Counted from the first letter of the stretch, positions 1 to 64,000 are shown. The stretch: 64,000 nt of DNA from a candidate division FCPU426 bacterium (GCA_027366525.1 DAHXKG010000003.1:124001-188000), one strand, 5' to 3'. Made by a program: numbers and translations. Notes: generated by a model from the sequence alone, not told the origin.

Positions 1-200
1 TGTAGATGACACTGAAATAAAAAATTTCCGTAGGATTGATCATGCTGAAAGGGGAATAAAATTGATTGATCAACGTCATAAAAATTTAAAAATTTTCAAG
101 TCATGATCTTTGATAGAAAATCAAATCTAAAAGGAGTGAAACTTTTTAAAAAATGTGCCGTCTAAATACAACGAAGGATTATATTGAGGAGGAACGAAAC

Positions 201-773
201 ATGAATAAATGGATTGCAATGGGGTTAATGCTAGTATTTTTGGCAATGACAATTAAGGGGCAGGCTCAGCCTATCTCGGGGAATAATCAAAAATCTAAAG
301 TTCAAATTCAACAAATTCAAAAGAAAATTTTTGAGGATCAGCTACAGCTTTTGCAAGATCGGCACATACGCCAAAAATTAATGTTCGAAAAATTTCAGCA
401 AAAAATGCAACAACGATTACTCAAAACGCAAAAAGTTAAGAACTCCATGAAAGCATATTTTTTGGAAAAGAAATTGAAAATCATGAATAGGGTTCAACCG
501 ATGTTAAATCAATTATACAAATTAAAAGAAGCGTGGTTAAAAGACCGCATCAGTGGAAATTTTAAAGCAGCCACGCAAGCTGAATTCCAGATTTTTCAAC
601 AACGGCGCCAGCTGCATCGTTTTTGGTTTATGAGATTTTATCGCAGAATGCAACGATGGAGTCAGAAGAAAAAATGGAGTTCGAAAATGATGAGTGAGGG
701 TGGTCATATGGGGCCAATGCGAGGGAATTGGGAGTGTGGTTTAGGCCAATGCGAGCGCATGCAAAATTATTAA
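201..773 (+). CDS. Secreted coiled-coil protein, unknown function
   Basis: 190 residues. The ATG at 201 is chosen because a strong GAGGAGGA Shine-Dalgarno lies just before it; an upstream ATG at 153 has none. Residues 1-22 form a signal peptide ending at an Ala-Gln-rich site (IKGQAQ). The mature part is basic, rich in Gln, Lys, Arg and Met, and predicted helical throughout, with a glycine/histidine/methionine-rich tail (MSEGGHMGPM). I do not recognise a family; the small, helical, periplasmic character recalls Spy/CpxP-like proteins only in general style. The downstream gene at 917 encodes a shorter protein with a similar layout and a similar central segment (an L-x-QLY core followed by a helix and a second aromatic helix), so the two look like diverged paralogues. 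Confidence 0.7.
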   Translation: MNKWIAMGLMLVFLAMTIKGQAQPISGNNQKSKVQIQQIQKKIFEDQLQLLQDRHIRQKLMFEKFQQKMQQRLLKTQKVKNSMKAYFLEKKLKIMNRVQPMLNQLYKLKEAWLKDRISGNFKAATQAEFQIFQQRRQLHRFWFMRFYRRMQRWSQKKKWSSKMMSEGGHMGPMRGNWECGLGQCERMQNY

Positions 774-779
774 AAAAAG

Positions 780-809
780 GCGGAGGAAAATCCAACGATT
801 TTCCTCCGC
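780..809. terminator. Perfect 12-bp hairpin after the first gene
   Basis: Arms GCGGAGGAAAAT (780-791) and ATTTTCCTCCGC (798-809) pair perfectly around loop CCAACG. An A-run precedes it (772-778), so the T-tract follows the stem on the minus strand; on the plus strand the trailing sequence is only weakly T-rich. It probably ends the gene finishing at 773 and may work in both directions. Confidence 0.6.
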
Positions 810-916
810 AGTTAATTTGATAAATAATCAGAATAATAAAGTTAAACATTTTTAGGCTTAGATACGTTACAATGATATTCAAGCATTAAAAATATTTAGT
901 TTACGAAAGGGAACCA

Positions 917-1366
917 ATGAAGAAGAATCAGTTTTATTGTTTAATGGGTGTTCTGATATTTATGGGGATGTTAATTAGTGCTCGCGTGAAAGCCCAATCC
1001 TCAATGTCGAAAGTTCCGCCCGATTTGCAACGTGCTCAAAAACAACTTTGGAAAGATGAACAACAATTAAATCAAGCTCGATATCAGTTTGCATTACTTC
1101 GGATGAAATACTTCAAAATTAATCTGGATCAGAAATTACAACGTGAAAAAAGAGAAGGTGATCCCAAAAAGGAAAAATCGTTACAGGAAAAGCTAAGCTT
1201 ACTGCCCAATGTAAAAACATTAGTCGATCAGTTGTATCACATGTCTCAAACAGTTCTGAGCTATCAAGAAGCGGGAAGATATGATTTAGCCGACCATCTT
1301 TCTCAAAAAATTAATAAAAAGAGTCAGGATTTACATCGCTATTTGATGATCATTCGGGGTCGATAA
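917..1366 (+). CDS. Secreted helical protein, likely paralogue of the gene at 201
   Basis: 149 residues. The ATG at 917 follows GAAAGGGAACCA, a usable Shine-Dalgarno. Residues 1-26 are a signal peptide (Lys-Lys start, hydrophobic core, ARVKAQ cleavage region). The mature protein is charged, Gln/Lys/Leu-rich and helical. The segment around residues 95-135 (VDQLYHMSQ then a YQEAGRYDLAD helix) matches the spacing of the QLYKLKEAW and FKAATQAEF region in the upstream gene, which suggests duplication. No enzymatic motif is seen. Periplasmic chaperone-like or structural roles are possible but not shown. A strong terminator follows. Confidence 0.7.
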   Translation: MKKNQFYCLMGVLIFMGMLISARVKAQSSMSKVPPDLQRAQKQLWKDEQQLNQARYQFALLRMKYFKINLDQKLQREKREGDPKKEKSLQEKLSLLPNVKTLVDQLYHMSQTVLSYQEAGRYDLADHLSQKINKKSQDLHRYLMIIRGR

Positions 1367-1388
1367 AAGCAATTGTTGATGGCGACTG

Positions 1389-2003
1389 TCAAAAAGGCAA
1401 AAGAACCCTGCGGTCTAACGTAGCAATGACCGCAGGTTTTTTTTGATATAAACCCGTCATGGATTTTTCAAATCGGATTTTTAACTTTCGGTGGAATCGC
1501 GGTGTTGATATTAAAAGTTTTCCAGTTGTGTTTTTAGATAAGTAAAGATTCTTTTTCAATCGAATGGTAAACAGGGTTTTAAATGAAGTGTCTTTTGGAA
1601 AAGGTGCTTGAGATAGATTAAGGGCCAGCGATTTCGTTCCATATCGCGCAATCCACGAAGCGGAATCTTTGGGATGAAGAAAATTATGAATAGTTCCCGC
1701 TAGACAATCCGTGTGATTAACGATTGCGTACAGCTTACAGTTAGAAGTGACTAATTTTTTACGCAGAAGATGTCGAAAGGCCACGCGTAATTGATCCCAA
1801 TATCGGAAAACAAGATCTTCAAACTGTTCGACCCAAACTTTAATTTTGGGTTCAGCCGTGATCCATCCCTTGGCATAGTTATCATATCCCGCCGGATCCA
1901 AATGATGTTCATCAATAATGATTTGATGTGCTTTACTGGATATATAGATATGATCCTGCAGGTCAACCAAAAATTTTTGCTCTTGAGTTAATATATTTCC
2001 CAT
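1389..2003 (-). CDS. Hypothetical protein
   Basis: About 204 residues from the ATG at 2003 (MGNILTQEQKF). A longer frame to 2096 exists but would overlap the divergent regulator gene. No signal peptide or membrane segment. The N-terminal half is acidic/aromatic with HHLDPAGYDNYAKGW and WVEQFEDLVFRYW segments; the C-terminal half is basic. I recognise no family. The 3' end runs through the terminator hairpin at 1407-1444, so the frame may have been extended by loss of an earlier stop. A TATAAT sequence lies about 6 bases before the ATG, consistent with a very short leader, but a matching -35 is weak. Confidence 0.5.
   Translation of the reverse strand: MGNILTQEQKFLVDLQDHIYISSKAHQIIIDEHHLDPAGYDNYAKGWITAEPKIKVWVEQFEDLVFRYWDQLRVAFRHLLRKKLVTSNCKLYAIVNHTDCLAGTIHNFLHPKDSASWIARYGTKSLALNLSQAPFPKDTSFKTLFTIRLKKNLYLSKNTTGKLLISTPRFHRKLKIRFEKSMTGLYQKKPAVIATLDRRVLLPF
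1407..1444 (+). terminator. Rho-independent terminator
   Basis: CCTGCGGTC (1407-1415) pairs with GACCGCAGG (1428-1436), then a run of eight T. It serves the plus-strand gene ending at 1366. It lies inside the 3' end of the opposing minus-strand reading frame (1389-2003), so the last residues of that frame are encoded by the hairpin. Confidence 0.85.
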
Positions 2004-2111
2004 GAATCTATTATATCCTAAAGACTCATAAAAATTGAGTTTTTTATAAAAGGGGGTTTTCAGAGTGTGTGAGAAGTTATAGAATTTATGAAGCAAAGTG
2101 GAAAGAGAAAA

Positions 2112-2786
2112 ATGAATTTGCTTAATCCTAAAATGGCGGTTGCAGTTGATTTAGTTGTATTTACAGTTGCGGCACGATCGCTGCAAGTATTATTGACGCA
2201 GCGGCAAGAAGAACCGTTCAAAAATCTTCGGGCGCTCCCCGCCTCGATTATCCATCTGAGTGAAACATTAGACGAAGCAGCTCGGCGTATTCTGCGGATG
2301 ATTGCCAAAAGTGAAAATGTTTATTTAGAACAACTGTATTCGTTTAGTCATCCGCGCCGCGATCCCCGGGGGCGTGTGGTGACCGTGGCTTATTTTGCCT
2401 TAGTTAAAGCTGAAAAAGTGGCTTTAATTCCCCAATCAAGCGCAATCTGGTATCCAATCGATGCATTGGAAAAACTTGCATTTGATCACCAAGAAATTAT
2501 TCAATATGCCCTAGAACGATTAAGAAATAAATTAGAGTACACTACGGCGGCGTTTCAATTGCTATCGCAGCGTTTTACATTATCGGAACTCCAAGGTATA
2601 TATGAAATTGTGTTGGGAAAAAAAATTGATAAACGCAATTTTAGAAAAAAACTTAAAGCCCTAAATATTTTGAAAGATTGCGGAATGGTTAAGCGAGAAG
2701 GCAATCATCGTCCAGCGCGACTTTATACTTTTTCAGAATTCCGTTTTATTAAGCTGAGAGATCGAGGGATTCTTTTTCCTTTTTAG
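2112..2786 (+). CDS. NrtR-like transcriptional regulator with degenerate Nudix domain
   Basis: 224 residues from the ATG at 2112, preceded by GGAAAG; an in-frame ATG at 2088 lacks a good site. Residues ~1-130 are a Nudix fold: the family pattern of a Pro-rich entry, SETLDEAARRIL helix, YLEQLYSF and DPRGRVVTVAYFAL is intact. The catalytic REUxEE part of the Nudix box is replaced by RILRMIAKS, so hydrolysis is unlikely. Residues ~145-224 are the winged-helix DNA-binding domain typical of NrtR/AraR-type regulators (FTLSELQGIYE, KIDKRNFRKKL). NrtR-type proteins sense ADP-ribose or sugars and repress NAD or pentose pathways. Position upstream of gnd suggests a link to sugar-phosphate metabolism, but this is inference. 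Confidence 0.8.
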   Translation: MNLLNPKMAVAVDLVVFTVAARSLQVLLTQRQEEPFKNLRALPASIIHLSETLDEAARRILRMIAKSENVYLEQLYSFSHPRRDPRGRVVTVAYFALVKAEKVALIPQSSAIWYPIDALEKLAFDHQEIIQYALERLRNKLEYTTAAFQLLSQRFTLSELQGIYEIVLGKKIDKRNFRKKLKALNILKDCGMVKREGNHRPARLYTFSEFRFIKLRDRGILFPF

Positions 2787-2805
2787 TTTGGGTAAGGAGC
2801 ATAGT

Positions 2806-2883
2806 ATGATGAAAATCAGAATTGCGACGATGAATATTTTGTTGGTAAAAGTTGATATTTTGAGGATAAACAGCATACAATAA
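2806..2883 (+). pseudogene. Short frame resembling the start of an endonuclease/exonuclease/phosphatase protein
   Basis: A 25-codon frame starts at ATG 2806 with a strong AAGGAG site six bases upstream, 19 bases after the regulator stop. Its first residues, MMKIRIATMNIL, resemble the typical first strand of the endonuclease/exonuclease/phosphatase fold (usually K-L-R-I-A-T-F-N-I). The frame then stops and no other frame continues the fold for long. It may be a truncated remnant or a small peptide gene. Confidence 0.3.
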
Positions 2884-3026
2884 ACGAATAGATCATTGAT
2901 TTCAAATTTATATCAATTTCCAAATTCGAGCAAAAAATTTGGATGGGATCCGTTCTGCAAAAAGTCATTTCCTTTTTTGAAATCAAAAGGAATTTATATA
3001 AAAAATTAGGAATTTGAATTTAGGTA

Positions 3027-3254
3027 TTGAATCGATTTAAACTCCATGACAAGAACATCAGTGCAGTAATTAATATCAAAGCAATAAGGTTAAAACATAC
3101 GGTGGGGAGTACCGGAATTAACGCTTCTGGAGAGCAAGCAATTGTGGCTCACTCGTTGAAAGAAGAATATATACAGGCCTTGATTCGTAACAACGCTTCA
3201 ATGCCTCAAGTATATAATTCCCAAAAATTATTAGGTGGAGGAATGGATTTATGA
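3027..3254 (+). CDS. Possible small protein coupled to gnd
   Basis: 75 residues if the TTG at 3027 is the start; no strong ribosome site precedes it. The stop overlaps the gnd start as ATGA, as in coupled genes. The sequence is mildly basic with no signal peptide or known motif. Codon use is unremarkable. It could be a chance frame over the gnd leader; only the overlap speaks for it. Confidence 0.3.
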   Translation: MNRFKLHDKNISAVINIKAIRLKHTVGSTGINASGEQAIVAHSLKEEYIQALIRNNASMPQVYNSQKLLGGGMDL

Positions 3255-4678
3255 CAATTGAATCAAAAAAGGCATCTTTGGGATTAATCGGATTGGCAGT
3301 CATGGGACAGAATTTAGCTTTGAATATTGCGGATCATGGATTTCCCATTGCTGTTTTTACGCATACAGTATCGAAAGTCTCGGATTTTATTGCAAAAAAT
3401 CCTCACAAGAATTTAATCGGAACCAAAAGTTTGGAAGAACTCGTGCAGGTTTTAGAAAAGCCACGACGTTTAATTTTAATGATTAAGGCAGGGGATCCAG
3501 TCGATGAGATGATCGCAAAATTAAAGCCATTATTAGAAGCCGGAGACATCATTATTGATGGTGGGAATTCTTGGTTTAAGGATACCCAGCGACGCGAAGC
3601 CGAATTATCCAAAGTTAATTTAAATTTTTTTGGATCAGGCGTTTCTGGAGGAGAGGAAGGCGCTCGATTGGGGCCTTCTTTAATGCCGGGAGGCAGTCGC
3701 GAAGCATATGAAAAAGTTCGTCCAGTATTTGAAGCCATAGCGGCTCAAACAAATTCAGGGCCATGTGTGACCTACGTGGGACCGAATGGGGCCGGTCATT
3801 TTGTTAAAATGATTCATAATGGGATTGAATATGGCGACATGCAACTGATTGCAGAAGCTTATGATCTCCTTAAGCGTGTCGTAGGGTTATCGAATACAGA
3901 GTTAGCGGAGGTGTTCCAGAAATGGAATCAGGGTATTTTATCCTCTTTTTTAATTGAAATTACGGCTAAAATTTTTTCAGTGATGGATCCGGAAACTAAA
4001 AAACCATTAGTGGATTTAATTTTAGACCAAGCGGGACAAAAGGGGACGGGAAAGTGGACGGTACAAATTGCCATGGAATTGGGTGTAGCGATTCCAACCA
4101 TCACTGCGGCCATTGATTCAAGGGCCATTTCAAGCATGAAGGAAGAACGGGTAGCAGCTGCTCAGCGCATTCCAGGGCCAGCAGTTCATTTGAAAACGGA
4201 AGAAAAAAAGCAATGGATACAAGCCATTCATGATGCGCTTTATGCTTCAAAAATTTGTTCCTATGCCCAAGGGATGCGATTAATTCAAGAAGGTTCTAAA
4301 ACATATCATTGGAATATTAATTTAAGAGAAACTGCTCGAATTTGGAAAGGCGGGTGCATTATCCGCGCAGTCTTTTTGGATTCTATTATGAAAGCTTTTG
4401 AGAAAAACAATAATTTGCCAAGCTTGATATTGGATGATGCTTTTCTTTCTAAAATTGTTGATTCAGAAGCTTCATGGAGAAAAACAGTAGCTTTGGCAGT
4501 GGAAAACGGAATCCCAGTACCTTCTATGAGCGCGAGTTTAGCTTATTTTGATAGCTATCGAACAGCACAACTGCCACAAAACTTGACCCAGGCACAACGG
4601 GATTTATTTGGGGCTCATACCTTTCAACGAATCGATCACCCAGAAAGAGGATTTGTACATTTTGAGTGGTTAAAGTAG
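3251..4678 (+). CDS. gnd: 6-phosphogluconate dehydrogenase, decarboxylating
   Basis: 475 residues, the usual length of the long (homodimeric) Gnd. It oxidises 6-phosphogluconate with NADP+ to ribulose 5-phosphate and CO2 in the cytoplasm. Residues 9-16 (GLIGLAVMG) are the dinucleotide-binding start. The region around 180-200 (GPNGAGHFVKMIHNGIEYGDMQ) carries the catalytic Lys and His-Asn pair; DQAGQKGTGKWT near 260 is the second substrate motif, and the C-terminal R..H region closes the partner active site. The ATG at 3251 has a GGTGGAGGA site. It stands alone here; zwf, opcA and pgl lie 47 kb downstream in the same window, completing the oxidative pentose-phosphate branch. Confidence 0.97.
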   Translation: MTIESKKASLGLIGLAVMGQNLALNIADHGFPIAVFTHTVSKVSDFIAKNPHKNLIGTKSLEELVQVLEKPRRLILMIKAGDPVDEMIAKLKPLLEAGDIIIDGGNSWFKDTQRREAELSKVNLNFFGSGVSGGEEGARLGPSLMPGGSREAYEKVRPVFEAIAAQTNSGPCVTYVGPNGAGHFVKMIHNGIEYGDMQLIAEAYDLLKRVVGLSNTELAEVFQKWNQGILSSFLIEITAKIFSVMDPETKKPLVDLILDQAGQKGTGKWTVQIAMELGVAIPTITAAIDSRAISSMKEERVAAAQRIPGPAVHLKTEEKKQWIQAIHDALYASKICSYAQGMRLIQEGSKTYHWNINLRETARIWKGGCIIRAVFLDSIMKAFEKNNNLPSLILDDAFLSKIVDSEASWRKTVALAVENGIPVPSMSASLAYFDSYRTAQLPQNLTQAQRDLFGAHTFQRIDHPERGFVHFEWLK

Positions 4679-4729
4679 AATGAGATCTCAAGGTAATACA
4701 GTTTAATTCAGTCCCAAGGAGAAGAGTTT

Positions 4730-5314
4730 ATGCGCATCAATCCTAAAATTTTGATTTTAAGCTTAGGTCTTTTGTTAATGCCACTTTATGCGTTAGCAAC
4801 ACGAATTGATTATGGCGTAAAAGTGGGATTAAATGTTTCAAGTCTTTACGGAAGTGCAATTTTAAATGCAGTAAAGTACAAAAATGGATTGACGGTGGGA
4901 GGGTTTGTAACCATTCCGATATTGGATCCAATAGCCATTGAACCTGAAGTTCTGTTCTCTCAAGAGGGGGGGCAAAGTTCAACGGGCTCGGTTCAATTAA
5001 ACTATATTGAAGTACCGCTTTTGATTAAATGTTATTTAATTGATAATGGACCAATTCGGCCAAATATCTATGTCGGTCCCGATATCGGTGCCCTTTTAAG
5101 TGCTCAATCAACAGTGAACTCCGTATCAGGAAATTTAAAAAGCCAAATTGATAGTGCCGATTATGGCATTGTTATAGGTGGCGGCTTAGATATTAATCCA
5201 TTTACCATCGAGTTTCGTTATACGGCAGGGGAGCGACAAATTTCCAATATGGCAAGTGTGTCAAACCTAAAAAATGGAGTGAAGTCTATTTTAGTCGGAC
5301 TTAATTTTAATTAA
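4730..5314 (+). CDS. Outer-membrane beta-barrel protein (OmpW/PorT-like size)
   Basis: 194 residues. Signal peptide at 1-23 (basic start, long Leu core, ALAT). The mature part has the alternating pattern and Gly/Tyr turns of an 8-strand barrel: IDYGVKVGLNVSSLYG, LTVGGFVTIPIL, IAIEPEVLFSQEGG, LNYIEVPLLIKCYL, PNIYVGPDIGALL, FTIEFRYTAG and a C-terminal SILVGLNFN ending in an aromatic-containing strand. These are hallmarks of the PorT/OMP_b-brl_2 family found in many Gram-negative groups. Substrate unknown. It follows gnd by 51 bases with its own AAGGAG site and ends in a strong terminator. Confidence 0.8.
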   Translation: MRINPKILILSLGLLLMPLYALATRIDYGVKVGLNVSSLYGSAILNAVKYKNGLTVGGFVTIPILDPIAIEPEVLFSQEGGQSSTGSVQLNYIEVPLLIKCYLIDNGPIRPNIYVGPDIGALLSAQSTVNSVSGNLKSQIDSADYGIVIGGGLDINPFTIEFRYTAGERQISNMASVSNLKNGVKSILVGLNFN

Positions 5315-5330
5315 ATTTTAAAGCAAATAA

Positions 5331-5364
5331 AAAATCTATAATTTTAACGAATTATAGATTTTTT
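5331..5364 (+). terminator. Rho-independent terminator
   Basis: Perfect 13-bp stem: AAAATCTATAATT (5331-5343) with AATTATAGATTTT (5350-5362), loop TTAACG, T-tract to 5364. It ends the barrel-protein transcript. The next gene's first usable start (TTG 5366) sits directly after it. Confidence 0.9.
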
Positions 5365-5365
5365 A

Positions 5366-6595
5366 TTGAATGGACCTCATATAAAAAAAAAGCTACATCG
5401 AAATATTAAGGCCGTAGGGTGGGCCAGTCTCGTGAATGATATTTCCAGTGAGATGATTTATCCGCTGCTTCCGATATTTCTTACTTCAGTTTTAGGGGCT
5501 CCAGCTTTAGCACTCGGGGTGATTGAAGGGCTAGCGGATACGTTGTCAGCCTGTATGAAATGGTTTTCAGGCGTTTTAACAGACCATTTTCATATGCGAA
5601 AACCCTTTATAGTTGCGGGTTATGTTCTGTCAGGGCTGGTGCGACCCTTAATGGGCATCACTCAAACTTGGCAACAAGTGCTTCAGTTGCGAATTACGGA
5701 TCGATTGGGCAAAGGTGTAAGAGCTTCAGCCCGAGATGCCCTGATCACTGAAAATGTAAATGCGAATCAGCGTGGAAAAGCTTTTGGATTTGATCGAGCC
5801 ATGGATCATGCTGGCGCTGCTTTAGGACCCTTAATTGCTGCCGGTTTATTTTATTTCTTCCATTGGTCGATTCGAAAAATATTTTTATGTGCATTGATTC
5901 CAGCCGGTATTGTCTTTGTAATTCTTTGGATTGGAATTAAGGAGAAAAAAAAAACACGCACGACCAAATCGACGCAACCAATATCATTTTTAAAAGCGGC
6001 TCAATTTTATGGATTAGGAACAACATTTAAGCTGTTTTTAGTTGCTGTTTTCATTTTTACACTAGGGAATTCTACCGATGCCTTTCTGATCCTCCGGCTA
6101 TCTAATCTTGGAGTGTCCGCAGCTGGAATTGGATTACTATGGACATGCTTCCATTTAATTAAAATGGGAACCACGTATTGGGGTGGAAAACTTTCAGATA
6201 CATGGAATAAGAAAGTTATGAATGGAATAGGATGGTTATTCTATGCGAGTGTATATTTTGGGTTTTCGTGGATTGATAAAACCAATAGCTTTATAACTTT
6301 GTTTTTAATTTATGGAATTTATTTTGGACTTACGGAACCGACGGAACGGGCACTAGTGGCTGAATTTTCTGGAGAAAATGAACGTGGAGTGGCGTTTGGT
6401 TTCTACCATGCAGCGGTTGGAATTGGGACTTTTCCGGCCAGTCTTTTATTTGGGTGGATATATCAAGTTTGGGGATTTTCCAGCGCCTTTAAAGTTGGAG
6501 CAGGGTTAGCTTTTGTAGCGGCGGTAATCTTGTTGATTATTCCGAAATCCAAAATCGAAGTAAAAAAAATGCATTTATCTAAAATTAAAAATTAA
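5366..6595 (+). CDS. MFS transporter
   Basis: About 409 residues with twelve predicted membrane helices. The N-terminal VNDISSEMIYPLLPIFL and the loop motif DRLGKGVRASARDALI (residues ~112-127) are typical of a MFS subfamily often annotated as drug or sugar exporters. Residues KAFGFDRAMDHAGAALGP form the helix-5 region. Substrate cannot be deduced. The reading frame opens at TTG 5366 inside the terminator trailer with no Shine-Dalgarno; no later in-frame ATG keeps the conserved first helix, so the start is uncertain. Expression may rely on read-through or an internal promoter. Confidence 0.85.
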   Translation: MNGPHIKKKLHRNIKAVGWASLVNDISSEMIYPLLPIFLTSVLGAPALALGVIEGLADTLSACMKWFSGVLTDHFHMRKPFIVAGYVLSGLVRPLMGITQTWQQVLQLRITDRLGKGVRASARDALITENVNANQRGKAFGFDRAMDHAGAALGPLIAAGLFYFFHWSIRKIFLCALIPAGIVFVILWIGIKEKKKTRTTKSTQPISFLKAAQFYGLGTTFKLFLVAVFIFTLGNSTDAFLILRLSNLGVSAAGIGLLWTCFHLIKMGTTYWGGKLSDTWNKKVMNGIGWLFYASVYFGFSWIDKTNSFITLFLIYGIYFGLTEPTERALVAEFSGENERGVAFGFYHAAVGIGTFPASLLFGWIYQVWGFSSAFKVGAGLAFVAAVILLIIPKSKIEVKKMHLSKIKN

Positions 6596-6663
6596 CTAAT
6601 CTTGCACGCATGACGTTTGGGTTCGCAAACAAAAACGGATGAGTCGTGGGATGTTTTAAAACA

Positions 6664-6675
6664 GTGCTTAAGCAC
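6664..6675. repeat. 12-bp perfect palindrome
   Basis: GTGCTTAAGCAC lies in the 198-base gap between the MFS gene and the convergent TRAP operon. It could be a protein site or chance; there is no T-tract. Confidence 0.3.
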
Positions 6676-6793
6676 GGTTGGATCTAAATTACCCATAATG
6701 TATAGTTAATCCTTTTAATAGCAAACATAGCTAATGGATGGTGGTAAGATTCATAAATTTTCATCAAGGATTATAGCTAGGATAAATAAAACC

Positions 6794-8620
6794 TCATCGA
6801 ATCCAATGAGGGAGAGCAAGAGTGAGGAAGGGGACAAAAGTAATCAAAAGCACCATAATGTGTAAGATAATATACATTGGTAAAACCGATTGATATACTT
6901 CAGACATTGGCTTTTTAAATCGATAAGAGGACAGAAATAAATTAAGCCCTAAAGGTGGAGCAAGAAATCCAAGTTCCATATTTGCTAAAAAAATGATGCC
7001 GAGATGAACAGGATTAATGTGAAAGGCAGCTCCTAATGGTACTAAGAGCGGAACGACTACCACAATGGCTGCAAAAATTTCTAAAAGACTTCCAACAATG
7101 ATTAAAAGAATATTAAGAATAATTAAAAAAAGCCAAGTGGAATGAATGGACGATTGAACCCAATGAACTAAGTGATTCGGAATGCGTGCAGCAACCATGT
7201 AATTCGTAAAACCAAGTGAAACGCCTAAAATCAATAAAACGCCTCCAACTAAAATGCCGCATTCAGCAATCACCCGAAAAAGATGTTGATTAAACTTTAG
7301 ATTTCTGTAAATCAATAATTCAATGAGAAATGTATAAAGTGCAGTAAGCGCTGCGGATTCGACAAGCGTTGTTTTAATAACAAATAAAAAAATAAAAATA
7401 AGGAAAGGGAGGAAAAGCTCGAATTTAGCATCATTAATTGCTGCAAAAGTTTCTGACCATTGAAAAGTATGACGTTGAACTTCGAGTTTGGAGCCCTTAT
7501 GAATACCCCACCACATCGTAAGAATTAAAAGCAAAACCCCAGGAATAAGACCACCTAAAAAAAGTTGATTAATAGGGGTATGTGACACAATGCCATATAG
7601 AATGACCGGGAGGCTAGGCGGAAAAAGCATGCCTAAGGAGCCTGCAGAAGTTAAAAGTCCCAGCGAGTCCCGTTCACTATACTTTTCTGCCAGTAAAATA
7701 GGCATAAGGAGGCCGCCTAGAGCAAGAATGGTGACGCCGGATCCACCCGTTAACGCAGTAAAGAAAGCACAGGCCAATGCGGTAACAATAGCCGAGCCTC
7801 CTCGAAACGAACCAAATAAAGACTGAAAAACACGCAGGAGCCGTTTGGAAGCGCCACCTTCGGCTAATAGATAGCCTGTTAATGTAAAAAGGGGGATGGT
7901 AGGAATTGTTGGAGAAACAACCATCTGGGATGTTTCAGCGGGGATTGAATCAATGGGAACACTCGAATTCCAAATTAATAGGAGTGCGGCTCCGCCAAGG
8001 GCAATAAAAATAGGTGCTCCCAATAGGATGGAGATTAAAAGCAGCCCAAATCCGAGAATGATTAAAAATGAAGGGGGATGATGAATTAAGGCAGATCCAC
8101 TAAAGAGGCAAGCCGAAAGAATTAGTGTACCAAATCGGCTTTTCCAGGATGAAGCAGAATGAAAAATAAGACGAAAAAAAATCAAGAAAAAACCGATGGG
8201 TAAAATGGCTTCAATGATCCAGGCAGCAATGCCACAAACATGATCCCCACCTACGCTTGCATTAATTGCCACTAGTTGATAACTGGCTAAGGCTAAATAT
8301 AATGTAATGGCTCCAGCAAACGCGGACGTAAAAATATGAACGATTGATTTAAAGCGTTCGGGAATCAACCAAGAAGAACTTGAAAGGGTTAAAAGCTTTT
8401 TCTCCCGAGCCGCAATAGCGCCACCTAACATCATGATAACTAACGTTAGATATTGAACAAGTACCAGAGAATCTGGAATTAAATAAACTTTGAAAACACG
8501 AGAAATAATATCAAAGATTGGCAGGCCAATCATGAGAATGAAAAAACATCCCAGGATAATGTCTTCTAGTTGATGCCAGAATGAACGTGGTTGTAAAGAA
8601 ACTAACTCACTCGACTCCAT
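6794..8620 (-). CDS. TRAP transporter permease, fused DctQ-DctM
   Basis: 608 residues from the ATG at 8620, which has an AAGGAG site six bases upstream. Residues ~1-165 are the four-helix small subunit (DctQ); residues ~175-608 are the large DctM subunit with about twelve helices. DctM hallmarks include FIALGGAALLL, a glycine-rich ALTGGSGVTILALGGLLMP, GSLGMLFPPSLPVILYG and the C-terminal LGIIFLANMELGFLAPPLGLNLF. TRAP transporters import organic anions with a sodium gradient using a periplasmic binding protein. The dctP gene lies immediately upstream and a TatT lipoprotein gene precedes it, making a three-gene minus-strand operon. Substrate is unknown. Confidence 0.92.
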   Translation of the reverse strand: MESSELVSLQPRSFWHQLEDIILGCFFILMIGLPIFDIISRVFKVYLIPDSLVLVQYLTLVIMMLGGAIAAREKKLLTLSSSSWLIPERFKSIVHIFTSAFAGAITLYLALASYQLVAINASVGGDHVCGIAAWIIEAILPIGFFLIFFRLIFHSASSWKSRFGTLILSACLFSGSALIHHPPSFLIILGFGLLLISILLGAPIFIALGGAALLLIWNSSVPIDSIPAETSQMVVSPTIPTIPLFTLTGYLLAEGGASKRLLRVFQSLFGSFRGGSAIVTALACAFFTALTGGSGVTILALGGLLMPILLAEKYSERDSLGLLTSAGSLGMLFPPSLPVILYGIVSHTPINQLFLGGLIPGVLLLILTMWWGIHKGSKLEVQRHTFQWSETFAAINDAKFELFLPFLIFIFLFVIKTTLVESAALTALYTFLIELLIYRNLKFNQHLFRVIAECGILVGGVLLILGVSLGFTNYMVAARIPNHLVHWVQSSIHSTWLFLIILNILLIIVGSLLEIFAAIVVVVPLLVPLGAAFHINPVHLGIIFLANMELGFLAPPLGLNLFLSSYRFKKPMSEVYQSVLPMYIILHIMVLLITFVPFLTLALPHWIR

Positions 8621-8649
8621 CAAAGCTCCTTAAAGTATACATCCCATTT

Positions 8650-9678
8650 TTAGTTTATAGGAGTAGGATGAAGTTTTCGATATTGGGTTCGATAAATAAT
8701 GGCTTTTTGAAAAGCTTGCACTGGGAAAAGTTGACCGATCATTTTAGGGTAAGCTTTCAGAAATAGTGATTCCCAAGACGATTTTTGAGCTGCAGTCAAA
8801 TGGACCACTTTTAACCCTTTCTTTTTCATCACATGAATGGCTTCATGATCTTCCTTTTTAATGCTATTGATAAACTGGATTCCGGCTTGGTGTGCTGCAT
8901 GTAGAATAGCCGGTCGATCTTCTGGCGGAATAGAATCCCATGCTTTTAAAGTCATGATGGTAGCGCCGACTAAAGGGGCAAATTTTAAATCCGTCATGTA
9001 ATGTGCTAAGGCAAACCACTGAAAAGAAAGTGCAGTTAAAGGAGTGGTATCAAAGGAATTAATTAATCCAGTTTGAAGGCCAGGCATAATATCGGTTGCC
9101 GCCAATGGAACCGGGTGAAATCCAGCAGATTGCCAAAGGGATAGAGCGCGATTATCACCCGCCCAAATAAAAAAATTCATTTTTTTAAGATCGGCAGGTG
9201 TTGCAATTGGTTTTTTTCCAAAAAAACGAATCCAACCGGCATTGCCCCAGTTTAAAATAACAAACCCTTTTTTTAAAAAGCGTTTTTTCAAATAGGGCTT
9301 CATGTGGTTTAAAACAAAGTTTAGTTCACTATATGACCGGTACATCATTGGTGTTGCAAGTACAAAGGCAGAACGATCGATACTGGACAAACCGGCAACC
9401 GTCAAAAGACACGCTTGAATTTGACCGATGCGCATTTTCTGAATCATATCGGATTCATCGCCTAGAATGCCGCTGGGATAAACAATCAGGCGAACTCCTC
9501 CATCGGGGGCTTGGGCCCATTTTTGACCCATTTGTTTAAGGGTTAGATACCAAGACGATCCTTGTGGGGCAAGAGTTCCTAGGCGGATAATCGTTTTTGA
9601 AAATCCTAGTGTCGATAACGATAAAATGCCTATAAAAGATAATTGAAAAAACCAAAAATGCTTTATTTTTAATAACAC
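8650..9678 (-). CDS. TRAP transporter substrate-binding protein (DctP)
   Basis: 342 residues starting at GTG 9678 with AAGGAG six bases before. Signal peptide ~1-27. The mature start KTIIRLGTLAPQGSSWYLTLKQMG is the classic DctP opening; GGVRLIVYPSGILGDESDMIQKMRIGQIQ is the first lobe, and KPIATPADLKKM with IWAGDNRALSLWQ marks the hinge. The family's conserved ligand-carboxylate Arg position around residue 150-170 is replaced in part (WAGDNRAL), so the ligand may not be a C4 dicarboxylate. It resembles DctP proteins paired with TatT lipoproteins. The gene lies between tatT and dctQM. Confidence 0.92.
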   Translation of the reverse strand: MLLKIKHFWFFQLSFIGILSLSTLGFSKTIIRLGTLAPQGSSWYLTLKQMGQKWAQAPDGGVRLIVYPSGILGDESDMIQKMRIGQIQACLLTVAGLSSIDRSAFVLATPMMYRSYSELNFVLNHMKPYLKKRFLKKGFVILNWGNAGWIRFFGKKPIATPADLKKMNFFIWAGDNRALSLWQSAGFHPVPLAATDIMPGLQTGLINSFDTTPLTALSFQWFALAHYMTDLKFAPLVGATIMTLKAWDSIPPEDRPAILHAAHQAGIQFINSIKKEDHEAIHVMKKKGLKVVHLTAAQKSSWESLFLKAYPKMIGQLFPVQAFQKAIIYRTQYRKLHPTPIN

Positions 9679-9713
9679 GGCAGACTCCTTAATAATGATT
9701 TGAAATTAAAATT

Positions 9714-10637
9714 TTATTGAACAAACAAATTTGTTTGTTGACGTAAAAGCCAACGAGCACGCTTTTGCATAATTAAATTCATGAGGCGCCATTTGGGTTT
9801 TTTATTGACGTTAATTTGAAGGGCATGTTTTAACATGGATTTGAATTCCTTCAAGTTTTGTTCTTGAACATCAACACTTTCAGCAAAATTGACATAAGGC
9901 GAGGCGCTTAACCCATGGGTCAATTTAATAGCTTCTTTTAAATATTTTCTGGCTTTTTGAGGCGAACCTCCCAAGGCTTGGGGTAAACTGCCAACTTCGG
10001 TAATTAAAAAAGATTGAATAGTACCATCATCAAAATTTGGATTTAAGGTAAAAGCCCTTTGCACGAGCATTTTCGCTAAAGGAATATCTGCAAGCAATCG
10101 AGGATCATTTTGGCCCAGAGAAATCGCTCCCATCCAAGCGACACCGGTCCAATATAAAAGTGCAACATCGTGAGGACGCATAGCTTTTAATGCTTTGAGA
10201 GGATTTTTTTTGAATTCTTTGATAAAGGAAGGATGCGAGACGTTTAATCCACGAAATCCATAGTTTCGAGCGCGCAAATAAAGATTTTTTGCTTCGTGTC
10301 GAAGCGCCAAGGATTTGTGGTAATTCCGATTCATCAGAAAATCAGATTTTTGTTCGACAAATCCATAAGCATATTCTGTGAACGCCTTACAAAGTGTTGT
10401 AAGCAAACCATGATTTTTAGGCACACTTTGCAGGACGCTTTCCATTAATTTTAGGCTGAAAGGTAGTGCTTTAGCAATTAAACGCGGATCATTGTCGGTG
10501 GCAAAAGTGCTGGTACCGTGGGAAAGCGAATTGGCTAATCCCGACATTACGAGACTATTCAACGAACAGCCAAATTGAAAAAGAATTGTAAGGCTTAATC
10601 CCATCAGTATAAATTTAAATAATCGTAGTCGCTTCAT
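9714..10637 (-). CDS. TRAP-associated TatT (TPAT) lipoprotein
   Basis: 307 residues. Lipoprotein signal at 1-24 (basic start, Leu core, LFQFGC). The rest is helical with TPR-like repeats; diagnostic segments are DPRLIAKALPFSLKLMESVL, LTTLCKAFTEYAYGFVE, ALLYWTGVAWMGAIS and AEVGSLPQALGG-like VGSLPQALGGSPQKARKYL. This is the T component known from Treponema Tp0956-type TRAP systems, a trimeric periplasmic protein that docks to the DctP partner. It heads the TRAP operon here. No clear Shine-Dalgarno precedes ATG 10637. A weak TTGACC/TACTTA pair sits upstream on the minus strand. Confidence 0.88.
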   Translation of the reverse strand: MKRLRLFKFILMGLSLTILFQFGCSLNSLVMSGLANSLSHGTSTFATDNDPRLIAKALPFSLKLMESVLQSVPKNHGLLTTLCKAFTEYAYGFVEQKSDFLMNRNYHKSLALRHEAKNLYLRARNYGFRGLNVSHPSFIKEFKKNPLKALKAMRPHDVALLYWTGVAWMGAISLGQNDPRLLADIPLAKMLVQRAFTLNPNFDDGTIQSFLITEVGSLPQALGGSPQKARKYLKEAIKLTHGLSASPYVNFAESVDVQEQNLKEFKSMLKHALQINVNKKPKWRLMNLIMQKRARWLLRQQTNLFVQ

Positions 10638-10759
10638 TGTGATTGTCTACCCAAGTAGAATTTAAGTAATGATTGTACACTGAGATGGTCAAAAAATACA
10701 TTAAATTTAGAAATGAAAATCTTAGGATACAAATTGTTACACAATTTTTAAGTGTCATC

Positions 10760-10787
10760 TTGATTTTTGTGTTATGAACTTTATAAT
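10760..10787 (+). promoter_or_regulatory. Sigma-70-type promoter for the efflux pair
   Basis: TTGATT (10760-10765), 16-base spacer, TATAAT (10782-10787), about 30 bases before the outer-membrane-factor ATG. No operator palindrome is obvious. Confidence 0.6.
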
Positions 10788-10818
10788 TATACACTAGTCT
10801 AATTTCAAAAGGGAATTC

Positions 10819-12222
10819 ATGAAAAAAAACGATTTTAAATTATTCCATTTCATGGGATGGATGGGTGTCGTTTTTTTTCTTGCCGGATGTGGCATACCGG
10901 TTGTTCAAATTGACAATAATGTTGTGGAATCTCCTTTGCGCAATGCTACGGGGATTACGACTCAACAAGTCATGAAGGCGGCGCATTCAAAACAACTTTC
11001 CTTGTGGGATGTTTATGCACTAGCAGTCAAGCGTACCGAATCATTGGCCATTCAATCCGAAAATATTCAACAAGCCTATGCCCAACGGGGCGAGGCTATC
11101 GGCGATATCTTGCCGCATATTGAATTGAATGGAACGGAAGGCGGCAATTCTAAATCATATACCTCTAATGCATTTACCGGTAATTCTGCGCTTGGGGCAC
11201 TACCCTATAACACGCTGTATTTTTCTGGAGCCGAGACTATTTTAAGTGGCCTTAATCAGATTGCAGCCTTGGAGGGAGCCAGCGATCAAATTACCGAACA
11301 AACTCAAACAATGAAAAATGATGCAGCTCAATTGCTATTAAATATTGCCAATGCCTTTTATTCGATTTTGGAATTGAGAAGCTCTCAAAAATCAGAAGAA
11401 GATATTCTCCAATTAACTCAAAAAATACTTCGTACGCAAAAAGCGTGGGCCAAAATTGGACGATCCCAACAGAGTGATGTTTATAGTACGGAAGCACAAC
11501 TTGACCAAACCTTGGCTCAAATGGAATCAATTAAAGATCAGCTTGTTCAAGCTTGGGGAACCCTTTCGGCATTAGCGGGCATTCAGCCGGATCAACCCTT
11601 GATTAGAACCGAACATGAAAAACGGCCACCCTTAAAGAGCTTATCTCAATTAGAAGCGATGGCTAACCATCGACCCGATGTTCAAGCCGCCGAAGCGGCC
11701 AATCAATTGGCATCGGCACAAGTGCTCCAAGCGGAAGGGCAATTTTTGCCCTCGCTAAGCGTAGTCGGCGATTATTATCTTGAAAAAACAGGCAGTTTTC
11801 CTTCCCCCACATGGGATATTGAATTACAGGCATCCATTCCCATTTTTACTGGGGGTGTTTTAGTAGATCAAGCCAAAATTGCCGAATCACAGAAACGACA
11901 AGCAGAACTTAATTTGCATTCGGTGAAACGCTTAGCCATGAATCAAATTCGCGAGGCGTATCAAAGCTTGCTCCAAAGTATTCGTGAAAAAAATGCCTAT
12001 GCTAAAGCTTTAACGGCTAGTCGAAAAGATTATCAAGCTGTTTTAAGAGATTTTCATTTAAATTTAATGACCACTGTTGATTTGATGCAAACATTGACCA
12101 ATCTGGAAACGGTTTCGAACAGTTATGTTCAGAGTCGCTATCAAGTACTATATGACCAAATTTGGCTTAAAGTTGAAACCGGACAGTTGCCGATTATACC
12201 AGGTTCAAGGATGCATTCATGA
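10819..12222 (+). CDS. Outer-membrane efflux lipoprotein, TolC/NodT family
   Basis: 467 residues. Lipobox LAGC at about residues 21-24 gives an acylated N-terminus, as in OprM/NodT. Two long helical repeats follow, with the usual SLWDVYALAVKRTESLAIQSENI first helix, the RSQQSDVYSTEAQL region and the second repeat with MANHRPDVQAAEAANQLASAQV and PIFTGGVLVDQAKIAESQKRQAEL. These proteins trimerise into the exit duct of tripartite pumps. The ATG at 10819 has AAGGGA. Its stop overlaps the RND gene by ATGA. No membrane-fusion protein gene lies in this unit. Confidence 0.93.
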   Translation: MKKNDFKLFHFMGWMGVVFFLAGCGIPVVQIDNNVVESPLRNATGITTQQVMKAAHSKQLSLWDVYALAVKRTESLAIQSENIQQAYAQRGEAIGDILPHIELNGTEGGNSKSYTSNAFTGNSALGALPYNTLYFSGAETILSGLNQIAALEGASDQITEQTQTMKNDAAQLLLNIANAFYSILELRSSQKSEEDILQLTQKILRTQKAWAKIGRSQQSDVYSTEAQLDQTLAQMESIKDQLVQAWGTLSALAGIQPDQPLIRTEHEKRPPLKSLSQLEAMANHRPDVQAAEAANQLASAQVLQAEGQFLPSLSVVGDYYLEKTGSFPSPTWDIELQASIPIFTGGVLVDQAKIAESQKRQAELNLHSVKRLAMNQIREAYQSLLQSIREKNAYAKALTASRKDYQAVLRDFHLNLMTTVDLMQTLTNLETVSNSYVQSRYQVLYDQIWLKVETGQLPIIPGSRMHS

Positions 12223-15200
12223 CTTTATCCGATATTTCAATTAAAAATCCTGTATTTGCTTGGATGATTATGGCAGCTTTGATTCTATTTGGAATCATTG
12301 CCTTTACCCGATTAGGCATTTCTCAAATGCCGGATGTTAATTTTCCAGTTATTACAGTGACAATTACCCTACCGGATGCTTCGCCAAGCGTCATGGAAGC
12401 CGATGTTTCCGATATTGTTGAAAATGCGTGCATGGGTGTTCAGGGTGTGGATGAAGTCGATTCCGTGTGTACCGAAGGGAATGCTCAGATTACGGTTGAT
12501 CTTCATTCCGATCGCAGTGTGGATGCTGCTTTTCAAGATGTTAGTGCAGCAGTGGAAGCGGCTGAAAAACAACTGCCAGCCAATATCGATCCACCCATCA
12601 TTCAAAAATTCAACCCCAATAGCGAACCAATTTTATGGTTGTCGGTTTATACCGATCCTTCAATTCCCGAAAGAGATTTAATGCTCTATGTCCGAGATCA
12701 TTTGGAAGATTATTTTGAAAGTCTTCCCGGAGTTGGAAATCTTTTTTTAGGTGGGTATGTAGACCGGAATATTCGAATTTGGGTGAATGACAAAGCACTC
12801 GCGGAACATCAATTAACGGCTCAAGACATTATCAACACATTTGCAAATCAGGATGTAGAGACGGATGGTGGTATTGTGCAAGGAAATCAATCGCAATACG
12901 ACATTCGAACGATGGGAGGCGTCTATCATGTTTCATCGTTTGGCGAAATCCCAATTATTGCACGGGGTCCTCAACCGAACTATTTATATACACCACTTAA
13001 AGATGTAGCGACTATTCAGGATGGATTAGCCCCGATTACTCGTATTTCAAGATATGATGGCAAATCCGCTGTGGGATTAGGAATTGTTATGCAATCGGGG
13101 GCTAATGCTGTCGAAGTAGCCAACGAAGCTTATAAAGAAATGGCCAAAGTGAAAAAGCTTCTACCGCCGGGATTTCATATGGGAGTGAGTTTTGACGCGA
13201 CAACATTTATTCGTGAAAGCATTCATGAATTAGAATTTACGTTAATACTTTCTGCACTCCTCACCGGATTAGTTTGCTACCTCTTTTTAGGCAGTTGGAG
13301 TTCAACGATCAATGTATTTTTGGCAATTCCAACTTCAATTTTAGGAACTTTTTTTGTGATTTATTTTTGTGGGTTTACTTTAAATACGTTTACATTAATG
13401 GCGCTATCACTTTCGGTGGGTATTGTTGTCGATGATGCAATTATGGTTTTAGAGAATATTGTCCGACATCGAGAACGGGGCGAAGACCAAGTAACCGGAG
13501 CCCTTAAAGGGGCGAGGGAAATTACTTTTGCAGCCATTGCCACATCCCTGGCCATTATTGCAATCTTTTTGCCGGTAGCTTTTATGTCGGGGGTTATTGG
13601 GAAATTTTTCTTTCAATTTGGGGTGACGATTGCCATTACCGTTCTACTGTCGCTTTTGGAAGCGATTACGTTAACGCCTATGCGGTGTTCTCAGTTTTTG
13701 GAAATTGATACCAAGGAAGAAGAAGCTAAAAAACATAACTTTCATCATTTTATAGCAATTCAATTTGATCGATTAGCGCGTATTTACCATCGGGTATTGG
13801 AATGGTGCTTAAACAATCGATGGAAAACTATCATTGCTTCGACGATGATTTTTATCATTTCACTGGGTTTAATTCATTTTATTGGTAAGGAATTTGTGCC
13901 CGCGGAAGATCAAAGTATTGTTTTGTTTAATTTAAAAACACCAGTGTACTATTCATTGTTAAACACGAATAGGGTGACGCTTAAATGTGAGCATTTTTTG
14001 GAAAAGCGAGGCGAGGTAAAACATATTTATGCAGCGGTTGGTGGATTTGCAGGAACTTCTACGGATACCGCATTTATATTTGTAACACTTAAACCGCCGA
14101 ATCAAAGGCCGTTAACGTTAGCTCCCATGTATTCGGATGCTAAGAAATATAAAAATCGACCTTTACCTTTAGTACGGCGTCGTTTAAGCCAACAAGATTT
14201 TGAGCAAATGTGTCGATTAGCCATGCCGAAACTGGCTAAACATTTACGTGTAACTACGATTAGTTTGTCCATGCGAGGGTGGTCTGCTCATGCGGAGTAT
14301 CCTATTGATATCATGATTCAGGGTCCAAGTTGGAGTCTTATGGCTAAAAAAGTACCAGAAATTGAGGCCGCCATGCGAAAAAGTGGCGATTTAACTAATG
14401 TGGATACCGATTATATTGCTGGAGAACCAGAAATACGTGTAATTCCCAATCGCAAGGAGGCGGCTGAACATGGTGTCAGTATGGGTGACATTGGTCAAGA
14501 TGTTGAAGCACTAATGGGAGGATTAAAAATTGGAGAATTTGATCAAAATGGGCATCAAAATGACATTTACATGCGACTGATTCCGAAAGATCGACTTCAA
14601 CCCTCAGATTTGAAAAAAATTTACATAAGGAATAATCGAGGATACATGGTTCCTCTCAGTGAAGTATCAGCCTACAAAAAGGTTCTCACCCTGCAACAAA
14701 TTACGAGAATTGATCGGCAAAGAACAATACAAATTTTTGCGGGTCCAGCACCTGGAGTGACCCAGCAAGTGGCCTTGAAAAAGGCTTTAGCCATTGCGAG
14801 AAAAATAATGCCCACAAATTATACGGTTCAACTAACTGGAGCCGCTCAAGAAAATCAAGCAGCTTTAGGACAATTATTATTTGCAATGGTTTTAGGGATA
14901 GTCGTGGCCTATATGATTTTAGCTAGTCAGTTTAACAGCTTTATTCATCCCTTTACCGTATTATTAGCTTTACCTTTTAGTATTACGGGGGCCTTAATTA
15001 CCCTTTGGTTAACCGGACAAACCATCAATTTATATAGCATTATTGGAATTATTTTACTTTTGGGATTGGTCAAGAAGAACTCGATTATGCTTGTGGATTT
15101 TACCAACCAGGTTCGTGCCCATGGAAAAAATGTGAAAGAAGCATTATTAACAGCCTGTCCTATTCGATTAAGACCTATTTTAATGACTACCGCGGCAACC

Positions 15201-15440
15201 ATTGCTGGGGCTTTGCCAAGTGTGATAAATATTGGACCGGGATCGGAATTGAGAAAACCAATGGCGGTAGTAGTTATTGGAGGAATGATTGCGTCAACAC
15301 TTTTAACCTTATTGGTGGTTCCTTGTGTCTATAGTTTATTTTCCAAATGGGAAAGAACGCCTCCACATTCTTTTGAATCGCAGGAAGAAGTTGATACATG
15401 GAATATTGCTCCAAAAACTCCAGAGCCACCTAAAATTTAA
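12219..15440 (+). CDS. RND multidrug efflux permease, HAE1 family
   Basis: 1073 residues, normal for AcrB-type pumps. It starts with SDISIKNPVFAWMIMAAL and carries the helix-4 relay GIVVDDAIMVLENIV (two Asp) and the helix-10 Lys in GLVKKNSIMLVDF, so proton coupling should be intact. Two large periplasmic loops separate helices 1-2 and 7-8; the second contains a somewhat short porter region. It lies in the inner membrane and works as a trimer with an outer-membrane factor (the gene before it) and normally a periplasmic adaptor. None is encoded next to it; the HlyD at 29.0-29.7 kb belongs to an ABC exporter. The drug range is unknown. Confidence 0.95.
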   Translation: MTLSDISIKNPVFAWMIMAALILFGIIAFTRLGISQMPDVNFPVITVTITLPDASPSVMEADVSDIVENACMGVQGVDEVDSVCTEGNAQITVDLHSDRSVDAAFQDVSAAVEAAEKQLPANIDPPIIQKFNPNSEPILWLSVYTDPSIPERDLMLYVRDHLEDYFESLPGVGNLFLGGYVDRNIRIWVNDKALAEHQLTAQDIINTFANQDVETDGGIVQGNQSQYDIRTMGGVYHVSSFGEIPIIARGPQPNYLYTPLKDVATIQDGLAPITRISRYDGKSAVGLGIVMQSGANAVEVANEAYKEMAKVKKLLPPGFHMGVSFDATTFIRESIHELEFTLILSALLTGLVCYLFLGSWSSTINVFLAIPTSILGTFFVIYFCGFTLNTFTLMALSLSVGIVVDDAIMVLENIVRHRERGEDQVTGALKGAREITFAAIATSLAIIAIFLPVAFMSGVIGKFFFQFGVTIAITVLLSLLEAITLTPMRCSQFLEIDTKEEEAKKHNFHHFIAIQFDRLARIYHRVLEWCLNNRWKTIIASTMIFIISLGLIHFIGKEFVPAEDQSIVLFNLKTPVYYSLLNTNRVTLKCEHFLEKRGEVKHIYAAVGGFAGTSTDTAFIFVTLKPPNQRPLTLAPMYSDAKKYKNRPLPLVRRRLSQQDFEQMCRLAMPKLAKHLRVTTISLSMRGWSAHAEYPIDIMIQGPSWSLMAKKVPEIEAAMRKSGDLTNVDTDYIAGEPEIRVIPNRKEAAEHGVSMGDIGQDVEALMGGLKIGEFDQNGHQNDIYMRLIPKDRLQPSDLKKIYIRNNRGYMVPLSEVSAYKKVLTLQQITRIDRQRTIQIFAGPAPGVTQQVALKKALAIARKIMPTNYTVQLTGAAQENQAALGQLLFAMVLGIVVAYMILASQFNSFIHPFTVLLALPFSITGALITLWLTGQTINLYSIIGIILLLGLVKKNSIMLVDFTNQVRAHGKNVKEALLTACPIRLRPILMTTAATIAGALPSVINIGPGSELRKPMAVVVIGGMIASTLLTLLVVPCVYSLFSKWERTPPHSFESQEEVDTWNIAPKTPEPPKI

Positions 15441-15484
15441 AATCCCCATTACAAGCTTTCAATTCCGAATTGAATTTTTTAGAA

Positions 15485-15508
15485 TAGAGCAGCAAGAATG
15501 CTGCTCTA
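15485..15508. terminator. 10-bp perfect hairpin after the RND gene
   Basis: TAGAGCAGCA (15485-15494) pairs with TGCTGCTCTA (15499-15508), loop AGAA. A T-run precedes rather than follows it, so termination efficiency on the plus strand is uncertain. Confidence 0.55.
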
Positions 15509-15540
15509 GAAATGATAGAGTTCGATAGAGGATCAATAAA

Positions 15541-16326
15541 GTGGTTGCACCTAAGAAAAAACGTAGAGCCCAAGCTTCTCTTCAGAAGACATCACGGCCT
15601 GAGGCCTCTAGTTTAAAGTTAGATCCCATTAAAGAAGAAGCTCGGGCTTTTCCAAATGCGCATTGTTTTTTTAAGAGTATGATGTTGGTGGGTCTAATAT
15701 TAGCTGGCACTGGGTTTTTAAAATTATCTTATTCCAAGTCACCCTGTTATTATACTTACCACGGGGTGGTCATGTATATGTCGCAAACCTTGATTAATAT
15801 TGGATCCATGAATAATTTCGTAGCAGTAATTGGAGATTATCGAAGTCTGGATACTTGGATTTTGGTACTCATGTTAACGGTTACAACCATCATGATCAGA
15901 TTTAAAATGGATTTTTTCAATGTAGATCAAGATCAAAATTTTTCAGCACCACAAGGAAAAAACTATCAGCGATGGATTGGAGCCATGATTGGCATGATGG
16001 GTGGATTGGGTATTTTACAAATTCTTAAAATCAATGAAAGTGCAAAAGTGTTTGGCTTCATGCTCCTTTTATCCATCATATTGGGTTTTTTATTCAATGC
16101 TCAACAACGACTATCCTGGGGAGGAACGGCCGCAATCGCTCTGGGTTTCACGATGATGGGAACATTATGTCTTGAGCATGGCGGAAATTTTTTCGATTTT
16201 TCATTTTTTCCCATTTGTGTTTTTACACAACGAAAGTTTTGGAACGTAGTTGTTTGGGGAATACTTGGGTTTGCATGGGGTGACTTTTTAACGGCCCTAT
16301 TGAAAAAAATTGACTTGTCACGTTAG
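15541..16326 (+). CDS. Mrp/Mbh-type antiporter subunit-like membrane protein
   Basis: 261 residues from GTG 15541, preceded by GAGGATC. A cytoplasmic basic N-terminus (~40 residues) is followed by about seven membrane helices. Residues ~70-120 (YYTYHGVVMYMSQT, then NNFVAVIGDYRSLDT at 91-105) match the core of the MrpA C-terminal / MbhE subunit, whose family pattern is A-N-I-V-T-x-I-L-x-D-Y-R-G-F-D-T. The Glu that normally follows this motif is missing (DTWILVL). The remaining C-terminal helices could correspond to an MrpB-like domain, but similarity is weak. It heads a three-gene unit with MrpC-like and MrpD-like proteins. Confidence 0.6.
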   Translation: MVAPKKKRRAQASLQKTSRPEASSLKLDPIKEEARAFPNAHCFFKSMMLVGLILAGTGFLKLSYSKSPCYYTYHGVVMYMSQTLINIGSMNNFVAVIGDYRSLDTWILVLMLTVTTIMIRFKMDFFNVDQDQNFSAPQGKNYQRWIGAMIGMMGGLGILQILKINESAKVFGFMLLLSIILGFLFNAQQRLSWGGTAAIALGFTMMGTLCLEHGGNFFDFSFFPICVFTQRKFWNVVVWGILGFAWGDFLTALLKKIDLSR

Positions 16327-16334
16327 GAATCGAC

Positions 16335-16598
16335 ATGGAATATTTATTTTGGATCGAAGGTCTTTTATATGGGATCGCTTGGTTTAAAATTATCATGTCT
16401 AAAAAAATACAATCCCGGTTATCCGCATTAATTGGAATACAACTGTTAACATTGATGGGCTTGAATCAAATCGTGGACCAGAAATCATTTCTCCATCAAT
16501 CACTTTTAAAATCATACTTGAATGGGATTGGTTTAATGTGGATCATGCTTTTTGTTATGCAAGATTCTTTAATTCTTTTATTTCATCAGAAGGATTGA
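16335..16598 (+). CDS. Small membrane protein, MrpC/NuoK-like
   Basis: 87 residues with three predicted helices, the size and topology of MrpC/NuoK-type subunits (GLLYGIAWFKIIMSKKIQSRLSALIGIQLL resembles the first two helices, where a membrane Glu usually follows). Here the Glu position reads IGIQLL, so the carboxylate is lost. ATG 16335 follows the previous stop by eight bases with AGGA. The assignment rests mainly on its position between MbhE/MrpB-like and MrpD-like genes. Confidence 0.5.
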   Translation: MEYLFWIEGLLYGIAWFKIIMSKKIQSRLSALIGIQLLTLMGLNQIVDQKSFLHQSLLKSYLNGIGLMWIMLFVMQDSLILLFHQKD

Positions 16599-16603
16599 AC
16601 GCA

Positions 16604-16636
16604 ATGGTTTCAAAAAACGATAAAGAGTCCCGATGA
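16604..16636 (+). CDS. Ten-codon leader frame overlapping the next start
   Basis: ATG 16604 with AAGGA upstream encodes MVSKNDKESR and stops as ATGA on the next gene's start (16633). The larger gene has only a weak site of its own, so this mini-frame could couple its translation. It may also be chance. Confidence 0.3.
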   Translation: MVSKNDKESR

Positions 16637-17430
16637 CGATTTTACATTTTCAAGAACCGTTCCTTTTAGTGTTAATTCCGGTCCTTGCGGCATTGGTCAT
16701 GTTTTTAATGACTTCCACCCTGAAAAAAAATGCAGAAGCGATTGTAATCGGGACTCTTATTTTGTGGATGATTCAGTTGGTTATGGTTTTAATTCAGTGG
16801 GGGGGGCACCGCTGGATTTATGATGTAGGGGGATGGTTCCCCATGGAAGGCATCGCACTTGAACTGCATAAGAAATTCATGTGGGAAATAGGGGTGGTTT
16901 TTTTGCCGGCCATAGTCTTTTATTTTTACACGAAATCCAAAATCAATCGTCGAGCACCCGAGGAGAAAAATATCATCCTAGGGTTATGGCTTTTGTGCTT
17001 GGCTTCTTTGGTGGGCATGCTTCTAAGTGATGATTTAATGAATCTTTTTATGGAAATGGAATTATTTTTTGGGATCGCCGGAGCTTTGTTTTTAATTGAT
17101 CAACACGATACTCGCGTATTCAAGTGGGACGCATTGCTTTTGGAAGGGAGTGCACTCAGTTGCTTTTGGATTTTAGGACTGGGCTTCTTTTTTATCAAAG
17201 AAGGAGAATGGAATCAAAATAATTTTCATTGGATGCGGCCCTTGCTGGCTCACTCTCAAGTGATTTTGATTGCATTGGGCTTAATGATGATTGGAAGTTT
17301 AAAGCTTTTGCTTTTAACTTTTCATGACCCAAGTCCCAAGCGCAAATGGAGGGCTTTGCTAGTTATCCCGATTTGGTTTTGCATAGAAATACAGCTGCTT
17401 GAAATGATTCTTAAGCAACTGTATTTCTAG
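16633..17430 (+). CDS. Half-length MrpD/NuoN-like antiporter subunit
   Basis: 265 residues, against about 490-500 for MrpD. Eight or so helices are predicted. GGWFPMEGIAL (66-76) is the conserved loop of MrpD/NuoN; NLFMEMELFF (137-146) matches the helix-5 N-L-x-x-x-F-E motif with the key Glu at 143; FKWDALLLEGSAL (163-175) matches the helix after it; and GSLKLLLLTFHDPSP (221-235) matches the G-x-K-x-x-x-x-P-x-H motif with Lys 224 kept. The protein then ends, lacking the second half of the antiporter fold. A stop codon at 17428 is clear and no continuing homologous frame follows, since the DoxX gene begins on the other strand. It is either a pared-down transporter or a decayed one. Confidence 0.6.
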   Translation: MTILHFQEPFLLVLIPVLAALVMFLMTSTLKKNAEAIVIGTLILWMIQLVMVLIQWGGHRWIYDVGGWFPMEGIALELHKKFMWEIGVVFLPAIVFYFYTKSKINRRAPEEKNIILGLWLLCLASLVGMLLSDDLMNLFMEMELFFGIAGALFLIDQHDTRVFKWDALLLEGSALSCFWILGLGFFFIKEGEWNQNNFHWMRPLLAHSQVILIALGLMMIGSLKLLLLTFHDPSPKRKWRALLVIPIWFCIEIQLLEMILKQLYF

Positions 17431-17435
17431 TTCGT

Positions 17436-17840
17436 TTAGAGGATTTGATCCATACTCACCGGTCCGGAACCGCGTGAAGCAACGAGCAGTAATCCACCGA
17501 TAATGGAGATATTTTTATAGAAATTGATCATTTGAATAATTTGCATCATTCCATGAAAATCCCAAAAATTATGAAACACAGGAGTGATAATAATCAAATA
17601 AACAAGTAGAATAAATGCACCCCAGCCGGCTCGATAACCCAATAAGACAGAGAGGCCCGCGCCTAGTTCAATCAGAACGGCGACAACATAAAAAAGCAAT
17701 GCGGGGTGAAAACCATGAGCGGCAATCATTTGACAAGTTGATGAACGGGTGAATATTTTTATAATACCACTATAAACAAAAATAAAACTAAGAGCGAGTC
17801 TTCCTAGCGGCCATCCAATATACTCAAATAGCTTCATCAA
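17436..17840 (-). CDS. DoxX family membrane protein
   Basis: 134 residues, four helices, with GRLALSFIFVYSGIIKI near the start and ELGAGLSVLLGYRAGWGAFIL in the middle, both typical of DoxX. Members act in redox or quinone-linked membrane functions that are poorly defined. A strong GAGGAG site precedes ATG 17840. It follows the CDGSH gene by 21 bases, so the two share a transcript. Confidence 0.85.
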   Translation of the reverse strand: MMKLFEYIGWPLGRLALSFIFVYSGIIKIFTRSSTCQMIAAHGFHPALLFYVVAVLIELGAGLSVLLGYRAGWGAFILLVYLIIITPVFHNFWDFHGMMQIIQMINFYKNISIIGGLLLVASRGSGPVSMDQIL

Positions 17841-17861
17841 AGAATCTCCTCATTAGAATTT

Positions 17862-18101
17862 TTATAGTGTTTTGTGAACACCGTCGCAAAAAGGCTTGTT
17901 TTTAGAATGCTTACATTGGCAAAAGTGAACGGTTTTGGTTTGATCTGCTTTCCAAATTAACGGCCGAATTTCAGTAGTGGAATGCGATCCGTCACAAAAA
18001 GGCTGTTTTTTAGATAAACCACATGCACACCAAGCATAAGTTTTATTAACTTCGACTTCAACAGCAGCAGGATATTTAAAGGCAATCTTAGGTTCTGTCA
18101 T
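17862..18101 (-). CDS. CDGSH iron-sulfur protein with two clusters
   Basis: 79 residues with two tandem CDGSH signatures: CACGLSKKQPFCDGSH (residues ~26-41) and CQCKHSKNKPFCDGVH (~61-76). Each has three Cys and one His to hold a 2Fe-2S cluster. The small soluble tandem form is known from many bacteria and is thought to act in redox or iron handling. It lies upstream of doxX in a two-gene minus-strand unit. Confidence 0.93.
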   Translation of the reverse strand: MTEPKIAFKYPAAVEVEVNKTYAWCACGLSKKQPFCDGSHSTTEIRPLIWKADQTKTVHFCQCKHSKNKPFCDGVHKTL

Positions 18102-18218
18102 ATGATTCCTTAATTATACAAAAATTTACATCAATTGTTGCTTTTATAATAAGAACAATGTATTTTTTTTCAAGATGTTATTTTGATAATTTGATCAAAT
18201 TTTAACCGAGGAGAGCTT

Positions 18219-19316
18219 ATGAAAGCTATTTGCGTTTTTCCAAAGCAAAAGAAAGTTCAACTGATGGAAGTCGAATCCCCCAATATTCAAACTTCGACAC
18301 AGGTAAAATTGAAAATTTTGGAAGTAGGCATTTGTGGGACAGATAAAGAAATATGCGCTTTTCAATATGGCATTCCCCCTAATGGATCCGATTATTTGAT
18401 TTTAGGACACGAATCTTTAGGGGAAGTGGTTGAAGTGGGATCGCAGGTGACTCAATTCAAACCAGGAGATTTAGTGGTTACAATGGTTCGACGTCCGTGT
18501 TCAGATCCAGAGTGTCAAGCTTGCCGGGCGGGAAGACAAGATTTTTGTTTTACAGGACAATTTCAAGAAAGAGGCATCAAGCAACAACATGGGTTCATGA
18601 CGGAATGGATTGTGGATGAAGAAAAGTATATGAATAAAGTTCCAGCTTCACTGCGTCCGATTGCTGTTTTAACAGAACCCCTGACCATTGCTGAAAAAGC
18701 TATTGAGGAAATTCAGCGGATTCAACAACGCTTTCCGTGGACCACCTCCATGAAACGTCCCTTGCGAGCGGTAGTTCTGGGAGCAGGTCCAGTCGGTCTT
18801 TTGGGTGCGATGGTTTTAATTCATTCTGGATTTGAAACTTATGTATACTCTCGAGAAGCGGTTGAGGGGCATCGCGCTAAATTAATTCAATCCATCGGAG
18901 GGAAATTTATTTCAGCGCTCAATGCGGCGCTACCCGATTTAGTCAAACAAGTTGGAGGGATTGATTTAGTGTATGAAGCGACGGGCGCCTCGAAAATTTC
19001 ATTTGAGCTCATTCCCTTTTTGGGAGTCAATTCCACGTTTGTGTTTACGGGTGTTCCAGGACGCAAGGGTCCTATTTTGGTCGATACCGATTTATTGATG
19101 AGAGATTTAGTTTTAAAAAATCAATTAATTTTTGGAACGGTTAATGCTGGCAAAGAATCCTACCAATCAGCTATTGCTCACTTGGAAATTTTTTACAAGA
19201 AATGGCCGGAGGCACTGCCAGCCTTAATTACAGGCAAGTTTTCGCCGGAACAGTATGAGAATTTGTTATTGAAAAATCCAGGTGGCATAAAAAATTTAAT
19301 TACTTTTTCGAATTAG
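18219..19316 (+). CDS. Glucose 1-dehydrogenase-type zinc MDR enzyme
   Basis: 365 residues, the length of archaeal-type glucose dehydrogenases. GICGTDKEIC (residues ~35-44) gives the catalytic-zinc Cys, GHESLGEVVEVG the His-Glu pair, and CSDPECQACRAGRQDFC (~93-109) four Cys of the structural zinc. GAGPVGLLGAMVL (~187) is the nucleotide-binding turn. The LTEPLTIAEKAIEE segment matches Sulfolobus/Thermoplasma GDH, which oxidise glucose and related aldoses with NAD(P)+. ATG 18219 has GAGGAG. It precedes the GH63-type gene by 23 bases, so released glucose is the likely substrate. Confidence 0.85.
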   Translation: MKAICVFPKQKKVQLMEVESPNIQTSTQVKLKILEVGICGTDKEICAFQYGIPPNGSDYLILGHESLGEVVEVGSQVTQFKPGDLVVTMVRRPCSDPECQACRAGRQDFCFTGQFQERGIKQQHGFMTEWIVDEEKYMNKVPASLRPIAVLTEPLTIAEKAIEEIQRIQQRFPWTTSMKRPLRAVVLGAGPVGLLGAMVLIHSGFETYVYSREAVEGHRAKLIQSIGGKFISALNAALPDLVKQVGGIDLVYEATGASKISFELIPFLGVNSTFVFTGVPGRKGPILVDTDLLMRDLVLKNQLIFGTVNAGKESYQSAIAHLEIFYKKWPEALPALITGKFSPEQYENLLLKNPGGIKNLITFSN

Positions 19317-19339
19317 TAATAGATCAAGGAAACTAGTCC

Positions 19340-22021
19340 ATGCGTGATTCAAGCAAAGATACGGCGGAATCCCAAAGAATCCAAGAAGATATTCAAAGGA
19401 TTAAGAATTGGAAACGATGGGGTACTTATTTATCCGAACGTCAATGGGGTACCGTTCGAGAGGATTACTCGGCCACGGGCGAATGCTGGTCCTATTTTCC
19501 CCATGATCATGCGCGAAGTCGAGCGTACCGCTGGGGTGAAGATGGACTTTTGGGGTTTTGTGATCGAGAAGGACGATTGTGTTTTTCACTTGCGCTCTGG
19601 AATGGCAAGGATCCCATTTTAAAAGAACGATTATTTGGACTTTCTGGACCGGAAGGCAATCATGGGGAAGATGTAAAAGAGTATTATTATTATTTGGCTT
19701 CAACGCCGACCCATTCTTATCAAAAAGCTCTTTATAAATACCCTCAAATAGAATATCCCTATCAGCGGTTAATTGAAGAAAACCGAAATCGTGGGCGCCA
19801 GCATGGGGAATTTGAATTGTTGGATACCGGCATTTTTAATGAGAATCGATATTTTGATGTATTTGTTGAATATGCCAAAAACACGCCGGATGATATTTTG
19901 ATTCGAATTGAAGTTGCGAATCGCGGATCACAATCCGCAGAACTCCATTTACTTCCTACGGTGTGGTTTGCCAATACTTGGAGTTGGGGTCGCCAAGGAC
20001 AAGAAGGATATTGGAATAAACCCCAATTGAGTTTTCAAGATCCCAATCAGATTTTTGTGCAACATGAATCATTAGGCGAATTTTATTTTGTGGCCGATGA
20101 TTTAGAACCCGTGGAGGATCGACAATTTTGGTTTACAGAAAATGAAACCAATTTTCAAAAACTATTTAACATGAGTGGTCCAACGCCCACATATGCCAAG
20201 GATGCGTTTCATGAACGGTTGATTCATGATAAAAAAGAAGCGATTAATCCGGAGAGGAAGGGGACGAAAGCCTGTATTTATCATCGCGTGATTGTTCCGG
20301 GGCAATCATCGATGGTTTTAAAACTTCGACTTTGTGCTAAAAATGAATTTTCCAAACCATGGTTTGGAAAGAAATTTGACTCCATTTTTAAGAAGCGAAT
20401 TTTTGAAATGGAAGAATTTTTTCAACAGTTAATGCCTAGTGCGATGCCCTTGGAGGAACGTCGAATTGCTCAACAAGCATTGGGAGGGCTTTTATGGACA
20501 AAACAATTTTATAAATATGTTGTTAAGGATTGGATGCATGGCGACCCTACGCAACCCGCTCCAGACCCGAACCGTCAATATGGACGAAATACCGGATGGG
20601 AACATCTGTATAATCGAGATGTTTTGTCCGTGCCTGATAAATGGGAATACCCGTGGTATGCCGCGTGGGATTTAGCTTTTCATATGGTGGCCTTTTCTCA
20701 CTTAGACCCTGAATTTGCTAAAAAACAGTTGATCCTTTTATTGCGTGAGTGGTACATGCATCCCAATGGTCAACTGCCCGCCTATGAGTTCTCATTTTCA
20801 GATTTAAATCCACCAGTACATGTTTGGGCTTGTTCAGAAGTTTATCATCGATGCCTTTTAAATGGAAAGAAGGATCGAGATTTTTTAGAGCGAACTTTTC
20901 AAAAACTGCTTTTGAATTTTACATGGTGGATCAACCGAGAAGATCGAGCGGGCAATAATTTATTTCAAGGTGGATTTTTAGGACTCGATAATATTGGCGT
21001 GTTTGATCGATCGAAACCTTTGCCAGTGCAAGGTTATTTGGAACAATCCGATGCCACCGCGTGGATGGGATTTTATTGTACCCAATTATTGGCCATGTCG
21101 TTTGAACTTTCAGAAAGCGGGAAATATCCCGCGTATGCCGATATGGCCAGCAAATTTTTTGAACATTTTATAGCGATTTGTGACTCGATGAATCACATGG
21201 GAGGATCTGGGTTATGGGATGAGACGGACGGTTTTTATTATGATCTACTTTTAGAGAATGGGAAAATGACTCCCTTAAAAGTCCGTTCATGGGTCGGCAT
21301 TATTCCACTATTGGCAGTAGAAGTTTTAAATCAGGAATTAGTTGAGAGCCATCCGGGATTTCAAAAAAGGATGAATTGGTTTTTGAAAAATTATCCGGAG
21401 TTGGCCATTAATATTAGCTGTGGTGAAAGTATCTCGCACCATACCCAACGATTATTAGCGCTTCCCTCCAAGAGACGACTTCAACGAATTCTTCAATATC
21501 TTTTGGATGAGGATGAATTTTTATCACCGTATGGTATTCGCTCGGTTTCTAAATATCATGAAAAACATCCATTTGTTTTTTGGGCGGGCGCTCAACAATT
21601 TGAAGTCCATTATGTACCGGGAGAATCAGATTCAGGGTTATTTGGTGGAAATTCCAATTGGAGGGGCCCGATATGGTTTCCATTAAATTTTCTTTTAATT
21701 CAAGCACTTGAGAAATATTATCAATTTTATGGTGATACCTTCCAAGTGGAATGTCCGGCTAAATCGGGTCAATGGATGAATTTACAACAAGTTGCCCATG
21801 AAATTTCAAATCGATTAATATCAATTTTCTTGCCCAATCCTCAAGGGTTCATTCCTGGTTTGGGTCAAGAAGCAAGATATGTTAAAGATCCGTGGTGGAA
21901 AGATTTAAGCTTATTTTTTGAATATTTCCATGGTGAAACGGGGAAAGGATTAGGGGCAAGTCATCAAACAGGGTGGACATCGGTAATTGTTAATTTATTA
22001 TTTAAGAAATACAAAACCTAG
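19340..22021 (+). CDS. GH63/MGH1-like glycoside hydrolase
   Basis: 893 residues. The N-terminal ~370 residues form a beta-sandwich with WGTVREDYSATGECWSYFPHDHARSRAYRWGEDG, characteristic of this large glucosidase-like family; the C-terminal half is an alpha6/alpha6 barrel with NRDVLSVPDKWEYPWYAAWDLAFHM (general-acid Asp region), QLPAYEFSFSDLNPPVHVWA and the late GGNSNWRGPIWFPLNFLLI with its NWRGP loop. No signal peptide, so it acts in the cytoplasm on a soluble glucoside or oligosaccharide. It is transcribed with the dehydrogenase gene. Exact sugar is unknown; relatives hydrolyse mannosyl- or glucosylglycerate, or trehalose-type sugars. Confidence 0.88.
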   Translation: MRDSSKDTAESQRIQEDIQRIKNWKRWGTYLSERQWGTVREDYSATGECWSYFPHDHARSRAYRWGEDGLLGFCDREGRLCFSLALWNGKDPILKERLFGLSGPEGNHGEDVKEYYYYLASTPTHSYQKALYKYPQIEYPYQRLIEENRNRGRQHGEFELLDTGIFNENRYFDVFVEYAKNTPDDILIRIEVANRGSQSAELHLLPTVWFANTWSWGRQGQEGYWNKPQLSFQDPNQIFVQHESLGEFYFVADDLEPVEDRQFWFTENETNFQKLFNMSGPTPTYAKDAFHERLIHDKKEAINPERKGTKACIYHRVIVPGQSSMVLKLRLCAKNEFSKPWFGKKFDSIFKKRIFEMEEFFQQLMPSAMPLEERRIAQQALGGLLWTKQFYKYVVKDWMHGDPTQPAPDPNRQYGRNTGWEHLYNRDVLSVPDKWEYPWYAAWDLAFHMVAFSHLDPEFAKKQLILLLREWYMHPNGQLPAYEFSFSDLNPPVHVWACSEVYHRCLLNGKKDRDFLERTFQKLLLNFTWWINREDRAGNNLFQGGFLGLDNIGVFDRSKPLPVQGYLEQSDATAWMGFYCTQLLAMSFELSESGKYPAYADMASKFFEHFIAICDSMNHMGGSGLWDETDGFYYDLLLENGKMTPLKVRSWVGIIPLLAVEVLNQELVESHPGFQKRMNWFLKNYPELAINISCGESISHHTQRLLALPSKRRLQRILQYLLDEDEFLSPYGIRSVSKYHEKHPFVFWAGAQQFEVHYVPGESDSGLFGGNSNWRGPIWFPLNFLLIQALEKYYQFYGDTFQVECPAKSGQWMNLQQVAHEISNRLISIFLPNPQGFIPGLGQEARYVKDPWWKDLSLFFEYFHGETGKGLGASHQTGWTSVIVNLLFKKYKT

Positions 22022-22113
22022 GATACTAGTATGCATGATAAACTCAATTCGTAAGCACACGATACCGGGCATAAGTAGTGAGGATGTAAATAAGTAGGGG
22101 GAAAATAAAGTCG

Positions 22114-22683
22114 ATGCAGGATTTTATAGATACGTGTCGGTTTTCGATTGAGATCTGGGTAATTTATTGGATTATCCTGTCGTGGAATGTCAAAAGTGAA
22201 GTGCTGCATCTTCGAGGGTGGAAAATAAGGTTTATAGGGTTTGTGATTTTTTTGGGTTTTGTAATAACCCTATTTCCAAATAATTTTTTAATCAGGCATA
22301 AAATTTTTATTTTACCCCTAGTGATGAGTTTTCAATGGATCGGTCTTCTCTTGGGATGGATAGGACTGGGATGGACTGTTTGGGCAAGGCACACCTTGGG
22401 AAAAAATTGGAGTGGCCGAGTAACATTAAAGCAAAACCATGAATTAATTCAACGAGGGCCGTATGCGTGGGTACGTCACCCTATCTATGCGGGTCTTTTA
22501 TTGTTTTTGTTCGGTACCGTATTGATTACCGGTCAGCTTTTCAGCTTGATTGGATTGATTCTGTCCGCGACAGGCTATTGGTTGAAACTGCAGATGGAAG
22601 AAGAACTTCTGAAAAAAGCTTTCCCGGAAGAATATGTCAATTATGCTCACCGTGTCAAACGGATTTTTCCAGGCATTTTTTGA
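22114..22683 (+). CDS. Isoprenylcysteine carboxyl methyltransferase-like membrane protein
   Basis: 189 residues, about five helices. The C-terminal half has the ICMT/PEMT signature QRGPYAWVRHPIYAGLLLFLFG, and EEELLKKAFPEEYVNYAHRVKRIFP, which bind SAM. Bacterial members methylate small lipids or unknown substrates. It follows the glycosidase by 92 bases and may be read through from it. Substrate unknown. Confidence 0.85.
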   Translation: MQDFIDTCRFSIEIWVIYWIILSWNVKSEVLHLRGWKIRFIGFVIFLGFVITLFPNNFLIRHKIFILPLVMSFQWIGLLLGWIGLGWTVWARHTLGKNWSGRVTLKQNHELIQRGPYAWVRHPIYAGLLLFLFGTVLITGQLFSLIGLILSATGYWLKLQMEEELLKKAFPEEYVNYAHRVKRIFPGIF

Positions 22684-22733
22684 TAAGTTAAGGGATCAAT
22701 AGGCCCATCAAAATAGTACTATTCAGGTTAAGG

Positions 22734-23480
22734 CTAAATTTGAATTTTTGAAAATAAATAGGTGCCAATCACCAACAGAAGAAGAGTGGTGCTTCCTAAG
22801 ATCAATAAATCAGATTCAATGCTAAAGTAGGAAATGACGCCAAGTGAAGTTCTCAGGCCGTCAACCCCATACGAAAGTGGATTAAGGCGCATGAGAAATT
22901 CAAGGGGTTTGGGAATACCAGTTGGCGGGAAAAGTGCGCCGGAGAAGAAAAAAATGGGCATGATCAAGAAGTTCATAATTAATTGAAACCCTTGCATGTC
23001 CTCTAATTGCGAAGCAATAGCTGTTCCAAGCGAGGTAAATAAAAGCGCAATAAGAATCATAAATAAAAGCGCAAGTGGAAAAGTTTCCCAGTGGGTAATG
23101 CGAAATCCGACGAGATAAGATATGCCAAGAACCAATAATCCTTGAAATAAGGAAATCGTGGCTCCACCGAGAGTTCGTCCAATCATGATCTGAAAACGTG
23201 AAATGGGCGCAATCAGTGTTTCTTTTAAGAATCCAAATTGACGATCCCAAATAATTTCGAGTCCCGTAAAAACAGCAGTAAAAAGGATTCCCATACATAT
23301 AATTCCAGGAACGAGAAAATCCAAATAATTTTTTCCACTGGCCTTTTGAAAAATACTTCCGAATCCAAATCCAAAAGCGAGCAGGAAAATGAGCGGTTGA
23401 CCTAATGAACCAATAATGCGAGCTTTTGATCGAAAATATCGCTTGAGTTGGCGGAGCCAAAGGACATAAATGACAGTCAT
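22734..23480 (-). CDS. ABC-2 exporter permease (DrrB-like)
   Basis: 248 residues from the ATG at 23480 (MTVIYVLWLRQLKRYFRSKARI). The frame is open further to 23681 but that part overlaps the ATPase gene out of frame. Six helices; LDFLVPGIICMGILFTAVFTG and LKETLIAPISRFQIMIGRTLGG are typical of ABC-2 permeases, and FFFSGALFPPTGIPKPLEFLMRLNPLSYGVDGLR is the classic DrrB/NodJ C-terminal motif. It pairs with the ATPase just upstream and is the last gene of the long minus-strand run. Confidence 0.93.
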   Translation of the reverse strand: MTVIYVLWLRQLKRYFRSKARIIGSLGQPLIFLLAFGFGFGSIFQKASGKNYLDFLVPGIICMGILFTAVFTGLEIIWDRQFGFLKETLIAPISRFQIMIGRTLGGATISLFQGLLVLGISYLVGFRITHWETFPLALLFMILIALLFTSLGTAIASQLEDMQGFQLIMNFLIMPIFFFSGALFPPTGIPKPLEFLMRLNPLSYGVDGLRTSLGVISYFSIESDLLILGSTTLLLLVIGTYLFSKIQI

Positions 23481-23511
23481 CGAGCTTGAATTCCTTGAGA
23501 CATGATAAAAC

Positions 23512-24312
23512 CTACCTCTTCCATAGTCGCCGATGGATGCGCATCGTATCGGCAGTCGAAATGTCTTCATCACGAATATTTTTTCCCGTGAATTTAATAA
23601 AAGCTTCTTCCATGGTTTCAGAATGCGATTGTTGTTTAAGGGCTGCTGGAGATCCTTCGGCGATGATAGTTCCATGATCAATGATAATGATTCGCTGGGC
23701 GACTCGCTCCGCTTCTTCCATATAGTGGGTGGAAAAAAATATGGTGATTTTTTCTTCTTGATTTAATCGAAGTAAGTATTCCCAAATATGATTCCGGGTT
23801 TGTGGATCCAAACCGAGCGTGGGTTCATCTAAAAAAATAATTTTGGGGTGATGAAGAAGTCCCCGTGCAATTTCCAAGCGTCGTTTCATGCCGCCTGAAA
23901 AGCGTTTTACTAAATCATTGCGTCGTTCCCATAATTCAACAAATTGCAGTAAATAGGGGATTCGATTTCTACGGATGGATTTTGGAACATGATAAAGAAC
24001 GGCATGAAATTCTAAATTCTCAAACGCAGTCAATTCATCATCCAAACTCGGGTCTTGAAAAACAATTCCAAAAGTTTTTCGACAGAGCGCCGGATGCAAA
24101 ACCACATCATTGTCTAAAAGATAAACAAATCCCGAGGTTGGTTTTGATAGCGTGGTTAGCAATTTAATAGTTGTGCTTTTGCCAGCTCCATTGGGTCCTA
24201 AAAAGGCTACAATTTCTCCGGAGGCGATGGAAAAAGAAACCTGATCTACGGCGGTAAAAGTTCCGAATTTTTTTACAAGGTTAGACGCTTTAATAATGGA
24301 TTCCACGAGCAT
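23512..24312 (-). CDS. ABC exporter ATPase (DrrA-like)
   Basis: 266 residues. Walker A GPNGAGKST (~39-47), Q-loop FQDP, signature FSGGMKRRLEIARG and Walker B IIFLDEPTLGLDP are all present, followed by the H-loop STHYMEEAE. The DrrA-type C-terminal extension ends in the basic MRIHRRLWKR. It overlaps the 3' end of the ROK kinase gene by 23 bases, so they are co-transcribed. It pairs with the permease at 22734-23480 to form a two-component exporter; cargo unknown. Confidence 0.94.
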   Translation of the reverse strand: MLVESIIKASNLVKKFGTFTAVDQVSFSIASGEIVAFLGPNGAGKSTTIKLLTTLSKPTSGFVYLLDNDVVLHPALCRKTFGIVFQDPSLDDELTAFENLEFHAVLYHVPKSIRRNRIPYLLQFVELWERRNDLVKRFSGGMKRRLEIARGLLHHPKIIFLDEPTLGLDPQTRNHIWEYLLRLNQEEKITIFFSTHYMEEAERVAQRIIIIDHGTIIAEGSPAALKQQSHSETMEEAFIKFTGKNIRDEDISTADTMRIHRRLWKR

Positions 24313-25081
24313 CTTTCTTTGAGGCGATCGAGTAGGCGTTTAATGATTTGAAACTGGTTAAATCGAAAGATTGAAAATTGGTCCACAAAAAAAATCCACC
24401 GAGCAATCCCAGTTCGTTTGAAATACAAAGAGCATTAGAAGGCAAGGGGATTCGAATGTGGCGAGCATTGCCGCCACCCAAAAAAAGAAAATCAAAATTA
24501 AGTAATGTTTGAAGGGTTATGATCATTTTTTTAATTCGTTGATTCCAGGGGTGCTTCCCAATTTTTTTGAGGACTTGATCTCCCAAGTATTCATTATACG
24601 TTTTGTTTGCAGCGATAGGGTGATGAGCCAATTCTAAATGAGGCATTAAAATTCCATTATAGAAAAGAGCAGTTCCGACTCCAGTGCCTAAAGTAACGAC
24701 CAGTTCTAGCTTGTTTTTACGAATGGCGGCTAATCCTTGAACTTCCGCATCGTTCAGAATTCGAACCGGGTGTTTCCATTTTTGAGTTAATACTATACCT
24801 AAGTCATAATTTTTCCAAGATTTATAATCAAAATGTGGAGCCGTTATGATTTTGTTCTCCCGAACCACACCGGGAAATCCGATAGAAACGCGATCAAATT
24901 TTGGAAAAGCATGAATAAGTGGTTCTAAGGTTTGGATGAGAATTGATGGGGTGCAAGGATAAGGAGTATGAATTTTCTCTGACGAACCAATCATTTTTCC
25001 ATGAGAATTTAAGAGTGCTACCTTAAGAAAGGAACCTCCAATATCCATGGACAATGTTCGGGGCGAAGGATGATCCGTCAT
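24290..25081 (-). CDS. ROK-family sugar kinase, polyphosphate-glucokinase-like
   Basis: 263 residues. SMDIGGSFLKVALLN (~10-24) is the phosphate-1 motif and RVSIGFPGVV the sugar-binding entrance. LNDAEVQGLA carries the catalytic Asp; VVTLGTGVGTALFYNG is the phosphate-2 glycine motif. It matches PPGK-type glucokinases, which use polyphosphate or ATP. The usual ROK zinc cluster is absent, as expected for PPGK. It would feed glucose 6-phosphate to Zwf. Oddly, it lies between two exporter modules in a single operon rather than with sugar genes. Confidence 0.8.
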   Translation of the reverse strand: MTDHPSPRTLSMDIGGSFLKVALLNSHGKMIGSSEKIHTPYPCTPSILIQTLEPLIHAFPKFDRVSIGFPGVVRENKIITAPHFDYKSWKNYDLGIVLTQKWKHPVRILNDAEVQGLAAIRKNKLELVVTLGTGVGTALFYNGILMPHLELAHHPIAANKTYNEYLGDQVLKKIGKHPWNQRIKKMIITLQTLLNFDFLFLGGGNARHIRIPLPSNALCISNELGLLGGFFLWTNFQSFDLTSFKSLNAYSIASKKDARGIHY

Positions 25082-25091
25082 AGCGGTTCTG

Positions 25092-26192
25092 CTAGTTCAG
25101 GGTTTGGTGGAATTTTTTAAAGCTGAATAAGATAGCCACTACCGTAAGTAGGGCTAAAGCACTCAAGCGTGTAGCAACAAAGGAGGGTCCGCCTCCTTTG
25201 AGCATGATATTTCGGAGAAGTTCAATAAAATAATATAATGGATCCAGATAAGAAAATATCCGAATAAAAATAGGCATATTGGAGACGGGGTACATGATGC
25301 CCGAAAGTTGGATGGCTGGGAAAAGGAAAATAAATCCACCAATCATGGACTGTTGTTGATTGTGAGAAATGGTTGAAAGCAAGGTTCCGACACTTACGCC
25401 CGTACAAATATAGAGAATGGAGGATAAAATCAGTTCCCACCAAGCTCCTCGCATGGGAACATGAAATCCAAAAATGGCAATGCCCATTACTAAGGGGATA
25501 TCCAAAATACCAACCAAAGCGAAGGGGATCGTTTTGCCTAAAAGAATTTCCCAGGTTTTGATCGGTGCTGAAATGAGCGTTTCAAAAGTCCCCATTTCTT
25601 TTTCTCGAGTAAAGGCCATACTGGTCATGGAAACAGTCATGATGGTTAAAATCATGCATAAAACGGCGGGAACCATAAAAATCGATGTATTTAATGCCGG
25701 ATTATAAAGAATACGAGTTTTAAATACAAACGGAAGTTTGGGAACTCGATGGGGATATTTTTTAGCAATGACTTGATTAATAATGGCTCGAATATAATTT
25801 TGTGTACTTTGAGCTTTGATTTGATCCGAGGCATCAACGAGGAGCTGGAGCCGTCCATGTCCACGTTCAAAGGATTTGGTTAATCCATCCCATGGAGTTA
25901 TTAAAGCCGCATCTGCTTTTCCAGATTGAACCAGACGATAGGGGTTTTGGTTATATGAAGAAACTGGTACAAAATACTTTGAAGCATAACAATTTTCAGC
26001 AATTTCTCGTGCGAGGGTATCGGAAGGTGAATAGAAGCAAGCCAGACGGATATTTCTGACAGTACTCGTAATGGCTACTCCAAATAAAGTTAGCTGAATG
26101 ACAGGCATAATAAAAAGGACGGAACGCATCCGTCGATCTCTCAACAATTGAGAAAGTTCTTTTTTGATAAATCCAATTAAAGTTTTATTCAT
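25092..26192 (-). CDS. ABC-2 permease, YbhR-like
   Basis: 366 residues. One N-terminal helix (SVLFIMPVIQLTLFGVAI), a ~140-residue periplasmic loop, then five C-terminal helices. AFTREKEMGTFETLISAPIKTWEILLGKTIPF is the conserved ABC-2 coupling segment. It starts within the stop of the sister permease (ATGA), so the two are coupled and likely form a heterodimer with the two ATPases upstream. Confidence 0.92.
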   Translation of the reverse strand: MNKTLIGFIKKELSQLLRDRRMRSVLFIMPVIQLTLFGVAITSTVRNIRLACFYSPSDTLAREIAENCYASKYFVPVSSYNQNPYRLVQSGKADAALITPWDGLTKSFERGHGRLQLLVDASDQIKAQSTQNYIRAIINQVIAKKYPHRVPKLPFVFKTRILYNPALNTSIFMVPAVLCMILTIMTVSMTSMAFTREKEMGTFETLISAPIKTWEILLGKTIPFALVGILDIPLVMGIAIFGFHVPMRGAWWELILSSILYICTGVSVGTLLSTISHNQQQSMIGGFIFLFPAIQLSGIMYPVSNMPIFIRIFSYLDPLYYFIELLRNIMLKGGGPSFVATRLSALALLTVVAILFSFKKFHQTLN

Positions 26193-27310
26193 GGTTCTAA
26201 ATCCTTTTTGAATTTTCGAGTGGCCAGAAGTATAAGTAGAAAATCAAGAACTGCGAGGAAGCCCAAAGGTTTAATTAATTCCATCAAAGATTGATTTTTT
26301 AAAAACAATCCACGAGCAATGACCATGAACCATCGTGCCGGTAGAATGCCAGTGAAATAATGAAAGAATGTAGGCATACTTTCAATCGGAAAAATAAATC
26401 CGGATAATAGCATGGTGGGTAGCATACCAATCATCATGGAAAACTGCATCGCAAGCATTTGTTGTCGTGTGGCGACGGAGATAAAAATACCGAGCGACAT
26501 GTAGGCCGATAAAAACATTAAGCTGGAAACCAAAAAAATCAAATAGCTTCCCGTAAAGGGGACATTAAATCCCACGCGTGCAACAATGTAAATAAGCAAT
26601 TCACCGAGCAATCCCAAGGCTACATAGGGCAGCAATTTTCCAATAATAATTTCAAATGGGTGAACCGGGGTTGAAAGCAAAAGTTCCATGGAACCATTTT
26701 CCCATTCCCGGGCGATTGTCAGCGACGTCATAAAAATTGCAATCATGGCAATGACGGTTACGGAAAGACCAGGAATGGTAAACCAATGACTATTAAGCTC
26801 TGGATTAAAGAGATATCGGGTTTTCAAGGCAACTGGATTTTTTTCTTTAATATTTAGAATTTTTCTGAGAGCAAGCGCTTGAACGCCTTGGAGGTATCCT
26901 CCAATGATTCCAACCGTTGAATTATCGGAACCATCCAATAAGATTTGAACAGAGGCAGTTCGCCCCGTTCGAATATCGCGCTCAAAGCGTGGTGGAATGA
27001 TTAATGTAGCTCGAGAAGTTTCTGTTTGAACGTCTCGACTCAAATCATGCAGCTGATGTCCGCGTTGTGTTTTGAAAAAATGGGAACTATTAAAAGATTC
27101 GATTAATTCTCGGGAGAAGGTGGAATGTGATTGGTTATAAACAGTCATCGGTATATTTTGAATATTAAAATTGATCGCATAACCGAAAAAAAAGACCATA
27201 AAAACCGGTAGTCCAATAGCCATGCCCATTGTAAAGGGGTCTCTCAAAATATGATGAACTTCTTTTTTGGTTAAAGAAATGATGCGTGTCCAACTAAGAG
27301 TGGTTTTCAT
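26189..27310 (-). CDS. ABC-2 permease, YbhS-like
   Basis: 373 residues with the same layout as the following permease: helix near residue 30-50 (MAIGLPVFMVFFFGYAI), a large external loop containing FERDIRTGRTASVQILLDGSDN, then five helices. AREWENGSMELLLSTPVHPFEIIIGKLLPY is the conserved cytoplasmic coupling helix. The start overlaps the ATPase stop by four bases. Relatives in YbhFSR export cationic drugs or sodium. Confidence 0.92.
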   Translation of the reverse strand: MKTTLSWTRIISLTKKEVHHILRDPFTMGMAIGLPVFMVFFFGYAINFNIQNIPMTVYNQSHSTFSRELIESFNSSHFFKTQRGHQLHDLSRDVQTETSRATLIIPPRFERDIRTGRTASVQILLDGSDNSTVGIIGGYLQGVQALALRKILNIKEKNPVALKTRYLFNPELNSHWFTIPGLSVTVIAMIAIFMTSLTIAREWENGSMELLLSTPVHPFEIIIGKLLPYVALGLLGELLIYIVARVGFNVPFTGSYLIFLVSSLMFLSAYMSLGIFISVATRQQMLAMQFSMMIGMLPTMLLSGFIFPIESMPTFFHYFTGILPARWFMVIARGLFLKNQSLMELIKPLGFLAVLDFLLILLATRKFKKDLEP

Positions 27311-28242
27311 ATAGAGGTCCCTTCAGAGAAGTGAACAAAAACATCTTCCAGAGCGGGGGGAATCAAGTTGAGGTTTAAAAATGAACGAAATGGTGCTATT
27401 TGCGTTTCAAATTCTTCAAGATTTTTAACGACGAGATGATATCGACGCCCAAAAGGTTGCAGGCTTTCAATGGAACTTAGTTGTTTAAGATCGGTGATCC
27501 AGGTGGAGGGGGGTGTTGTCGCCGCCAATACGGAAACTTCAAAAATCGAATGAGGGAATGCAATTTTTTTAAGATTTTCCGGAGTGTCTAAGGCAACAAT
27601 GCGTCCGCTGCGCATAAGCGCGATACGATGGCATTGTTCGGCTTCATCCATATAATGGGTTGTTACAAAAATAGTTTTTTGAGCTTGAGAGAGTTTCTGG
27701 ATTAAATTCCAAAATTTAATACGAACGACGGGATTAACGCCTGCAGTAGGTTCATCCAGAAAAATAATTTCAGGATCATGAAGAATCGAGGCAGCTAAGG
27801 ATAGCTGTTGCTTAATTCCGGCCGGGAGTTCGCGCACCAAGACACTCGTTGAATAATTGAAATCAATAAATTCGAATAATTCTTGGATTCTTTTTTTGGA
27901 ATAGGTCGGATCTAATTTTCTTAAGGAAGCCTTGAATTCAAGATTTTCCTGAATCGTCAGGTCATTATAAAGTGTAAATTTTTGCGACATATATCCCACG
28001 CTGGATTTGATGGGTTCAACTTGAGTCTTGAGGTCATAACCGGCAATATGAACCTCTCCTTCGGTTGGGATCAATAGTCCGCACAAAACCCGGATCGTGG
28101 TTGTTTTTCCGGCTCCATTGGCGCCCAGGAATCCAAAAATTTCTCCCCGTTTGACTTTAAATTGAATATGGTCAACAGCTACAAAATTTTTAAAGCGAAC
28201 CGTCAAGTTGGAGACTTCAACGGAATAAGGAGAGTTATTCAT
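27307..28242 (-). CDS. ABC ATPase, second YbhF-like half
   Basis: 311 residues. Walker A GANGAGKTT, signature LPAGIKQQLSLAASIL (a variant of LSGGQ with PAG), Walker B IIFLDEPTAGVNP and H-loop TTHYMDEAEQC. The C-terminal ~70 residues are the extra domain of this group. E. coli YbhF is one fused protein of two such ATPases; here they are separate genes with an 8-base overlap. The degenerate signature may make this site less active than its partner. Confidence 0.92.
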   Translation of the reverse strand: MNNSPYSVEVSNLTVRFKNFVAVDHIQFKVKRGEIFGFLGANGAGKTTTIRVLCGLLIPTEGEVHIAGYDLKTQVEPIKSSVGYMSQKFTLYNDLTIQENLEFKASLRKLDPTYSKKRIQELFEFIDFNYSTSVLVRELPAGIKQQLSLAASILHDPEIIFLDEPTAGVNPVVRIKFWNLIQKLSQAQKTIFVTTHYMDEAEQCHRIALMRSGRIVALDTPENLKKIAFPHSIFEVSVLAATTPPSTWITDLKQLSSIESLQPFGRRYHLVVKNLEEFETQIAPFRSFLNLNLIPPALEDVFVHFSEGTSI

Positions 28243-28975
28243 GGTGAGCTCCTTGGATATGCTTTAAGAAAAATTCATCAAAAGTGGCCACCTGTGCTTG
28301 CATCAACAGCGTGGCAGGGTCGCCTGTGGCAATCACTTTACCATTTTCCAGAATGTGCACTTTGGTGCAGCGTTCAGCCTCATCCATGTAGGAGGTGGAA
28401 ACAATAATGAGAATATCCTGAGAGGCAAGATGATATAAAAGTTCCCAAAATTCCCGACGACTAATGGGATCAACTCCATTTGTGGGTTCATCCAAAAGAA
28501 TCAAGTTGGGCGATTGAAGTAAGGCGCACATTAAACCCAATTTTTTATACATTCCGCCTGAAAGTTGACCGGCGAGTCGATCTTTAAATTGTTCCATGCG
28601 TGTCATATGCAGTAAGTGGGCTAAGCGTTCTTTATAAATCGACATGGGAATTTGATAGAGATCTCTAAAAAAATTCAGATGTTCAATACAAGATAAATCG
28701 GGATAAAGACTTTGTTGTTGCGGCATGTAAGCCATATTGGGACGAATGAGATCAAACGAAGTCACTTTTCCAAAATTTGTAAAAGTGATTTCCCCTTCGT
28801 CGGGTTTTAACAATCCGACAAGGGTTCGAAGTAACGTGGTTTTTCCAGCTCCATTAGGGCCAATTAGTCCATGAATATTTTTGGCAGTGAACGAGGTGGT
28901 AATGCCATTCAAGGCCGGACTGCGTCGCATTTTTTTCTTAATGTTTTTTACATCAATTCCAATTTGGAAATCCAT
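28235..28975 (-). CDS. ABC ATPase, first YbhF-like half
   Basis: 246 residues. Walker A GPNGAGKTT, Q-loop MPQQQ, signature LSGGMYKKLGLMCALL, Walker B LILLDEPTNGVDP and an H-loop in which Ser replaces His (STSYMDEAE). The missing switch His is a known weak point of asymmetric ABC pairs, complementing the variant signature of its partner. It lies between the HlyD gene and the second ATPase. Confidence 0.92.
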   Translation of the reverse strand: MDFQIGIDVKNIKKKMRRSPALNGITTSFTAKNIHGLIGPNGAGKTTLLRTLVGLLKPDEGEITFTNFGKVTSFDLIRPNMAYMPQQQSLYPDLSCIEHLNFFRDLYQIPMSIYKERLAHLLHMTRMEQFKDRLAGQLSGGMYKKLGLMCALLQSPNLILLDEPTNGVDPISRREFWELLYHLASQDILIIVSTSYMDEAERCTKVHILENGKVIATGDPATLLMQAQVATFDEFFLKHIQGAHHE

Positions 28976-29001
28976 AGCAAGATCCTTTGGAGCATCACGG
29001 C

Positions 29002-29739
29002 TTAGTGCAAGCGTGTTGGATGGAGTTGTATTTCAATGGCCATTCCAGGCTTTAAAATCGTATGGGGATTATTCAACATGACTTTGATCCCATAAACTAA
29101 ACGAGAACGTTCGCGCATGGTTTGGGCATTCGTAGGGGTAAATTCAGCGTAATCATTGATGCGCTCAATCCAGCCTTTAAAAATATGGTGCGGCGCTTCA
29201 GGAAGAAAGCTCGTCACTTTTTGATTGAGACTTAATCGAGCGAGCAGGGTTTCTGGAACATAAACCATACACCAAACATGCGTAAGATCCGCAATCGTCA
29301 ATAGACTTTCGCCAGGGTTGACCCATTCGGCATGGTGATGGTATTTTTCTAAAACAAATCCATGAATCGGAGAAGTAATCGTACACCAAGACAACAGAAG
29401 TTCGGCTTGTTTTAAAGCGATCTTATCATTAATAAATACCTGCGAGGAAATCGAACCGCTTTTAATTAAGGGCAGTGCGCGTTTGTAATTATTTTCAGCT
29501 TTGTCAACATTCAATTGATATTGAGACGGATCCAAGGTAACCAAGGTTTCGCCGCGATTGATCGCATACCCCGTGTGCACATAATAATGCGTAATGGTGG
29601 AGCTAACGCGAGCGGGCATGTTGATTTCAGTGGCTTCAATGGTTCCCACATATAAAAAGGGTTTAGGCTGAATCAAAAACCAAATAGCCCCTCCAATGAT
29701 TAAAAGTACAACGAGAATAATTAAATTGCGTTTTTTCAT
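29002..29739 (-). CDS. HlyD-family membrane fusion protein
   Basis: 245 residues. One N-terminal membrane anchor (LIILVVLLIIGGAIWFLI), then YVGTIEATEINMPARVSSTI (biotinyl-lipoyl half), a short coiled coil (~80-110), CTITSPIHGFVLEKYHHHAEWVNPGESLLTIADL (second lipoyl half) and a beta-barrel domain. It is shorter than E. coli YbhG (about 330) because the hairpin is short. It links the ABC permeases to the TolC protein encoded just upstream. Confidence 0.93.
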   Translation of the reverse strand: MKKRNLIILVVLLIIGGAIWFLIQPKPFLYVGTIEATEINMPARVSSTITHYYVHTGYAINRGETLVTLDPSQYQLNVDKAENNYKRALPLIKSGSISSQVFINDKIALKQAELLLSWCTITSPIHGFVLEKYHHHAEWVNPGESLLTIADLTHVWCMVYVPETLLARLSLNQKVTSFLPEAPHHIFKGWIERINDYAEFTPTNAQTMRERSRLVYGIKVMLNNPHTILKPGMAIEIQLHPTRLH

Positions 29740-29751
29740 GATTGAATCTCC

Positions 29752-31101
29752 TCAGTTTGTTAGTGATGCTAACGTTGCCATTTGCATCAGAATTTCTATT
29801 TTTGTTTGGGCTGCTTGAAGCTCTGCACTTAAAGCATTGTAATCCGCTGTTTGAACATCAAGATACGTTGAAGCTCCCGATTGATAAGAATCATAAACTA
29901 ATTTGGAAAGGGCTTGGGCTTCTTGAACGGCTTGAATATCAATATGCTTTTGATCCATCAAGGCAACGAGTTGATTGTGGGCATCCTGCCAAGTTTGAAT
30001 GAGATTTGTTAAGGTTTGATTTTGAGTGGCTTGATAAGCTTTGGACTGAAATTTTAACGATCGAATTCTTCGTCCACTGAGATCGGCATCAAAGAGGGGA
30101 ATACTAGCAACGATCCCCAAAGTATTTTGGTGAACTTGTTGAAAAATAGGGCCGTTGGGATATTGAATTCCCGTGGAAGCCGAAATCTGGATTTGAGGCC
30201 AATTGGTCGCAACTAAACTACTTGATTGTTTGTTAGTCGATTTAACTAGATTATGGTAGATTTCGACTTCGGGGTTTGTAAGCGTAGGCATCTGACTCCA
30301 AGTGCCTTTTAAATGTGCAACAGATTGATGAAATGAGTCCATGGTTAGAATCACCGTTGGGGCTGGAACTTCGGGGGGTAAAGATTTTTTTCCAGGATTA
30401 TCTAAAGGCAACGAACAATTCCATGTCCCTTTTTGTCCCGTCAATGAAAATAAATTTTGAAGGGCGTTAGCGAGTTGTGCTCTTGCCTGACTTAATTCCC
30501 GTTCATGGGTCAGCAGATCGAGATGCGAGGAAAGTTCATCCAGCTTACTAGATACGCCCGCTAAAAAGCGATTTAAAATATCATGATATTGAGCCCAGGA
30601 AAGCAATAAGGCGTTCCGAAGCAGGTGTACCGTATCGAGGTCGTCCTGAACTTGGAAATAGTCGAGTCGAGCATCCAGCAGTGTTTGTTTTTTTAGCCAA
30701 ATTGCTTTTGCTTTTTGGGATTTAGCAATATCTTCAAGGCTTTGCCATTGATATAAACTGACGCCGGAGTCCCATAAAATCCAATTTGCAGCGAGTTCAG
30801 CGTCGTAATTATGATGGCTTTCAAATTGGACGGGGGGTTGTCCGGGCAATAGGGAGAGGGAAGGAACCGTTCCAAGATAACTCCAGCCACCTTCAAGGTT
30901 AAGTCGTGGAAAATAAAGCAAGGCGGGACTTCCCGGCAGAGTTTGGGCGGCTTGGGCATCAAATTGGGCAGCTTGCAAAGTAAACGAATGATGCAAAGCT
31001 TCGCGTTCAACTTGTTTCAAGTGGAGCGTCAAAATAGTTCCATGAGCATAAACGGTGGATAAAAGAAAAAACCATAAAATAAAACTTAAAATACGCTTCA
31101 T
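29752..31101 (-). CDS. TolC-family outer-membrane channel
   Basis: 449 residues. Signal peptide at 1-19 (SFILWFFLLSTVYAH). The two-repeat helical layout is seen: LHLKQVEREALHHSFTLQAAQFDAQAA in the first repeat, an aromatic insertion strand NLEGGWSYLG, and the second repeat ending SIPLFDADLSGRRIRSLKFQSKAYQ. No lipobox, unlike the other TolC-like gene in the window. It lies between the regulator and HlyD genes, so the operon encodes a complete exporter. Confidence 0.93.
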   Translation of the reverse strand: MKRILSFILWFFLLSTVYAHGTILTLHLKQVEREALHHSFTLQAAQFDAQAAQTLPGSPALLYFPRLNLEGGWSYLGTVPSLSLLPGQPPVQFESHHNYDAELAANWILWDSGVSLYQWQSLEDIAKSQKAKAIWLKKQTLLDARLDYFQVQDDLDTVHLLRNALLLSWAQYHDILNRFLAGVSSKLDELSSHLDLLTHERELSQARAQLANALQNLFSLTGQKGTWNCSLPLDNPGKKSLPPEVPAPTVILTMDSFHQSVAHLKGTWSQMPTLTNPEVEIYHNLVKSTNKQSSSLVATNWPQIQISASTGIQYPNGPIFQQVHQNTLGIVASIPLFDADLSGRRIRSLKFQSKAYQATQNQTLTNLIQTWQDAHNQLVALMDQKHIDIQAVQEAQALSKLVYDSYQSGASTYLDVQTADYNALSAELQAAQTKIEILMQMATLASLTN

Positions 31102-31118
31102 GAATCACTCCTTCAAAA

Positions 31119-31751
31119 TTAAGGTTTGGAAATTGCTTTTACCGCCAGATCAATTCGTTTTTGAATCATTTGATCTGAGAAAAGGGCTTGGAAGCAGGAC
31201 TGGGGTTGCATGCCGAAGGGATGGGTATTATGGACACGTTCAATTAATGTAAAAATCAAAATCGGCATGGTGATACTTCCGGCGATAAATGACATGAGGA
31301 TGGGCCGGGGTAAATGCTGAACCCAATTTTCTTTTTGGCCTTCGTCGAGCAATTGAAAAATCATGGACGCATGGCGTTGCACATTGGCTTTAAAAAAAGA
31401 AATCACTTCGGTATTGCCTTCCAGCGCATCCGCGAGGATGGCGATTAAGAATTTTCGATGTTGGGTTGTAAATTGAGACAATGTTTTCATCACCAGTTTT
31501 AACCTTTTTTCCGTTGAAAGGGATTTGGAATATTCAAAAGAAATTTTTTGAAAAAAATCTTCATAGAAATCCTTGAGAATTTGGTAAACAAATGTTTTTT
31601 TGTTTTTGAAATGATAATGAAACATTCCCAAATTCACGTTGGCTTTTTTAGCCACTTGACGAATTTTTAAATTTTTAAATCCAGTTTTTTCAACCAGAAC
31701 TCGTGCCGCTTGAATTAGTTTCTGGTCGGCATTTCCTTTTGGACGCGTCAT
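31119..31751 (-). CDS. TetR/AcrR-family repressor of the exporter operon
   Basis: 210 residues from the ATG at 31751 (AAGG five bases upstream); a GTG at 31757 overlaps the ribosome site. The N-terminal helix-turn-helix is clear: LIQAARVLVEKTGFKNLKIRQVAKKANVNLGMFHYHFKNKKTFVYQ. The C-terminal ~140 residues are the ligand domain. It resembles CecR/YbiH, the regulator of ybhGFSR. It is first in its own operon, and a perfect 24-base palindrome overlaps its promoter, so self-repression is likely. Confidence 0.92.
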   Translation of the reverse strand: MTRPKGNADQKLIQAARVLVEKTGFKNLKIRQVAKKANVNLGMFHYHFKNKKTFVYQILKDFYEDFFQKISFEYSKSLSTEKRLKLVMKTLSQFTTQHRKFLIAILADALEGNTEVISFFKANVQRHASMIFQLLDEGQKENWVQHLPRPILMSFIAGSITMPILIFTLIERVHNTHPFGMQPQSCFQALFSDQMIQKRIDLAVKAISKP

Positions 31752-31778
31752 GACCACCTTGCTAATTAGTAGTTGTAC

Positions 31779-31802
31779 TAACTTATACGACTGTATAAGT
31801 TA
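31779..31802. promoter_or_regulatory. TetR-type operator palindrome
   Basis: TAACTTATAC (31779-31788) and GTATAAGTTA (31793-31802) are perfect 10-base arms around GACT. It fills the spacer and -10 of the promoter above, so a bound dimer would block RNA polymerase. Confidence 0.85.
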
Positions 31803-31810
31803 ATTGTCAA
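31782..31810 (-). promoter_or_regulatory. Consensus promoter of the TetR-exporter operon
   Basis: On the minus strand TTGACA (31805-31810 complement), a 17-base spacer, then TATAAG (31782-31787 complement). This is the best promoter in the window. It starts 20 bases after the end of pabC. Confidence 0.85.
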
Positions 31811-31829
31811 GGGATGTCTGTGAAAAAAA

Positions 31830-32678
31830 TCAAGCTAGACAGGTTGTGAAAATATGATGGCGATAAAGTTGCCAAAGGCGCAAGGCGAATCGAGGTGGGG
31901 CCAGGGGCAAATGGGTTTGTAATTTTTGGATACTGAGTACGCCAACGCCGGATCCGACAAAAAAGAGTTCATCCTTGGCCTGAATATCCCGAATCGACCA
32001 AGGTTTTTCTTGGATCAAAATTCCCAGGGATCTCCCCAAGGTTATCATTTTCGAAAGTGTAATACTGGGCAACCGACCCAAGGCTTGCGGCGGAACATAG
32101 ATGCGATGATGATGCGCCCAACAGGGACACGCCCATGCGCCATCGACCACATGGCCTTGAGCATTGATTTTAAGCGTTTCGCTCCACTGCGGATTTTTTT
32201 GAAAACTATGCCGTGCCGTCAAATACCACGGTAATTTAAAATGCGTCGGCATCGCTTGAGGTGAGATTGCATGCCAGGCACTGATGCCCGCTTCCCCTTG
32301 GATGGGGTTAAATTGAAAGGGGTGATGTAAAAGGGGTCGGCAGGATGCAATAACCCAAGGCGGCGTGGTTGAAAAAAAACGAGGCGAGGCGTTTTTTTTC
32401 AAGGGTTGAACCATCGTAATTCGTAAAAGAAAACAAGGTTGAAATCGGGAAAACCACTGAATCGCCTGATGCAGCCAGGGGAGGGGTGTTAAGGGCCAGT
32501 TTAAAAAGGCACATCCTTGCTTTAACCGATCGAGATGGTCCTCTAAAAATAAAGCGGTTCCCAAATAGACCGGAATACTTTCAAATAAAATTTCTCCAAA
32601 AAGAAGACCACTATTAAGAAAAGGAATTTTGGCTTGAGCGGTTGTCCATCGATGACCTTGAATAAAAATGGAATCCAT
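31830..32678 (-). CDS. PabC-like class IV aminotransferase/lyase
   Basis: 282 residues from the ATG at 32678, four bases after the pabB stop; an upstream extension to 32798 lies inside pabB and is rejected. The N-terminal FLNSGLLFGEILFESIPVY, with EDHLDRLKQGCAFLNW, matches the fold-type-IV PLP family (4-amino-4-deoxychorismate lyase, branched-chain or D-amino acid aminotransferases). The PLP Lys is expected in FKLPWYLTARH. The usual E-G-x-x-x-N motif is altered to VDGAWACPCW, so activity is not assured. Pairing with PabB supports a role in 4-aminobenzoate formation for folate. Confidence 0.72.
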   Translation of the reverse strand: MDSIFIQGHRWTTAQAKIPFLNSGLLFGEILFESIPVYLGTALFLEDHLDRLKQGCAFLNWPLTPLPWLHQAIQWFSRFQPCFLLRITMVQPLKKNASPRFFSTTPPWVIASCRPLLHHPFQFNPIQGEAGISAWHAISPQAMPTHFKLPWYLTARHSFQKNPQWSETLKINAQGHVVDGAWACPCWAHHHRIYVPPQALGRLPSITLSKMITLGRSLGILIQEKPWSIRDIQAKDELFFVGSGVGVLSIQKLQTHLPLAPPRFALRLWQLYRHHIFTTCLA

Positions 32679-32682
32679 AATT

Positions 32683-34092
32683 TTATAAAAGTGAAAAACC
32701 CAGAGAGTGGGCAAGTGTTTCAACTTTGTGGAGGGTTTCTTCGTATTCCCTTTGTGGATTGGAGTCCGCAACAATGCCAGACCCAGCATGGAATTCAAGA
32801 TGAGAATCTGAAAATAGGCAAAAAGTTCGAATCAGAATATTAAAGTCAAAACAAGGACCCGGTGCAAGATAACCGAGACTTCCAGTATAAAATCCGCGAG
32901 GGACCGGTTCGAGTTGATGAATGATTTCCATACAGTGTATTTTAGGACATCCCGTAATGGTTCCTCCAGGAAAAAGCGATTTGAAAATTTCCGAGAGCGA
33001 ACTTGTCGGATGACGTTGAGCTTGAATTTTAGAAACCAGATGATGCACATGGGCATATGTTTCAATGGCAGCTAAGGTGTGGACTTGAACGGATCCCCAT
33101 TGGGCAATGCGTCCGAGATCATTGCGCGCAAGATCCACAAGCATAATATGTTCCGCTTGTTCTTTGGGATCGGTTTGAAGTTCATGCTTTAAACGTTCAT
33201 CTTCTTCTGGAGATTTACTTCTACGGCGTGTTCCGGCAATGGGACGCGTTTCGAGAGACTCACCGCGTCCGCTAATGAGACGTTCAGGCGAGGACGAGAC
33301 AATCACAAATTGAGGGGTTTGAAAGAAAGCCATAAACGGGCCGGGATTGAGGGTATGCAGACGACGATATAGTTCTAAAGGAGGACCGGTCCATTGAGCT
33401 TGAAAGCGATGCGCAAAATTAATCTGATAAAGATCGCCTTCCGTAATGAATTTTTTAGCTTGATGAATGGCATCCAGATAATGATCGATATGCATCGATC
33501 GAGAAAAATGGTTCACCGAAAAATCAGACGCCAGGGCATGTGTGGTGGAATTCAAATGAGGGAAGCCTCCCCAAGCAAGTCCCTTTTTTTCAAAACGATC
33601 CCACACAAACACTTGAGAGGGTTTGAAAAAATAAAAGTCGGGTATCTGAGGGTGTGAAACTTTAAAGTTCGGAAGGTGTAAATTGTGCCCCCATTCGTAA
33701 CTCACGACGCCAAACCAAGCTTGGGAAAAAAAACTAAATGAATCATCGGGAGGAACAACCGAGGCCTTGCCAATAAGATCAAACAATTCCAGGAGTGAAA
33801 AAGGAGCCGGGCCTTCAAAAGAGGGTGTTTTGAGTTGGGGTTGTGAGCGACTTCCAAAAAATTCATATGCAGGTATTCCAGCCCAGATTAACCAACGATG
33901 GGATTCATCGGGAATAGACGTGTCAGAACTTTCAAGAAAAATGGCTGTTGTATTTCCAAATGTTTTTTTGAAAATATCGAGGACATCGAAGGGTTCACGA
34001 GCCTGCCACTCTCCCAGAAAAGGTAATGGACTTTCTAGCTGAGATTGCCAAGCATGCATATGGGTAGCAGGATTCACAGGACACCTATCCAC
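32683..34092 (-). CDS. pabB: Chorismate-binding enzyme, PabB/TrpE family
   Basis: About 469 residues, start uncertain (GTG 34092, or ATG 34059). The C-terminal chorismate-binding half is complete: EGDLYQINFAHRF, SSPERLISGRGESLETRPIAGTRRR, DERLKHELQTDPKEQAEHIMLVDLARNDLGRIAQ, FPGGTITGCPKIHCMEIIHQLE and GFYTGSLGYLAPG. The residue in P-I-x-G-T is Ala; E. coli-type PabB has Lys there, whereas TrpE and some PabB (Bacillus subtilis type) have Ala. The paired PabC-like gene favours PabB. No glutaminase (PabA/TrpG) gene is in the window. Confidence 0.85.
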   Translation of the reverse strand: MDRCPVNPATHMHAWQSQLESPLPFLGEWQAREPFDVLDIFKKTFGNTTAIFLESSDTSIPDESHRWLIWAGIPAYEFFGSRSQPQLKTPSFEGPAPFSLLELFDLIGKASVVPPDDSFSFFSQAWFGVVSYEWGHNLHLPNFKVSHPQIPDFYFFKPSQVFVWDRFEKKGLAWGGFPHLNSTTHALASDFSVNHFSRSMHIDHYLDAIHQAKKFITEGDLYQINFAHRFQAQWTGPPLELYRRLHTLNPGPFMAFFQTPQFVIVSSSPERLISGRGESLETRPIAGTRRRSKSPEEDERLKHELQTDPKEQAEHIMLVDLARNDLGRIAQWGSVQVHTLAAIETYAHVHHLVSKIQAQRHPTSSLSEIFKSLFPGGTITGCPKIHCMEIIHQLEPVPRGFYTGSLGYLAPGPCFDFNILIRTFCLFSDSHLEFHAGSGIVADSNPQREYEETLHKVETLAHSLGFSLL

Positions 34093-34208
34093 GACGAAAA
34101 ATCAAGGTTGCATTTAATACTGATGTTCTTTAAGAGGGAGTGTAACAAGAGAATACAAATTAAAACACCACATTTTTAGAGAATAAAGGTCGATTTTAAA
34201 GGATAAGT

Positions 34209-34433
34209 TTAATTTTCTTCAGGCGTTTTGGTGAGGGGAACAATGGGATGAACGTCAGGCAAAGCAATCAATTGGACTTTGGAGGCGGTATGTTCCAACG
34301 TTTCAAATGTAACCATGGGCGTAAACTCATTAAACGTCTCTGTGAAATTTTGAAATTCAGGTTGAATCACCGTCACTTCAAACATGGGAAATTCATAAAT
34401 ATAAGCTTCATTTGGATCGCAGAATACATTCAT
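34209..34433 (-). CDS. Possible small acidic protein
   Basis: 74 residues from ATG 34433 (MNVFCDPNEAYIYEF); an earlier ATG at 34466 is also in frame. Rich in Glu, Thr, Pro and Phe, with no Shine-Dalgarno, although TATACT lies just before the ATG. No family recognised. It could be a real leaderless gene or chance. Confidence 0.35.
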   Translation of the reverse strand: MNVFCDPNEAYIYEFPMFEVTVIQPEFQNFTETFNEFTPMVTFETLEHTASKVQLIALPDVHPIVPLTKTPEEN

Positions 34434-34600
34434 AAGGATAGTATAGCTTAATTTTTTTAAAAACATATAAAAAATAGTACTAGGTCAAGCGGGCGGCGTT
34501 ATAGAAGAAGCGACTACTTATATAATTATAATCAAAAATAAATTAAAATAGATCTGAAGAATAGCGGTCAAAGGTATCTTGGCTATGGAAAGGCATTTTT

Positions 34601-36532
34601 ATGGACACACAAACTTTAAAACATTTGAATGAAGCTCAGCGAGAAGCATTAGAGGTTGCGGAAGCTTCAAGAGAAACCGAATGGACATCTCCTAGTTTTG
34701 TGGCAGAATTATTTATGGGGAAAATTCGAACCAATTTGATTTTTCCGTATCCAGAGCAATCCCCAGAGGATCGGCAAATCGGCGATGAATTTATGAAGCA
34801 ACTGGAGTCCTTTTTAAAATGCAATTTAGATCCAGATGAGGTCGATCGCACGGGTATTCTTCCACCTGAAATTATCGAAGGATTAACTCGTCTAGGATGT
34901 TGGGGAATGAAAATTCCTAAAGAATATGGAGGATTGGGTCTTTCGCAAATCAATTATAATCGAGCAATTGCTTTAGTGGCATCCTATTGTGGTTCCACCG
35001 CAGTTTGGCTTTCAGCGCATCAATCCATAGGGGTTCCACAACCTTTAAAATTATTTGGAACAGCAGAACAAAAAAAGAAATATTTTCCCAAATTTGCTCA
35101 AGGGGCCATTTCAGCTTTTGCCTTGACTGAACCCGATGTGGGTTCGGATCCGGCAAAAATGACTTGTGTTGCGGTGCCTTCAGCGGATCGTAAAACATGG
35201 ACGATTAATGGAACCAAACTATGGTGTACCAATGGGCTGATTGCGGATGTTCTGGTTGTAATGGCTCAAACGCCATCTAAAATCGTTCATGGAAAAGAAA
35301 AAAAGCAAATTACGGCATTTATTGTGGAAAAGGGAACACCGGGAATTCAATATCCACATCGATGTGATTTTATGGGCATTCGTGCAATTCAAAATGGCGT
35401 GATTGAGTTTAAAAATGTAGTTGTTCCGGCCGAGAATATCTTATGGGGCGAAGGATTGGGATTAAAATTGGCCCTGATAACTTTAAATACAGGACGATTG
35501 ACTTTGCCAGCGGCTTGTGGCGGCATGAGCAAGCAAGCATTGAGGATTTCAAGACTTTGGGGTAAAGAGCGTGAACAGTGGGGAGCTCCCATTGCTCAAC
35601 ATGAAGCGGGTGCAGTTAAACTATCGCACATGGCGGCCAATGTTTTTGCGATGGAAGCTATGACGTATTATGCCTCAGCGTTGGTCGATCGGGGTGGATC
35701 GGATATTCGTCTCGAAGCCGCGATGGCTAAATTATTTTGTAGTGAAGCGGCCTGGAAGATCATTGATGATTTAGTTCAATTAAGAGGGGGGCGAGGATTT
35801 GAAACGGCGTCTTCCTTACGGCAGCGTGGAGAAAAAGGGTATGCAGTTGAACGCATGATGCGAGATTCGAGAATTAATCGCATTATTGAAGGCACTACCG
35901 AGATTCAACATTTATTTATTGCTCGGGAAGCCTTGGATTATCACATGAAACTTGTAGGTGCATTCATCAATTCTCAAAGCTCTTTTTCTGAAAAATGGAA
36001 GTCATTTTGGAAATGCGCCTTTTTCTATCCCAAATGGTATTTAGGATTATGGTGTTCATTCGATTGGATGAAAAGCTATGCCGGGTATCGTCCGTTATCG
36101 TCTGAAATTCGATTTGTTGGAAAAAATAGCAAAAAATTATCAAGAACTATTTTTCACTTGTTGTTAAAATTTGGACCCAAATTGGAAAGCCATCAAATGG
36201 TTTTAGCGCGTGTGGTTGAAATCGGTACGGAACTATTTGCAATGGCGTGTAGTTGTTCGAAAGCGATTTCATTAATACGTAATAATCCTTCCGATTTAAG
36301 TCCCGTTGAATTGGCGAAAATTTTTTGCAAACAATCTCAAATACGTATTCAACACTATTATGATGCATTGAAAAAAAATACCGATCCGGAAGATCGAACG
36401 CTTTCCAAAAAAGTTATGAATCAAGCATTTTCGTGGATGGAGCAAGGCATTATTCCGGATGATGGAGCTGGGTTTCAAAAAAATTCAGAAACAACAGTTC
36501 CCCTGGAAGAAAAGCGCCGCTATTCGGTTTGA
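34601..36532 (+). CDS. Acyl-CoA dehydrogenase, long form
   Basis: 643 residues, longer than the usual ~380, like VLCAD/ACAD9-type enzymes with an added C-terminal domain. Residues ~75-200 are the helical N-domain (GCWGMKIPKEYGGLGLSQINYNRA). ISAFALTEPDVGSDPAKM and TWTINGTKLWCTNG are the flavin-binding beta-domain motifs; ARLEAAMAKLFCSE-like IRLEAAMAKLFCSEAAWK and RGGRGFETASSLRQRGEKGYAVERMMRDSRINRIIEGTTEIQH is the C-domain with the general-base Glu (EGTTE). The flavin enzyme oxidises acyl-CoA at C2-C3. No other beta-oxidation gene is near. It converges with the AmrS gene. Confidence 0.92.
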   Translation: MDTQTLKHLNEAQREALEVAEASRETEWTSPSFVAELFMGKIRTNLIFPYPEQSPEDRQIGDEFMKQLESFLKCNLDPDEVDRTGILPPEIIEGLTRLGCWGMKIPKEYGGLGLSQINYNRAIALVASYCGSTAVWLSAHQSIGVPQPLKLFGTAEQKKKYFPKFAQGAISAFALTEPDVGSDPAKMTCVAVPSADRKTWTINGTKLWCTNGLIADVLVVMAQTPSKIVHGKEKKQITAFIVEKGTPGIQYPHRCDFMGIRAIQNGVIEFKNVVVPAENILWGEGLGLKLALITLNTGRLTLPAACGGMSKQALRISRLWGKEREQWGAPIAQHEAGAVKLSHMAANVFAMEAMTYYASALVDRGGSDIRLEAAMAKLFCSEAAWKIIDDLVQLRGGRGFETASSLRQRGEKGYAVERMMRDSRINRIIEGTTEIQHLFIAREALDYHMKLVGAFINSQSSFSEKWKSFWKCAFFYPKWYLGLWCSFDWMKSYAGYRPLSSEIRFVGKNSKKLSRTIFHLLLKFGPKLESHQMVLARVVEIGTELFAMACSCSKAISLIRNNPSDLSPVELAKIFCKQSQIRIQHYYDALKKNTDPEDRTLSKKVMNQAFSWMEQGIIPDDGAGFQKNSETTVPLEEKRRYSV

Positions 36533-36568
36533 TGGAATCAAAAGATTCATTCGGCGAGTGAATGGTAT

Positions 36569-37639
36569 TCAACAAATTTTTTTCCAAATTCCAGGAATGC
36601 ACGTGGAACAATGCGGGCAAAGACCGGATTCAGGCAAGTAATTATTTAAAACTTGGAACCCTTTGCGTTCAATTAATAGGGTTTGACATTGGTGGCAGTA
36701 AGTATTTTCGGTAAGGCCGGCATGCGTTGGGCGGTTTCCAGAATAAACGTATCGAAGACCAGCGGCTTTACCGATCTCAACTCCGCGAGCCAACTGCGTA
36801 AAGAGGGTAGGTGAGGTTTCGGTCATTTCATAATCCGGGTGAAACGCGGTGAGATGCCAAGGGATATTTCGGTCGACGGAAACAATGAATTGAGCCATCG
36901 ATTTTAACTCGGAGTCTTGATCATTAATTCCCGGGATGAGTAGTGTCACGAGTTCCACCCAAAAGCCTAATTGTTTTAAATCAATAATACTATTGAGGAC
37001 CGGCTTTAAAGTTCCTCCAATTAATTTTCGATATGTTTGATCATTAAAACTTTTTAAATCGACCTTGTATAGATCGACCCAAGGACGGATAAAGCGTAAT
37101 ACTTCCGGTGTAGCATTCCCGTTGGAAACATACGAAGTTATCAGGTGATTTTGGTGGGCAATTTTGAAAATTTCGATGGCCCATTCACTTGTAATTAAGG
37201 GCTCATTAAATGTCGAAGTGATTACATCGCATTGACATTGGCGTGCTTGATGAACTAAGTCCTCCGCAGTACATTTTTTTAAAACGATGGCCTCTGCCTC
37301 GATGCGCGGATCCCGGAGTGCTTGACTCGTGATCCAATTTTGGCAATAACGGCAATGGTAATCGCATCCCAACATTCCAAAGGACAGGGTTTTTGAGCTG
37401 GGAAGGACATGAAAGAAAGGTTTTTTTTCGATCGGATCTATCTGCAATGCGCCGGTATAATTGTGGGGCACCCACAATAAACCCTCTTCATTGAACCGAA
37501 CCCTACAAATGCCCGATTGATGGTTGGAAATTAAGCACCGATGCGCACAAGCATAACACCGCAGTTTTTGGTTTGGGAGGGATTCAAATAAAGTTCCCGG
37601 TTGAACATGCGACTTTAATTGCGATTCCAAGGTTAACAT
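36569..37639 (-). CDS. amrS: AmmeMemoRadiSam-type radical SAM enzyme (AmrS-like)
   Basis: 356 residues. The radical SAM cluster motif CDYHCRYCQNW (~92-102, C-x3-C-x2-C) is followed by an intact core. An N-terminal Cys region (CYACAHRCLISNHQSGIC, ~29-46) is diagnostic of this family, as is NYTGALQIDPIEKKPFFHVLP and the late RPTHAGLTENTYCHQC with a C-terminal CPHC/C pair. Relatives lie next to AMMECR1 and Memo genes; none is adjacent here. The chemistry is unknown. GGGGGAT precedes ATG 37639. Confidence 0.88.
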   Translation of the reverse strand: MLTLESQLKSHVQPGTLFESLPNQKLRCYACAHRCLISNHQSGICRVRFNEEGLLWVPHNYTGALQIDPIEKKPFFHVLPSSKTLSFGMLGCDYHCRYCQNWITSQALRDPRIEAEAIVLKKCTAEDLVHQARQCQCDVITSTFNEPLITSEWAIEIFKIAHQNHLITSYVSNGNATPEVLRFIRPWVDLYKVDLKSFNDQTYRKLIGGTLKPVLNSIIDLKQLGFWVELVTLLIPGINDQDSELKSMAQFIVSVDRNIPWHLTAFHPDYEMTETSPTLFTQLARGVEIGKAAGLRYVYSGNRPTHAGLTENTYCHQCQTLLIERKGFQVLNNYLPESGLCPHCSTCIPGIWKKIC

Positions 37640-37789
37640 GGTTAAGAATCCCCCAAAGGCATATCAGTACTATACTTAAAAAAAAATAAAAAATTCAATG
37701 AATATTTAAAACTTTTGGATGAATATTTTGCGTCTTTTCAAAAACAAGCGTACAATAAATAGAATTTTTATTTGGAGCGATCAGTTATT

Positions 37790-39172
37790 TTGAAAAAAGC
37801 ATCCACCACCCCCAAAATCAAAGAGGTTCAAGCCCTGAAACCCTTTTTAAATGGCATTCTGTTTAAAGCCCAGGATGGGAAAAAAGATTTTTTTGAAGAT
37901 GACCTCGGGCAAAAACTTAAACAGTGGATTCAGTTAACGTTAACCGCGTCCTTAAAAAAAGCCCAAATGGTTGAAGCAAGTTTTGAAAACTTGGTGAAGG
38001 CCATCACTCAGTATGCGGAATTAGCACATCATGAATATGTCGGAAATGTTTTTCAGGATTATTGGATGGAAAAATTTTTGAATTATCCAAACCTTTTTCA
38101 TGATAAAGCTGAAAAAGTTAAATTTGCAAGCATGGGCGATGTATTAAAGAACCGTTACCTTCAAGAAATAAAATTGTTTCGAGAATTTCTTTGGCAATTG
38201 GATAAGATGCCCCATCATCCGCCAATCGATTTATGGAGCCCTAAAGCATTTAGGCCATTAGTGGATGAGTCCGCCAACTCATTTTTGGCGCAGTCTCGAA
38301 TGGAGATCAAAAAACAAATTTTAGATAAAGCCATCGCTATCGACGTATTAGTTAAAAGCATTGCGGATTATTTTTTTAGATGCGGACAAGGTAAATTTGC
38401 TCGATTTACGGCTTTCCGTTGGCATAGCTCGGCTTCAGGACCTTACGGAGAGTTGGTCGGGATTGCACGGCTGGATCCGATTGGTTTGAACGATCTTGTA
38501 GGATATGAAGAAATTCGGCAGCCCCTTTTAGACAATATCCAAGCCTTTCTGGATGGAAAATCAGCCAATAATGTCCTTATTTATGGTGATCGTGGAACTG
38601 GAAAATCATCGACGGTAAAGGCATTGCTGAATGAATATGCATCTCAAGGATTACGATTGATAGAAGTATCCGTTCAGGCTTTGAAAAGCTATTTTGATAT
38701 TTTAAAAGAAATTGCTCCTCGGCATGAAAAATTTATTCTTTTTATTGATGATATGTCATTTGAAGAAAACGAAACGAGTTATAAAGAACTCAAGGGGATT
38801 TTGGAAGGAAGTTTAGAATCCAAGCCAACGAATGTGATTCTGATAGCCACCTCCAATCGTCGTCATTTAATTCGCGAAACTTTTCAAGATCATCAAGAAG
38901 GCCATCAACAGGAGAGCGATATTCATGGCGAAGATACCGTTCAAGAAAAGTTGTCGCTCGCCGATCGATTTGGATTGGTGATTTCGTTCTATGCGGCGAA
39001 TCAGGAAACCTATTTACGCATCGTTGAAAAGTGGGCCAAAAAAGAAACCATTGCAATGCCGTTGCCCGAATTGCATCGGTTAGCGTTACAGTGGGCCTTG
39101 CGTTATAATCAGCGATCGGGTCGAACGGCACGACAATTTATTTTGAATCTCAAGAGCAGTTGGCATTCGTAA
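37790..39172 (+). CDS. DUF815-family AAA+ ATPase
   Basis: About 460 residues, from TTG 37790 after GGAG (an earlier TTG at 37772 is also open). The N-terminal ~230 residues are helical and specific to the family. Then GLNDLVGYEEIRQPLLDNI leads to Walker A YGDRGTGKSS, Walker B ILFIDDMSFEENE (typical of DUF815), ILIATSNRRHL as sensor 1 and a C-terminal helical lid with RSGRTARQFI. The function is not established. It sits upstream of a beta-barrel-like protein gene and an AroK-like gene with 41 and 16 base gaps. Confidence 0.88.
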   Translation: MKKASTTPKIKEVQALKPFLNGILFKAQDGKKDFFEDDLGQKLKQWIQLTLTASLKKAQMVEASFENLVKAITQYAELAHHEYVGNVFQDYWMEKFLNYPNLFHDKAEKVKFASMGDVLKNRYLQEIKLFREFLWQLDKMPHHPPIDLWSPKAFRPLVDESANSFLAQSRMEIKKQILDKAIAIDVLVKSIADYFFRCGQGKFARFTAFRWHSSASGPYGELVGIARLDPIGLNDLVGYEEIRQPLLDNIQAFLDGKSANNVLIYGDRGTGKSSTVKALLNEYASQGLRLIEVSVQALKSYFDILKEIAPRHEKFILFIDDMSFEENETSYKELKGILEGSLESKPTNVILIATSNRRHLIRETFQDHQEGHQQESDIHGEDTVQEKLSLADRFGLVISFYAANQETYLRIVEKWAKKETIAMPLPELHRLALQWALRYNQRSGRTARQFILNLKSSWHS

Positions 39173-39213
39173 ACGCTCGTTTAAATTCAATGATTTGAAG
39201 ATGGACGATTTTA

Positions 39214-40299
39214 TTGAAATGGTACCCGGTATTCATAATTGCCTTGTTTTTGTTAGGAACGGTTATTCCCGTTCAGGCCCATCTTTTGAATTTTGAAGTG
39301 GATATTCAACCGGGCATTGAAAATGATCTTACGCAATCCTTGAGCATGGTTAATTTGTTCCGATGGATTTGGAACGGTCATCATTATTTTTCACCAGATT
39401 GTTCAGGAACCTTCCAAATTGAAGGCAATATTTGGAATGGGCCAGTGGCGTTGCCAAGTCTATGGCAAGAGGAACAACCCTCGGGATGGCTAGGAGGGCA
39501 GTGGCAATCCGGGTTGAATCATTCGTGGAGAGAACTTTTAAGAATTAATGAAGCTAGCTTAAAGTATGATTGGAAAGCGTGGACGATCGCTATTGGTCGA
39601 CAACGATTCCATTGGGGAACCGCGGCGCTTTTTAGGCCGACCGATTACTTTGATCCAAGAGCGCCGTTACAATTAATTGCGAATGACAGCTTAGGAAGTG
39701 ATTCCATTTCTGTGGAACGATATGTTTTTGAAAATTCAAATCTTCAAAGTGTGATTCGATGGGTGGGCAATGGGGATCCGCAAGAAGTGATTCGATTGCA
39801 TACCAGTGGTATTGGATTTACCCTCACGCCCAGTTTCGCTTATATGTTTCATACGATTGGGCTGGGGATGGAAGTGTCAGCGGTACTCAGGTATTTTCGC
39901 GTATATTTTGAAGGTGTTGATTGGAAAGCGTTGAATGGACGTGTTTTCCATCTCGAGGCTATTGAAGGTGGAGAGACACGAATTGGAAAAATACGAGCCA
40001 CTCTTGAGATTTTACAGGATGGCCTCAATGAGGCATTAGGCATGTGGAATCCTTTGAATTTACCAGCCACCTATGTTTATGTTCTTTTGAAGAAAAAATT
40101 TCTTGAGAATTGGAATATCGGCATGAGTGTTTTAAAATCTTTTCAAGGCGGCAGTTGGGTTTGGAGCCCTGCAGTGAGTTGGGCCATGTCGTCTCATAGT
40201 TCCATGAGTTTGAAATTGCAGAAAAATTTTCAAGTCAATCAGGGTCCGTTGTCAGAATTACCAACTATTTTTTTAAGTGATTTTCGTGTAGATTTTTAA
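39214..40299 (+). CDS. Secreted beta-barrel-like protein, unknown
   Basis: 361 residues from TTG 39214 after AAGATGGA. Signal peptide 1-23 (VFIIALFLLGTVIPVQA). The mature part has many aromatic, alternating beta segments (FEVDIQPGIEN, TIAIGRQRFHWGTAALFRPTDYFDPRAPLQ, HTSGIGFTLTPSF) and ends SDFRVDF, an aromatic C-terminus expected for outer-membrane barrels. The GRQRFHWG...D segment resembles porin/alginate-porin-like proteins, but no family is certain. It is in a possible operon with the DUF815 and AroK-like genes. Confidence 0.65.
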   Translation: MKWYPVFIIALFLLGTVIPVQAHLLNFEVDIQPGIENDLTQSLSMVNLFRWIWNGHHYFSPDCSGTFQIEGNIWNGPVALPSLWQEEQPSGWLGGQWQSGLNHSWRELLRINEASLKYDWKAWTIAIGRQRFHWGTAALFRPTDYFDPRAPLQLIANDSLGSDSISVERYVFENSNLQSVIRWVGNGDPQEVIRLHTSGIGFTLTPSFAYMFHTIGLGMEVSAVLRYFRVYFEGVDWKALNGRVFHLEAIEGGETRIGKIRATLEILQDGLNEALGMWNPLNLPATYVYVLLKKKFLENWNIGMSVLKSFQGGSWVWSPAVSWAMSSHSSMSLKLQKNFQVNQGPLSELPTIFLSDFRVDF

Positions 40300-40315
40300 A
40301 AAGGATGGAAACCAT

Positions 40316-40861
40316 ATGGATCGTGAAAACAAATTGTCAAAAGTCGCATCGGAAAATGTCATTTTAATTGGAATGTTTGGAAGTGGCAAAAGCACCATCG
40401 GTCGACTTTTAGCTGAAAAGCTACGATATTACTTTTTAGATGTGGATCAACTGATCGAGAGTCATTACCGGAAATCCCTGCAAAAGGTGTTGGATGAACT
40501 GGGGATGAAAAAATTCATGAAAATGGAATCTCAAACGCTGCGAAAATTAGAAACTCGAAAATGTGTGATTGCGCCCGGAGGGAGTGCGGTTTATTATCCA
40601 TTGGCCATGCAACATCTGAAAAAATTAGGTCCCAAAATTTATCTGGAGGTTTCATTACGAGAACTAAAAAAGCGCATCCCATCCTGGGATCAACGCGGAG
40701 TCGTTTGTCGGGGCGGCCATACGCTTGATGAATTATATCGGGAACGCGTGCCCCTGTATCAACGCTATGCGGACATAACGATCTCCTGTTCGAATCAATC
40801 AACCGCCAAAGTTATTTCAACGATTTTAAAAAAAATAAACCACGGATTGATTGCTTCTTGA
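40316..40861 (+). CDS. Shikimate-kinase-like P-loop kinase
   Basis: 181 residues, right size for AroK. Walker A is GMFGSGKSTIGRLLAEKL (residues ~19-36); LDVDQLIESHY carries the shikimate-contact Asp pair; RERVPLYQRYADITI is the lid/C-terminal motif. But the usual glycine triplet reads GGS (APGGSAVYY), and the F-R-x-x-E segment reads FMKMES, losing the Arg that binds the shikimate carboxyl. So it may be a divergent shikimate kinase or a kinase of another small molecule. It follows the barrel-like gene by 16 bases. Confidence 0.7.
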   Translation: MDRENKLSKVASENVILIGMFGSGKSTIGRLLAEKLRYYFLDVDQLIESHYRKSLQKVLDELGMKKFMKMESQTLRKLETRKCVIAPGGSAVYYPLAMQHLKKLGPKIYLEVSLRELKKRIPSWDQRGVVCRGGHTLDELYRERVPLYQRYADITISCSNQSTAKVISTILKKINHGLIAS

Positions 40862-40904
40862 TCCTGACGCTCGTGGACCGAGGCGCCGTCAAGCTTCATG
40901 GAAT

Positions 40905-41573
40905 TTATTTTTTCAAAGGTGATGCGAGGGGATCTAGGGAAGGCGAAGCCGAGAGGGGCATGACTTGAATAATGGATTCCAAGGAGGTGAGCGCCGAGGC
41001 AGACGATAAGATGGGTACCAGTGGGTTGGGTGTTGGCAAGGTTTGAAGACGCTGGATATGCATCTCAATACCTCGCCAGACCTCTTTGAGTGAAAACACG
41101 GACTGCAGTTTTAAATAAAGTTGGGACGCATCAGGACGATTGGCACCGGTTAAAAGTCGCAGTGCCCCATCCTGGGCAAAAGCCGTTAAGATGAAGTTTT
41201 GATTTTCTAAAAAACTATAAATTTCCAAATTCGTGAGGACCGCATGGGCATGAGATCGATGGTCTTCAATCCAATTGACGAAAATGATTAAGGCCTGAGC
41301 CGTAGGATCTATCCAAATTTTTGAAAAGAAAAGGTTTGAAGAAGTGTAGGCATAATTGCCAACGAAGATATAACCCTTGTTTTTTAACGGTTCATGGGCT
41401 TCCAATTGCCAAGCGGGTGTGTAACGATCGACAAGGCTGGGAGCAGCCACTTCGAGATGAATAGATGGCAAGGATGGAATTTCAAGACGAGAAGAAGGTT
41501 TCGGGCGTGGGTGCCATATTAAAAAAATAAAGATCCCCATTCCCACTATCCAGATTAAAGCGCCTAGCCCCAT
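40905..41573 (-). CDS. Membrane-anchored hypothetical protein
   Basis: About 222 residues from ATG 41573. The frame is open to TTG 41600, but that lies in the T-tract of the upstream terminator. One N-terminal helix (LGALIWIVGMGIFIFLIW), then a soluble domain with DRYTPAWQLEAHE, WIDPTAQALIIFVNWIEDHRSHAHAVL and a Pro/Ser-rich tail. No family recognised. Confidence 0.55.
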   Translation of the reverse strand: MGLGALIWIVGMGIFIFLIWHPRPKPSSRLEIPSLPSIHLEVAAPSLVDRYTPAWQLEAHEPLKNKGYIFVGNYAYTSSNLFFSKIWIDPTAQALIIFVNWIEDHRSHAHAVLTNLEIYSFLENQNFILTAFAQDGALRLLTGANRPDASQLYLKLQSVFSLKEVWRGIEMHIQRLQTLPTPNPLVPILSSASALTSLESIIQVMPLSASPSLDPLASPLKK

Positions 41574-41601
41574 AAGAGTAGCTAATTCAAAAAAGACCAA
41601 A

Positions 41602-41630
41602 CCCAGAGAAAGTTATTATGTTTCTCTGGG
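41602..41630 (-). terminator. Terminator of the Bax-inhibitor gene
   Basis: CCCAGAGAAA and TTTCTCTGGG pair over ten bases with a nine-base loop. On the minus strand it is followed by TTTGGTCTTTTTT, and on the plus strand by GGGTTTTTC; it may act both ways. Confidence 0.85.
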
Positions 41631-41644
41631 TTTTTCAAGAACAA

Positions 41645-42346
41645 TTAACGACGTCTTCCACCGTTCATCAAAATCATGGCAATATCTACAAAAAGATTAA
41701 TGAAATCCAGATAAAGTCCTAAGGTTGCGGCAACATACTCATCGCTTTGGTGACTATGCATAATGCGGGAAGTATCATAGAGAATAAATAAAGAAAAAAG
41801 AACCGCTCCAATCCAAGCCAAAGCCAGTTCAAATATAGTGCTGTGAATAAAGAAACCGATGATGCCAAGGCCGATCATTGAAAAAAGTCCTACCATAATG
41901 AATCCACCCATAAAGGTAAAATCCTTTTGACTAATAAACACATAGGCGGTTAATCCAATAAAGATAGATCCGGTGATCCCCAACGCTTCAAAGATAGTAT
42001 TAAAAGATCCGGTTTGAGCAACTGATACGGCGACTAAAGGTGCTAACCAAGCTCCGCTTAAAAAAGTGAATCCCAGAAGCGCTATGATGTTAATGACCGG
42101 AACTTTTCTCACAGCCATGACTCCAAAAGTCATTCCAACAAACAAAATCAGTGTGATAATGGGGTGTTGGGCAACGAGTTGTAAAATTTCCGGGTTGGAT
42201 AAAGTAACGACGGCACCCACTGCTCCCATAATTAAACCTACAAAAAATAATGAATATACTTTTTGAAGAAAAGCATTTTTAGAAAAAGCATCTTCGTAAG
42301 CAACGCTATTGGAAATAGGCTGATACGATCGTGAAAACAAGCCCAT
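41645..42346 (-). CDS. Bax inhibitor-1/YccA family membrane protein
   Basis: 233 residues with seven helices. SNSVAYEDAFSKNAFLQKVYSLFFVGLIMGAVGA is the family's N-terminal pattern; FIMVGLFSMIGLGIIGFF and the C-terminal LYDTSRIMHSHQSDEYVAATLGLYLDFINLFVD (D-T-x-x-I motif and acidic pair near the end) are hallmarks of the YccA/YbhL group, which bind protease or act as calcium-leak channels. AGGAGGG precedes the ATG. Single-gene unit. Confidence 0.93.
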   Translation of the reverse strand: MGLFSRSYQPISNSVAYEDAFSKNAFLQKVYSLFFVGLIMGAVGAVVTLSNPEILQLVAQHPIITLILFVGMTFGVMAVRKVPVINIIALLGFTFLSGAWLAPLVAVSVAQTGSFNTIFEALGITGSIFIGLTAYVFISQKDFTFMGGFIMVGLFSMIGLGIIGFFIHSTIFELALAWIGAVLFSLFILYDTSRIMHSHQSDEYVAATLGLYLDFINLFVDIAMILMNGGRRR

Positions 42347-42430
42347 GGACTACCCTCCTTGAAAAAACTTGATTAGGTTTATAATGATGTTAAATTCTAG
42401 AAAAGTCAAGATTTATGGGAGAGAAATCAT

Positions 42431-43138
42431 TTGGAAATACACGCCGTTATTTTTGATCTGGATGAAACCTTATTAGATAATTCGACATCGGCTGACTTAG
42501 CGTGGAAACGATTTCAAAGCATGATTTCATCGCAAGGTCCGATACGAGGCTTAGGGTATGAGCTTGAACGATATTTTCCAACCGTGGCGAGTGAGAACCG
42601 ATTTTTATTAAACACCAATATCTCGCCTTTGCAATTTCGCATCAAAATATTTGAAAAGATATTAAAACGTTTTCGGGTCAAAGAATTTTTAGAACTGGCC
42701 CAGACCCTGGGACGAATTTTTGATATTTGTCAGCAATCAACCTTTACCCTGTTTCCCGAGGTGGGTTCGGTTTTGTCCAAAGTAAGTCAGCAAGTTCCAA
42801 TAGCTTTACTTTCAAATGGTCAACATGACTATCAATATGAAAAATTAGTAGCAACCGGTATTAAATCTGTTTTTAAAAAAATTATTATTTCATCCGAATT
42901 GAAAATTGAAAAACCGCATCGAGACATTTTTTTAGAAATGTGTCATCAACTTTCAGTACGACCCGATCAGGCACTGATGGTTGGTGATAATTTACAGATC
43001 GATATCTGGGGAGGTTTTCAAGCCGGGCTTCAAGTCGCATGGTTAAATCGGAATCCGCTCCAACAGCGCGTGGAACCCTTACCACCAGATTTTTTAATGT
43101 TAAAACAACTTGAGGAGTTAGCGTTCTTGTTCAAATGA
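42431..43138 (+). CDS. HAD-superfamily hydrolase, YjjG/REG-2-like
   Basis: 235 residues from TTG 42431 (GGGAGAG upstream). FDLDETLLDN (residues ~7-16) is the nucleophile motif with DxD; LLSNGQHDY is motif II; SELKIEKPHRDIF has the Lys of motif III; MVGDNLQIDIWGG is motif IV. The cap is helical, typical of subfamily I. Likely a phosphatase of nucleotides or small metabolites. Confidence 0.9.
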   Translation: MEIHAVIFDLDETLLDNSTSADLAWKRFQSMISSQGPIRGLGYELERYFPTVASENRFLLNTNISPLQFRIKIFEKILKRFRVKEFLELAQTLGRIFDICQQSTFTLFPEVGSVLSKVSQQVPIALLSNGQHDYQYEKLVATGIKSVFKKIIISSELKIEKPHRDIFLEMCHQLSVRPDQALMVGDNLQIDIWGGFQAGLQVAWLNRNPLQQRVEPLPPDFLMLKQLEELAFLFK

Positions 43139-43410
43139 GATGTGTCACTCCTACCATAGGCTGAAGGCGATTTTTAAAGGTCCACACATTGCGTGTTTTT
43201 AAGAAATCATGAAAAGAATAATTTGGAAATCGATATATTTTCTTTTATACAATGGATAAAAATTAAAAAATGACTTTGATGTTCTTGAAAAGAATGGATA
43301 TTTATGGTTTGAAAATAGATAATACTATTCAACACGGATCGGTGGTGGGCCCGAGATTTATTGATGAGAGAGAATTAAAGGGTTTTATAAATTTGGGTGG
43401 GAAAAGGTGA

Positions 43411-44967
43411 GTGATTAAATCATTATTAAAAAAATATGGGTGGATTTTAAATCCCGGCGAATGGCTTCTTTTGGCTTATTTTTTTATTTTTGAAATGATG
43501 TCATTAGCTGCCGTCTTTGAGATGTTACCCCAAGCAGGAACGACGTTTTTATGGTCAACCGGATATTTTTTAATATGGATAATGTGGCTAGTATGGATGA
43601 TCCATAAAAATCCCAATCCAACTCGAACATGGGGTGTGATTCGAAATGCCGGATTATGGATGGGCATTGCGCTGTGTTATAACCTAATGAAATATTTAGT
43701 ACCCACAATCCACCCAGGAAAAGATGATCAAGATTTATTTAATATTGAGCGCGCTGTTTGGGGACGCGGGCCCGCTTTATGGGGCCATGAATTATCTCAG
43801 CACATTAATTTAACGGATTTTTTTTGTTTTTTTTATTTAAGTCTATTTATTTGGCTGATTGGATTAGTCATTTATCATTTATGGATTCGAAGAGCCCTTT
43901 ATCAGCGATTTATGTTGGGCTTAATATTGGTATATGGTGGTGGGTTTCTTGGGTATTTGATTTGTCCAGCGGTTGGACCTCGATTTGCTTTTGCCCAACA
44001 ATGGGCATGGCTCCAAGGTGGATGGCTGTTTACGTGGACTAATTGGATAGTGCAATGGTTCGGATCAAAAATTGATGTTTTTCCAAGTTTACATGGGGCG
44101 ATTTCAAGCTATTTACTTTTTTGGCAATCCCAAAATGATCGCCGGGGACTTCTTTGGGGTATTCCACTCACCTTGGGTATCTGGTGTTCAACCCTTTATT
44201 TGGGCTATCACTATCTTCCGGATTTGGCCAGTGGAGTTTGTTTAGCCATGATTAGCCTGTGGCTGGTTCCATTTTTGGAATACATTATCGATGCCTATCA
44301 ACCGAAAACTCGAGCATCCCATTACTGGTTAATTCGAGTGACTAAAAATCAAGGAGCTTATTTTGGAAAATTAATGAGTCGGCTTAGTCAGATTATTGAG
44401 TTAGGTGGAGAAACGGCACCAGGGTTTGTTTTTTTGGGTGTTTCCAAATCTCAAAGTGAAAGTGAAGTCAAAAAGAGTTTAAAAAATTTAGGAGGACCCT
44501 TTTGGATTCGACGATCTGATTTTTTAACGGCCGGCCAACAGAGTTTGCGATCGCTTAAACCATATTCCGAAGCACAAGTACTTCGAGTTTTATTTGAGAG
44601 CCGATTAAGTTTAAAACGGAATTTTTATATTGTTCAAAAAGCGTTGAAGGTGTCAGCGGTTGGATTATGCCGAACTTTTCCTCAAAAAGGATTAAAATTA
44701 TCCGATGTGGAAATTCGAATCACTTTGTTATCTAATGGGAATATGCAAACGATCCGCGTCCCTTCCAATAATAGATTTTTAAGTACCTACTTCAATTGGC
44801 CTTGGGCTTTTTTTCAATCGCAGTTGGAAACTGTGGGGTTTGAATTATTTGACTTGGTTCAATTGACTCGAAAATTGTCTAATCAATGGAATATTTTTAC
44901 AGAAGTAGAATGGTGCTTTTCGCAGGGAAGGTTTTTTGTTTTAGATGGGCGAGGGATTCGACAATAA
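43411..44967 (+). CDS. PAP2 phosphatase fused to a truncated PEP/pyruvate-binding domain
   Basis: 518 residues from GTG 43411 after AAAAGGTGA. Residues 1-300 are membrane-embedded with the PAP2/Aur1 motifs: CPAVGPRF (185-192), FPSLHGA (224-230, His 228) and GYHYLPD (265-271, His and Asp), predicted to act on a lipid phosphate. Residues ~305-518 look like the ATP-grasp domain that starts PEP synthase: a GKLMSRLSQIIELGGETAPGFVF start, PFWIRRSD in place of V-R-S-S-A-x-x-E-D, AGQQ, FYIVQKALKVSAVGLCRTFPQ in place of V-Q-x-M-V-x-A-D-x-x-G-V-x-F-T, and EVEWCFSQGRFFVLDGRGI like the closing D-I-E-W...L-Q-x-R-P-I. Several catalytic residues are lost. It heads a coupled four-gene set. Confidence 0.7.
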   Translation: MIKSLLKKYGWILNPGEWLLLAYFFIFEMMSLAAVFEMLPQAGTTFLWSTGYFLIWIMWLVWMIHKNPNPTRTWGVIRNAGLWMGIALCYNLMKYLVPTIHPGKDDQDLFNIERAVWGRGPALWGHELSQHINLTDFFCFFYLSLFIWLIGLVIYHLWIRRALYQRFMLGLILVYGGGFLGYLICPAVGPRFAFAQQWAWLQGGWLFTWTNWIVQWFGSKIDVFPSLHGAISSYLLFWQSQNDRRGLLWGIPLTLGIWCSTLYLGYHYLPDLASGVCLAMISLWLVPFLEYIIDAYQPKTRASHYWLIRVTKNQGAYFGKLMSRLSQIIELGGETAPGFVFLGVSKSQSESEVKKSLKNLGGPFWIRRSDFLTAGQQSLRSLKPYSEAQVLRVLFESRLSLKRNFYIVQKALKVSAVGLCRTFPQKGLKLSDVEIRITLLSNGNMQTIRVPSNNRFLSTYFNWPWAFFQSQLETVGFELFDLVQLTRKLSNQWNIFTEVEWCFSQGRFFVLDGRGIRQ

Positions 44968-44998
44968 CAGATTGTGGATGCAATCCAGGAGGGCAATC

Positions 44999-45394
44999 GT
45001 GATCAAAAAGCTTTTTATTTTTATAGTGATACTTGGATTCTTGGTTTTTGTGGGAACCAATCAATGGTGTTTAACTCGATTAGGCATTTCACAGGGTTCT
45101 CATACTAGATCCATTCATCATGCATGGATGAAGGTGCATCAAACGTTGAATATGCTGAATCATAAATTTAAAAAAGCTTCACCTCAAATCGCCCGATCCT
45201 CCTTGAAGGTGCTTCAAAAAATAAAAACGCCGGAACATCAATGGAAAAACAAGATGGAGCAAACCCGATCCCGGTTTTTAAAAACATGGAACAAGATTAA
45301 GTGGAATATCCATCGGCTGATTCATGAATTCCGTTTAGGGATCACACAGCGAATAAAAAATTTCGAAAACAGTTTTCGAGCTTTAATTAAATGA
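44999..45394 (+). CDS. Basic, membrane-anchored hypothetical protein
   Basis: 131 residues from GTG 44999 after AGGAGGG; a frame from 44945 is open but overlaps the previous gene. One N-terminal helix (KKLFIFIVILGFLVFVGTNQW), then a very basic helical region rich in Lys, Arg, Trp and His. It ends as ATGA on the next gene. No family recognised. Confidence 0.6.
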   Translation: MIKKLFIFIVILGFLVFVGTNQWCLTRLGISQGSHTRSIHHAWMKVHQTLNMLNHKFKKASPQIARSSLKVLQKIKTPEHQWKNKMEQTRSRFLKTWNKIKWNIHRLIHEFRLGITQRIKNFENSFRALIK

Positions 45395-46095
45395 TCCAAC
45401 GCCCAATAGTATGGTTGGTAGCACTCGTGCTGCTACTTATGGGCATTTTCACCATAATGAGTTGTGTTTCCATGAATCCCAATGCGTATTTCGTTCCCAT
45501 TAATCAACAAATATTTAATAGTAATGCGTTAGGCATGACTCAGTTATATCCTTGTCCGACTCGAAATTATCCATATCAGTTTATCGAGGCAACCGCCATT
45601 CCCAATCTTCAAACGATTGATTATGGGCTATACAGTGGATTAGTAACTAATCAACAGGAATTTAATTCAGATTGGAATGAAATTATTCCGGATCAAAGCC
45701 CGGATCCGACGTTGCCTTCCTTACTGCCGATGATTGGGATTGTTCCGCAAGCCCCGGAAACCACTACGTTAGAACCTGTAATTAATTGGAATACTACCGA
45801 AGCGTTTTTCATTAATTTAGGCTTGGTGAGCAGTTCTTGTGAAAAAATTGTATTTGTGGGTATGACTACCGATTGTTTGAATATCTATATTACGCTTTCG
45901 AAATTTACGTATCTCAGTAACTGCTATCCCATCAATGAAGTTCCATTTTTTATATTTATTTTTCCCAAGACCAATCTTCCGATCATTGTTAAATGGACTA
46001 ATGATCCCACGGGGGACGGTATATCTAATCAAACGAAAATTCAAGAGGGACTCAATCCTTTGGAACCCTATATCACTCCAAGTCCCTCGCCATGA
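45391..46095 (+). CDS. Lipoprotein with a TSP3-like calcium loop
   Basis: 234 residues. Signal 1-25 with lipobox IMSC (Cys at about 25). The body is Pro/Asn/Thr-rich with four Cys in the middle region (SSSCEKI, TTDCLNI, SNCYPIN). The C-terminal NDPTGDGISNQTKIQEGLNP matches the thrombospondin-3/dockerin-like D-x-D-x-D-G-x-x pattern only loosely (DPTGDGISN). The start overlaps the previous gene by ATGA and the stop overlaps the next. Likely exported with its neighbours. Confidence 0.6.
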   Translation: MIQRPIVWLVALVLLLMGIFTIMSCVSMNPNAYFVPINQQIFNSNALGMTQLYPCPTRNYPYQFIEATAIPNLQTIDYGLYSGLVTNQQEFNSDWNEIIPDQSPDPTLPSLLPMIGIVPQAPETTTLEPVINWNTTEAFFINLGLVSSSCEKIVFVGMTTDCLNIYITLSKFTYLSNCYPINEVPFFIFIFPKTNLPIIVKWTNDPTGDGISNQTKIQEGLNPLEPYITPSPSP

Positions 46096-46541
46096 AAAAA
46101 TTATTTTTGATTGCATTAATGATATTAGGCGTCGAATTGTTGAGTTCGCGCGTACAGGCGGTTCCGGTGGTTTCATTTCCCATTGCGTTTGCCAATTATT
46201 ATGTTTGGGCATATACGGAAGCCTATGAAGATCGATCTTTTGTTTATGCCGATACTACCGCGGGTATTGATGCGATGGGTTGGATTATTTTAGCGACGAC
46301 GGATCAGTATTCAGGCCTTTTTTTAATTAACATGGCCGCTATTTCGAAAACGGTTTATCCGGTTGTCCAACTTTTGGGAAAACCGATCTCCGCCGTTAAG
46401 CAACGAGCATGGATTGATATCGCCACTAATCTTACAACACTTTTATTGTTGAAATGGATGGGACATCCTGCGTTACAGGTTGAAAGTTTTCTGCCAGAAG
46501 ATCGTTGGGTTCCGGGCATTCAAGTCGCTTATTCCTTCTGA
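46092..46541 (+). CDS. Secreted hypothetical protein
   Basis: 149 residues. Signal peptide 1-22 (MKKLFLIALMILGVELLSSRVQA). The rest is aromatic and hydrophobic (FANYYVWAYTEAYEDRSFVY, WIILATTDQYSGLFLIN) with no Cys. Its start overlaps the previous stop. The 3' end overlaps the convergent cysH gene by 13 bases. Function unknown; its context suggests one envelope assembly with the PAP2 fusion protein. Confidence 0.6.
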   Translation: MKKLFLIALMILGVELLSSRVQAVPVVSFPIAFANYYVWAYTEAYEDRSFVYADTTAGIDAMGWIILATTDQYSGLFLINMAAISKTVYPVVQLLGKPISAVKQRAWIDIATNLTTLLLLKWMGHPALQVESFLPEDRWVPGIQVAYSF

Positions 46542-47281
46542 GCGGATAGCGGCAGGGTATGAATACCACATTCAGTTTTGTCTTTATTGGCCCATCTTCC
46601 AGAACGGGGATCTTGACCAAGCTGGGCAGGTCGAGTGCAACAATCGGGCGAACATCCAATGGAAAGATAGCCTCGACTCCAAAGTGGATGATAAGGAAGG
46701 TCGAATTTTTTTGCATAATCCCACAACATTTTACTATTCCAATTTAAAAGCGGGCAAATCTTTGTCAGCCATCCATTGGGGTTAGATATGATTTCGACAA
46801 ATACCAGTTTTTGACGTGTATGGGACTGATCTCTTCGGACACCGGTAATCCAAGCGTCGTAATCTTGAAGAGCAGTTTGAAAAGGTTCTACTTTATTCAT
46901 GGCACAGCATTGATCCGGCTTTGTTTCATAAAGCTTGCCATATTGGTTTAAAAAGTCTTGGGTGTTTAGAGTCGGTTTTAAAATTCTCAAGTTAAGGTTT
47001 AATCTTTTCTGAAGATCGTTTAGGTGAAGGAGCGTTTCTGGAAAATGAAATCCGGTGTCAGTGAAAAGAACAGGAATATTGGGATCGATTTGCGTGACTA
47101 AATGTAAAAGCACAGCAGATTCTGCTCCGAAGGAAGTGGAAATCATAATTTTTGAAGCAAACAGTTGAATAGCCCATTCCAAAATTTTAGAAGTTTCCCA
47201 CGATTCTAATTGTTGATTAAAATAGGCCAATTGTTCTTTGGAAAAATTTTCGGGCTTAGTATGACTCAGTGGGTGATCCAT
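46529..47281 (-). CDS. cysH: Phosphoadenylyl/adenylyl-sulfate reductase
   Basis: 250 residues. MISTSFGAESAVLLHL is the nucleotide loop (pyrophosphatase-like SFGAES); LFTDTGFHFPETL and DQCCAMNKVEPF (a Cys-Cys pair) follow, then ITGVRRDQSHTR. The C-terminal catalytic motif is ECGIH. The second iron-sulfur pair is usually C-x-x-C in SIGC-x-P-C-T; here it reads SIGCSPDCCT, an insertion of two residues. The CC plus C cluster indicates a 4Fe-4S APS-type enzyme, giving sulfite for cysteine. No other cys gene is near. Confidence 0.92.
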   Translation of the reverse strand: MDHPLSHTKPENFSKEQLAYFNQQLESWETSKILEWAIQLFASKIMISTSFGAESAVLLHLVTQIDPNIPVLFTDTGFHFPETLLHLNDLQKRLNLNLRILKPTLNTQDFLNQYGKLYETKPDQCCAMNKVEPFQTALQDYDAWITGVRRDQSHTRQKLVFVEIISNPNGWLTKICPLLNWNSKMLWDYAKKFDLPYHPLWSRGYLSIGCSPDCCTRPAQLGQDPRSGRWANKDKTECGIHTLPLSAQKE

Positions 47282-47804
47282 ATATAACGTTGACCTGATT
47301 TTCTGCCTCAGAAGAGACCAATTTATAATTTTAAGATAAAGCTTTGTAAGGTTAATGTAAAGATGATAAATTATGAAAAACTTATCAAGATGCTTAATTT
47401 TTAAATGAACTCGCTTTGTAAAAGCGGACGATGGGGTAAAAATTAACGTATTTGAAATTAAGGCCCCACTGAAATGATGACCGCGGGCTTGTATACCAGA
47501 AATATAGAGCGTTTTTATTGCAGATATTATAGATGGTTTAAAAAAGATTTTTGAAGCAGTCCGTTGGATTCGTGGAAACCATTTTGTGGCATTTTTATCC
47601 TAGGGATCATTGAAGTTCAGATTCATTAGGGATTTCAGGATAGAATCAATAGTGCGTGGAAAAATTCCACCTTGGCAATTGCTTTTTAAGCAATATCAAT
47701 TTTTAAAAAGGTTTAATAAGTAGACTATAAAATATGGAAAATTTTTAAAAACTTTGATATCATTAATCTTTGTTTAATTGAATTCTCGTGGAGAAAAAAA
47801 CACT
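47282..47804. other. Intergenic region, no gene seen
   Basis: About 520 bases between divergent cysH and the NPCBM gene. It holds two small hairpins, GTGGAAAAATTCCAC (47656-47670) and ATTGCTT/AAGCAAT nearby, and scattered AT-rich stretches that could be promoters. I see no tRNA, and no riboswitch I can identify. Confidence 0.5.
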
Positions 47805-48461
47805 ATGGAAAACCGAACTAAAAAAAGAAAAACTTCAAAGCGCGCCCCTCGAAAATCTGCAGAACCGGTTGCGCCAACCCCAACTCTTCAAGTGCCGAAT
47901 TCCCCCGAACCAGAAGGTTCGAATTTTTTATTGATTTTAATCCTTATTTTAGGTTTAGGGTTTGTCGTAGGTGGTCCATTAATATGGTTGGGAGCTTTTA
48001 AAAAGCATAGTTATGCAGCTCCAACTCCCCAGAAGCTAGATATTACGATTAATGGAATTCGAGCAATTAGTGGGAATACCGGTTGGGTGGCTCATCCGAT
48101 TCCATTTTTAAATCATAATATTGTCGGTGGACCTTTGAAGATTGGTAAGGTGACGTATCCTCATGGCATTGGAACTCATGCGCCATCGACGATTGTGTTT
48201 AATTTGGCTGGGCAAGTTAAAAAATTTTCATGTATGGCAGGTGCGGATATTGGTGGCAGTGGAGGCAATGACTCGATTTATTTCATGGTTAGAGGTGATG
48301 GTAAAAAACTATATCGTAGTCCAAAATTAACTGTTCAAAGTCCACCGGTTTCAATTCATTTAAATGTCACCGGCATCAAACAATTAAGCTTAATTGAAAA
48401 TCCAACGGGAGATTATCATTGGTGTTGGGGAGATTGGGTGAACCTTCAATTCACACGATAA
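47805..48461 (+). CDS. Membrane-anchored NPCBM/NEW2-domain protein
   Basis: 218 residues from ATG 47805 after GTGGAG. A basic, proline-rich cytoplasmic tail (~45 residues), one helix (FLLILILILGLGFVVGGPLIW) and an outside domain of ~140 residues. The NPCBM pattern is clear: GKVTYPHGIGTHAPSTIVFNLAG, FSCMAGADIGGS, YFMVRGDGKKLYRSPKL and the C-terminal HWCWGDWVNLQFT. NPCBM domains bind sugars at glycosidase edges. Here it is alone on a membrane anchor. Confidence 0.87.
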   Translation: MENRTKKRKTSKRAPRKSAEPVAPTPTLQVPNSPEPEGSNFLLILILILGLGFVVGGPLIWLGAFKKHSYAAPTPQKLDITINGIRAISGNTGWVAHPIPFLNHNIVGGPLKIGKVTYPHGIGTHAPSTIVFNLAGQVKKFSCMAGADIGGSGGNDSIYFMVRGDGKKLYRSPKLTVQSPPVSIHLNVTGIKQLSLIENPTGDYHWCWGDWVNLQFTR

Positions 48462-48525
48462 TCAATCGTCGAGCTTGCAAGAGGATAAGAACTTAGTTCT
48501 TTTGGAGAACGCTGTGGCGAAATGA

Positions 48526-49233
48526 TTATTCGTGGATATGTTGATGAAAAAAATCCAACGATAAGTGCCATGCGAGTTGAGATGCAATAGGATGATAACT
48601 CGCACGATCATCACAGTTAAATCCATGTTCAGCCTTTGATATTTCTGCAGTAACAAAGTCTTTGTCTGATGCTTTCAAAGCCTGTGTAAGTTGTAGAATG
48701 GCATCGGAAGGCGTACTCTTATCTTGTCCTCCCCAGAACAATAAAATCGGTGATTTTTGTTGAGAGGCTAACGAAATGCCTTTTTGAAGAATCTGACTTC
48801 CATAAAAGGATACCGCAGCTTTTATATGGAGGGCGGTATTAGCTAAGTAGGAAACAAAACCTCCCATACAAAAACCAACACATCCAATTTGATTGGTTTG
48901 AAGTTCTTGTTGCATCCACGCGTAAGTTGCCTCACAATCTTTAATGATGTTTTCGGGAGTGAGGGCCTCCATGTGACTGCGAACTCCCATGAAATTATCA
49001 TAGGAACCTTCAAAACCAGCGGGTGCTGTGCGATGGAATAATTCCGGTGCAGCAGCCAGATAGCCTTCTTGGGCTAAACGTCGGACGACATTTTTAATAT
49101 GGCCATTCACTCCAAATGCCTCTTGAAAGACCAAAATTCCTTTTTGGGTATTGGTTTCCGGTTTGGCCGAAAACACTTGCATGGAAGTTGAACCTGGGAT
49201 TGAAAGTGAGCAAGAGGATTCTGATATTTTCAT
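48526..49233 (-). CDS. Dienelactone hydrolase family protein
   Basis: 235 residues. The nucleophile elbow is IGCVGFCMGGFVSYL with Cys (~124), the Asp lies in WGGQDKSTP, and the His in KAEHGFNCDDR. FQEAFGVNGHIKNVVRRLAQEGYLAAAPELFHRT is typical of the family near the N-terminus. Soluble alpha/beta hydrolase; substrate unknown. It faces the NPCBM gene tail to tail. Confidence 0.92.
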   Translation of the reverse strand: MKISESSCSLSIPGSTSMQVFSAKPETNTQKGILVFQEAFGVNGHIKNVVRRLAQEGYLAAAPELFHRTAPAGFEGSYDNFMGVRSHMEALTPENIIKDCEATYAWMQQELQTNQIGCVGFCMGGFVSYLANTALHIKAAVSFYGSQILQKGISLASQQKSPILLFWGGQDKSTPSDAILQLTQALKASDKDFVTAEISKAEHGFNCDDRASYHPIASQLAWHLSLDFFHQHIHE

Positions 49234-49375
49234 GGTAATCTCCTAAATGAAATTAAAATAGATTGAAAAAGTTAAAATCAGATTTATAGTTACATGAACT
49301 TCTTTTTTTTTTCAATATGTTAATTTAATTTTTTAAGTCATTTTTAAGACAATTATATGGCAGAAGGGGCCACCG

Positions 49376-50143
49376 ATGACAATGCCTGTTTTATTTGTAG
49401 GCCATGGATCACCAGAAAACGTGTTGAAAAACAACCCTTATACGCAAGCCTTGCAGAAATTAGGAAAAACGATTACTCCACGTCCAAAATTTATTGTCGT
49501 CATTTCAGCCCATTGGGTGACTTCAAATACGCGCGTATTAACCGAGGAGCATCCTTCCGTGATTCATGATTTTTATGGATTTCCACAAGCATTATACCAA
49601 TTTCAGTATTTACCTTTAGGCGCTTCTGCACAAGCTCAGCGACTTGCGAATCAACTCAACGTAAGTATAGATAAGGAATGGGGGTTGGACCATGGTGCTT
49701 GGAGTGTACTGGCTCATCTGTATCCGGATGCAAGTATTCCTGTTTTTCAATTAAGTATCGATAACCAAAAAAGCTTTTTGGACCATTTACAATTAGGTAA
49801 ACAACTCAAATTTTTACGTGAAGAGGGTGCCTTAATTTTAGGGAGTGGCAATCTAACCCATAATCTTCAACACCTGTCTAGAAACATTGATGCTGAACCA
49901 TCGCAGTGGGCTCAAGTATTTGATCAAAAAGCGCAAACGGCGTTACAATTGCGGGATGAATATTTTTTGGTTCATCCGGATGCTTGGGGGAGCGAACTTT
50001 TTCGTCAAGCGCATCCAACGCACGAGCATTATATTCCACTTTTGTATGTTTTAGGGGCTTCGACTCAAAACGATCAACTTTATTATCCCTACGAAGGATT
50101 TGAATATGGAACGCTTTCAATGCGCATGGTATTGTTCCAATAA
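49376..50143 (+). CDS. DODA-type extradiol dioxygenase (YgiD-like)
   Basis: 255 residues from ATG 49376 after AAGGGG. LFVGHGSPENVL gives the first metal His, FIVVISAHWVTSNTRVLT the second, then DHGAWSVLAHLYPDASIPVFQLSID and HPTHEHYIPLLYVLGA further His. This matches the class III LigB-type 4,5-DOPA dioxygenase family (YgiD). It likely opens catechol rings with non-haem iron or zinc. Same general fold as Memo, but sequence places it with YgiD, so it is not the partner of the AmrS gene. Confidence 0.9.
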   Translation: MTMPVLFVGHGSPENVLKNNPYTQALQKLGKTITPRPKFIVVISAHWVTSNTRVLTEEHPSVIHDFYGFPQALYQFQYLPLGASAQAQRLANQLNVSIDKEWGLDHGAWSVLAHLYPDASIPVFQLSIDNQKSFLDHLQLGKQLKFLREEGALILGSGNLTHNLQHLSRNIDAEPSQWAQVFDQKAQTALQLRDEYFLVHPDAWGSELFRQAHPTHEHYIPLLYVLGASTQNDQLYYPYEGFEYGTLSMRMVLFQ

Positions 50144-50549
50144 TAGTTGAAACATTGCGACGACGGTTTTCGTCCAAAGAATGAAGTTAATTCCGTTCCC
50201 AATGTTTTCCAAAAAATAAAGTGAGGTATCAAAATTGTTTTAAAGGTTGGGTTAAGACTTTCGGGTTGATTTTTATAATAGTTTCTATTTCTAAAGGAAG
50301 CTTTAGAAGAATCGGAATACATAATAAATGGATTGAAATGAATAAAAAGATGAGAAGATGTAAAAGCTGTTAAAATATCAAAATTTCATGGGTAGAGGAT
50401 TGCGATATTAAAATAAATCCAATCATGCTATTGCATTTTTAAAAAACAAACGCATAAAGTAATTTTAAAAATGGAAGTTTATTTCAATCAGTTCTACAAT
50501 GAAAATGCCAGACTAGATACTGATTGAATAGATGGATAACGAGGTGAAA
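50144..50549. other. Intergenic region upstream of zwf
   Basis: About 400 bases without a supportable gene. The last ~60 bases should hold the zwf promoter, but no clear -35/-10 pair stands out. Confidence 0.5.
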
Positions 50550-52091
50550 ATGTCTAAATTACTTACTTTGGAAAATTCATTGCGCGAAGGTTTGGGAAGT
50601 CAGCGATCCGGGGTCCCATGCAGTCTTGTCATCTTTGGCGCATCAGGCGATTTGACCAAGCGCAAACTCGTACCTGCATTATTTAGCTTATATCAGAAAC
50701 ATTTACTTTCAACATCGTTTAGTTTAATCGGAACCTCTCGATCTCAATTAAGCACCGATGAGTTTAAGCACCGATTAAAATCAGCATTGGATGAAAAAAT
50801 ACCGGGCATTTCTTCAGCTCTTTGGGAGAGTTTTTCTCAGAATTTTCATTATCTGCCCTTAACCGGCGGGTTCAATAATTTAGCGGATTATCAGGCGCTT
50901 TCAAAACTGTTGAATGATCTGGATCAAAAAAATGATACGTTGGGCAATAAGATTTTTTATCTTTCAACGCCTCCGGAAGTTTTTGAGGATATCATTTCAA
51001 ATTTAGGACGCGTCGAGCTCACGCGTGAGAAGAAAGGTTTTTCGCGCGTGATTATTGAAAAGCCATTCGGCCATGATTTAGCATCCGCCCAGATGCTGAA
51101 TCAGAAAATTAAAAACGTTTTTAATGAGAATCAGATTTATCGAATTGATCATTATTTGGGAAAAGAAACGGTGCAAAATTTATTAGTCATGCGGTTTGCC
51201 AATTCAATTTTTGAACCCATTTGGAATCGCCGATATATTGATCATGTCCAAATTACAGCAGCTGAAGAAATCGGAATCGAAAATCGTGCAGGTTTTTATG
51301 AAACCTCAGGTGTTTTAAGAGACATGTTTCAAAACCATCTTTTTCAAATTTTATGTTTAGTGGCGATGGAACCTCCGATTTCTTTTGAAGCCAATGCCAT
51401 TCGCGATGAAAAATTGAAAATTTTAAAATCGATTCGTCCTTTTGAAGAAGAAGAATTAAAAACCTCGGCCTGCCGTGGACAATATGGGGGTGGATATTTA
51501 GGCGGCGAAAAAGTTGTCGCATACAGGGAGGAAGCGGGGGTCAATCCTTTATCAACCACACCAACATTTGCGGCTTTGAAAATTTATTTGGATACTTGGC
51601 GATGGGTAGGAGTGCCATTCTATTTACGGTCCGGTAAACGTCTGGCGAAACGAATTAGTGAAGTTGCTATTCAATTTAAAGAACCGCCGGATTTGCTTTT
51701 TAAAAACAATTTACAGGCCATTTCCCCAAATGTTTTAGTCATTCGGATTCAGCCGGACGAGGGCATAACACTTAAATTTGAAACTAAAGTTCCTGGCATG
51801 GCGTTTGAGGTTAGAAATGTCAATATGGATTTTCGATATGGAACGAGTTTTACGGTTGGGGCTCCAGAAGCTTACGAACGACTTTTATTGGACTGTATGT
51901 TAGGTGATGCCACATTGTTCATCCGGAGTGATGAAGTTGAAGCGGCGTGGGAAGCGTTGATGCCGATTTTGAACTATTGGGAAACCACCTCGCCACAAGA
52001 AGCATTCCCCAATTATGAAGCTGGAACTTGGGGTCCGGCGATGGCCGATGCGTTGTTCGTCAAACCTTGGAGAAAATGGAGAAGACTTTAA
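50550..52091 (+). CDS. zwf: Glucose-6-phosphate dehydrogenase
   Basis: 513 residues from ATG 50550 (GAGGTG site; an ATG at 50532 lies before it). VIFGASGDLTKRKLVPALF is the NADP-binding start, VIIEKPFGHDLASA the conserved Lys-Pro loop and YRIDHYLGKETVQNLLVMRFAN the substrate-binding signature with catalytic His. It forms the first step of the pentose-phosphate route. It is followed by opcA and pgl in a three-gene operon. Confidence 0.97.
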   Translation: MSKLLTLENSLREGLGSQRSGVPCSLVIFGASGDLTKRKLVPALFSLYQKHLLSTSFSLIGTSRSQLSTDEFKHRLKSALDEKIPGISSALWESFSQNFHYLPLTGGFNNLADYQALSKLLNDLDQKNDTLGNKIFYLSTPPEVFEDIISNLGRVELTREKKGFSRVIIEKPFGHDLASAQMLNQKIKNVFNENQIYRIDHYLGKETVQNLLVMRFANSIFEPIWNRRYIDHVQITAAEEIGIENRAGFYETSGVLRDMFQNHLFQILCLVAMEPPISFEANAIRDEKLKILKSIRPFEEEELKTSACRGQYGGGYLGGEKVVAYREEAGVNPLSTTPTFAALKIYLDTWRWVGVPFYLRSGKRLAKRISEVAIQFKEPPDLLFKNNLQAISPNVLVIRIQPDEGITLKFETKVPGMAFEVRNVNMDFRYGTSFTVGAPEAYERLLLDCMLGDATLFIRSDEVEAAWEALMPILNYWETTSPQEAFPNYEAGTWGPAMADALFVKPWRKWRRL

Positions 52092-52094
52092 ATT

Positions 52095-53183
52095 ATGATT
52101 ACTTCAAGCCAAATTGAAAAAGAACTATTGAATTTTTGGATTGATTCAGAAAATAAAGTTTCTCCTAAAAAAAGTTTTCAACGCATTTATACCACGAATG
52201 TAGTTGTTTATACTTCGAAACATCTTTTCGGGCATTACGCTGAAAATAGTTTGGGGGAATTGTCGACCCGACATCCGGGTCGTTATATTCTGATTCGTCC
52301 GGCTAATGATTTAAATACGGATCCAGTTCGTTTTTTTATTTCAGGTCACTTTCAAATTGGGGACAAAAATGAAAAACGGAATTGTTGTGAAATTATAAAA
52401 TTGGTTTCTCATTCACCTATTTTAAATCAGATGTATAGTTTTGCGTCGTCGTTACTAATGCCGGATTTACCTTTGGAATTTTGGTGGATTGGTCAAATAC
52501 CCCAAAACGATTTATTTTTTTCAAAAATGTCCAGCATTGCGGACCGGATCTGGGTGGATTCTCAGATATTTGAAAATCCCCTTTGGGATTTAAAAAATTT
52601 CGAATTGAGTAGCCGAAAATACAATAAGGATATTTTATTAGGTGATTTAAATTGGATTCGTATTTATCGTTGGAGGGAAATAATAGCCGAATTATTTGAT
52701 GGCGCTTGGAGTCGATACCTTTTAAGAATTAAAAATATTACGATTAAATTTGGTGAAGGTTTTTCCAGTTTTCGAGGCTTGCTAATGGCCTGTTGGATGG
52801 CCGTGAATTTGAAGTGGAATTACATCGGCAAGGGTATTCAAACCTTCCCTGAGAAACTGGAATTTCAATCTTTAAATCGAGAGCCCATCACGGTTTATTT
52901 TCAAAAGGTTAAAGATTCCGATGCGATGAATCGTTTATATTCGGTTGAGATTGAGACGAGTGAACCGGAAAAGGCGATTTTTCAAGTGAAACGGGAAAAG
53001 GATCCACAATGTGTTTTATCGCAGTCCATCGTTAATGGCGAGATCATTTTTTCTAGGACGACCTATTTTGAACATTTGCATTCTTCGCAACTTTTGCTGG
53101 AGGGTCTTAAACGGTTTGAGCCCGATAGGGTTTTTGAAAAGGTTTTACAACTGATTCGAACGATGGTCGAACTCCATGAATAA
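52095..53183 (+). CDS. opcA: OpcA-type assembly protein of G6PDH
   Basis: 362 residues. SLGELSTRHPGRYILIRPAND, RNCCEIIKLVSHSP, LMPDLPLEFWWIGQIP and LLGDLNWIRIYRWREIIAELFD match the OpcA family, in which glucose-6-phosphate dehydrogenase is activated or redox-tuned. It starts three bases after zwf, and its stop overlaps pgl. OpcA is best known from cyanobacteria and actinobacteria, so it is notable here. Confidence 0.88.
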   Translation: MITSSQIEKELLNFWIDSENKVSPKKSFQRIYTTNVVVYTSKHLFGHYAENSLGELSTRHPGRYILIRPANDLNTDPVRFFISGHFQIGDKNEKRNCCEIIKLVSHSPILNQMYSFASSLLMPDLPLEFWWIGQIPQNDLFFSKMSSIADRIWVDSQIFENPLWDLKNFELSSRKYNKDILLGDLNWIRIYRWREIIAELFDGAWSRYLLRIKNITIKFGEGFSSFRGLLMACWMAVNLKWNYIGKGIQTFPEKLEFQSLNREPITVYFQKVKDSDAMNRLYSVEIETSEPEKAIFQVKREKDPQCVLSQSIVNGEIIFSRTTYFEHLHSSQLLLEGLKRFEPDRVFEKVLQLIRTMVELHE

Positions 53184-53961
53184 ACCAAGTACTAAATTAA
53201 AGGAACATCATTTGGGTTGGAAAGTTCCCACCCTGGAAGTTTTTTCAACTGCAGATCGCTTGTTTCAAAGGGTCGCAAAAGATTTTTCCAAGATTGCCAA
53301 TCAATCGGTACTCGAAACTGGAAAATTTATAGTTGCTTTATCAGGCGGCACGACTCCCAAGCGATTATATGAAATCTTGGGAACAACTCGATTTCGCCAG
53401 TTGATTCCGTGGAAGCAAACCTATGTGATTTGGAGTGATGAGCGACATGTGCCTCGTACAAGTCCTCAAAGCAATTTCAAAATGGCATGGGAGGCTTTAT
53501 TATCTAAAGTTCCGGTTGCCTCAAATCATATCTTGAAAATGACCGATGGAAAAGGTTCTGTTGCTCAAAAGGCGATTCAATATGAAAAAAAAATGCGGAA
53601 ACTTCTTGCATCCCAGCCGATGGATTTAGTGCTCCTGGGGATGGGGGAAGACGGTCATACCGCAAGTCTTTTTCCAGGAAAGCAAGAAAGACTGGAAGCG
53701 CAAAAATGGGTCATTGGCTACTTTGTGGATGAAGAAAAACGGGAACGGATTTCACTTACGTTTCCGCTTTTAAATCAAGCTAAACGGATTTGGGTTTTAA
53801 TTGAAGGTGATAAAAAATCACAGATGCTTGCAAAGGTATTGGAGGATTCGAAACGAAAGTATCCTATTCAACACTTGAATCCTACGCAAGGTCAATTGGT
53901 TTTTAAAGTGGATGTCGCGGCTGCATCTCAATTAAGGAATAAGTATTTTATTTCCAAATAA
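53176..53961 (+). CDS. pgl: 6-phosphogluconolactonase (DevB type)
   Basis: 261 residues. VALSGGTTPKRLYEIL is the family's sugar-phosphate loop, WSDERHVPRTSPQSNFKMA the second conserved segment and LLGMGEDGHTASLFPG the active-site signature. It hydrolyses 6-phosphogluconolactone. It overlaps opcA by eight bases and ends one base before the tail of convergent tkt. Confidence 0.95.
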   Translation: MNKPSTKLKEHHLGWKVPTLEVFSTADRLFQRVAKDFSKIANQSVLETGKFIVALSGGTTPKRLYEILGTTRFRQLIPWKQTYVIWSDERHVPRTSPQSNFKMAWEALLSKVPVASNHILKMTDGKGSVAQKAIQYEKKMRKLLASQPMDLVLLGMGEDGHTASLFPGKQERLEAQKWVIGYFVDEEKRERISLTFPLLNQAKRIWVLIEGDKKSQMLAKVLEDSKRKYPIQHLNPTQGQLVFKVDVAAASQLRNKYFISK

Positions 53962-53962
53962 G

Positions 53963-55990
53963 TCATGCATTTAAATTCTGAGATTTTTTTAGACTGGTCA
54001 ATGCTGCTTCCACGACTTTTTCAGCCGTGAAGCCTAACTGAGTCATGACAACAGGTCCAGGGGCGCTTGCACCAAATCGATCTAGACAGATCGTAGATCC
54101 GCACTCTCCAATAATCGAATGCCATCCAAATGAAGAAGCAGCTTCAACGGCTACTCGAGCCTTAATGGATGGTGGGAGAACCTTTTTTTGATAATCGAGA
54201 GGTTGTTGTTTGAAGATTTCTAAGCTGGGTGCACTGACAACGCGTGTGGATATATTTTGGCTTTCGAGTTTTTTTTGTGCTTCTAAACACAAACCCATTT
54301 CAGATCCTGTACCAATCAGAATAACTTGCGGCATTGCGGTTGAAGATTCTGAAAGGATGTAGAGCCCATGAAAAAGAGCGCTGGCGGGTGCATAATTCGA
54401 GCGGTCTAAGGTGGGAACATTTTGACGTGAGAAAACTAAAATGGTCGGGTTGTTTTTATTTTGAATGGCATATTGCCATGCAACAGCAACTTCATTCGCA
54501 TCGCAAGGTCGTATAACGGTTGCATGAGGGATTGATCTCAAACTAGCCAATGTTTCAACGGGCTGGTGGGTAGGCCCATCTTCGCCTTGACCAATAGAAT
54601 CATGTGTAAAAACATAGATCACCGGCAAATGCATTAAATGGGATAGTCGTAAGGCGGGTTTTAAATAATCAGCGAACATAAGGAACGTCGCTCCGAAGGG
54701 CAAGATGCCACCATGGAGGGCCATGCCATTAAGGACAGCGGCCATGCCATGTTCTCGAATGCCAAAATGAAAATTTCTTCCCTGATAGTTATGAGCGGAA
54801 AAATCCACATCATTTTCAATCAGGGTCATCGTTGATCCGGCTAAATCGGCAGATCCTCCCATAAAGAAAGGCAATTCTTTGGCTAACATGTTTATAACAT
54901 GACCACTTGAGATTCTGGTTGCGGTCCCTTTTGGATCGGGTGGAAATAGGGGTATTTTTTTATCAAGATCACTTGGCAAATTATGTTTGAGCGCTTGCTC
55001 TAACAATAATGCTTTTTGAGGGAACTCAACAGTAAATTTGTTGAGAATTTGTTGCCATTGATTGACCCATGCCTTTCCACGCTCAATGGCAGTACGACAA
55101 CGTTGTTTAACATCTTCGGGTATATAAAAAGTAGGTTCTTGTGGCCAATTCAAGAATGTTTTGGTGGATTGAATTTGTTCAGGTGACAATGCCGATCCGT
55201 GAACTTTGGGAGAGTCTTGTAATGGACTGCCGTATCCAATATGAGTTTGAATTGCAATAAGCGAGGGTTTATCATGTTCCATGTTAGCTTGAGCCAAAGC
55301 CTTTTCAATGGATACCAAATCGTTGCCATCCTCTACAAACTGAACATGCCATCCATAAGCTTCAAAACGCTTATGAATATTTTCTGAGAAAGTTAAATCG
55401 GTATTTCCTTCAATCGTAATGTGGTTATCGTCGTAAATAACTTTAAGACGTCCTAATTTTAAATGTCCTGCCATGGAACAGGTTTCATGCGATATTCCCT
55501 CCATTAAATCACCATCGGATGCAATCACCCAAGTATTATGGTCAATAATAGGATAGCCCATTTCATTAATTCGAGTAGCTAAATTTCTTTCACCCATAGC
55601 CATGCCAACCGCAGTCGCTAATCCTTGTCCTAATGGACCTGTTGTTGTTTCTACGCCTACAGTATGTCCATATTCGGGATGTCCGGGTGTTTTGCTGTTC
55701 CATTGCCTGAAATTTTTAATTTCATCTAAAGAAAGATCATATCCATAAAGGTGCAGGAGTGCATATAAAAGCATGGATCCATGACCCGCAGATAAAACAA
55801 ACCGATCTCGATTAAGCCAATCCGGGGATGAGGGTGAAAATTTTAAAAAGCGGCTGAATAAAACATAAGCTGTTGGAGCCATGCCCATCGGCATACCGGG
55901 ATGTCCACAGCCAGCTTTGCGCGTGGCATCAACTGCGAGCATTCGAATGGTATTGATAGCCAATAAGTCTGTTTGATCAAATTGAGACAT
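53963..55990 (-). CDS. tkt: Transketolase
   Basis: 675 residues, normal length. RKAGCGHPGMPMGMAPTAYVLF at ~20-42, SAGHGSMLLYALLHLYGY, VGVETTTGPLGQGLATAVGMA, IYDDNHITIEGNT, IREHGMAAVLNGMALHGG (the catalytic Glu and His region) and TFTHDSIGQGEDGPTHQPVE-type VFTHDSIGQGEDGPTHQP are all intact. AAGGAGC precedes the ATG. It links the pentose phosphates to glycolysis. It lies tail to tail with zwf-opcA-pgl. Confidence 0.97.
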   Translation of the reverse strand: MSQFDQTDLLAINTIRMLAVDATRKAGCGHPGMPMGMAPTAYVLFSRFLKFSPSSPDWLNRDRFVLSAGHGSMLLYALLHLYGYDLSLDEIKNFRQWNSKTPGHPEYGHTVGVETTTGPLGQGLATAVGMAMGERNLATRINEMGYPIIDHNTWVIASDGDLMEGISHETCSMAGHLKLGRLKVIYDDNHITIEGNTDLTFSENIHKRFEAYGWHVQFVEDGNDLVSIEKALAQANMEHDKPSLIAIQTHIGYGSPLQDSPKVHGSALSPEQIQSTKTFLNWPQEPTFYIPEDVKQRCRTAIERGKAWVNQWQQILNKFTVEFPQKALLLEQALKHNLPSDLDKKIPLFPPDPKGTATRISSGHVINMLAKELPFFMGGSADLAGSTMTLIENDVDFSAHNYQGRNFHFGIREHGMAAVLNGMALHGGILPFGATFLMFADYLKPALRLSHLMHLPVIYVFTHDSIGQGEDGPTHQPVETLASLRSIPHATVIRPCDANEVAVAWQYAIQNKNNPTILVFSRQNVPTLDRSNYAPASALFHGLYILSESSTAMPQVILIGTGSEMGLCLEAQKKLESQNISTRVVSAPSLEIFKQQPLDYQKKVLPPSIKARVAVEAASSFGWHSIIGECGSTICLDRFGASAPGPVVMTQLGFTAEKVVEAALTSLKKSQNLNA

Positions 55991-56035
55991 AGTTAAGCTC
56001 CTTAAGTTAGTAAGATAAAAAAATTAATGAAAAGT

Positions 56036-56467
56036 TTAATCGAGTGGTTGTCGACCTGCAAAACCTCCCTCTAAAGAATGCCAGTGTGTGATTGAAGGCT
56101 CGCCGAGAATCCAACATAGAAAGACGATTTCATTGTTTTTTAGATAGTAAAAATCAACTAAACCCTTTTCAAGATCCTTTAGTACGGCTCCAGTTTTTTT
56201 GAATTTATTAAAAGTATTTTCAAATAGGAAAATATGGCGTTCAAGAATTTGCATTTTCTGATCAATGTTTCTTTTTGAATGGAGGAATAATTGATTTTGA
56301 TCATCAGTTCCAGTTAATTCTTCAATTTCAATATCCACCTGCATCTTGAATATTTGTTTTTTTTGTTCTTGAAGTGAATGCAGTAGAGGAATTAAGGTTG
56401 GTAAAAGTTGATTGGCATCATCTAAAGATAGAATTTTAATGTTCTTTTTATGATTATTTGATGGCAT
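56036..56467 (-). CDS. DUF2203 family protein
   Basis: 143 residues. The N-terminal half is a coiled coil starting SLDDANQLLPTLIPLLHSLQEQK; the C-terminal GAVLKDLEKGLVDFYYLKNNEIVFLCWILGEPSITHWHSLEGGFAGRQP matches the DUF2203 signature almost completely. Function unknown. It precedes tkt with a 45-base gap and may share its transcript. Confidence 0.88.
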   Translation of the reverse strand: MPSNNHKKNIKILSLDDANQLLPTLIPLLHSLQEQKKQIFKMQVDIEIEELTGTDDQNQLFLHSKRNIDQKMQILERHIFLFENTFNKFKKTGAVLKDLEKGLVDFYYLKNNEIVFLCWILGEPSITHWHSLEGGFAGRQPLD

Positions 56468-56654
56468 AAAACCCTTGGCCTTTAATATGTATTCTCCTTA
56501 TTTTAAGATGCTTAACTTATAAATAACAAGATGAAAGCGAAGTTTGAATATTATTTATAGATAGCGATTTTTCAAATGCCATCCCATTCCTTTATTATTC
56601 TACCAGTGTTACTTTCAGTTGGTATTGAGATAACTTTCTGCCTATAGCCCTGTA

Positions 56655-56893
56655 TTATTGACCCGTACCGCCAGTACCACTTGAACCACTTGTACTGCCA
56701 GTACCTTGTGTCTCCGTTTTCACTTGGAGTAGCTATATTAGTATTTTCAGCAGTCGCTGTAGGTGTGGCAAAACTGGGTACGAAGGAAGTTATCGAGAAA
56801 ATTTTTGTTGGAAGCCAAGTTGGACTGTTTTGAACAAGCGTACGGCCCAATAGACGTCACCAACAAAAACATAAATGCCAGTATCTTCTTTAT
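56655..56893 (-). pseudogene. Broken small lipoprotein gene
   Basis: Reading the minus strand from 56893, after a strong AGGAG site, gives KKILAFMFLLVTSIGPYAC, a lipoprotein signal with lipobox, but the first codon is ATA rather than ATG (an in-frame ATT precedes it). Another frame then continues as FVPSFATPTATAENTNIATPS, and a third ends GTGSTSGSSGTGGTGQ with a stop at 56655. So one small Thr/Pro/Gly-rich lipoprotein gene appears split by two frameshifts and a lost start. It may be a true pseudogene or reflect sequence errors. A 92-codon frame over the region (56572-56850) is the middle frame. Confidence 0.55.
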
Positions 56894-57113
56894 AATTGAT
56901 CTCCTAGAGCTGTAATGTTGCAATAGGTTTTAAAAATTCAAAAAATTTATTACTTATTTGTATTTGAATCGTCATTTAAATTTAAAGTATACAATATATT
57001 CTTAATTGGCGACTAGGGTCATATTTATGAATTTTCTAAATTGATTTTACTAAAGGTTGTGTTAGGAAAGGTTTTTTAGAGGTTAAAATTATTTTAGAAT
57101 ACGATGAAAACAG
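56894..57113. other. AT-rich gap upstream of perR
   Basis: About 220 bases between the broken lipoprotein gene and the perR promoter. No gene is seen. Confidence 0.4.
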
Positions 57114-57140
57114 TTGACATTTATTATTAAATAATATAAA
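57114..57140 (+). promoter_or_regulatory. perR promoter
   Basis: TTGACA (57114-57119) with TATAAA at 57135-57140 (15-base spacer). The perR ATG is only 12 bases further, so the transcript would be nearly leaderless. The start has no Shine-Dalgarno. Confidence 0.7.
57122..57136. promoter_or_regulatory. PerR-box-like operator
   Basis: TATTATT-A-AATAATA is a perfect 7-1-7 inverted repeat, the layout of Fur/PerR boxes (PerR: TTATAAT-N-ATTATAA). A second pair, AAATAAT (57129-57135) and ATTATTT (57143-57149), overlaps it. Both lie in the spacer and -10 of the perR promoter, consistent with self-repression. Confidence 0.75.
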
Positions 57141-57152
57141 TTATTATTTAAT

Positions 57153-57608
57153 ATGAAATATTCAATAGACACCCAACAAAGTTTAATGGAGGCTTTTCAA
57201 GCGACATGCCAAGCCGAAGGCGTTCCATTCACTATTCAGCGCAAAACAGTTCTGGAAGTTTTGATGGATCGGGAAGATCATCCAACAGCAGATCAAGTTT
57301 ATGATGATGTAATCAAAAAAATTCCGACCGTATCTAAAGCGACCGTCTATCGCACATTGGAAATGCTGGCACGAATAAAGGTAATTCAAAGAGCGAGTCA
57401 TCTAGGGTCTACTACCAGATATGATTCAAATACACAACAACATCATCATTTGATTTGCTTGAAATGCGATAAAATTTTGGATTACCCGATTGAAAAAATA
57501 AATTTGATTAATTATCCCAAAGAAGCGCAGGGATTTGAAATCGTTAATTACTCGATTTATTTCAGTGGGTATTGTTTGGATTGCAAAAAAAAATATAACA
57601 TTTCATGA
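57153..57608 (+). CDS. perR: Fur-family peroxide regulator, PerR-like
   Basis: 151 residues. The helix-turn-helix region is FTIQRKTVLEVLMDREDHPTADQVYDDV and VSKATVYRTLEMLARIKVI. YDSNTQQHHHLIC carries the Asp and His ligands of the sensing metal; CLKC and CLDC are the two structural-zinc pairs. It regulates genes beside it, a Dps and an AhpC, so PerR is favoured over Fur or Zur. Its stop is close to the start of dps. Confidence 0.88.
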   Translation: MKYSIDTQQSLMEAFQATCQAEGVPFTIQRKTVLEVLMDREDHPTADQVYDDVIKKIPTVSKATVYRTLEMLARIKVIQRASHLGSTTRYDSNTQQHHHLICLKCDKILDYPIEKINLINYPKEAQGFEIVNYSIYFSGYCLDCKKKYNIS

Positions 57609-57625
57609 CCGATGGAGGAAAAAAA

Positions 57626-58102
57626 ATGAAACCGAATATTGGAATTAAGGACCCAAGCCGTGAAGCCGTAGGCAAAATACTAAATACTATTTTAGCCGAT
57701 GAGTATTTGCTTTATACCAAAACCCGCAATTATCATTGGAATGTAGTAGGCCTGCAATTTAATGATTTGCACAAATTCTTTGAAACACAATATGAGGAAC
57801 TCGATGATATTGTGGATGATGTTGCAGAGCGAGGAAGGGCGTTAGGTATAGCGGCTTTGGGATCCTTAGGTGAATTTTTAAAACAGAGTCGCCTTAAAGA
57901 GCAAGCGAGGAAACCATTGAATGCTAAATCCATGATTATTCAACTGCTTAACGATCATGAGACCATTATTCGATTGCTAAGAGAAGATTTGGAAAAAGTT
58001 GCAAATGATTTTCATGATATAGGAACCAATGATTTTCTGACAGGAGTTATGGAAAAACATGAAAAAATGGCATGGATGCTTCGGGCCTTTGCTGAAGCAT
58101 AA
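57626..58102 (+). CDS. dps: Dps-like ferritin
   Basis: 158 residues from ATG 57626, with GGAGGA six bases upstream; a frame from 57605 overlaps perR. A four-helix bundle: TRNYHWNVVGLQFNDLHKFFETQYEELDDIVDDVAERGRALG carries the His, Asp and Glu of the ferroxidase centre shared between subunits. It stores iron and protects DNA from peroxide. It is second in the perR operon. Confidence 0.92.
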   Translation: MKPNIGIKDPSREAVGKILNTILADEYLLYTKTRNYHWNVVGLQFNDLHKFFETQYEELDDIVDDVAERGRALGIAALGSLGEFLKQSRLKEQARKPLNAKSMIIQLLNDHETIIRLLREDLEKVANDFHDIGTNDFLTGVMEKHEKMAWMLRAFAEA

Positions 58103-58196
58103 ATCTGAGAATCTTTCATGCTCGTTTGATATAGAATTTTAAAAACGTCGAACGGGTAGTTGAAGTTAAAAAATTAAATTATTTAAGGAGGATGTT

Positions 58197-58718
58197 ATGG
58201 CAGCGCAAGTCACACAAAAAGCTCCAGAATTTCAAGGACAAGCAGTTATGCCCAATGGAGAATTTAAAGATATTAAGTTGTCAGACTATAAGGGAAAATG
58301 GGTGGTTTTGTTTTTTTACCCACTCGATTTTACCTTTGTTTGTCCCACGGAAATTCGGGCTTTTAATGAAAAGTATGAAGAATTTAAAAAAATGAATGCA
58401 GAAGTGATTACGGCTTCGACCGATAGTGTCTATAGCCATAAAGCATGGCAAGAAAACGGATTAGGCAAGCTAAAGTTTCCGCATTTGAGTGACACGAATC
58501 TTCAAACCTCACGATCCTATGGGGTTCTATTGGAAGATCAAGGTATTGCTTTACGGGGCACCTTTATTATTAATCCAGAAGGCGTTCTCAAGCATGTCAC
58601 CATTAACGATACTGCGGTAGGGCGTTCTGTAGAAGAAACGCAGCGGACCTTGGCAGCCTTCCAAACGGGGAAACTAGCTCCATGCGGGTGGACGCCAGGA
58701 CAAAAAACGATTAACTAA
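58197..58718 (+). CDS. ahpC: 2-Cys peroxiredoxin (AhpC/Prx1 type)
   Basis: 173 residues. PLDFTFVCPTEIRAF holds the peroxidatic Cys (~51); APCGWTPGQ holds the resolving Cys near the end (~164). Reduces hydrogen and organic peroxides. The usual reductase AhpF is not nearby, so thioredoxin or another donor is expected. The C-terminal tail is short. AAGGAGG precedes the ATG. Third gene of the peroxide operon. Confidence 0.94.
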   Translation: MAAQVTQKAPEFQGQAVMPNGEFKDIKLSDYKGKWVVLFFYPLDFTFVCPTEIRAFNEKYEEFKKMNAEVITASTDSVYSHKAWQENGLGKLKFPHLSDTNLQTSRSYGVLLEDQGIALRGTFIINPEGVLKHVTINDTAVGRSVEETQRTLAAFQTGKLAPCGWTPGQKTIN

Positions 58719-58742
58719 TTTTAATGGCGTAGTCGATCAGTT

Positions 58743-58787
58743 AAAAAGCCGAAGAACGAAGATCAAGTTCTTTGGCTTTTTATTTTT
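58743..58787 (+). terminator. Rho-independent terminator of the peroxide operon
   Basis: AAAAAGCCGAAGAAC (58743-58757) and GTTCTTTGGCTTTTT (58767-58781) pair with one G-T pair, followed by ATTTTT. The tail of the CrtC-like gene begins at 58786. Confidence 0.9.
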
Positions 58788-59910
58788 AATTGATCGGAGG
58801 CCGAGCGGTCGAAACATCCGATTCATCCGGGGGCAATATGGAGTTAGAGGAATTAGGTTTGATTAAAATGGATGAGGCTTTAAGAAACGGGTAAAAAATT
58901 GGTTTTTTAAATCGAGTCAAAGCTAAATGGGTTGAAAAACCCATAGATGCAAAAGCAGTGTTCTGGATTTCTTCGCGGCAAATCGAGTATAACGGATGAT
59001 CAACAACGAGTTGAGAACGATAAATTGAAAATAATGATAAATAAGTGGGCGACTCAAGATGAACTTGTATTTTTTTAGGATAGGCAATGCCGAAAAAACT
59101 ATGTGTAGTTTTAAGGACCGATAAAGATTTAGGTTTGATCCACTGAGGGTCATGGGAGAAATTCCAAGTAATAAATTGTCCGATAAGAATATCCAAATCT
59201 TTGGGTTTGAAAAAAATATAATTCATACCCCCGGTTTTTGAAATATGAAATCCACGGTCCAATTGATCGGCCAATTGGAACAGGGGAATAGACCCATAGT
59301 GGTGATCATGATGACCATGGCCCAGGAATGGAAGGGACTTTATGCAGGCTCCAGAATCTAAGTTTACCCATTCGCATATACCATCGACTTGGCAAAATGG
59401 AGCTGTAGCAATCCATTGGTGAGTGAGGTATTCTGAAAAAGAAAAAGAAGCTTTAAACGGAACCAAGGTGGTGAAGATTAATTTCAAACGAAAAAGTTGA
59501 CCGGATTTTCGAGAAGGAGCTTGAGCGGTTAATGTGTAAGTCAAAGGGGCACCCTTGGATTCGACAAAACGATTATAACCCATCCGCATGGCAGTTTGAT
59601 CGTCAGAGGCTACAGAAAGTGAAAGGGGGAATTCCTGGAGTGAATCACAAATAATTTTCCGGTTTTGAACGACTAAAATTTTTAAGCCATTAAATTCAGA
59701 AGATTGAAAAGGAATTTGAGTTGAGGGTAGTTGTTTAAAATAACGATGCAGGGCCTCGAGATAATAACCCGAAAAGATAGTGCCAATGTGGAACTGGACG
59801 CAAATGAAGATATCTTGCGTCGGGTCATAACACTCGAAATTCCACCACTGGTAAGCGCCAGGTGAATTGACGATAGGTCGAGGATTGTCTGTATTTGAAG
59901 AAAGGTTCAT
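58786..59910 (-). CDS. Carotenoid 1,2-hydratase-like protein (CrtC family)
   Basis: 374 residues. The opening SPGAYQWWNFECYDPTQDIFICVQFHIGTIFSGYY resembles the CrtC/hydroxyneurosporene-synthase family, and the middle APFCQVDGICEW, with LPFLGHGHHDHHYG, corresponds to the family's G-x-G-Y-H-D-H-N-W-G motif. Two lipocalin-like beta domains are expected. Substrate may be a carotenoid or another polyene/terpenoid. Its ATG at 59910 abuts the GTG of the glycosyltransferase on the other strand, and no Shine-Dalgarno is seen. Confidence 0.75.
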   Translation of the reverse strand: MNLSSNTDNPRPIVNSPGAYQWWNFECYDPTQDIFICVQFHIGTIFSGYYLEALHRYFKQLPSTQIPFQSSEFNGLKILVVQNRKIICDSLQEFPLSLSVASDDQTAMRMGYNRFVESKGAPLTYTLTAQAPSRKSGQLFRLKLIFTTLVPFKASFSFSEYLTHQWIATAPFCQVDGICEWVNLDSGACIKSLPFLGHGHHDHHYGSIPLFQLADQLDRGFHISKTGGMNYIFFKPKDLDILIGQFITWNFSHDPQWIKPKSLSVLKTTHSFFGIAYPKKIQVHLESPTYLSLFSIYRSQLVVDHPLYSICREEIQNTAFASMGFSTHLALTRFKKPIFYPFLKASSILIKPNSSNSILPPDESDVSTARPPIN

Positions 59911-61071
59911 GTGATTATTATCTGTTCAATTATTTGGGTAGCCGTATCCATCCAAATGTTATGTTGTACTTGGATCAATGTTAAAACTATAACAAAATTA
60001 AATCCAAAAATTAACAAAGATTTGAATTCATGGCCGATGGTATCTGTTTGTATTCCTGCCCGGAATGAAGAGCGAAATATCGAACAATGCCTGAAAAGTA
60101 TTTTATTGCAGGATTATCCCCAATTCGAAGTTTTGGTATTAAATGACCAGTCAATTGATCGTACACGGCACATTGTTCAATCCTATCAGCATACGCATCA
60201 ACAGGTGAAACTCCTGGATGGAAAGCCGTTACCGCCCGAATGGAAAGGGAAACCCTGGGCTTGCGAACAACTTTCACAAGCTGCTCAAGGGGAATATTTA
60301 TGGTTTGTGGATGCCGATACATGGTATGAAAAATCAGCGCTTTCAAATTCCATGATTGAAATGGATCAAACCCAAGCCGATCTTTTGACCGTCATCAACA
60401 AGCAAATCACGAAAACATGGGCAGAAATATTAGTTGTTCCGGTAATGATTTTTTCCATTATTGGATTTTTCCCGATAACGGATTCTGGGTTTTTGAAGAA
60501 AAAAACAAAGGGGTGGGGTGGTGCGAATGGTCAGTTCTTGCTTTTCAAGCGCAGCTCCTACCATGCGATTAAAGGCCATCAAGCAGTCAAAAACGAGATT
60601 GTCGAGGATATTCAAATAGGACAAAAAATGATTCAAAACGGATTCAAAACGATCACGCGGAATGCCTCTCAGTGGGCTTATTGCCGAATGTATAATTCTT
60701 TTGGAGAAGTTTGGGATGGATTTTCAAAAAACATGTTTCCCGCCTTCAATTTTTCGTTATGGAGAGCGGCTGGAGCCTTGGGCCTTTTTTTCTTGATAAC
60801 AATTTTACCCTATGGCTTGGTTTTTTTTATGCATGGATGGATTGAAGTGGTTATTATTGGATTAATCGGCGTAGAGGAAGTAGTGCGGTGGACTCAGGCT
60901 GTTCTATATCAACTGCCGAAAAGCTCAGTTGTATTGCATCCCCTGGGATGTTTGATTTATTTTTTAATTGGATTGAATTCAATCAGATGGTACAAATGGT
61001 TAAAAAAGGGTTTTTGGAAAGGTCGGGAAATCACCTCCTCAAGACCAGAAAACCATAAAAAGATTTGTTGA
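59911..61071 (+). CDS. GT2 glycosyltransferase, CrtQ/HpnB-like
   Basis: 386 residues from GTG 59911. One N-terminal membrane helix, then VSVCIPARNEERNIEQCLKSILLQDYPQFEVLVLNDQSIDRT, the GT2 start; LWFVDADTWYEK gives the DxD metal site; GGANGQFLLFKRSSY and the EDIQIGQKM acid follow. Three more helices close the protein. The layout matches CrtQ and related inner-membrane transferases that act on lipids such as carotenoid acids. The CrtC-like neighbour suggests glycosylation of a hydrated terpenoid. Confidence 0.85.
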   Translation: MIIICSIIWVAVSIQMLCCTWINVKTITKLNPKINKDLNSWPMVSVCIPARNEERNIEQCLKSILLQDYPQFEVLVLNDQSIDRTRHIVQSYQHTHQQVKLLDGKPLPPEWKGKPWACEQLSQAAQGEYLWFVDADTWYEKSALSNSMIEMDQTQADLLTVINKQITKTWAEILVVPVMIFSIIGFFPITDSGFLKKKTKGWGGANGQFLLFKRSSYHAIKGHQAVKNEIVEDIQIGQKMIQNGFKTITRNASQWAYCRMYNSFGEVWDGFSKNMFPAFNFSLWRAAGALGLFFLITILPYGLVFFMHGWIEVVIIGLIGVEEVVRWTQAVLYQLPKSSVVLHPLGCLIYFLIGLNSIRWYKWLKKGFWKGREITSSRPENHKKIC

Positions 61072-61556
61072 AACGCATAACGAATTTTTAAAAACGAAAA
61101 AATGTCAATCAAAAATTTTTTAGAGTCTTCAACATTTAGATAGGCTTCATGTTTTTAAACAAGTTACCTGATCATGTTAATGGTGGGTTTCATTCGGAGT
61201 AAATTAGTTTATTTTTACAAAGTGATTTTTATGTGAAATCCAGATCTTCAATGCAACAGTTCACGCGGCAGCCGATTACTGAATCTGATTTGGAAATCTG
61301 GGCGTGTCACTAGGTTCATGATGAAGGAAACGTTGCGACAAGTTAGCCAACCAAAACTCCGTGTGATATAAATGTTGTCAAAAGTCATTGTTTATTAATG
61401 GGGCAAGTGATATTCTTTAAAAACTTGTCATTGCGTTATTTTCGAAATGCCTTAAAGTTTCCTCAAGAAATGAAATGCTAGTTCGAGCTTTTGATAAAAG
61501 CTCAATCCCCGAACGATAAGTGGGGGAAAAATGATGAGAATAGGGAATATATTATT
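61072..61556. other. Intergenic region with a nine-codon leader frame
   Basis: About 485 bases. A short frame at 61531-61560 (MMRIGNILL, preceded by GGGGGA) overlaps the next ATG (61557), as in coupled leaders. A frame to 61491 in line with the ATPase has no good start signal. Nothing else is recognisable. Confidence 0.4.
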
Positions 61557-62375
61557 ATGATGAATGCTCGTGATTTGAAACCGGTTATTCAGGTGGAAAA
61601 CTTTTCAAAAAGTTTTGGATCAGTGAAAGCAGTTGATAATATCAGCTTTCAAGTTATTCCTGGAGAATGTTTTGGGCTATTGGGACCCAATGGAGCTGGA
61701 AAATCGACTACAATTAAAATGCTAATTACATTATTGCCGCCCGATGCAGGAACGGCAATTGTGAATGGATTTTCTATTACCAGTCAGGGTGCTCATGTTC
61801 GGGAATCCATTGGATATGTTCCGCAGTCGCTTTCGGTTGATGGTGTTTTGACAGGCTATGAAAATCTCATGTTTTTTGGAAAACTTTATGGCTGGAGTGA
61901 GAAACAACTCAAGGATCGTGTACCGCTAGTTTTGGAATTAATGGATTTAAAAGAGGCGGCTCATCGTCAGGTTGCACATTATTCTGGGGGCATGGTTCGT
62001 CGGTTGGAAATTGGTCAGGCTATTTTACATCAACCCGCCGTTGTTTTTTTGGATGAACCAACAGTGGGATTGGATCCTGTTGCCCGCCATGCACTTTGGA
62101 AACATATTCAGGAGTTACGTCGACATCATTTGGTAACTTTGTTTTTAACCACGCATTATATGGATGAAGCGCAGGAGCTATGCTCTCATATTGCCATTAT
62201 GAATCACGGAAAAATTGTAGTTAATGGAACCCTACAAGAACTCCGGAAAATAGCGAAACTACCCAAAGCAAGTATGAATGATTTGTTTGTTCGATTTGTT
62301 GGTCCAATTGATTCAGAGAAAGGAGATCTTAATAATGTCTCAAAAATCCGCCGAATCGCTCGTCGGCTCAGTTAG
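61557..62375 (+). CDS. ABC exporter ATPase (DrrA-like)
   Basis: 272 residues from ATG 61557 (a second ATG follows at once). Walker A GPNGAGKSTT, Q-loop VPQSL, signature YSGGMVRRLEIGQA, Walker B VVFLDEPTVGLDP and H-loop TTHYMDEAQ. The C-terminal extension is basic at the end (VSKIRRIARRLS). It closely parallels the ATPase at 23512-24312. The permease gene starts inside its 3' end. Confidence 0.93.
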   Translation: MMNARDLKPVIQVENFSKSFGSVKAVDNISFQVIPGECFGLLGPNGAGKSTTIKMLITLLPPDAGTAIVNGFSITSQGAHVRESIGYVPQSLSVDGVLTGYENLMFFGKLYGWSEKQLKDRVPLVLELMDLKEAAHRQVAHYSGGMVRRLEIGQAILHQPAVVFLDEPTVGLDPVARHALWKHIQELRRHHLVTLFLTTHYMDEAQELCSHIAIMNHGKIVVNGTLQELRKIAKLPKASMNDLFVRFVGPIDSEKGDLNNVSKIRRIARRLS

Positions 62376-63150
62376 ACGATGTGGCCCCTTTGTACTTTAT
62401 TTATATCATGTTTGGACTATTATTGAGTTGGAAACCTTAAAGATTTTTAAGGATCCAACCGAAATCATTTCTCGAAGTATTCAACCGGCTCTTTGGTTGA
62501 TATTATTTGGAGAGGCTTTTAGTCGAATTCACATGGTTCCGACAGGCCAAGTGAGTTACTTAGCGTTTTTAACCCCCGGCATACTAGCTCAATCGATTGC
62601 TTTTGTATCTATTTTTAATGGATTAGCCATTATCTGGGAAAAAGATATGGGCATTTTGCAAAAAATTCTGACGACGCCGGTTAAACGATCGGCTTTAGTG
62701 CTTGGAAAAATGTTGGCTTCGACCGTTCGATCATTTAGTCAGTTAATTGTAGTAATTATTGTGGCTTCCACACTGGGTGTTCATTTAAAGTGGAGTTTTG
62801 ATCGCGTGGTGGGTCTTTTGGGATTTACCATTTTAGGATCTGTTTTTTTTACAGGTTTTTCAATGATTATTGCAGCCTTGGTTAAAACTCGCGAACGAAT
62901 GATGGGAATTGGTCAATTAGTTACCATGCCGTTATTTTTTACATCTAGTGCGCTTTATCCCATATCCATTATGCCTAAATGGCTTCAAACCTTAGCGAAA
63001 ATAAATCCATTAAGCTATTTGGTTAATGGACTTCGAGGACTTTTTTTAAGTACGTCCTATGCCCAAGGGACTGATATTGGAATTTTATTAATGGTTTCCC
63101 TATTGGTTTGGATTTGGGGAACGATTCAATATCCACGATTATTAATTTGA
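62335..63150 (+). CDS. ABC-2 exporter permease (DrrB-like)
   Basis: 271 residues from ATG 62335, with AGGAG nine bases upstream, inside the ATPase gene; a frame from 62278 is open but has no site. Six helices; GQVSYLAFLTPGILAQSIAFVSIFNGLAIIWEKDMGILQKILTTPVKRS and FFTSSALYPISIMPKWLQTLAKINPLSYLVNGLR are ABC-2 hallmarks. Pairs with the ATPase to form an exporter. Cargo unknown. Confidence 0.92.
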   Translation: MSQKSAESLVGSVRRCGPFVLYLYHVWTIIELETLKIFKDPTEIISRSIQPALWLILFGEAFSRIHMVPTGQVSYLAFLTPGILAQSIAFVSIFNGLAIIWEKDMGILQKILTTPVKRSALVLGKMLASTVRSFSQLIVVIIVASTLGVHLKWSFDRVVGLLGFTILGSVFFTGFSMIIAALVKTRERMMGIGQLVTMPLFFTSSALYPISIMPKWLQTLAKINPLSYLVNGLRGLFLSTSYAQGTDIGILLMVSLLVWIWGTIQYPRLLI

Positions 63151-63157
63151 AGAATAA

Positions 63158-63457
63158 AATATTTCAATTGATTCAAACCTAGGGATTGTTCTAGTCGGGC
63201 TTGAATATTTCGAAACCAAAGAAGTCTTCAGATGGCATAAAATACGATTCAAAGCATCCTCCAAAAAGCTGTTCTTCAAACAGAAAAATATATTTATCGG
63301 GCATTCGGGTTCACCGGGTTTTTTCCAGAGGGAGCATCATCTTCTTCGCTTAGAGGATGTGGAGACCATGAAACCCAAGTTTATTCTTTTGGGGCTAGGC
63401 TCGGGATACCCATCGGAGGCTCATTATGTCGAGATTCATTTTCCGGAATTTTATTGA
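63158..63457 (+). pseudogene. Start-less open frame, possible gene remnant
   Basis: A 100-codon frame has no stop but no usable ATG/GTG/TTG until ATG 63368. The part IGHSGSPGFFQREHHLLRLEDVETMKPKFILLGLGSGYPSEAHYVEIHFPEFY looks more protein-like than random, with balanced residues and a clean stop. No family recognised. May be the 3' end of a truncated gene. Confidence 0.3.
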
Positions 63458-63567
63458 GACTTATGTCCATTAGTTCTTGAGTATCGTTTTTTTGAACAGA
63501 GTCGAGTCCATTGAATTTGAATCCGGCTTGTTCATTCCATTAATCATTAATTTTAGAAGGGATCTGT

Positions 63568-63690
63568 ATGAAATCCTTAATTCTAATGGCATTGGCTCAT
63601 CGCTGCAGCAACCTGGGTTATTTTATGCGTGGGATGGCGTTTGCTACAAAGCGTTTGAGTTGGGATTTTGTTTTAACATCGTTAAAATGA
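63568..63690 (+). CDS. Possible small membrane peptide
   Basis: 40 codons from ATG 63568, preceded by AGAAGG seven bases upstream. It begins MKSLILMALA, signal-like. A one-base shift after ~residue 10 would continue as IAAATWVILCVGWRLLQSV, a membrane helix ending at TGA 63656-63658. So it may be a frameshifted membrane protein, or a real small peptide. Weak support. Confidence 0.3.
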   Translation: MKSLILMALAHRCSNLGYFMRGMAFATKRLSWDFVLTSLK

Positions 63691-63843
63691 CAAAATAGGA
63701 CATGAATAAAATCGAAGGGGTTATCGTGAATAATAGTTCTAATGATAATGCGAGTAATTAAACAAAGATTTTTGGAGTAGAAGTGGATACATTCATTTAG
63801 GATTAAAAATGATAAGAAAATTCATCCAAAAGAATCACTCGGT

Positions 63844-64000
63844 TTAAGAATGATTGGGAGAAGAGGTTGAGTCGGAAATTTTTGATTTGGTAACATATAA
63901 TTTTTGAAGTGTTTCTAAAGTGGTTTTAAGAACTTTTTGCTCCTCGGAGTTTAGATTATCTTTTGTTTTTTGAGCAAGCGCAACAAGCATGTTGATACTG
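63844..64000 (-). CDS. DUF1844-family protein, partial
   Basis: The last 51 residues of a gene running off the window, with stop at 63844-63846. INMLVALAQKTKDNLNSEEQKVLKTTLETLQKLYV is the DUF1844 C-terminal signature (usually I-D-x-L-x-M-L-x-E-K-T-x-G-N-L-x-x-E-E). Function unknown; the N-terminus is beyond the edge. Confidence 0.75.
   Translation of the reverse strand, partial: SINMLVALAQKTKDNLNSEEQKVLKTTLETLQKLYVTKSKISDSTSSPNHS

Follow-up and report, generated by a model that had tools for sequence, protein, structure and literature searches.

The locus examined here raises the question of what a domain resembling the ATP-binding part of PEP synthase might do at the C-terminus of a PAP2 membrane protein. 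It lies in a 64,000-nucleotide stretch of DNA (the window) from a candidate division FCPU426 bacterium (GCA_027366525.1 DAHXKG010000003.1:124001-188000), whose genome of 2.02 Mb is 97.5% complete and shares its order with the eight other genomes compared. The original prediction was of a PAP2 lipid phosphatase fused to a decayed PEP/pyruvate-binding domain and accompanied by three exported partners. The gene (43411-44967, plus strand) is an ORF with a GTG start that encodes 518 amino acids, arranged as N-terminal helices, a PAP2_3 domain, a linker and a C-terminal domain modeled as an ATP-grasp, and it is followed on the same strand by three ORFs (44945-45394, 45391-46095 and 46092-46541).

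The PAP2_3 half and its relatives

The membrane half of the protein matches PF14378 (PAP2_3) over residues 108-285 (43732-44265, plus strand), with an E-value of 2.5e-17 and 63.7 bits against a gathering score of 27. Its FPSLH motif (H228) and its HYxPD motif (H267 and D271; H267-YLPD271 in the window copy) are invariant in all eight orthologues, confirming the predicted PAP2 membrane domain with intact motifs. This membrane domain comprises eight helices. In all eight sequences positive charge is found at the N-terminus, in the linker after TM8 and in loops 2, 4 and 6, and the two long loops (3 and 5) are acidic or almost neutral. The positive-inside pattern predicts, for every one of the eight, a PAP2 site on the periplasmic side and a cytosolic location for both termini and the ATP-grasp domain.

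Structural comparison of the PAP2 half, where Z values for helical membrane models are moderately informative at most, identified Aur1 as the nearest solved fold (9ivc, Z 11.8; 9vj4, Z 11.7 over 226 residues), with SMSr at Z 9.8, PgpB at Z about 8 and PgpB and the lipid phosphate phosphatases together spanning Z about 7-9. On the basis of these models, the PAP2 half bears a closer resemblance to lipid phosphotransferases such as Aur1 and SMSr than to simple phosphatases, which corrects the earlier designation "lipid phosphatase".

A more specific assignment, to an enzyme resembling inositol phosphorylceramide (IPC) synthase that would produce phosphoinositol sphingolipids in the manner of BT_1522 of Bacteroides, would agree with Aur1 being the nearest fold and with the NCBIfam searches, in which PI-dihydroceramide synthase was the leading family match for five fusion members (E 1e-7 to 1.5e-4). 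The scores against that equivalog model (NF052609) were 21-32 bits, however, against a cut-off of 480, and inositol-phosphate synthase (PF07994) was found in none of the nine genomes of the order, although inositol could still be taken up. The absence of myo-inositol-phosphate synthase from all nine genomes lowered the standing of inositol sphingolipid synthesis as a candidate, and we consider this assignment very unlikely. A role as the sole undecaprenyl-PP phosphatase was also lowered, since BacA is encoded in seven of the nine genomes, including that of the window, and other PAP2 proteins in all nine. A second, broken PAP2 copy, with in-frame stops and no ATP-grasp domain, was observed at G001:C11:31039-31874 (L126); it is up to 42% identical to the PAP2 domain of the window.

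Fold and conserved residues of the C-terminal domain

Pfam finds nothing in residues 303-518 (44317-44964, plus strand), either in the window copy or in the seven orthologues, and PF01326 (PPDK_N) fails in all eight, whereas NCBIfam models of PEP synthase and RPH match the C-terminal domain of up to seven of the eight members. A profile of the domain matched solved RPH with an E-value of 0.002 over its last 41 positions. When this profile was compared by hhalign with one built from 33 clean PEPS/RPH ATP-grasp domains, the score was 41.7, a value reached by none of 200 column shuffles (null 14.5 ± 2.5, maximum 24.5). These results bear out the prediction of a fused PEP-synthase-type ATP-grasp domain. 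This score comes mainly from the last ~45 residues; the remainder scores 18.2, which was equalled by 13 of the 200 shuffles, but is nonetheless aligned colinearly. Global profile alignment placed the N-terminal half of the domain in the wrong position.

The full-length AlphaFold2 model had a pLDDT of 56 and an unusable C-terminal half, so the C-terminal domain was folded separately, from seven orthologues and without templates, yielding a model with pLDDT 75 and pTM 0.75. The top Foldseek match of this model was RPH (5fbs, E 8.7e-7), and the VIA matches were led by PPDK (1dik, Z 12.6 over 181 residues at 3.8 Å), followed by RPH (5fbs, 12.3) and PEPS (2ols, 11.8), these matches spanning 179-196 of the 216 residues. 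Across the VIA comparison, 808 of 1000 chains had Z of at least 5, with PPDK highest. A structural match to ATP-grasp/PEP-binding folds had been set in advance as a check on the original prediction, and the Z values of 11.8-12.6 provide it. D-Ala ligases tie at Z 11.8 with the top VIA matches (rows within Z 1), which means that the fold is sure and that the PEPS/PPDK/RPH subtype rests on the closing sequence block. The confinement of the sequence signal mainly to the last 45 residues might suggest that the likeness is due to chance and that the domain has an unrelated fold; since a template-free model is itself an ATP-grasp with PPDK at the top and no shuffle reaches the profile score, we regard this as highly improbable. 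As modeled, the C-terminal domain is of ATP-grasp fold.

All 33 reference PEPS/RPH domains have the GGK Lys, the VRSS Arg, the DxEW Glu and both the Gln and the Arg of QxRP, and 32 of them have the DxEW Asp. The counterparts in the fusions are K320, R367, E500, D512 and R514, each invariant in all eight members. K320 would suit the part of Lys22 in its location and invariance, but its register is uncertain, as the alignments put it within 1 to 6 residues of the Lys22 position and not exactly upon it. Two positions are substituted: E498, also invariant in all eight, replaces the Asp of DxEW, and D512 replaces the Gln of QxRP (Asp in 8/8 fusions versus Gln in 33/33 PEPS/RPH domains). The closing block (E498-V-E500-W501 ... 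L511-D512-G-R514; 44902-44952, plus strand) aligns without gaps, and in this profile alignment E498, E500, D512 and R514 correspond to D321, E323, Q335 and R337 of PPDK, with E500 corresponding to E297 of RPH; R367 is the equivalent of R117 of RPH. Counting back from the end of the VIA match, which falls at PPDK 341 and RPH 315 on model residue 216, likewise places R514 at PPDK R337 and E500 at PPDK E323 and RPH E297. In RPH, the phosphates are held in place by Lys22, Arg117 and Thr136, and Glu297 is a Mg ligand; replacement of Lys22 by Ala abolishes activity and that of Glu297 does not (PMC4844700). At the level of sequence, every catalytic position that can be assigned carries either the same residue (R, E, R) or a conservative replacement (D to E, Q to D).

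With respect to the landmarks originally listed, the Arg of the R-S motif and the Glu of the closing E-W are invariant in the eight members, and the A-G-Q-Q motif is confined to the window copy, its relatives having SGSKKST or similar. The name "PEP/pyruvate-binding" is a historical Pfam label, the N-terminal domain of PEPS, PPDK and RPH being the ATP-grasp, ATP-binding part (PMC4844700).

In all eight members the ORF ends at the ATP-grasp domain, and no phosphohistidine swivel, PEP-utilizer or acceptor domain was found, nor any Pfam match to one. This observation bears on the reading in which the C-terminal domain is an active kinase or ligase that acts on a cytosolic or inner-leaflet acceptor, with PAP2 processing the product on the opposite face. 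Such an enzyme would account for the retention of acidic residues that bind Mg and of arginines that bind phosphate. Many ATP-grasp enzymes consist of a single domain and have no swivel domain, and an Asp or Asn close to the position of D512 coordinates the metal in other enzymes of this fold. However, PEPS, PPDK and RPH work through the swivelling His domain that the fusion lacks, the lid is shortened, and no conserved substrate-making genes are recognizable around the locus, so that we judge an active kinase or ligase unlikely. Elsewhere in the phylum, PPDK_N matches at G023:C49:78692-79651 and G029:C25:11509-12108 lie within open frames of 8763 and 4812 codons, which are giant proteins with a PEPS-type ATP-grasp.

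Distribution, selection and neighboring genes

A scan of genome contigs with the single sequence retrieved no fusion orthologue, and an alignment was needed; the alignment-based scan found six orthologous loci, four labeled candidate division FCPU426, one "bacterium" and one "Proteobacteria". The last of these (L038, JAJPJW010000101.1) matches genome G005, which belongs to the order of the window, and is probably a mislabeled MAG. Full-length fusion genes are present in seven other genomes, 46-49% identical to that of the window, and a ninth genome contains the C-terminal end of the fusion, cut by the start of its contig. Loss of the fusion in close relatives had been named as a result that would speak against the original prediction; the fusion is instead kept, intact in eight genomes, and the C-terminal domain occurs in all nine genomes of the order. 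It was found in none of 36 other genomes of the phylum (E 0.001), and a wider scan of 384 genomes gave only weak matches outside the order, many of which, including the strongest, are the closing block of PEPS/RPH-like frames of 800-900 amino acids. The pairing of PAP2 and ATP-grasp domains is thus conserved across the order and, among the genomes searched, confined to it. Our literature search, which covered a minority of the subscription journals, yielded no report of PAP2 fused to an ATP-grasp or PPDK domain; found neither in this literature nor in the other genomes searched, the combination appears to be a new pairing of two known kinds of domain.

Among the seven other genomes, identity is 63-87% in the C-terminal domain and 66-82% in the PAP2 core. 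The dN/dS of the C-terminal domain was 0.098/0.84 in the L031-L032 pair (PAP2, 0.124/0.86) and 0.094/1.21 in the L026-L031 pair (PAP2, 0.146/0.89). Taken over the closest pairs, the ratio in the domain is ~0.08-0.12, matching the low level of the PAP2 half; saturation affects many of the remaining pairs. These estimates apply to the relatives; the window copy, which has diverged furthest, is alone in its family. By these comparisons the C-terminal domain, though shortened, is constrained, and purifying selection acts on it no less strongly than on the PAP2 half. The description "decayed" does not survive this result, nor the retention or conservative change of the placeable catalytic positions.

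The same evidence bears on whether the domain might be a pseudo-ATP-grasp that binds no nucleotide and serves as a scaffold or for protein interaction. Its loss of ~100 residues, the GLGE segment and the Gln metal ligand would fit such a role, as would the disappearance of the AGQ motif from most copies and the failure of Pfam PPDK_N in all eight. Yet R367, E500 and R514 occupy nucleotide and metal positions that a scaffold could dispense with and are invariant, and the domain is under purifying selection no weaker than that on the PAP2 half; we hold a non-binding scaffold to be rather unlikely.

Of the three partners proposed for the fusion, the constant one is the last, a secreted protein of 149 amino acids with a signal peptide (46092-46541, plus strand), which is present in all nine genomes and in each lies directly downstream of the fusion gene or of its lipoprotein. 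The lipoprotein (234 amino acids; 45391-46095, plus strand), with an invariant lipobox Cys25, stands beside the fusion in five of the nine genomes (that of the window and four others). The basic signal-anchored protein has no orthologue in the eight other genomes of the order and is confined to the genome of the window. A perfect AGGAGG at 44986-44991 precedes a GTG at 44999, which is probably the true start of this protein (44999-45394, plus strand), the listed start at 44945 probably being wrong; with this start the gene need not overlap the fusion gene. No family was found for any of the three proteins, and no solved relative for the lipoprotein or the secreted protein. The calcium-loop-like end noted earlier in the lipoprotein (DPTGDGISNQT...GLNP) is present in the window copy alone, most orthologues having Pro/Thr-rich tails with acidic closing residues.

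Several further observations concern the neighborhood. Genome G003 carries tandem lipoprotein paralogues beside the fusion (L029:374-1794) and two extra copies of the secreted-protein family (L125:2773-4919 and L124:7260-7712), one of them flanked by a LysM-DUF3108 protein and a PlsY-like acyltransferase and the other near PAPS reductase. PAPS reductase and, farther away, a G6PD gene cluster also lie near the fusion in several genomes, and we recognized no functional link between them and the fusion. Within the window, a 374-amino-acid protein without a Pfam match (58786-59910) is a divergent neighbor of a family-2 glycosyltransferase (59911-61071).

Proposed mechanism and comparison with known systems

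Taken together, the sequence and model evidence suggests that the C-terminal domain probably binds ATP and that, depending on Mg-ATP, it would control a lipid phosphotransferase facing the periplasm or supply it with phosphoryl groups. The fusion product would be an enzyme of the inner membrane that works on both of its faces. On the periplasmic side the PAP2_3 half, a relative of the Aur1/sphingomyelin-synthase type of phosphotransferase, would use His-His-Asp chemistry to cleave or transfer a phosphate bond in a lipid; we infer a lipid substrate for this half as part of the proposal. The cytoplasmic ATP-grasp would bind a Mg-nucleotide and couple the nucleotide state of the cell to the membrane enzyme, its open/closed movement gating the PAP2 half, and the secreted protein encoded downstream may act with the fusion enzyme at the envelope. 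The sequence would suit gating and catalysis alike, and we lean towards gating because there is no phosphohistidine domain to complete a PEPS-type reaction.

The reading we favor, that a cytosolic Mg-nucleotide-binding module controls the periplasm-facing lipid phosphotransferase, is a good possibility that stops just short of being probable. Invariance of R367, E500 and R514 in all eight members and the predicted position of the site in the cytosol, where ATP is, count for it, as do the modeled ATP-grasp fold with its PPDK, RPH and PEPS matches, the low dN/dS, the occurrence of the domain in all nine genomes and the likeness of the PAP2 half to Aur1. Against it count the ~100 missing residues, the missing GLGE, the change from Gln to Asp, the register of K320 and the weak signal in the N-terminal half. 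The broader proposal of a new transmembrane enzyme, in which a cytosolic PPDK-type ATP-grasp, as kinase or switch, drives or controls lipid phosphotransfer on the opposite face and, with its secreted partner, gives rise to an order-specific envelope lipid, is put forward tentatively, as a somewhat doubtful possibility.

The ATP-grasp of PEPS, PPDK and RPH (PF01326) shares with the domain of the fusion its fold, its order of elements and the invariant R of VRSS, E of DxEW and R of QxRP. It differs in having ~320 residues as opposed to ~210, i.e., ~100 more, and in possessing the GLGE segment; the domain of the fusion, in contrast to PF01326 domains, stands at the C-terminus of a membrane protein and falls below Pfam detection. 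It would represent a PPDK-type ATP-grasp retained without a phosphohistidine partner and invisible to current profile annotation, which would file the fusion gene as a plain "PAP2 phosphatase". PAP2_3-only paralogues in the same order (e.g., L127:4360-5313) belong to the same family and are ~25% identical, but lack the ATP-grasp domain and have different neighbors. PgpB and the lipid phosphate phosphatases (PAP2, PF01569) share the catalytic core of the PAP2 superfamily, with a weaker structural match and no appended cytosolic domain. Aur1 (IPC synthase) and the bacterial PI-dihydroceramide synthase BT_1522, of a PAP2_3-like family, have the FPSLH and HxxxD motifs in common with the fusion and include its nearest folds; these enzymes are not known to carry a cytosolic ATP-grasp. 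PAP2 enzymes are usually viewed as ATP-independent hydrolases or transferases acting outside the cytoplasm, and the proposed mechanism, if true, would directly connect nucleotides in the cytoplasm with the chemistry of lipid phosphates across the membrane.
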